This document shows, piece by piece, positions 1 to 20,477 of a stretch of DNA of 20,477 bases. The translations under genes were made by a program, and so were the position numbers. The notes below the pieces were generated by a model, which searched no databases, was not told where the DNA came from, and saw nothing but the letters and a program-made list of their open reading frames with translations. The DNA comes from a virus, in IMG/VR virus record IMGVR_UViG_3300043464_000018, positions 1 through 20,477 of that record; one strand, given 5' to 3'. The stretch's first letter is position 1; the number at the start of each line of letters is the position of its first letter.

Positions 1-884
1 GGGATTACACAGACGACGAGTACACCTACGAGCCAGAGGAAGGCACACCACGCGCTAAGAAGGCTGACTACAGCAACGTAGAAGTTCTACCGGTCAGCGA
101 CCCCAATGCCGCCACCCTAAGCCAGCGAGTAGTACAGTACCAAGCGGTTATCCAGCTAGCACAGATGGCTCCGCAGATTTACAACATGCCAGTGCTGCAT
201 AGGCAAATGCTAGAGGTGTTGGGGATTAAGCATGCGGACAAGCTAGTGCCGCTCGAGGAGGATCAGAAGCCGACCGACCCGATCTCGGAGAACCAGAACG
301 CGCTGCGTGGCAAGCCATTAAAAGCCTTCTCGTATCAAGATCACGAGGCTCACATCAAGGTTCACACCTCCGCTATGAATGACCCCGTTGTTCAGCAACT
401 GATTGGGCAGAACCCACAGGCAGCGGTAATTCAAGGGTCTATGCAAGCGCATATCGCCGAGCACGTTGGCTACGCCTACCGTGTCAAGATGCAGCAGGCT
501 CTTGGCTTTGCCTTGCCAGATCAGGAAGACGAGTTGCCAGAGGACATGGAGAGAGAACTTAGCCGCATGATGGCAGAAGCCGCACCGCAAGTGCTGGCGC
601 AGTCTCAAGCCATGATGGCTCAGCAACAAGCTGCACAGAACGCTCAAGACCCAGTGCTTCAACTCCAGATGCAAGACCAGCAACGCAAGAACAAAGAGAC
701 TGAGATCAAGGAGAAGAAGCTCATGATGGACGCGGCGTCTAAGGCCGACGAGATCAGGCTAAAAGAGCAAGAAATACAGTCTAAAGAGCGCCTTGCGGGT
801 ATGAACGCGCAGATCAAGGTCATTGAAGACGCTAAAAACCGAGCAGCAAAACTACAAGAAACTAAAAAACCAACGAAGGAGTAG
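1..884 (+). CDS. Portal protein, C-terminal part (5'-truncated by window edge)
   Basis: The frame is open from base 3, so the gene begins upstream of the window; about 293 residues are visible. The portal forms the dodecameric ring at one capsid vertex through which DNA enters and leaves. The visible part holds stretches I recognise from portal C-termini of this phage group: VLPVSDPNAATLSQR near base 90, then a helical region with LHRQMLEVLGIKHADKL, then KPTDPISENQNAL and GKPLKAFSYQDHEAHIKVH. The last 100 or so residues are rich in Gln, Lys and Glu and should form long helices, comparable to the barrel domain of P22-like portals. A Met at 165 is internal because the upstream codons continue the same family sequence. 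It heads the head-assembly operon, followed closely by the scaffold and capsid genes. Confidence 0.88.
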   Translation, partial: DYTDDEYTYEPEEGTPRAKKADYSNVEVLPVSDPNAATLSQRVVQYQAVIQLAQMAPQIYNMPVLHRQMLEVLGIKHADKLVPLEEDQKPTDPISENQNALRGKPLKAFSYQDHEAHIKVHTSAMNDPVVQQLIGQNPQAAVIQGSMQAHIAEHVGYAYRVKMQQALGFALPDQEDELPEDMERELSRMMAEAAPQVLAQSQAMMAQQQAAQNAQDPVLQLQMQDQQRKNKETEIKEKKLMMDAASKADEIRLKEQEIQSKERLAGMNAQIKVIEDAKNRAAKLQETKKPTKE

Positions 885-887
885 TAA

Positions 888-1094
888 ATGGACTTAATTG
901 TTATGGACTTTATCGAGGCGATGCGCAACAAAATTCGCACCGATATGAACAACTTTACGGACGACTTGGCTACGGGCGCATGCCCAGACCATGCGGCCTA
1001 TAAAGAGCTTTGCGGGGTTATTCGAGGTCTAGCCTATGCAGAGCGTCACCTACTTGACCTCGCTGAAAACATAGAGAAGGCTAACGATGAGTGA
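888..1094 (+). CDS. Conserved small phage protein of the head module
   Basis: A 68-residue, mainly helical, soluble protein lying between the portal and the GroES-like gene. The start at 888 has AAGGAG at 876-881, inside the end of the portal gene, six bases upstream; a second ATG at 903 has no such site. Residues 26-55 include ATGACPDHAAYKELCGVIRG and LAYAERHLLDL, a pattern I associate with short proteins found next to portals in related phages. No catalytic motif is visible and the function is unknown. Its 3' end overlaps the next gene by eight bases, so the two are probably translationally coupled. A role in head assembly is suggested only by position. Confidence 0.72.
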   Translation: MDLIVMDFIEAMRNKIRTDMNNFTDDLATGACPDHAAYKELCGVIRGLAYAERHLLDLAENIEKANDE

Positions 1095-1521
1095 AGCTAT
1101 AGCAGTTCCGGAAAAAGAAATAATCCTGCCGCCGGGCGTATTTAAAGCCCCAGAAGTGGATCATGAGTATGAACAAGCCGAGCAAAAGGCAAAAGCGCTA
1201 CCAGACCCAAAAGGTTGGCGACTGCTGTGTGCCTTGGTTGACGCGGGCGATACCTACGAGAGTGGGATTGTTAAGTCTGACCAGACGGTAAAAATCGAGG
1301 AAATTACTTCCCCGGTCTTGTTCGTAGTCAAGCTTGGACCAGATGCCTACAAAGACCCTGAAAAGTTTCCTGAAGGCGCGTGGTGTAAAGAAGGCGATTT
1401 CGTGATTACTCGCCCGTATACGGGTACCAGAATCATGATTCACGGCAAGGAATTTCGCTTGATTAATGACGACCAAGTAGAAGCGACGGTCGAAGACCCA
1501 CGTGGCATACAACGCGTTTAA
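1087..1521 (+). CDS. Phage GroES-like co-chaperonin
   Basis: A 144-residue protein resembling Cpn10. GroES caps the GroEL chamber, and phage versions such as T4 gp31 modify the host chaperonin so it can fold the capsid protein. After an extra N-terminal arm of about 40 residues, the core begins at PKGWRLLCALVD. A loop at about residues 53-72 contains SGIVKSD (59-65), which fits the mobile loop whose hydrophobic Ile-Val-Leu tripeptide grips GroEL. A later stretch EGDFVITRPYTGTRI (102-116) fits the GD-V-x(n)-G strand of GroES, and GKEFRLINDDQVEATV fits its C-terminal strands. It is longer than the roughly 97-residue bacterial GroES because of the N-terminal arm and a PDAYKDPEKFPEGAW insertion. 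It overlaps the gene before it and is followed by the scaffold gene. No GroEL gene is in the window. Confidence 0.82.
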   Translation: MSEAIAVPEKEIILPPGVFKAPEVDHEYEQAEQKAKALPDPKGWRLLCALVDAGDTYESGIVKSDQTVKIEEITSPVLFVVKLGPDAYKDPEKFPEGAWCKEGDFVITRPYTGTRIMIHGKEFRLINDDQVEATVEDPRGIQRV

Positions 1522-1532
1522 AGGAGATAAAC

Positions 1533-2516
1533 ATGGCTGAATATGAAACAGAAGAGTTTAAGTTTCCGCATGAAACTGAAGAGACGGAATCTAAGGGTAA
1601 ACCCGAAGATGACATAGAAATTGATGTCGATGCTGAAGGTGACGTATCCATTGAGATTGAGGACGACACCCCACCCCGCGACAGAACCGCTAAGCCTTTG
1701 GACAGAAATGTCGAAGACCCAACGGATGAAGAGATTGAGTCATACACCAAAGGTGCGCAGGCTCGTATCAAAGAACTAACACATGCGCGGCACGATGAAC
1801 GTCGCGCTAAAGAAGCAGCGCAGCGCGAAAAGCAAGAACTTGAGCGATTAGCTCAGCAGTTCATGGAAGAGAATCGTAGGCTTAAAGAGTATGTAAAGAC
1901 CGGCGAAGCTACCTATGCAGAAACTTTGCAAGCCAAAGCTGAAGCAGAGATGGAGATGGCGCGACGTAAGTTTAAAGAAGCGCAAGAATCCTACGATGCT
2001 GATGCGATGCTAGAAGCGCAAGAAGCGTTGACTGATGCAAAGATGAAGCTTGAGAGTGCAAAAAATTTCAAGCCGACCCCTTTACAAAATAATCAAGATG
2101 ATGTACAAACGTATCAAACGGCTCCCGAAGCCCCCAAACTTGATGATAAAACCTTGCGCTGGCAAGCAAAAAACCAGTGGTTTGGAACTCCGGGGTACGA
2201 AGAAATGACGGCCTTTGCTCTAGGGCTGCACCAAAAACTAGTGGCTACCGGGGTTGATCCCCGCTCAGATGAATACTTCGAGCGCGTAGATGCTCGCTTA
2301 AAACAGGTCTTCCCGGAGATGTTGGGCGGAACTGAGACGGTTAAGGCTGAGCCGACTAAAAAACCTGCGAATGTTGTGGCTCCTGCCACCCGTTCATCGG
2401 GTGCCAAGAAAGTAATCAAACTCACTACGACCCAAGCTCGCTTGGCGGAGAAGTATGGTTTATCCCACAAACAATATGCACAGGAAATTTTAAAATTGGA
2501 GGCTCAAAATGGCTAA
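1533..2516 (+). CDS. Capsid scaffolding protein
   Basis: A 327-residue protein placed between the co-chaperonin and capsid genes, where scaffolds lie in many phages. Residues 1-75 are very acidic and probably disordered. Residues about 75-180 form a long charged coiled coil (RHDERRAKEAAQREKQELE, then FMEENRRLKEY and MARRKFKEAQESYDADAML). The second half holds a more globular stretch around WQAKNQWFGTPGYEEMTAF and ends in a basic helical segment (TTTQARLAEKYGLSHKQYA), as in scaffolds whose C-terminus contacts the capsid protein. It would guide procapsid assembly and then leave or be degraded. AAGGAG precedes the ATG. It overlaps the next gene by eight bases. No protease motif is visible, so a protease-scaffold fusion is unlikely. 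Confidence 0.78.
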   Translation: MAEYETEEFKFPHETEETESKGKPEDDIEIDVDAEGDVSIEIEDDTPPRDRTAKPLDRNVEDPTDEEIESYTKGAQARIKELTHARHDERRAKEAAQREKQELERLAQQFMEENRRLKEYVKTGEATYAETLQAKAEAEMEMARRKFKEAQESYDADAMLEAQEALTDAKMKLESAKNFKPTPLQNNQDDVQTYQTAPEAPKLDDKTLRWQAKNQWFGTPGYEEMTAFALGLHQKLVATGVDPRSDEYFERVDARLKQVFPEMLGGTETVKAEPTKKPANVVAPATRSSGAKKVIKLTTTQARLAEKYGLSHKQYAQEILKLEAQNG

Positions 2517-2961
2517 TAACCGCGCAACCCGTGAACAAGAAACACGCGAAAATAACACCCCTAGGTACGAATATCGTCCACCTAGTACTTTGCCTGAACC
2601 TAACCCGGACCCAGATTACGACTTTCACTGGGTAGCAACTTCGATTGCTGGACAAGACAACGCCACAAACGTGTCTCAAAAGTTCCGCGATAAGTGGGTA
2701 CCGTGTAAGGCAGAAGACTATCCTGAACTCCAGATCAACGGCAATAAGGATGGGAACGTAGAAATTGGTGGCTTGCTCTTGTGCAAGAAACCTAAAGAAC
2801 TGGCTGAAGCCCGTAGACGCTATTTTGATGACAAAGCTCAAAAACAAATGGAGTCCGTGGACAACAGCTTTTTGAAAAACAACGACGCTCGTATGCCTTT
2901 GTTTGCTGATCGAAAGAGCACAACAACCAGAGGACGCGGGTTTGGTAATGGTAATTCTTAA
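2509..2961 (+). CDS. Conserved phage protein between scaffold and capsid genes
   Basis: A 150-residue soluble protein whose start lies eight bases inside the scaffold gene. I recognise the general pattern from the head modules of related phages: a proline-rich N-terminus (about residues 18-40), then DFHWVATSIAGQDNATNVS, then FRDKWVPCKAEDYPEL and GNVEIGGLLLCKKP, an Arg/Lys helix, and MESVDNSFLKNNDARMPLF. The C-terminal tail is Gly/Arg rich and flexible. The mixture of a conserved Trp-containing core and a basic helix could suit a minor capsid component, but no experimentally known function comes to mind. Position and coupling indicate a role in head assembly. Confidence 0.7.
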   Translation: MANNRATREQETRENNTPRYEYRPPSTLPEPNPDPDYDFHWVATSIAGQDNATNVSQKFRDKWVPCKAEDYPELQINGNKDGNVEIGGLLLCKKPKELAEARRRYFDDKAQKQMESVDNSFLKNNDARMPLFADRKSTTTRGRGFGNGNS

Positions 2962-2974
2962 TTAGGAGATTTAA

Positions 2975-3601
2975 ATGGCTTATCCAACCGTTTCTGCTCC
3001 CTATGGCTTAGTACCAATCAACAGCGTGGATGGCAAACCCTACGCTGGTGCAACCCGTCAATTGCCAATCGCTAGTACTTATAACACTGCGATTTTTAAC
3101 GGGGATATTGTTCGTGTAGCCGCAGGTGGCACAATTGAAAAATCAACTGTAACTGTTGACTCTACAACCGCAGCCGCAAACAACACTTATGGTGTGTTTA
3201 TGGGTGTTCAGTACGTTAACAGCCAAGGTCAAACCGTTCAGGCTCAATACTATCCAGGCAACGCCGCTGCTTCTAGTGCTGTTGCTTACGTAGTTGATGA
3301 TCCTATGGCTGCTTTCAAAACGGCAGTAACTTTCAGCGGCAACGCTACTGTAACTACCGTTAATCAAAGCATCATTGGTACCAACATGTCTGTACGTCAA
3401 GGTACTGGTAGCACCATAACTGGTGACTCCGCTGTATCTGTGTACGCAACTAACGCACAAGGTAATGCTGCTGCACTGCCAGTTCGTGTAGTTGAAGTAG
3501 TTCCTGCAACTGCGACTGGTGCAAATGCCTTCACTGAAGTTGTTGTGAAGTTGAATAACCCACAAATCCTCCGTGCTGCTGCACTGGATTACACAGCATA
3601 A
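2975..3601 (+). CDS. Structural protein, probable capsid decoration or stabilising protein
   Basis: A 208-residue protein rich in Ala, Thr, Val and Asn with almost no charged residues after the first quarter, typical of beta-rich virion proteins. The N-terminus (MAYPTVSAPYGLVPINSVDG) and the segment YVNSQGQTVQAQYYPG followed by VAYVVDDPMAAFK match the pattern of proteins encoded directly before the major capsid gene in related phages. Codon use shares the smooth, highly expressed look of the capsid gene that follows. A strong AGGAG lies at 2964-2968, and the gap to the capsid gene is 12 bases, so both are probably made in large amounts from one transcript. I infer a decoration or head-stabilising role from these features; a second capsid subunit is an alternative. 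Confidence 0.72.
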   Translation: MAYPTVSAPYGLVPINSVDGKPYAGATRQLPIASTYNTAIFNGDIVRVAAGGTIEKSTVTVDSTTAAANNTYGVFMGVQYVNSQGQTVQAQYYPGNAAASSAVAYVVDDPMAAFKTAVTFSGNATVTTVNQSIIGTNMSVRQGTGSTITGDSAVSVYATNAQGNAAALPVRVVEVVPATATGANAFTEVVVKLNNPQILRAAALDYTA

Positions 3602-3613
3602 GGAGCTTAAAAA

Positions 3614-4528
3614 ATGGCTATTTCTCGTGCACAACTACTAAAAGAGTTGCTCCCCGGCCTCAATGCCTTGTTCGGTTTAGAGTACAAGCGTTACGGCGAA
3701 GAGCACAAAGAGATCTACGAAACTGAGAAATCAGAGCGTAGCTTCGAAGAAGAAACCAAGTTGTCTGGCTTCAGTGCCGCTCCCGTCAAGAACGAGGGCA
3801 GCGCAATTGCTTATGACAATGCGCAAGAAGCTTTCACAGCGCGCTATAACCATGAAACCATCGCTTTAGGTTTCTCGATCACCGAAGAGGCGATTGAAGA
3901 TAACTTGTATGACAGCCTTTCTGGTCGTTATACCAAAGCATTGGCTCGTGCCATGGCTTATACCAAGCAAGTTAAAGCTGCTTCTGTATTGAACAACGGC
4001 TTTACCAACTCCAGCCAGTATTACGGCGGCGACGGTGTACCTCTGTTTTCTACTCAGCATCCTTTGGTTTCTGGTGGTGTTAACAGCAACCGTCCTACCA
4101 CTGGCGCTGACTTGAATGAAACTTCGTTGGAAAACGCAGTTATTCAGATTAGCTTGTGGACAGACGAGCGCGGATTGCTCATCGCAGCAATGCCCCGTAA
4201 GCTGATTATTCCTCCACAACTTCAGTTCGTTGCAACCCGTTTACTTGAGACTAACCTTCGTGTTGGTACCAACGACAACGACATCAACGCATTGAAGAAC
4301 AATGGCTCAATCCCAGAAGGTTACGCAATTAACCACTATCTGACTGATCCAAATGCATGGTTCTTGACCACCGACGTTCCTAACGGCATGAAGCATTTTG
4401 AGCGTATGCCTTTAAGCAACTCGATGGATGGTGATTTCGACACCGGTAACGTACGTTATAAGGCTCGTGAGCGTTATTCGTTCGGCTGGTCCGATCCTCT
4501 CGGTATGTTCGGTTCACCCGGAGCTTAA
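3614..4528 (+). CDS. Major capsid protein (HK97 fold)
   Basis: A 304-residue protein that would form the icosahedral shell. The N-terminal region contains KELLPGLNALFGLEYKRYGEEHKEIYE and a charged KSERSFEEETKLSGF segment that would correspond to the extended E-loop. The middle contains NHETIALGFSITEEAIEDN and LARAMAYTKQVKAASVLNNGF, a spine-helix pattern I associate with the Mu gpT-like and related major head subunits. FSTQHPLVSGGVNSNRP and a C-terminal ARERYSFGWSDPLGMFGSPGA complete the family pattern. The length suits a capsid without a delta domain, consistent with the separate scaffold gene. The start is supported by AAGGAG at 3600-3605. An intrinsic terminator lies only nine bases after the stop, so this is the end of the head transcription unit. 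Confidence 0.88.
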   Translation: MAISRAQLLKELLPGLNALFGLEYKRYGEEHKEIYETEKSERSFEEETKLSGFSAAPVKNEGSAIAYDNAQEAFTARYNHETIALGFSITEEAIEDNLYDSLSGRYTKALARAMAYTKQVKAASVLNNGFTNSSQYYGGDGVPLFSTQHPLVSGGVNSNRPTTGADLNETSLENAVIQISLWTDERGLLIAAMPRKLIIPPQLQFVATRLLETNLRVGTNDNDINALKNNGSIPEGYAINHYLTDPNAWFLTTDVPNGMKHFERMPLSNSMDGDFDTGNVRYKARERYSFGWSDPLGMFGSPGA

Positions 4529-4536
4529 GTTGTACA

Positions 4537-4558
4537 GGGGGCCATGTGCCCCCTTTTT
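4537..4558 (+). terminator. Intrinsic terminator after the capsid gene
   Basis: GGGGGC at 4537-4542 pairs perfectly with GCCCCC at 4548-4553 around a five-base loop, followed by five T at 4554-4558. It begins nine bases after the capsid stop and is the only clear Rho-independent terminator in the window. It would end or reduce transcription between the head genes and the downstream structural genes. Confidence 0.88.
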
Positions 4559-4654
4559 GTTGGGCTGGTTAAGCAGACGTAAAAGGATGTAGTAAGCGGT
4601 GTATTTTTCTGCTTTCATAACCGCGTGAAGTAACTACCAAATTTTCAGCCCAAC
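4559..4654 (+). ncRNA. Candidate structured RNA with predicted pseudoknot
   Basis: By eye this stretch contains four mutually compatible helices. P1: GTTGGGCTG at 4559-4567 pairs with CAGCCCAAC at 4646-4654 (nine Watson-Crick pairs). P2: GTAGT 4589-4593 pairs with ACTAC 4633-4637. P3: GCGGT 4596-4600 pairs with ACCGC 4620-4624. A seven-base match joins AAGCAGA 4571-4577 to TCTGCTT 4608-4614, which sits in the P3 loop, giving a pseudoknot. No open frame with a ribosome site covers it. It could be a small RNA, a processed 3' end of the capsid message, or part of the leader of the gene at 4774. I cannot match it to a named RNA family, and the fold has not been computed or tested by covariation. 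Confidence 0.45.
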
Positions 4655-4681
4655 GCTTGCTTTTTATGTTATATGGAGTAA

Positions 4682-4746
4682 GATTCGTTTATCTGGGTGA
4701 ATCGCTTATCAAACCGCCCCAGCGGACGCATACACGATTGATAGGC
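4682..4746 (+). promoter_or_regulatory. Candidate folded 5' leader of the gene at 4774
   Basis: GATTC at 4682-4686 pairs with GAATC at 4699-4703. Directly adjacent, GCTTATCAA at 4704-4712 pairs with TTGATAGGC at 4738-4746 (nine pairs, one G-U), enclosing a small hairpin CCGC 4714-4717 with GCGG 4722-4725. The fold ends about 14 bases before the AAGGA ribosome site at 4760-4764. It may influence stability or translation of the downstream gene. Nothing identifies a ligand or a protein partner. Confidence 0.35.
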
Positions 4747-4773
4747 TGAACTTTGTATGAAGGACAATTTATT

Positions 4774-5280
4774 ATGGCATTAGCAACTACCTCAGCCGTA
4801 TGGCGCTCCACTGGTGGAGATCAAACACGTACAGCATATGCTGGCTCCATGGTTATGGCAGCACAGTTTTACATCGCAAACACCGCAGCAACTTCAAACG
4901 TAGTAACTTCTTCAGCTACTGGCGCTCCAGCGTTGATTCTGCCTGCTGGCGCAGTTGTTACCGAAGTTATTGTTTCTAGTGGTGGCGGCGGTAATGCCAC
5001 TGCTAACGTAGGGTTTACCCCATTAATTGGTGTTGGTCCAGCACAAACTCCTACTCTTGGTACAAACGTACCAGCCGCTTTTGTTTCTGCTGGTAACGTT
5101 TCTGCACGTACAGTATTTACTGTTGGTGGTACAGGCGGAGGAGATTCTTTGGGTAACGTAGCTAACGCAACTAACTTAGTTGTTGTAACTAATACCCAAG
5201 GCGCTGCTAACGCTATTGCTGGTGTTGTTTCTGGCGACATAATCTATTACGTAGCTGATACTGGCGCAGAAAACGTCTAA
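4774..5280 (+). CDS. Putative virion structural protein
   Basis: A 168-residue protein of low charge, rich in Ala, Thr, Val and Gly. I use the ATG at 4774 because AAGGA at 4760-4764 is nine bases upstream; an in-frame TTG at 4753 has no such site and lies next to the folded leader. The sequence starts MALATTSAVWRSTGGDQ and later has PAGAVVTEVIVSSGGGGNATAN and, near the end, TNLVVVTNTQGAANA and SGDIIYYVADTGAENV, a pattern consistent with a beta-sandwich capsid or tail surface protein. It is the first gene after the capsid terminator and is followed 11 bases later by two paralogous structural genes. Composition resembles the decoration candidate at 2975. Specific function unknown; a secreted or enzymatic role is not supported. 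Confidence 0.62.
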   Translation: MALATTSAVWRSTGGDQTRTAYAGSMVMAAQFYIANTAATSNVVTSSATGAPALILPAGAVVTEVIVSSGGGGNATANVGFTPLIGVGPAQTPTLGTNVPAAFVSAGNVSARTVFTVGGTGGGDSLGNVANATNLVVVTNTQGAANAIAGVVSGDIIYYVADTGAENV

Positions 5281-5291
5281 TAGGAGGCCAC

Positions 5292-5780
5292 ATGGCTATG
5301 CAATATGACGTAAAGTCGTACCATGCAACAGCGTCATCGCTTGCGTATGGGGATCGTACACGCTTAAAAGGGATAGTTATATCTCCTAGCACGTCTACGA
5401 CTTTTAACTCCTGTATAGTTGATACGGCTGGGGCTTTGACGGGAACGTACGATATTCCAGGCTCAACAACCTGTACAGTGACTATTGCTAATCATGGCTT
5501 GTCTGATGGAGACATAGTTGGGTTGAATTTTACTAGTGGTACGGCGGTAGACGACAGTTATGTGGTGGCAAATGTAACAACCAATACATTTACTGTAACC
5601 ACAGCAACCTTAACGACTAGTGGCAACGTAACCATGTATCCTAAGATTCTGACCGAATTAGATTGCTCAACAGGAACAGCGTTTTATACGTTAATTCCAG
5701 GTGAAGGCATCCTTGCGACAGAAGGGTTATTTTGCTTGTTGCCCTCCACAACCGTAACTATGACTGTTTTTTACGGATAG
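5292..5780 (+). CDS. Putative virion protein with FCCH-like insertion (paralogue 1)
   Basis: A 162-residue beta-rich protein, paralogous to the next gene. The outer parts, QYDVKSYHATASS with RTRLKGIVIS at the N-terminus and LIPGEGILATEGLFCLLP with TVFYG at the C-terminus, match a short phage virion protein pattern I know without the middle. The middle (about residues 56-115: NHGLSDGDIVGLNFTSGTA and NTFTVTTATLTTSGN) resembles the small beta-barrel called FCCH, first named in ubiquitin-activating enzyme E1 and common as an add-on in phage tail and capsid proteins. No ubiquitin chemistry is implied. AGGAGG at 5282-5287 precedes the ATG. I infer a surface-exposed structural role; whether it sits on head or tail cannot be told. 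Confidence 0.65.
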   Translation: MAMQYDVKSYHATASSLAYGDRTRLKGIVISPSTSTTFNSCIVDTAGALTGTYDIPGSTTCTVTIANHGLSDGDIVGLNFTSGTAVDDSYVVANVTTNTFTVTTATLTTSGNVTMYPKILTELDCSTGTAFYTLIPGEGILATEGLFCLLPSTTVTMTVFYG

Positions 5781-5789
5781 GAATAGGCC

Positions 5790-6281
5790 ATGATGCAATA
5801 TGACGTCAAATCCGCCCGTGCCGCAGGTACGGGATTGCTTGTAACGCAAATTCCTGTAAGGTTAAAGTCTATTACGGTAACTAGCGGAACTTCATCTTCA
5901 AGACAGACCGCTATATGTGACCCTAGCGTTCAAGAGTCTGGTACATACTCCCGTACTAGCCCTAGCGCTACCATTACTGTGACTATTGTTAACCATGGTT
6001 TTGTTACTGGGCAGCGGGTATTTTTAGACTTTACGTCTGGTACTGGACGTGATGGCGTATATGAAGTTACAGTAACAGGTGATAACACTTTTACTTGTGC
6101 AGACGCTCCAACCACAACAACAAGCGGAAATGTCACAGCATATAGCAGTATTGCTTTAGAAATTGATACATTTAGTACAGTTGGACTACCTATTTTGATT
6201 CCAGGCGAAGGCATTTATTGCCCGAATGGTATTTTTGTGGGTTGTGGCTCTTCTGTGACTGCGACGGTGTTCTATGGCTAA
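5790..6281 (+). CDS. Putative virion protein with FCCH-like insertion (paralogue 2)
   Basis: A 163-residue paralogue of the preceding gene. Shared landmarks are QYDVKSA versus QYDVKSY at the N-terminus, RLKSITVTSGTS versus RLKGIVISPSTS, TVTIVNHGFVTGQRVFLDF versus TVTIANHGLSDGDIVGLNF, and (L/I)IPGEGI with TVFYG at the C-terminus. Overall identity is moderate and the DNA has diverged, so the duplication is old or the genes were acquired separately. Two ATG codons occur in succession at 5790 and 5793; the upstream site is a weak GGAATAGG. The end overlaps the next gene by eight bases. Function is presumed structural, possibly giving two alternative surface proteins at equivalent positions. Confidence 0.65.
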   Translation: MMQYDVKSARAAGTGLLVTQIPVRLKSITVTSGTSSSRQTAICDPSVQESGTYSRTSPSATITVTIVNHGFVTGQRVFLDFTSGTGRDGVYEVTVTGDNTFTCADAPTTTTSGNVTAYSSIALEIDTFSTVGLPILIPGEGIYCPNGIFVGCGSSVTATVFYG

Positions 6282-6594
6282 GTCTCCTGCATGGACTCGC
6301 AAAGAAGGCAAGAACCCCGAAGGCGGTCTAAACGCCAAGGGCAGGGCTTCCTACAATGCTGCTAACCCTGGCAAACCAGGCCTGAAAAGGCCTCAGCCAG
6401 AAGGCGGCGCTCGCCGGGATTCGTTCTGCGCCCGCATGAAGGGTATGAAAAAGAAGTTAACTTCAGCCAAAACCGCCAATGATCCGAACTCACGGATTAA
6501 TAAGTCTTTACGGGCTTGGAACTGCAAAGAAGGCGGTTCTGTCCGTGGTGGAGGCTGCGAAGTTAGGGGTAAGACGAAAGGCAGGATAATTTAA
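6274..6594 (+). CDS. Small basic phage protein (DUF6321-like) with C-terminal tag
   Basis: A 106-residue, strongly basic protein. Its core shows a pattern widespread in phages and other viruses: SPAWTRKEGKNPEGGLNAKG at residues 4-23, then DSFCARMKGMKKKLTSAKTA and DPNSRINKSLRAWNC. I recall the N-terminal motif under the name DUF6321, from memory only. As I remember relatives, the core normally ends at the WNC; here about 22 residues follow, containing EGGSVRGGGCEVRGKTKGRI, a member of the tag family shared with downstream genes. The start lies eight bases inside the preceding structural gene and the stop overlaps the next start (TAATG). Basic charge suggests nucleic-acid contact, perhaps inside the capsid, but function is unknown. 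Confidence 0.75.
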   Translation: MAKSPAWTRKEGKNPEGGLNAKGRASYNAANPGKPGLKRPQPEGGARRDSFCARMKGMKKKLTSAKTANDPNSRINKSLRAWNCKEGGSVRGGGCEVRGKTKGRII

Positions 6595-6941
6595 TGTTAG
6601 GTTTAGCCGCTCGTATGGCAGCAAAAATGGCTGCTAAAAAAATGGGTAAACAGGCTGCAAAAGAAGCAGACGAAATACCTCGCTATACGCAGTCTAAAAG
6701 CTTTAAAGCCCTTGAGAAAGCGCAAAAAAACAGTGGTCCGGAAGCCGTCATTAGAGACATGGAAAAAGCCGGGGCTGTTGCTTTAGGTTCAGGTTTTGCT
6801 GGCGCCGCAGGTAAATCATCTTTGGAAGATAAAGAGGCAGAAAGCGAAAGTAGCTACAAACGTGGCGGTAAAGTATCCTCCGCTTCCAAACGTGCCGATG
6901 GGTGCGCTATTAAAGGCAAGACTAAAGGTCGGATGGTATGA
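6594..6941 (+). CDS. Small basic protein with RADGC tag (copy A)
   Basis: A 115-residue protein starting at a TAATG junction, therefore likely made by translational coupling. The first 20 residues (LGLAARMAAKMAAKKMGKQ) form a basic amphipathic helix with Ala/Met faces. The middle contains a helical, charged stretch and a short Gly/Ala-rich part (ALGSGFAGAAGKSS). The C-terminus carries the tag SKRADGCAIKGKTKGRM preceded by YKRGGKVSSA. Over twenty residues the tag is identical to that of the gene at 7372, although 11 of those codons differ. The body is not recognisable to me. The 72-codon frame at 6796-7014 is a shadow of this gene and the next. Confidence 0.68.
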   Translation: MLGLAARMAAKMAAKKMGKQAAKEADEIPRYTQSKSFKALEKAQKNSGPEAVIRDMEKAGAVALGSGFAGAAGKSSLEDKEAESESSYKRGGKVSSASKRADGCAIKGKTKGRMV

Positions 6942-7189
6942 GCGACAGTATTTATTTATGGTTTTGGAACCTAGGACTATCTATCGTTATGGGCATCGTA
7001 GGATTTTGGGCTAAGGAAAAAGCTGCTGAACTTCAGCGCATTAGCATTTTGGTAAACAAAACTCGTGAGGAGGTGGCACGTGATAACGTCACTCAAGCAG
7101 AAATTGACAAAGTTATGGAGCACATTGATGCAAGGTTTAACAAGCTTGAAGGCAAAATTGATTTACTTATTCAGAAAGGTCTAGCATGA
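6938..7189 (+). CDS. Small membrane-anchored coiled-coil protein
   Basis: An 83-residue protein with one N-terminal membrane helix (about residues 5-24, IYLWFWNLGLSIVMGIVGFW) followed by a charged helix (KEKAAELQRISILVNKTREE) and a C-terminal coiled coil (EIDKVMEHIDARFNKLEGK). This layout of one membrane segment plus coiled coil recurs in short phage proteins; some are placed near lysis genes. No holin, endolysin or spanin gene is nearby, no lipobox or second membrane span is seen, and it sits among virion-type genes, so I do not call it a holin. It overlaps the preceding stop by four bases (ATGA) and the following start by four. It is the only acidic-to-neutral member of the small-gene run. 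Confidence 0.65.
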   Translation: MSDSIYLWFWNLGLSIVMGIVGFWAKEKAAELQRISILVNKTREEVARDNVTQAEIDKVMEHIDARFNKLEGKIDLLIQKGLA

Positions 7190-7371
7190 AACATTCAGAT
7201 ATGAGCAAAGACATGCCAATGATGAAAAAAGTAGCTTCGGCTGCTGTCAAAGGGCATGAAAAGAAAATGCACAAAATGGCTAAGGGCGGTGTAACCCGTG
7301 CCGATGGTTGCGTAATGAAAGGCCACACCAAAGGCAAAATGGTCAAAATGATGGGTGGCGGAAGCTGCTAA
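7186..7371 (+). CDS. Small Met/His/Lys-rich protein with RADGC tag
   Basis: A 61-residue basic protein with 11 methionines. The N-terminal half is a Lys/His/Met-rich helix (KKVASAAVKGHEKKMHKMAK); the C-terminal half contains GGVTRADGCVMKGHTKGKM, a variant of the tag in which Lys-Thr-Lys is replaced by His-Thr-Lys, followed by an extra KMMGGGSC. The start overlaps the previous gene by four bases and its stop is directly followed by the next ATG (TAAATG). Only the tag and a general likeness to short Lys/His-rich phage proteins can be recognised. The Met/His/Cys content could bind metal, but there is no ordered metal motif. Confidence 0.62.
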   Translation: MKHSDMSKDMPMMKKVASAAVKGHEKKMHKMAKGGVTRADGCVMKGHTKGKMVKMMGGGSC

Positions 7372-7680
7372 ATGGACGAATACACCGCCGACCCTTTTCA
7401 GACTGAGCGCGAAGCCTTCCGTGTTTTACGGAAGATGAACGCTGAAAAAGTCCAAGACGCAGAAGCTAAGCAAAAGGCGGCTGATGCCCGCAATTTAGCT
7501 AAGCGTTTTGTAACTGAAGGTAAAAGCGTATTTGGGAGCGGTGCTGGTGATTTGGAAAAAGGCATGATGGGCGGGCGTATGAAGAAGCCAACTTATAGAA
7601 AAGGCGGCACCGTGTCATCAGCCTCAAAGCGTGCAGATGGTTGCGCCATTAAAGGCAAGACGAAAGGCAGAATGATATGA
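7372..7680 (+). CDS. Small protein with RADGC tag (copy B)
   Basis: A 102-residue protein. Residues 8-50 form a charged helix (TEREAFRVLRKMNAEKVQD and AEAKQKAADARNLAKRFVT), followed by a Gly-rich linker (FGSGAGDLEKGMMGGRMKKP) and the tag SKRADGCAIKGKTKGRM at the very C-terminus. Body and tag are separated by the linker, suggesting that the tag is an independent module added to an unrelated body; the body is not similar to the other tagged protein at 6594. Coupling to neighbours is tight: ATG directly after the previous stop and ATGA overlap with the next gene. Function unknown; a virion-associated role is inferred from the neighbourhood. Confidence 0.66.
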   Translation: MDEYTADPFQTEREAFRVLRKMNAEKVQDAEAKQKAADARNLAKRFVTEGKSVFGSGAGDLEKGMMGGRMKKPTYRKGGTVSSASKRADGCAIKGKTKGRMI

Positions 7681-7967
7681 GAGCATCTCGTGGAATGGGG
7701 GCAATAATGCCCTCTAAAATGCCCGGAAAGAAAGTAATACACCGCAAGGACAAGCCCCAAGATGTTGATTTGTATGCCGAAGGCGGCGCAGTAAAGTCCA
7801 AGGTTAATCAAGCGGGCAATTACACTAATCCTAGTATGCGCAAGTCTTTATTTGAGAGCATTAAAAACTCGGCAACCCAAGGCACTGCGGCCGGTCAATG
7901 GTCTGCAAGAAAAGCGCAATTGTTGGCTAAGAAGTACAAAGAAAAAGGCGGAGGTTATCGTGGCTGA
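7677..7967 (+). CDS. Small basic protein with SARKAQ-GGGY motif
   Basis: A 96-residue basic protein starting in an ATGA overlap. The N-terminus is a short basic leader (MPSKMPGKKVIHRKDKPQD), then YAEGGAVKSK. The C-terminal 55 residues are a pattern I know from many phages: VNQAGNYTNPSMRKSLFESI, a Gly/Thr turn, and GQWSARKAQLLAKKYKEKGGGY. Short proteins of large eukaryotic DNA viruses contain a similar SARK/SARKMQ...Y-x-x-x-GGGY stretch, to my memory. The helix-rich, Lys-rich nature suggests nucleic-acid or packaged-DNA contact, but no activity is known to me. It overlaps the GTG start of the next gene by eight bases. Confidence 0.72.
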   Translation: MRASRGMGAIMPSKMPGKKVIHRKDKPQDVDLYAEGGAVKSKVNQAGNYTNPSMRKSLFESIKNSATQGTAAGQWSARKAQLLAKKYKEKGGGYRG

Positions 7968-8136
7968 AAAATGGATACAGAAGGCGATTAAAAAACCTGG
8001 CGCATTACGTAGCGCTATGGGGGTTAAAGCTGGTGAAAAAATCCCTGCCAAGAAACTGGCTACAGCAGCTAAAGCTCCCGGCAAAATGGGTCAACGTGCG
8101 AGGTTAGCTCAGACTTTGTCGAAGCTAAAGAAATAA
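7960..8136 (+). CDS. Small basic conserved phage protein
   Basis: A 58-residue protein that starts at GTG 7960, with GGCGGAGG just upstream inside the preceding gene. A longer reading in the same frame from 7852 would overlap the recognisable previous protein almost completely, so I prefer the GTG. The sequence begins AEKWIQKAIKKPGALRSAMG and continues with KAGEKIPAKKLATAAK and GQRARLAQTLSKLKK, matching a short family that I have seen encoded beside the SARKAQ-type gene. It is helix-rich and strongly basic, without Cys or acidic clusters. The stop overlaps another ATG (TAATG at 8134-8138), which opens an overlapping frame, but the next supported gene starts at 8164. Function unknown. Confidence 0.7.
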   Translation: MAEKWIQKAIKKPGALRSAMGVKAGEKIPAKKLATAAKAPGKMGQRARLAQTLSKLKK

Positions 8137-8163
8137 TGTTTTCGTGGCTTTGGAGACTTTTTA

Positions 8164-8412
8164 ATGGCACTAGCAAAACCCCAGCGCAGCCTCAAGGCAT
8201 GGACGAAGCAAGAGTGGACAACGAAGTCCGGCAAGAAGTCGTCCGAAACCGGAGAGCGGTACCTGCCAAAAAAGGCAATACAGGCTCTAAGCCCCGCCGA
8301 GTACGCAGCAACAACTCGAGCAAAGCGAGCCGGAAAAGCCCAAGGAAAGCAGTTTGTGCCACAGCCTCCAAAGGTAAAGCAAAAGGTAAAGTCCTTCCGA
8401 AAGGTTAAATAA
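8164..8412 (+). CDS. Small basic conserved phage protein (DUF5872-like)
   Basis: An 82-residue basic protein. GGAG at 8152-8155 is eight bases before the ATG. The sequence matches a pattern that is common in phages and present in other viruses: SLKAWTKQEWTTKSGKKSSE, TGERYLPKKAIQALSPAEYA, then TTRAKRAGKAQGKQFVPQP and a basic tail. I recall a related Pfam name, DUF5872, from memory only. Family resemblance is why I take this frame over the overlapping 90-codon frame at 8136-8408. The Trp-containing core plus the Lys/Arg tail suggest a compact nucleic-acid binding fold, but no function is established to my knowledge. The stop overlaps the next start by one base. Confidence 0.78.
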   Translation: MALAKPQRSLKAWTKQEWTTKSGKKSSETGERYLPKKAIQALSPAEYAATTRAKRAGKAQGKQFVPQPPKVKQKVKSFRKVK

Positions 8413-9164
8413 TGACTGTCGTCGCAAATGCAACCTTTAACCTAGACTTAACTGAAATAGTTGAGGAAGCTTTTGAGCGTTGTGGCTCAGAGCTACGTTC
8501 TGGTTACGATTTAAAGACTGCGCGTCGCAGCCTCAACCTGCTGTTTGCTGATTGGGCAAACCGCGGTATTAACCTATGGACGGTTGAGCAGGGGCAGATT
8601 GCTTTAGAGCAAGGCGTAAATACGTATAACTTACCGATAGATACTGTGGACTTGCTTGAGCATGTGATCCGTACAAACCCTGGGGTGCAGAACAACCAAG
8701 CCGACTTAACCATCACACGCATCAGCGTGTCCACCTACGCAACCATCCCAAACAAGCTACAACAGGCGCGGCCTATTCAGGTGTGGGTAAATCGTCAGTC
8801 TGGTGCAGACTACGATGGTACAAGCACAACAACCCCGCCTGTGGGTGTTGATTACCCTAAGATAGTGGTGTGGCCTACCCCAGACCAAGGGACGCAACAA
8901 AACCCCTACTACACTTTTGTGTACTGGCGGTTGCGGAGAATTCATGACGCTGGTAACGGCGTTAATACAATGGACATTCCGTTCCGTTTCTTGCCCTGCA
9001 TGATTGCAGGGTTGGCGTATTACCTGTCGGTCAAGCTACCAGAAGCTCAGCAACGTATTGCCATGCTAAAAGCTCAGTACGACGAGGCTTGGCAGTTCGC
9101 CGCAGATGAAGATCGTGAAAAAGCGGCGGTGCGCTTTGTGCCACGCAGAATGTTTATTACGTAA
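8412..9164 (+). CDS. Probable head-tail connector or neck protein
   Basis: A 250-residue protein beginning at a TAATG junction. The sequence matches a family common in phages with SU10-type adaptors: ERCGSELRSGYDLKTARRSL, NLLFADWANRGINLWTVEQG, LPIDTVDLLEHVIRT, TRISVSTYATIPNKLQQARP, then YPKIVVWPTPDQ, YWRLRRIHDAGNGVNTMDIP, RFLPCMIAGLAYYLSVKLPE and a helical end with ADEDREKAAVRFVPR. The fold suggested is an N-terminal helix bundle with an inserted beta domain, as in adaptor and tail-tubular proteins that form a ring below the portal. I infer the ring role from family and position; the partner adaptor is encoded at 10085. A baseplate role cannot be excluded. Confidence 0.7.
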   Translation: MTVVANATFNLDLTEIVEEAFERCGSELRSGYDLKTARRSLNLLFADWANRGINLWTVEQGQIALEQGVNTYNLPIDTVDLLEHVIRTNPGVQNNQADLTITRISVSTYATIPNKLQQARPIQVWVNRQSGADYDGTSTTTPPVGVDYPKIVVWPTPDQGTQQNPYYTFVYWRLRRIHDAGNGVNTMDIPFRFLPCMIAGLAYYLSVKLPEAQQRIAMLKAQYDEAWQFAADEDREKAAVRFVPRRMFIT

Positions 9165-9174
9165 GGGATAGTGT

Positions 9175-9597
9175 GTGCCAAATAGATTTGCTTCGGGTAA
9201 GTATGCGATTTCGCAGTGCGACCGCTGCAATTTTCGCTATCCGCTTAAAGTTTTAAAAACGGAGATTATTAAGACCAAGCCATATCAGATACGTGTTTGT
9301 CCTACGTGCTGGGATCCAGATCACCCACAGTTGCAGTTAGGTATGTACCCTGTGGAAGACCCGCAAGCGTTGCGTAACCCAAGACCGGACAATACTTACT
9401 ATCAGGGTGGCTATACGGGGCTGCAGTTAAACCAGAACGCGGGGTCAACGCTAGATGGGTTTGGTGATCCGACGATGGGTAGTAGGGTTTTCCAGTGGGG
9501 ATGGAACCCCGTTGGGGGTGGGTCAAACTGGCCTCAAACGCCAAATGACTTGGTTTCTGGTGTAGTTTTGGGTACAGTTACGGTAACAACAACTTAG
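9175..9597 (+). CDS. Cys4 zinc-ribbon protein of the connector region
   Basis: A 140-residue protein starting at GTG 9175 with an AAGGGA-like site just upstream. Cys15-x-x-Cys18 (SQCDRCNFRYPLKV) and Cys42-x-x-Cys45 (RVCPTCWDPDHPQ) form a probable zinc ribbon in the first 50 residues. HPQLQL followed by EDPQALRNPRPD is a landmark of short proteins encoded beside connector genes in related phages; several of those I remember lack the cysteines. The C-terminal half is Gly/Asn/Trp rich (STLDGFGDPTMG, QWGWNPVGGGSNWPQTPND) and ends in a hydrophobic beta stretch. A structural zinc site in a neck or head-completion protein is my inference; a DNA-binding role is possible but less likely. Confidence 0.66.
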   Translation: MPNRFASGKYAISQCDRCNFRYPLKVLKTEIIKTKPYQIRVCPTCWDPDHPQLQLGMYPVEDPQALRNPRPDNTYYQGGYTGLQLNQNAGSTLDGFGDPTMGSRVFQWGWNPVGGGSNWPQTPNDLVSGVVLGTVTVTTT

Positions 9598-9606
9598 GAG
9601 AAAAAC

Positions 9607-9819
9607 ATGTTTAAAAAAGGCGCTGACGGTGTAACTAAGCAGGGCAAAACCAAAGGTAAAAACCTTGGTGATTCTGGCCCATCTGTAGGTATTCAGCATG
9701 GCGGTAAAGGCAAAGGAGCCAAAACCGTTACTAACGAAAGCTTGAAAGCTATGGGTCGCAATATGGCTCGTGTAGCTAATCAAGGAATGATGCGCAAGAG
9801 CGCAGGAAGAGGACGTTAA
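9607..9819 (+). CDS. Small basic protein with N-terminal ADG motif
   Basis: A 70-residue protein with very high Lys/Gly content and no hydrophobic core. At the N-terminus, FKKGADGVTKQGKTKGKNLG is clearly related to the C-terminal tags of the upstream small proteins (ADGC-x-x-KGKTKG), so here the motif is at the opposite end. The rest is a Gly-rich linker (GIQHGGKGKGAK) and a short basic helix (LKAMGRNMARVANQGMMRK) with an Arg-rich end. TAGGAG nine bases upstream supports the ATG. It is probably disordered alone; binding to DNA or to a virion partner is an inference. Confidence 0.62.
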   Translation: MFKKGADGVTKQGKTKGKNLGDSGPSVGIQHGGKGKGAKTVTNESLKAMGRNMARVANQGMMRKSAGRGR

Positions 9820-9821
9820 TC

Positions 9822-10085
9822 ATGGCTAAATACAGTATGAAACGGGACGGTAAAGAAGTCGGTCCGGCTTCTGTTTACGCAGAACCCCACACAATGACAG
9901 GAAAGAAAGTGACCGTAGCTGGGTCTATTAAAGATGAGTCCGGCGCTAAAGTAATGGACGAGCTTGATATTTCTGTTGGCAAACTGAGCAAAAACACCGG
10001 TAAAGGCGTAAAGACTGATGGCATTAAAATTCGTGGTACTGGCGCAGCTACTAAAGGTGTGATGGCTAGAGGGCCGATGGCATAA
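9822..10085 (+). CDS. Small basic protein with RGTGAATKG-RGPM C-terminus
   Basis: An 87-residue protein starting three bases after the previous stop; the ribosome site is the AGGAAGAGG within that gene's end. The N-terminal half looks beta-rich (YSMKRDGKEVGPASVYAEP, KKVTVAGSIKDESGAKVMD). The C-terminus contains KTDGIKIRGTGAATKG and ARGPMA; I recognise this ending from short proteins of many marine and freshwater phages. The TDGIKIRG portion echoes the ADGC-x-x-KG core of the tags on the 6274-7680 proteins. Its stop overlaps the adaptor start by one base (TAATG). Function unknown, presumably virion related. Confidence 0.68.
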   Translation: MAKYSMKRDGKEVGPASVYAEPHTMTGKKVTVAGSIKDESGAKVMDELDISVGKLSKNTGKGVKTDGIKIRGTGAATKGVMARGPMA

Positions 10086-10732
10086 TGAATTACTCACAGT
10101 TAACGCAAGCGATTATTGACTATATAGAATCTGACGAACAGCTTCTTGTAGACAACATCCCGCTTTTTGTCCAACAATGTGAAGAGCGCGTTTATAACGC
10201 CGTTCAAATCCCAGCCATTCGCAAGAATCAGGTTGGTAACTTCACTCAGGGCGACAAATACCTTGCGTTACCGAGCGACTATTTAGCCTCGTTTTCTATG
10301 GCGGTAATTTTGGCTGATGGGTCTCAGGAGTTCTTGATTGACAAAGACGTTAACTTTATTCGTCAAGCCTACCCCAGCCCTACTGATGAAGGCGTACCCC
10401 GTTACTACGCCCAGTTTGAGCCATACACATACATTATTGGCCCTACCCCGGATGATAACTACCAAGTAGAACTGCATTATTACTACTACCCACAGTCAAT
10501 TGTGACTGCTGGAACCTCTTGGCTGGGCGATAATTTTGAGACTGTTTTACTCTATGGTTCGTTGCGTGAAGCCGTTATCTTCCAAAAGGGAGAGCAAGAC
10601 ATGGTTACATATTACGAGTCAAAGTATCAAGAATCCTTAGCGTTACTCAAAGACTTGGGTGATGGTAAAGATAGACGTAGCGCATACCGTGATGGACAAT
10701 TAAAATTACCCGTACCTGGGCCTGTTAGATAA
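10085..10732 (+). CDS. SU10-type head-tail adaptor protein
   Basis: A 215-residue protein matching the adaptor family named after phage SU10, which forms a ring between portal and tail. Landmarks are YSQLTQAIIDYIESDEQLLV, IPLFVQQCEERVYNAVQIPA, KYLALPSDYLASFSMAVI, DKDVNFIRQAYPSPTDEGVP, YIIGPTPDDNYQVELHYYY, SIVTAGTSWLGDNFETVLLY and a C-terminal helix with KYQESLALLKDLGDGKDRR. The layout, an N-terminal helix pair, a central beta insertion and C-terminal helices, suits gp6/gp15-like adaptors. The start is coupled to the preceding gene. Together with the 250-residue protein at 8412 it would complete the head neck. Tail type cannot be fixed from this window because no tube or tape-measure gene is visible. 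Confidence 0.8.
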   Translation: MNYSQLTQAIIDYIESDEQLLVDNIPLFVQQCEERVYNAVQIPAIRKNQVGNFTQGDKYLALPSDYLASFSMAVILADGSQEFLIDKDVNFIRQAYPSPTDEGVPRYYAQFEPYTYIIGPTPDDNYQVELHYYYYPQSIVTAGTSWLGDNFETVLLYGSLREAVIFQKGEQDMVTYYESKYQESLALLKDLGDGKDRRSAYRDGQLKLPVPGPVR

Positions 10733-10746
10733 TTTAGGAGCAAAAA

Positions 10747-11178
10747 ATGGCGATAACGCAAGCGATGGCGACTTCATTCAAGGTTCAACTCTTGAATGGG
10801 CAGCAAAACTTTTCAGCAGACACGTTTAAATTAGCGCTGTACACCAGCTCTGCGACTTTAAATGAGAACACCACTGCGTATTCTGCAACCAATGAAGTGC
10901 CTTCAACAGGCAACTACTCTGCTGGTGGTAATACTTTGTCGGTTAGCGTAACCCCAACAAACTCTGGAAACGTAGCTTTTATCTCGTTTACTAATACTTC
11001 TTGGTTAAACGCAACGATTACCGCTAATGGAGCCTTGATATACAACAACAGTCAGTCAAATTCTGCTGTTGCAGTATTGGCGTTTGGTGGCGATAAGACC
11101 TCGACAAACGGTACTTTCGCAGTGAACTTCCCAACCGCAGACGCAACAAACGCAATTATTCGCTTAACCGCAAGTTAA
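10747..11178 (+). CDS. Conserved small virion protein
   Basis: A 143-residue, Thr/Asn/Ser-rich protein with few charges. The N-terminal AITQAMATSFKVQLLNGQQN followed by FKLALYTSSATLNENTTAYS and EVPSTGNYSAGGNTL is a pattern I know from many phage structural regions. Residues 75-143 continue as predicted beta strands ending in TNAIIRLTAS. AGGAG lies nine bases upstream. It precedes the first fibre gene by only nine bases, and relatives commonly lie at this junction between connector and fibre genes, so I infer a tail or neck surface role. The precise location in the particle is unknown. Confidence 0.7.
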   Translation: MAITQAMATSFKVQLLNGQQNFSADTFKLALYTSSATLNENTTAYSATNEVPSTGNYSAGGNTLSVSVTPTNSGNVAFISFTNTSWLNATITANGALIYNNSQSNSAVAVLAFGGDKTSTNGTFAVNFPTADATNAIIRLTAS

Positions 11179-11187
11179 GGAGCTTGA

Positions 11188-13254
11188 ATGGCTCTGATCT
11201 TAAAAGATCGTGTTAAAGAAACCACTACTACTACTAGTACTGGCCCAGTAACACTTCTTGGCGCTGCTGATGGATACCAATCCTTTGCTGCTATTGGCAA
11301 TGGGAACACGACCTATTACACCATTACTGCCCAAGTTGGTACTGAATGGGAAGTTGGTATTGGTACATACACGTCCAGCGGAACCACTTTAAGCAGAGAT
11401 ACTGTTTTATCTTCTAGTAATAGCGGTTCGCTAGTTAACTTCTCAGCGGGCACTAAAGACGTCTTTGTCACCCAGCCATCTGAAAGAGCGGTTTATACCG
11501 ATGCTACAAATATCGTCAATACATCTGGCAACGCTGCTACAACTGTTACATTTACTCAGGTAAACACCACAAACTTAGTTGCTAACACAGTTACTCTAAC
11601 TGCTGGAACAATTACAACTAATGCTGCAAGTGCCACAGATATTGTTAACAAACAGTACGTAGACGGGATTGTTGCTGCTGGAGTCCACTACCATGCGCCT
11701 GTTCTTGTTGAGTCTCCAACTGCTTTAGTCGCAGTTTATAACCAGCCAAACGGTGCTGGTAACGGCGTAGGTGCAACTTTAACTAATAGCGGTTCAAACG
11801 TAGCCCTTGTAATTGATGGTGTGTCACTGTCTAACACAGCTCGTGTTTTGGTCTATACCCAGTCTAATGCGGTACAAAACGGCGTTTATACGGTTACTAA
11901 CCCAGGTGCTCCAGATCCAGGCGGCGCTCAGTGGGTATTAACTCGTGCAACCGATGCCGATACATATGTTGTTGCTAGTTCTGCTGGTTTAAGCGAAGGT
12001 TCTACGTTCTTCGTACAGTCTGGCAATACAGGAGCTGGCGAGATTTATACTTGCAACACCCAAGGAACTATTACATTTGGTACGACTAACATTACGTTTG
12101 CTCAAATTGGTTCTGCTCAAATTTACTCTGCTGGTACAGGATTAAGCCTTACAAATACTACATTTAGTATTTCAAATACCGCTGTTACAGCCGCTACTTA
12201 TGGTGATGCTGGTACGGTAGCCACATTTACAGTTAATGCTCAAGGTCAACTAACCAACGCAGCCAATGCTGCTATTAATGCTTCTAGTATCTCGATTGGT
12301 ACTTTAGACAACGCTAGAACAACCGCCTCTGCTTCTAACGGGGCTAACACCATTGTATTGCGGGATGCTAACGGCTCGTTTAATGCTAACGTAGGAACCT
12401 TCACAACCGTCAATGCGACCAACGGTAACTTCTCCAATATTACAGGTAACGCTGTAAGCCTAACCGACATCAACGCTTCAAACATTACTAGCGGAACAAT
12501 AGCAAATGCCCGCACCACAGGCGACACAGCAAACAGTGCAAACACTTTAGTTCTTCGGGATGCCTCTGGTAATTTTGGTTCTAACGTTATTTCTGCTTCT
12601 TTGTTTAGTGGTGACGGGTCTGCAATTAATGCGATTAACGCATCCAACATCTCATCTGGAACCATAGCTAACTCACGTACCACTGCTGCTTCTGCTAACG
12701 GAGCTTCTACAATTGTTCTACGAGATTCAGGTGGTAGCTTTGAGGCTAACCTAGTTAACGCAGTGTCCCTTAGTGGTAACGCTGCAACAGTGACAGGTAT
12801 TAACGCCTCCAACATTGCTTCAGGGACTATTGATAATGCCAGGACTACTGCTTCTTCTGCCAATGGTGCTTCCACTATTGTGCTTCGTGATACTAACGGG
12901 TCTTTTGCTGCCAATGTAGGAACGTTTGTAACTATATCGGGTAACGGCGCTGGTTTAACCGACATCAATGCGTCTAATATCTCAAGCGGTACGATAGCCA
13001 ATGCCAGAACGACTGGTAATACAGCAAACAGTGCGAACACTCTTGTACTGCGTGATGCGTCTGGTAACTTCGCTTCTAACGAGATTAGCGGTCAAGAGGT
13101 CATTGCAACCAATGGTGTATTTATCAACAATCAGACGATGGGTTCAAGTTATTCAATGCCAGCTGGATATAGCGGTATGTCTACAGGGCCGTTCACAATT
13201 GGCGGTGGTGTTACGTTCACTATTCCGTCTGGCTCACGGCATGTAGTTTTATAA
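11188..13254 (+). CDS. Tail fibre-like protein with 55-residue repeats
   Basis: A 688-residue low-charge protein. Residues 1-120 form a conserved N-terminal domain (ALILKDRVKETTTTTSTGPV, GADGYQSFAAIG-like, TTLSRDTVLSSS, KDVFVTQPSERAV) that probably attaches to the virion. Around 170-320 is a domain with IVNKQYVDGIVAAGVHYHAP and VQNGVYTVTNPGA, known from phage fibres. From residue 363 there is one 65-residue unit and then four units starting INASNI at residues 428, 483, 538 and 593, each 55 residues long, with GTI-x-NARTT and TIVLRD as fixed points. The C-terminus lacks an S74 domain and ends GGGVTFTIPSGSRHVVL. Repeats of this kind form extended trimeric stalks. Antisense frames here are by-products of repeat codon use. 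Host-binding partner unknown. Confidence 0.8.
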   Translation: MALILKDRVKETTTTTSTGPVTLLGAADGYQSFAAIGNGNTTYYTITAQVGTEWEVGIGTYTSSGTTLSRDTVLSSSNSGSLVNFSAGTKDVFVTQPSERAVYTDATNIVNTSGNAATTVTFTQVNTTNLVANTVTLTAGTITTNAASATDIVNKQYVDGIVAAGVHYHAPVLVESPTALVAVYNQPNGAGNGVGATLTNSGSNVALVIDGVSLSNTARVLVYTQSNAVQNGVYTVTNPGAPDPGGAQWVLTRATDADTYVVASSAGLSEGSTFFVQSGNTGAGEIYTCNTQGTITFGTTNITFAQIGSAQIYSAGTGLSLTNTTFSISNTAVTAATYGDAGTVATFTVNAQGQLTNAANAAINASSISIGTLDNARTTASASNGANTIVLRDANGSFNANVGTFTTVNATNGNFSNITGNAVSLTDINASNITSGTIANARTTGDTANSANTLVLRDASGNFGSNVISASLFSGDGSAINAINASNISSGTIANSRTTAASANGASTIVLRDSGGSFEANLVNAVSLSGNAATVTGINASNIASGTIDNARTTASSANGASTIVLRDTNGSFAANVGTFVTISGNGAGLTDINASNISSGTIANARTTGNTANSANTLVLRDASGNFASNEISGQEVIATNGVFINNQTMGSSYSMPAGYSGMSTGPFTIGGGVTFTIPSGSRHVVL
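12274..13128 (+). repeat. Tandem repeat in the 688-residue fibre gene (1 x 195 bp, 4 x 165 bp)
   Basis: Repeat units begin at 12274, 12469, 12634, 12799 and 12964. The last four starts are exactly 165 bp apart; the first unit is longer by 30 bp. Each unit begins with an INAS codon series and contains GGAACNATAGC-like GTIAN codons and an ATTGTNCTNCGNGAT-like IVLRD stretch. DNA units have diverged at many third positions but keep length and phase. Confidence 0.88.
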
Positions 13255-13263
13255 GGATAAGAT

Positions 13264-14628
13264 ATGGCGAGCATTGTTATTTCGGGAGATACAAGCGGTG
13301 CAGTAACACTGGCTGCTCCAGCCGTAGCTGGGACTACTACGCTTACTTTGCCGACTACTTCGGGAACCATATTAACAACCGCTGGTGGTCAGACTGTGCC
13401 TTTTGCCGCTGGCTCTGCCGCTGCCCCTTCAATTACCTTTACTGGGGACACTAACACAGGAATTTATTCACCCGCTGCTGACACTATTGCCTTTACAGAA
13501 GGTGGTGTTGAGTCGATGAGGATTGACTCTAGCGGTAATGTGGGGATTGGTACTAGTAGTCCTGTTGGAAAAGTTGATATAAGCGGATTGAATGATACTG
13601 GCGGTGTTACGGTACTAATTAGAAACACATCTGATATTGGAAATACAACACCATTTATTGATTTGCGTTTTAGTCAACGCTCAAATGGCGCAGATAACGG
13701 AAGAATTCGTGCGGGTCGTGATGGTATTTATAGTGCTTCAGGGTCTACTATGGATTCGTTTATGGCGTTTTACACAGCCATAGATAATGCTGATACCGAG
13801 CGTATGCGTATTACCTCTGCTGGTGATGTCGGTATTGGTACAACAACGCCTGGTGCTCTACTACAAGCTAGAGGACAAAATGTTTTATCAGCAAACACTC
13901 GATATTTAAAAACATGGGTTGGTGGCGCTAGTAGTTGGGGCGCCAATTCTTATGAAGAATTAGGTATTGGTTATTCTGGGATTCGTAGTCTTTATACAAG
14001 TGGAGATAACTGGGATTTAACATTTGCCACTGGAACATCTACTCAGTTTTCTGCTGGAACACAAGCAGAGCGCATGCGTATCCACTCTAATGGATACATA
14101 ACAATGGGGACTACCAATACAAATATTGATGCTGGTCCAGGATTTAAATTTATAGCAACAACAAATGCGTATATTGGTATGGTCGTAGAATCATCCATTA
14201 ATAGTCAAACAAATTATCACCTTTACTCAACTGGTGCTGGAGCATATCGTTTTTATGTCGGTGCTGGCGGTACTATTTCTGCAACAGCAACAACAATTAC
14301 GGCTATTTCTGATATTCGTTTGAAAGAAAATATCAGAGATTTAGAAGATGGTCTTAATGCTGTAATGGCTCTTAAACCACGCAAATTTGATTGGAAAGCT
14401 GGCAAAGGTAAGGATATTAAGAACGACAGAGGTTGGATTGCTCAAGAGTTTGAGACTGTTTTTCCTGACATGATTGAGGAATGGAAAGATACACCACCTG
14501 AAGGTGAAGAACCATACAAAGCAGTCAACGCTAATTTAATTCCAACATTAGTAAAAGCAATCCAAGAACTCAACGCTAAAGTCGAAGCGCAAGCCGCAGA
14601 AATCCAAGCATTAAAAGGAGCAAAATAA
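13264..14628 (+). CDS. Tail fibre-like protein with C-terminal S74 chaperone domain
   Basis: A 454-residue protein. The N-terminal part (MASIVISGDTSGAVTLAAPA) is followed by FTGDTNTGIYSPAADTIAF and repeated segments E(S/R)MRI at residues 83, 179 and 269 with SSGNVGIGTSSP-type loops. From residue 349, SDIRLKENIRDLEDGLNAV with KPRKFDWK, RGWIAQEFETVFPD and AVNANLIPTLVKAIQELNAK is a peptidase S74 (intramolecular chaperone) domain; its Ser349 and Lys354 in SDIRLK fit the Ser-Lys dyad that cuts the chaperone off after trimerisation. The last 25 residues are a coiled coil. The predicted mature fibre is therefore about 348 residues. It neighbours two similar genes sharing the repeats. AAGGA is present upstream. 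Confidence 0.85.
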   Translation: MASIVISGDTSGAVTLAAPAVAGTTTLTLPTTSGTILTTAGGQTVPFAAGSAAAPSITFTGDTNTGIYSPAADTIAFTEGGVESMRIDSSGNVGIGTSSPVGKVDISGLNDTGGVTVLIRNTSDIGNTTPFIDLRFSQRSNGADNGRIRAGRDGIYSASGSTMDSFMAFYTAIDNADTERMRITSAGDVGIGTTTPGALLQARGQNVLSANTRYLKTWVGGASSWGANSYEELGIGYSGIRSLYTSGDNWDLTFATGTSTQFSAGTQAERMRIHSNGYITMGTTNTNIDAGPGFKFIATTNAYIGMVVESSINSQTNYHLYSTGAGAYRFYVGAGGTISATATTITAISDIRLKENIRDLEDGLNAVMALKPRKFDWKAGKGKDIKNDRGWIAQEFETVFPDMIEEWKDTPPEGEEPYKAVNANLIPTLVKAIQELNAKVEAQAAEIQALKGAK

Positions 14629-14629
14629 T

Positions 14630-15895
14630 ATGCCGCTAATTCTCTCAGGCGATACTGGAATCTCTGGCGTAGACGGAACCGCTGGTACACCCTCACTCCA
14701 AGGAACCGATAGCAACACGGGCGTATTCTATGCAACCGACATCGTAGGTATTGCTACGAATGGCACAGAGCGTATGCGTATTGACTCTAGTGGTAATGTA
14801 GGTATTGGTGTTACTCCTAGTGCTTGGAGTGCTTATAAAGCGTTACAAGTTGGTTTAAACGCATCTTTTGCTGGAAGTACTAGTGGCTCAGTAGCACTTT
14901 TAAGCACAAATGCTTATTTTGACGGTTCTAGTTATAAATATATTACGACAGATGCTGCTACACAGTATCAGCAAAATACAGGTGAACACATTTGGCGAAC
15001 AGCCGCATCAGGTTCAGCAGGGGCTACCCTTACCTTTTCAGAGCGTATGCGTATTGACTCTGGTGGTAATGTTGGTATTGGTACAAGCACTACCACAGAT
15101 GCTGGCGTAACAATTACAACAAGCGTTACAAGAGATTCTACTTGGGATGCCAAACTTGCGTTACAGTCGACTGTAGCAACTGATTTTCCAGCATTGTTTT
15201 TCTCTGGATGTTCTTCAACAAGTAGATATGGGGCAATCGTTCAGACCGCAAACACTTCTGGCAATAACCCTGCTCAAATTACATCTACTATTGCGTTTGT
15301 AAATACTTCGTCAACCGCTTGTGATATTAGTTTTGCAACCAATGGAAATATTGGAACAACAAACGCAACCGAGCGTATGCGTATTCTTTCCTCTGGCAAC
15401 ATTCTATCGCTTGCTGGTGGCTCAACAACTGCTACTGGAACAGGAATAGCTTTCCCAACAACCCAATCCGCTTCATCTGATGCTAATACACTAGATGATT
15501 ACGAGGAAGGAACTTGGACACCATCTGTAAATAGTGGTTTTACTAGTCCAGCATACGCTGCCCGTGCTGGAACATATACAAAAATTGGCAATGTTGTTAC
15601 TTTTACACTAGTAGTAATTATGAGCAGTAGTACAAGAGCTGCTTCAATAATACAATTTTCACTACCATTTACATCAAGAAACGCAACTACAGCACATAAT
15701 GGTGGTGGAGCTTCTTGGGCATATTTATATGAAGCTATTGGTAATTCAACAACAACAAATGTTCCAATGTTATATATTAATAACAATGCCGCAACAATGG
15801 ATTGCTACAGCACTACTGGTATTGGTTTCTTGGGAACTGATTTATCAACAGCAAACCCTTATTTTTATATTGGTGGTTCTTATCTCACTGCTTAA
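14630..15895 (+). CDS. Tail fibre-like protein without S74 domain
   Basis: A 421-residue protein starting one base after the previous stop, with AAAGGAG inside the end of that gene. The N-terminus MPLILSGDTGISGVDGTAG with SLQGTDSNTGVFYAT resembles the neighbours. ERMRI segments occur at residues 47, 138 and 248, each followed by a Gly-Asn-(V/I) loop. From about residue 288 the C-terminal domain begins with LDDYEEGTWTPSVNSGF and contains ARAGTYTKIGNVVTFTLVV and a Thr/Asn-rich end FLGTDLSTANPYFYIGGSYL; this EGTWTP-type domain is common at fibre ends and may be the receptor-binding head. No cleavable chaperone follows, in contrast to the genes on both sides. AT-rich codons in residues about 60-130 and 320-421 suggest acquired modules. 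Confidence 0.78.
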   Translation: MPLILSGDTGISGVDGTAGTPSLQGTDSNTGVFYATDIVGIATNGTERMRIDSSGNVGIGVTPSAWSAYKALQVGLNASFAGSTSGSVALLSTNAYFDGSSYKYITTDAATQYQQNTGEHIWRTAASGSAGATLTFSERMRIDSGGNVGIGTSTTTDAGVTITTSVTRDSTWDAKLALQSTVATDFPALFFSGCSSTSRYGAIVQTANTSGNNPAQITSTIAFVNTSSTACDISFATNGNIGTTNATERMRILSSGNILSLAGGSTTATGTGIAFPTTQSASSDANTLDDYEEGTWTPSVNSGFTSPAYAARAGTYTKIGNVVTFTLVVIMSSSTRAASIIQFSLPFTSRNATTAHNGGGASWAYLYEAIGNSTTTNVPMLYINNNAATMDCYSTTGIGFLGTDLSTANPYFYIGGSYLTA

Positions 15896-15941
15896 TTAAC
15901 TAGTATGTATTCGTTAGTCAGAAATTTATAGGAAAAACAAA

Positions 15942-16196
15942 ATGGCATTAACAGAAACTAAAGTAATTGACAAAATTGAAGTGGTAGAAAATGGTAGCGT
16001 TCAGATTCGTGAAGTAACACGAATTATGAAAGACGGTGCTGAGATTGCCCATACGTACCATCGCTGGGTTTTTGCTCCTGGCGCAGATGTGTCTGAAATG
16101 CCAGCCAATGTCGTTGCTATCTGCAATGCAGCATGGACGCCCGAAGTAATCGCTGCCTACGAAGCACAGCAAGAAGCAAACAAATTAGGAGCCTAA
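15942..16196 (+). CDS. Small conserved phage protein between fibre genes
   Basis: An 84-residue, mildly acidic soluble protein. Landmarks are TETKVIDKIEVVENGSVQIR, TRIMKDGAEIAHTYHRWVFA and VVAICNAAWTPEVIAAYEAQ. I know this pattern from short genes near tail fibres in related phages. The N-terminal half looks like a beta hairpin and the C-terminal half a helix. TAGGAAAAACAA precedes the ATG with a weaker ribosome site than its neighbours, and a 46-base gap separates it from the previous gene with no terminator visible. A fibre-assembly helper or a minor fibre component are both possible; nothing in the sequence decides. Confidence 0.66.
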   Translation: MALTETKVIDKIEVVENGSVQIREVTRIMKDGAEIAHTYHRWVFAPGADVSEMPANVVAICNAAWTPEVIAAYEAQQEANKLGA

Positions 16197-16197
16197 C

Positions 16198-17748
16198 ATG
16201 GCATCGGTAATTTCAGCTGGTACAGCGTCAAACACCGCACTGACTTTAACTAGCGATACAACTGGAGAGTTACAACTCAAGACCAATAGTGGCTCTACGA
16301 CTGCTATGACGCTAACCACGGGCGGTAACGTGGGGATTGGCACTAGTAGTCCTGCTTACACTTTAGAAGTGGCTACAGGAACATCTGGACAACAATCGCT
16401 TGCAAATTTTAGAACGGCAGATTCAACAGCCGCAAATAATGCTGGATTACAAATCTTTGCCACACCTTCCGCAACAGCTGGTAGTAGAAATATATTAGTA
16501 AGTTGGGATGCAGATGGTGCAAATACTAGCGGTGGAGATTATTTCTATATTCAAAAACTTGGAAATAGCGGCAATGTTGAACTAGCTCAATATTCTAATG
16601 CTGCCATAATATTTTCAACCAATGTTGGCACAGAGCGTATGCGTATTACCTCTGGTGGTAATGTTGGAATTAATACAAGCGCACCACAACTAAACACAAA
16701 TAGTGGTACTTTTTTAACAGTTGTTGGAACTAATGCAAGCGCTTGGCTAGAGTTAGCAACAACATCTACAACTGATGCAATTGGGGGGGTTCTTTCTTTT
16801 AACAATACTAATGTAGTTGGTACTGATAAACGAGTCGCTCAAATTAACTCTGGCAGAGACGGGGCAAATAACAAAGCCTATCTTCAGTTTTATACTGCAA
16901 ATGCTGGTACTATCACAGAGCGTATGCGTATCGACTCTAGTGGTAATGTTGGGATTGGTACAAGCACAATTACTAGCGGAGGAGGATGGAGTCCTAGATT
17001 AGTGTTGGCTGGAGCAGATACAGCATTAATCGTAAAAGGTAGTGGTGGACAAGAAAGTTCATTTGGCACAAGCGGTGGTTTATATTTAGATTGTTTAGGA
17101 AATTCTGCTGGACCAAACAACAACATTGTTTTTAGAAACACTAATGTTAACTCTAGTTTTTCGGCATTAGAGCGTATGCGTATTCACGCTGGCGGTAATG
17201 TATCAATCGGCAATACTACAAACACATATAATTTAGATGTTACTGGCAGCATAAGAGCTAGCACATATTTTTATGCTTCTGGAGGTAACGCAGGAGATGG
17301 TATTTATCTTGCAAACGGCTCAAGTAATGGGTTGATTGCTCAAATATCTAACGGTGGTGCATCTACAACAACATATATTGGTAATCAAACAATTACCACT
17401 TCATCTGATATTAGAATTAAAAATAATGTTAGACCAACAGAAAGAAATGCGCTTGAACTGCTTGGTCAATGGGAGATTGTTGACCATACTTGGAACGACC
17501 CATCAGACCAATGTGAAAACAACAGAAACAGCCGAGGAGTTTGGACTGGTGTTATTGCCCAACAAATTCAACCCATAACTCCATGGTTAGTTAATAAACC
17601 ACTTGAAGATGAAAATAAAGATGGTTCAAAAAATCTATGGTTGGTTGATTTTGCATACTCAGTTCCGTTATTGGTAAAAGCCATACAGGAACAACAAGCA
17701 ATGATTGAAGAACTAACCAACCGTATTAAGAAACTAGAAGGAGTTTAA
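16198..17748 (+). CDS. Tail fibre-like protein with divergent S74 chaperone domain
   Basis: A 516-residue protein beginning one base after the previous stop, with AGGAG nearby. The N-terminus MASVISAGTASNTALTLTSD and ELQLKTNSGSTTAM lead into TTGGNVGIGTSSPAYTLEV. ERMRI segments lie at residues 146, 241 and 325. From residue 403, SDIRIKNNVRPTERNALELL, then VDHTWNDPSDQ, WTGVIAQQIQPITPWLVNKP and LWLVDFAYSVPLLVKAIQEQ form an S74 domain of a different subtype from that at 13264; Ser403 and Lys408 fit the cleavage dyad. The C-terminal 20 residues form a coiled coil. Self-cleavage would leave a mature fibre of about 402 residues. Inner segments are AT-rich compared with the repeat loops. Confidence 0.84.
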   Translation: MASVISAGTASNTALTLTSDTTGELQLKTNSGSTTAMTLTTGGNVGIGTSSPAYTLEVATGTSGQQSLANFRTADSTAANNAGLQIFATPSATAGSRNILVSWDADGANTSGGDYFYIQKLGNSGNVELAQYSNAAIIFSTNVGTERMRITSGGNVGINTSAPQLNTNSGTFLTVVGTNASAWLELATTSTTDAIGGVLSFNNTNVVGTDKRVAQINSGRDGANNKAYLQFYTANAGTITERMRIDSSGNVGIGTSTITSGGGWSPRLVLAGADTALIVKGSGGQESSFGTSGGLYLDCLGNSAGPNNNIVFRNTNVNSSFSALERMRIHAGGNVSIGNTTNTYNLDVTGSIRASTYFYASGGNAGDGIYLANGSSNGLIAQISNGGASTTTYIGNQTITTSSDIRIKNNVRPTERNALELLGQWEIVDHTWNDPSDQCENNRNSRGVWTGVIAQQIQPITPWLVNKPLEDENKDGSKNLWLVDFAYSVPLLVKAIQEQQAMIEELTNRIKKLEGV

Positions 17749-17750
17749 AA

Positions 17751-18074
17751 ATGGCAACAACAATTAACTGGACTATCTCGCAGTTAGACTGCAAACCTCA
17801 AGAAGATGGCTTGACCGATGTGGTCGTAACCGCCCATTGGCAATGCACAGGCGTGGATGGGGAGTTTTCTTCTCAGGTTTATGGCACAGCTGGGTTTACT
17901 TACACCCCAGGAGACCCTTTCACCCCCTACGCAGAATTAACCCAAGAGCAAGTATTAGACTGGTGTTATGCAAATGGCGTAGACAAAGATGCGACCGAAG
18001 CGAATGTAGAAGCGCAGATTGAAGCGCAAATTAACCCACCAGTGGTCACGCCTCCACTGCCATGGGCTTCTTAA
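17751..18074 (+). CDS. Conserved small phage protein (DUF7936-like)
   Basis: A 107-residue acidic protein. WTISQLDCKPQEDGLTDVVV, TAHWQCTGVDGEFSSQVYGT and PGDPFTPYAELTQEQVLDW followed by a short helix and a Pro-rich tail (PPVVTPPLPWAS) match a small family I know from the fibre regions of many phages, remembered as DUF7936 and unverified. The first 70 residues should form a beta sandwich. AAGGAG lies ten bases upstream inside the end of the preceding fibre gene. Function unknown; the neighbourhood points to the tail or a fibre-assembly role. Confidence 0.68.
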   Translation: MATTINWTISQLDCKPQEDGLTDVVVTAHWQCTGVDGEFSSQVYGTAGFTYTPGDPFTPYAELTQEQVLDWCYANGVDKDATEANVEAQIEAQINPPVVTPPLPWAS

Positions 18075-18098
18075 CAGGCGTATTTTTAGGAGATTAAC

Positions 18099-18308
18099 AT
18101 GGGCGAAAAACAAGCGAAACCCATTACGATTGACGGAATTGAGTACGACACGAATGACTTTACCGAGGAGCAAATCATCTTGACAAACCATTGTCTTGAC
18201 CTTGACCGCAAGCTGGCTTCTACGCAGTTCCAAGCACAGCAACTTCAGGTTGGAAAAGACGCATTTGTAAAGATGTTAAAAGAGTCTTTGGAACAACCTA
18301 AAGGATAG
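18099..18308 (+). CDS. Small conserved phage protein (DUF6447-like)
   Basis: A 69-residue acidic protein with an N-terminal beta hairpin (KPITIDGIEYDTNDFTEEQI) and a C-terminal helix (LDLDRKLASTQFQAQQLQVG, then FVKMLKESLEQ) that probably forms a coiled coil. The ITIDG-x-EY opening is a pattern I remember as DUF6447, unverified. TTAGGAGATTAAC precedes the start. It lies between the 107-residue protein and the repeat protein at 18311, two bases from the latter. Function unknown. Confidence 0.68.
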   Translation: MGEKQAKPITIDGIEYDTNDFTEEQIILTNHCLDLDRKLASTQFQAQQLQVGKDAFVKMLKESLEQPKG

Positions 18309-18310
18309 TA

Positions 18311-19024
18311 ATGTTTGCTGACATCCCATTTGCTGGCGCCCCGTTTGCCTCGCTAGGTGGGACGAATGTAGCTGTTGCTTTAACTGGCGTTACTGCGGTA
18401 GGTCAAGTAGGGGATGTCTCGGTTCAGGGCGATGCCAATCTTAATTTAACGGGTGTTTCTGCCGTAGGTCAGGTTGGTAATGTCATTGTAGAGGCTAGTG
18501 CTAATGCTCCTGTAACGGGCGTTTATAGCCCAGTATTGTTAGGCACGGTAGATGTCCAAACCGACCAAATTATTGATGTTACTGGGGTGTACGCTGTAGG
18601 GCGCATTGGTAACGTAGACGTTCAGGCTGGTGCAGTCGTTACGGTTACTGGGGTGGCTGCTATCGGGGTTACTGGCTCGGTAACGGTTACGGGTAGCGTA
18701 GTTGTAGACCTGACTGGAGTTTATGCAGTAGGACGACTAGGTAATGTGGATGTATCTGGCGGTGCAACAGTCTTTGTCACGGGCGTGTATGCGGTAGGTG
18801 TAATAGGCAACGTCTCAGTCTCAGGCAATGCTGTAGTAAACGTGACAGGCGTTCGGGCTGTTGTTAAACTTAAGGTTGTAAACGTTTGGGGTGACATTAA
18901 TACCGATCAGATACCTAACTGGGCGCCAATCGTACCTGGTGCTGGTTCTGGATGGACGGAGATTACCCCAAGCCAAAGTCCAAATTGGACGCCAGTATTA
19001 GTGCCTTCGGGCTTTGATAATTAA
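18311..19024 (+). CDS. Repeat protein of eight 22-residue units (predicted beta-solenoid)
   Basis: A 237-residue protein of very low charge. After a short leader (MFADIPFAGAPFASLGG), residues 24-199 consist of eight consecutive units of exactly 22 residues with the pattern (L/V)TGV-x-AVG-x-(V/I/L)G-x-V-x-V followed by a variable part. Regular alternation of Val and small residues with TGV turns is typical of beta-helix or beta-solenoid stacks. The C-terminus carries two copies of a short motif, QIPNWAPIV and QSPNWTPVL, separated by 22 residues. Similar Val/Gly repeat proteins occur among phage tail genes; a structural or adhesin role is inferred. AAGGATAG lies just before the ATG. Confidence 0.75.
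   Translation: MFADIPFAGAPFASLGGTNVAVALTGVTAVGQVGDVSVQGDANLNLTGVSAVGQVGNVIVEASANAPVTGVYSPVLLGTVDVQTDQIIDVTGVYAVGRIGNVDVQAGAVVTVTGVAAIGVTGSVTVTGSVVVDLTGVYAVGRLGNVDVSGGATVFVTGVYAVGVIGNVSVSGNAVVNVTGVRAVVKLKVVNVWGDINTDQIPNWAPIVPGAGSGWTEITPSQSPNWTPVLVPSGFDN
18380..18907 (+). repeat. Eight in-phase 66-bp repeats
   Basis: The units begin at 18380 and follow at exact 66-bp steps to 18907, each encoding 22 residues starting (L/V)TGV. GGGNGTNTANGCNGTAGG-like cores recur, but third positions differ between units, so this is an old, selected repeat and not a fresh amplification. The third unit lacks the AVG core and the eighth has lost the VG turn. Confidence 0.85.
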
Positions 19025-19033
19025 GGACATATT

Positions 19034-20305
19034 ATGGCAAGTACATTCTCACCAACCCTACGCTTAGAGCTAATTGGCGATGGCGATCAGTCAGGTATTT
19101 GGGGGCAAACTACCAATACAAACCTAGGCACACTGCTAGAACAGTCTATTACTGGCGTGGTGTCTATTACCATGGTCGATGCCAACTACACGCTGACAAA
19201 CTTTAACGGTGTATCCGATGAAGCCCGCAACGCTGTTCTGGTGGTAGGTGGTACAAATGCTGCAGTGCGGGATATTATTGCTCCACTGGTTGAGAAGCTA
19301 TACGTAGTCAGAAACAGTACATCTGGTGGGTTTGCTATTAATATCCGTGCGGCTAGTGGCTCATCTGTATCCGTGCCTAACGGTGCAACAGTTTGGGTTT
19401 ACTGCGATGGTACTAACTTTAACGCTATTAATACCGAGTCTGTAGGCAATTTTGAAGTCAACGGTAACTTAACCGTTACTGGCAATACTAATGCCGTAGC
19501 GGCTACCTATACTGGTAACGTAGTAGCCCTAAACTACTCAACAGCTGGTAATGTCTCTGCAACTGGTAATGTCACCGCCACAGGAAACGCAACCGCAGCC
19601 AACTTTATTGGTGCTGGATTAACCATTACTTCTATCAACGCATCCAACATCTCGGCGGGTACGATTGCTAATGCCAGAACAACCGCTTCTAGTGCCAACG
19701 GCGCATCAACAATTGTTACTAGAGATTCCAACGGAGACTTTAGTGCCAGAACCATTACGGCTAACTTAACAGGTACGGCTTCTAGTGCTACCAACGCCAC
19801 TAACGCCACTAACGCTACTTTTGCAACATCCCCAGCGTCTGGTGGGTCATTTATTACCTCAAGCAATATCGGTAGCCAATCCGTTGCCTTTGCTACAAAC
19901 GCCACGAATGCCACTAATGCTACAAACGCTGTGAATGCTACAAACGCAACAACCGCAACAAACGCTACGCAGTTTCAAGGTAAAACTAAACTAGGTCTTG
20001 GTATTACTGGTGAAATTTGGAACGACGTAACAGGCTCTAGATCATTAGGGACTAGCTACACAAACACTTATGGTTATCCGATTATGATTTCTGTTACCAC
20101 TGGCGCAGCGTCTGGTGCTGACGGTAATAAACAAATTAACCTTTACGTAAATGGTGTATTAGTTTATAACTTTGGATTTTATTCAACTACAGGTAATAAC
20201 ACTCCTGGGGCGCAAGCTATTGTCCCTCCTGGGCAAACTTATTCTGTCGATAACAGTGGTAGTAGTGTAACTATTGGACTTAATACTTGGTTTGAACTTT
20301 ATTAA
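19034..20305 (+). CDS. Tail fibre-like protein with Asn-Ala-Thr repeats
   Basis: A 423-residue protein. The N-terminal domain STFSPTLRLELIGDGDQSGI with WGQTTNTNLGTLLEQSITGV and a following NAVLVVGG and VEKLYVVRN part is a widespread virion-attachment domain of phage fibres. Residues 120-200 hold Asn/Thr/Gly-rich spacers (GNLTVTGNTN), then one INASNISAGTIANARTTAS unit at 201 that matches the repeats of the fibre at 11188. NAT tripeptide runs follow at about 252-264 and 287-312. The C-terminal domain (GLGITGEIWNDVTGSRSLGT with NTYGYPIMISVT and VNGVLVYNFGF) is a compact beta domain known from fibre tips and is the likely receptor-binding part. No S74 domain follows. AAGGA precedes the ATG. Confidence 0.8.
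   Translation: MASTFSPTLRLELIGDGDQSGIWGQTTNTNLGTLLEQSITGVVSITMVDANYTLTNFNGVSDEARNAVLVVGGTNAAVRDIIAPLVEKLYVVRNSTSGGFAINIRAASGSSVSVPNGATVWVYCDGTNFNAINTESVGNFEVNGNLTVTGNTNAVAATYTGNVVALNYSTAGNVSATGNVTATGNATAANFIGAGLTITSINASNISAGTIANARTTASSANGASTIVTRDSNGDFSARTITANLTGTASSATNATNATNATFATSPASGGSFITSSNIGSQSVAFATNATNATNATNAVNATNATTATNATQFQGKTKLGLGITGEIWNDVTGSRSLGTSYTNTYGYPIMISVTTGAASGADGNKQINLYVNGVLVYNFGFYSTTGNNTPGAQAIVPPGQTYSVDNSGSSVTIGLNTWFELY
19787..19969 (+). repeat. Asn-Ala-Thr codon repeats
   Basis: Two runs of nine-base AA(C/T)-GC(N)-AC(N) units, at about 19787-19825 and 19892-19969, encode ATNATNATNAT-type stretches interrupted by FAT, AVN and TAT variants. Codons vary freely at third positions while the tripeptide phase is kept, so selection acts on the peptide. 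Confidence 0.8.
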
Positions 20306-20314
20306 GGAACCAAC

Positions 20315-20477
20315 ATGATTAAAACTATTCAAGATTCCATGGACGGTGGTGAGTTCAAGCCACGCCATACGATTGAGATTTACTGTCCAAACTGTGGGCG
20401 TGATGTAGACGAACTTGAGTTAAAAATGCAAGTCTGCAGTGACTGTGGTCATAGCCTAGCTGAACCAGAAAAGCATG
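20315..20477 (+). CDS. Zinc-ribbon protein (3'-truncated by window edge)
   Basis: 54 complete codons are visible from ATG 20315, nine bases after the previous stop, with AAGGA just upstream. Cys24-x-x-Cys27-Gly and Cys41-x-x-Cys44-Gly (IYCPNCGRDVDEL and QVCSDCGHSL) form a typical zinc ribbon with a 13-residue spacing. The N-terminal 20 residues are polar. The rest lies outside the window, so length and function cannot be stated; zinc-ribbon proteins in phages may bind DNA or only use zinc as a structural clamp. It is probably the last gene of, or the next step after, the fibre transcript. Confidence 0.72.
   Translation, partial: MIKTIQDSMDGGEFKPRHTIEIYCPNCGRDVDELELKMQVCSDCGHSLAEPEKH

Follow-up and report, generated by a model that had tools for sequence, protein, structure and literature searches.

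A conserved kissing-hairpin RNA ahead of a probable capsid decoration gene in freshwater and marine phages

The 20,477-nt stretch of viral DNA analyzed here (positions 1 to 20,477 of IMG/VR record IMGVR_UViG_3300043464_000018, hereafter the window) almost certainly contains a hitherto undescribed conserved folded RNA at positions 4693–4764. A first-pass annotation of the window had proposed a novel RNA with a pseudoknot immediately behind the capsid gene; it recognized the right kind of element but placed it at 4559–4654, a segment that ends about 40 nt before the conserved element begins. Because of the spacing of the preceding promoter and the position of the Shine-Dalgarno sequence, the conserved element very probably represents the complete 5' leader of the mRNA of the downstream decoration (cement) gene. 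The features of the region are listed in Table 1.

Table 1. Features of the region between the capsid gene and the decoration-type gene of the window
Feature	Position	Strand	Details and evidence
Major capsid protein gene	3614..4528	+	304 aa, Mu gpT-like, upstream of leader; PHROG 371 major head protein, E=1e-22
Capsid-gene intrinsic terminator	4536..4558	+	hairpin AGGGGGC..GCCCCCT and T run
Segment of the first-pass annotation	4559..4654	+	9-bp terminal inverted repeat, two nested helices, pseudoknot; pairs verified
Segment, outer helix	4559..4567 with 4646..4654	+	9 bp
Segment, nested helix	4589..4593 with 4633..4637	+	5 bp
Segment, nested helix	4596..4600 with 4620..4624	+	5 bp
Segment, pseudoknot helix	4571..4577 with 4608..4614	+	7 bp
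Putative sigma70-type promoter	4657..4684	+	TTGCTT-16-TAAGAT, weak (7 of 12); predicted start about 4691-4693
P1 5' strand	4693..4697	+	CTGGG; pairs with 4718-4722
P2 5' strand	4704..4711	+	GCTTATCA, kissing loop-loop helix; two-sided changes at all 8 P2 pairs
Mini-hairpin 5' strand	4714..4716	+	CCG, conserved A before; comparative alignment
P1 3' strand	4718..4722	+	CCCAG, within mini-hairpin loop; 5-bp upstream partner in 28/28 distinct loops (15-20% in controls)
Mini-hairpin 3' strand	4723..4725	+	CGG; conserved AC follows in 96% of 165 elements
P3 5' strand	4729..4734	+	CATACA; partner of at least 5 bp for 45/45 distinct strands (20-35% in controls)
P2 3' strand	4739..4746	+	TGATAGGC, conserved GA before; comparative alignment
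P3 3' strand	4754..4759	+	TGTATG, abuts Shine-Dalgarno; held-out pairing and Shine-Dalgarno position
Shine-Dalgarno	4760..4764	+	AAGGA, directly after P3
Decoration/cement-type gene	4774..5280	+	168 aa, ATG at 4774; position behind leader

Structure, covariation and distribution of the conserved element

The strands of the element follow one another in the order P1 5', P2 5', a mini-hairpin enclosing P1 3', P3 5', P2 3' and P3 3', after which comes the Shine-Dalgarno sequence. This A B A' C B' C' (ABACBC) arrangement corresponds to two hairpins (with P1 and P3 as their stems) joined by P2, a kissing interaction between the loops. The loop-loop helix comprises 8 bp in the window, including one G.U pair, and 7–12 bp across the family. 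The element has the makeup of a kissing-hairpin RNA, with this strand order, two hairpins and paired loops, and all three helices covary. Energy folding restricted to nested pairs gives an unremarkable z = -0.23 for the element, as expected for a fold that is a pseudoknot, and lends no support either; the conserved knot is missed by this kind of folding.

In the first covariation test P1, P2 and the mini-hairpin were scored on a MAFFT alignment of 39 sequences that was not fitted to the structure. Paired cells made up 96.6%, and the covariation score was 0.605, as compared with 0.221 for shuffled alignments and at most 0.133 when the partners were slid by 1–3 columns. All eight pairs of P2 displayed two-sided changes. 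Further copies were gathered and aligned with a covariance model fitted to P2 and the mini-hairpin only, with P1 and P3 held out; the held-out helices were 98.9% paired and carried 31 two-sided changes vs 2.2 in shuffled sequences, counts that are not phylogenetic probabilities. The IMG/VR copies are redundant. Among non-redundant freshwater and marine copies, a P1 partner of at least 5 bp was found for 28 of 28 distinct loops (20% with swapped and 15% with shuffled sequences), and a P3 partner of the same minimal length for 45 of 45 distinct strands (35% and 20%, respectively). The marine members of these two sets were chosen by a descriptor that contains P1 and P3 and are therefore not independent for these helices; tests on almost only model-found copies agree with this result. 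Wobble cells comprised 25 G.U and 1 A.C, which identifies the plus strand as the RNA.

Some subgroups (for example those of loci L024, L007 and L046, with P1 of the type CCGGG.., CCAGG.. or CTGGGAAACCAG..) have a 5' strand of P1 that can form a hairpin with the linker following it. Hairpins of at least 4 bp between this strand and the P1-P2 linker occur in 22% of the elements vs 6% of shuffled ones. In some subgroups this hairpin is possibly a folding intermediate or a switch; as a general switch it was rejected, being enriched in some subgroups and missing from most. Loci L075 (2565-2654) and L424 (just upstream of 3001) carry a longer mini-hairpin loop and P1 of TAGGGT/ACCCTA, with the topology kept.

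The element is present in hundreds of related phage contigs from freshwater and the ocean. The covariance model matches the window and 72 of its 80 closest capsid-gene relatives, and a descriptor adds two more (L034 and L073), bringing the number to 74; the contigs of the remaining six break off in the gap itself or shortly past an inserted open reading frame (ORF). Among the matches listed for a pattern of the element sequence, drawn with the capsid gene disregarded, the model recognizes 75 of 80 contigs. One further IMG/VR pattern scan, with a wrong spacing, returned mostly irrelevant contigs and one true match (L107). A set of 20 longer records yielded 18 clear matches (one record with two copies), one fragment at a contig end and one record without the element, where the contig stops. 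Five viral contigs binned in bacterial MAGs also contain the element.

The covariance model likewise detects the element in the cultured Pelagibacter phage HTVC023P and in phage DSL-LC04. It gave no match in the other INPHARED relatives examined, namely Pag-Yong1, 023Pt_psg01, HTVC027P, CRP-902, QDWS535, Caulobacter RW and three Manatee Spring phages. By eye, HTVC027P and 023Pt_psg01 have looser versions, and according to the topology descriptor close IMG/VR relatives of HTVC027P have clear copies. This descriptor matches 52 of 143 marine relatives of HTVC023P/HTVC027P and none of the shuffled sequences. The marine copies are built of different helices, for example CTATAC/GTATAG, CCTAG/CTAGG and a mini-hairpin of CGA/TCG.

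Genomic setting and proposed function of the leader

The capsid gene is located upstream of the leader in 131 of 134 distinct cases; for the remaining three, the available upstream sequence amounts to 0, 1 and 874 nt. The distance between them exceeds 250 nt in 38 loci, usually through an intervening ORF, and the leader stays with the downstream gene. The extra ORFs in this position (for example in L006, L016, L020, L023 and L035) include several that resemble, by eye, homing endonucleases of the HNH or GIY-YIG type.

A sigma70-like promoter scoring at least 8 of 12 is found at fixed spacing in 88% of 163 distinct upstream regions, vs 27% of shuffled ones, and the end of its -10 element lies mostly 7–9 nt ahead of P1; the promoter of the window itself is weak. 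Given this fixed spacing, transcripts should begin at P1. Loci L012, L013 and L030 have no visible promoter, and their leaders would be reached by read-through. In several loci (L015, L036, L044, L049, L053, L058, L062, L067 and others) the -35 hexamer, TTGTGC or TTGCGC, is located inside the capsid terminator hairpin, so that the terminator and promoter overlap. At the other end, 66 of 130 distinct leaders have a Shine-Dalgarno sequence beginning immediately behind P3, and in 39 more it begins within the 3' strand of P3, so that P3 is flush with it or overlaps it in 105 of the 130. The element lies between the predicted transcription start and the start codon of a single gene and travels with that gene, as a cis-acting mRNA leader does, its 5' end being set from the promoter position. 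No conserved anti-Shine-Dalgarno strand was noticed in it, and an on/off switch is therefore not indicated.

The gene behind the leader has no PHROG match of its own. Its product is probably a decoration protein, as judged from its position and from the annotation of the gene at the same place in related phages, a cement protein in DSL-LC04 and a minor capsid protein in Pag-Yong1 (in which no element was detected). The proteins encoded downstream of the leaders have common short N-terminal signatures, MARSTFEGPILS, MALSTTQSIWRS and MGFATHLGPWLL, and differing bodies. In the related Pam1 capsid, an N-terminal loop of the cement protein grips the capsid protein (PMC9698820), and the conserved N-termini would fit a similar grip. 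The record of L035 (G006) contains two copies of the leader, at 322-402 and 64009-64092 (loci L484/L485). Each copy is part of a series consisting of an HNH-like ORF, a promoter, the kissing-loop leader and a decoration-type gene, and the two decoration genes differ. This duplication suggests exchangeable cassettes, and the combination of promoter, knot and variable decoration gene looks mobile.

Farther downstream in the window, the ORFs at 6274-6594, 6594-6941, 7186-7371, 7372-7680 and 9607-9819 contain or end with a lysine-rich motif similar to RADGCA.KGKTKGRM, the remainder of these small proteins being dissimilar.

Taken as a whole, the element is best explained, with moderate confidence, as a conserved cis-acting 5' leader that gates the translation, and probably also the stability, of the decoration-protein mRNA. 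Gating of translation as such, proposed from the position of the fold, is rated slightly above an even chance. Transcription would start at or just before P1 from the promoter located between the capsid terminator and the leader. The RNA, as the covariation shows, folds into the P1 and P3 hairpins, their loops kissing by P2 and a 3-bp mini-helix bracketing the 3' strand of P1. Judging by position, the 5' end would be buried in P1 and the ribosome site would lie at the edge of P3. Lying against the ribosome-binding site, this compact structure, which the 30S subunit would have to open or accommodate, could set translation initiation, and it would probably also shield the 5' end of the message. 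The output of decoration protein would in this way be set independently of the capsid gene, the transcript of which terminates just upstream.

A possible, though rather unlikely, alternative is that the leader is mainly a stabilizer, the 5' terminus held in the P1 knot slowing 5'-end-dependent decay so that the message accumulates while its translation is unregulated. The promoter-P1 distance, which sets the start at P1 in most relatives, is compatible with this role, and a mechanical function rather than a ligand pocket is suggested by helix sequences that vary freely with the shape kept and few unpaired bases conserved. Decoration proteins can also be required in bulk, 540 copies being present in GP4 (PMC9698820). 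Stabilization leaves unexplained, however, the position of P3 at or over the Shine-Dalgarno sequence in most leaders, as well as the leaders lacking an evident promoter.

It is improbable that the element is a riboswitch or a protein operator, in which a ligand (a metabolite, the capsid protein or the decoration protein) stabilizes the knot and represses translation. A compact pseudoknot beside the Shine-Dalgarno sequence does recall translational riboswitches and the T4 gene 32 operator (PMC3014915), and unpaired bases are conserved ahead of the mini-hairpin (A), behind it (AC) and ahead of the 3' strand of P2 (GA). Such invariant bases are, however, few, no Rfam riboswitch matches, and the downstream genes are structural, with bodies differing between phages, which speaks against autoregulation through a single conserved protein. 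A DNA-level site, such as a target of the HNH- or GIY-YIG-like endonucleases encoded between the capsid gene and the leader in some relatives, can practically be dismissed, since the helix sequences change with pairing kept and the wobbles are G.U rather than A.C, indicating selection on the RNA pairing of one strand and not on a recognized DNA sequence.

Returning to the gating leader, there is about an even chance that it represents a new and widespread class of phage 5' leaders: a kissing-hairpin knot of about 70 nt, extending exactly from the transcription start to the Shine-Dalgarno sequence and retained in its shape, not its sequence, by freshwater and marine short-tailed phages, which would move with capsid-decoration genes as an exchangeable cassette and tune decoration output apart from that of the capsid.

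The segment at 4559–4654

The four helices that the first-pass annotation had described in this segment are exact Watson-Crick matches. For positions 4553-4660 the optimum for this topology is the very same arrangement, with 26 bp. As many pairs are attained in 1 of 3000 dinucleotide shuffles and in none of the 1008 other segments of 108 nt taken from the window; the topology was picked after viewing the sequence, so the true significance is weaker than 1/3000. The 9-bp stem by itself is present in 84 of 3000 shuffles. Nested-only folding of 4520-4780 is unremarkable (z = -1.54).

Comparison with relatives gives a different picture. Among the matches listed in IMG/VR pattern scans, copies of the 96-nt segment occur in three records of one same virus and are 100% identical. 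Neither the 80 closest relatives by capsid gene nor the 77 others collected as closest by decoration gene contain the segment. Searches for diverged copies by two exact IMG/VR patterns and by blastn against the fetched relatives and INPHARED provided only identical copies or chance matches, among the matches listed; a 17-mer match in L125 looks like unrelated sequence. The sister genome L407 has a near-identical capsid 3' end, leader and start of the decoration gene and lacks the segment, its terminator passing straight into the promoter region, as in an empty site. Since only identical copies were found among the matches listed and L407 has this empty site, the segment is identified as an insertion specific to the strain, which carries a 9-bp terminal inverted repeat and lies behind the capsid terminator and ahead of the next promoter. 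Homologous gaps that lose the pairings were named by the first-pass annotation as a refutation, and this holds for its coordinates, near-identically flanked relatives such as L407 being devoid of the segment altogether.

The structure may form in this single virus, and the rarity of its pseudoknotted arrangement in shuffles speaks for it. That the segment is a functional structured RNA, either a small RNA or a message 3' end, is nevertheless very improbable in view of its absence from L407 and other relatives, its location past the terminator and ahead of the promoter, and the post hoc choice of topology. The regulatory leader, also considered by the first-pass annotation, is the best reading for 4693–4764 rather than for the inserted segment. 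A descriptor parse at 4552-4624 (score 20.0) could make the segment a decayed duplicate of the conserved element; it was rejected, as it lacks the conserved A, AC and GA and borrows bases of the terminator.

Comparison with known RNAs

The opinion of the first-pass annotation that no named RNA family fits was borne out by Rfam 15: none of its 4227 families reached the gathering cutoff in the window or in 20 relatives, and the best sub-threshold match in the window was Atu_At1 (23.7 bits vs a cutoff of 60). Permissive scans of the window, L003 and L257 revealed no credible plus-strand match to the element, all hits being sub-threshold and mostly on the terminator. No earlier description of the element was found in the open-access literature searched. 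The strand orders of the HDV-like and pistol self-cleaving ribozymes do not correspond to that of the element.

Structured leaders controlling translation are well known in bacteria. For phages, essentially one pseudoknot case is known according to a review (PMC3014915). An undescribed leader whose shape is conserved among freshwater phages as well as among relatives of Pelagibacter phages in culture is of interest in this respect, and its location on a virion-assembly gene raises a testable question, namely how a phage sets the dose of decoration protein relative to the capsid protein.

Like the T4 gene 32 leader, the element places a pseudoknot upstream of the start codon within the 5' leader of a phage message, its 5' end here being deduced from the promoter position. 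The T4 gene 32 leader comprises a simple two-stem pseudoknot 67 nt upstream, with an unstructured A+U-rich stretch, before the gene of an ssDNA-binding protein. The element described here differs in having three interlocked helices and a mini-hairpin, in extending up to the Shine-Dalgarno sequence and in preceding decoration genes of differing sequence. Control of an ssDNA-binding protein gene through binding of its product, typical of gene 32, does not apply, the downstream genes being of the decoration type of capsid genes.

The SAM-II and preQ1-II translational riboswitches are compact pseudoknots with the last strand at the Shine-Dalgarno sequence. The element shares this placement and differs from them in the absence of a match to an Rfam model, in its few invariant unpaired bases, in the structural rather than metabolic nature of the downstream genes and in its ABACBC order. 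The manA and wcaG motifs are conserved cis-acting RNAs revealed in aquatic phage sequences by comparative analysis and located before metabolic or photosynthetic genes of T4-like cyanophages (PMC2864571). Unlike these, the element matches no Rfam model and is located before a gene for virion decoration, in short-tailed phages of the HTVC023P/Pam1-like type.

Overall, the element belongs to a known kind of RNA, the pseudoknotted leaders represented by T4 gene 32 and the translational riboswitches. Its novel features, with no match in Rfam or the open-access literature searched, are the family itself, the kissing-hairpin order, the extent from the transcription start to the Shine-Dalgarno sequence and the tie to decoration genes.
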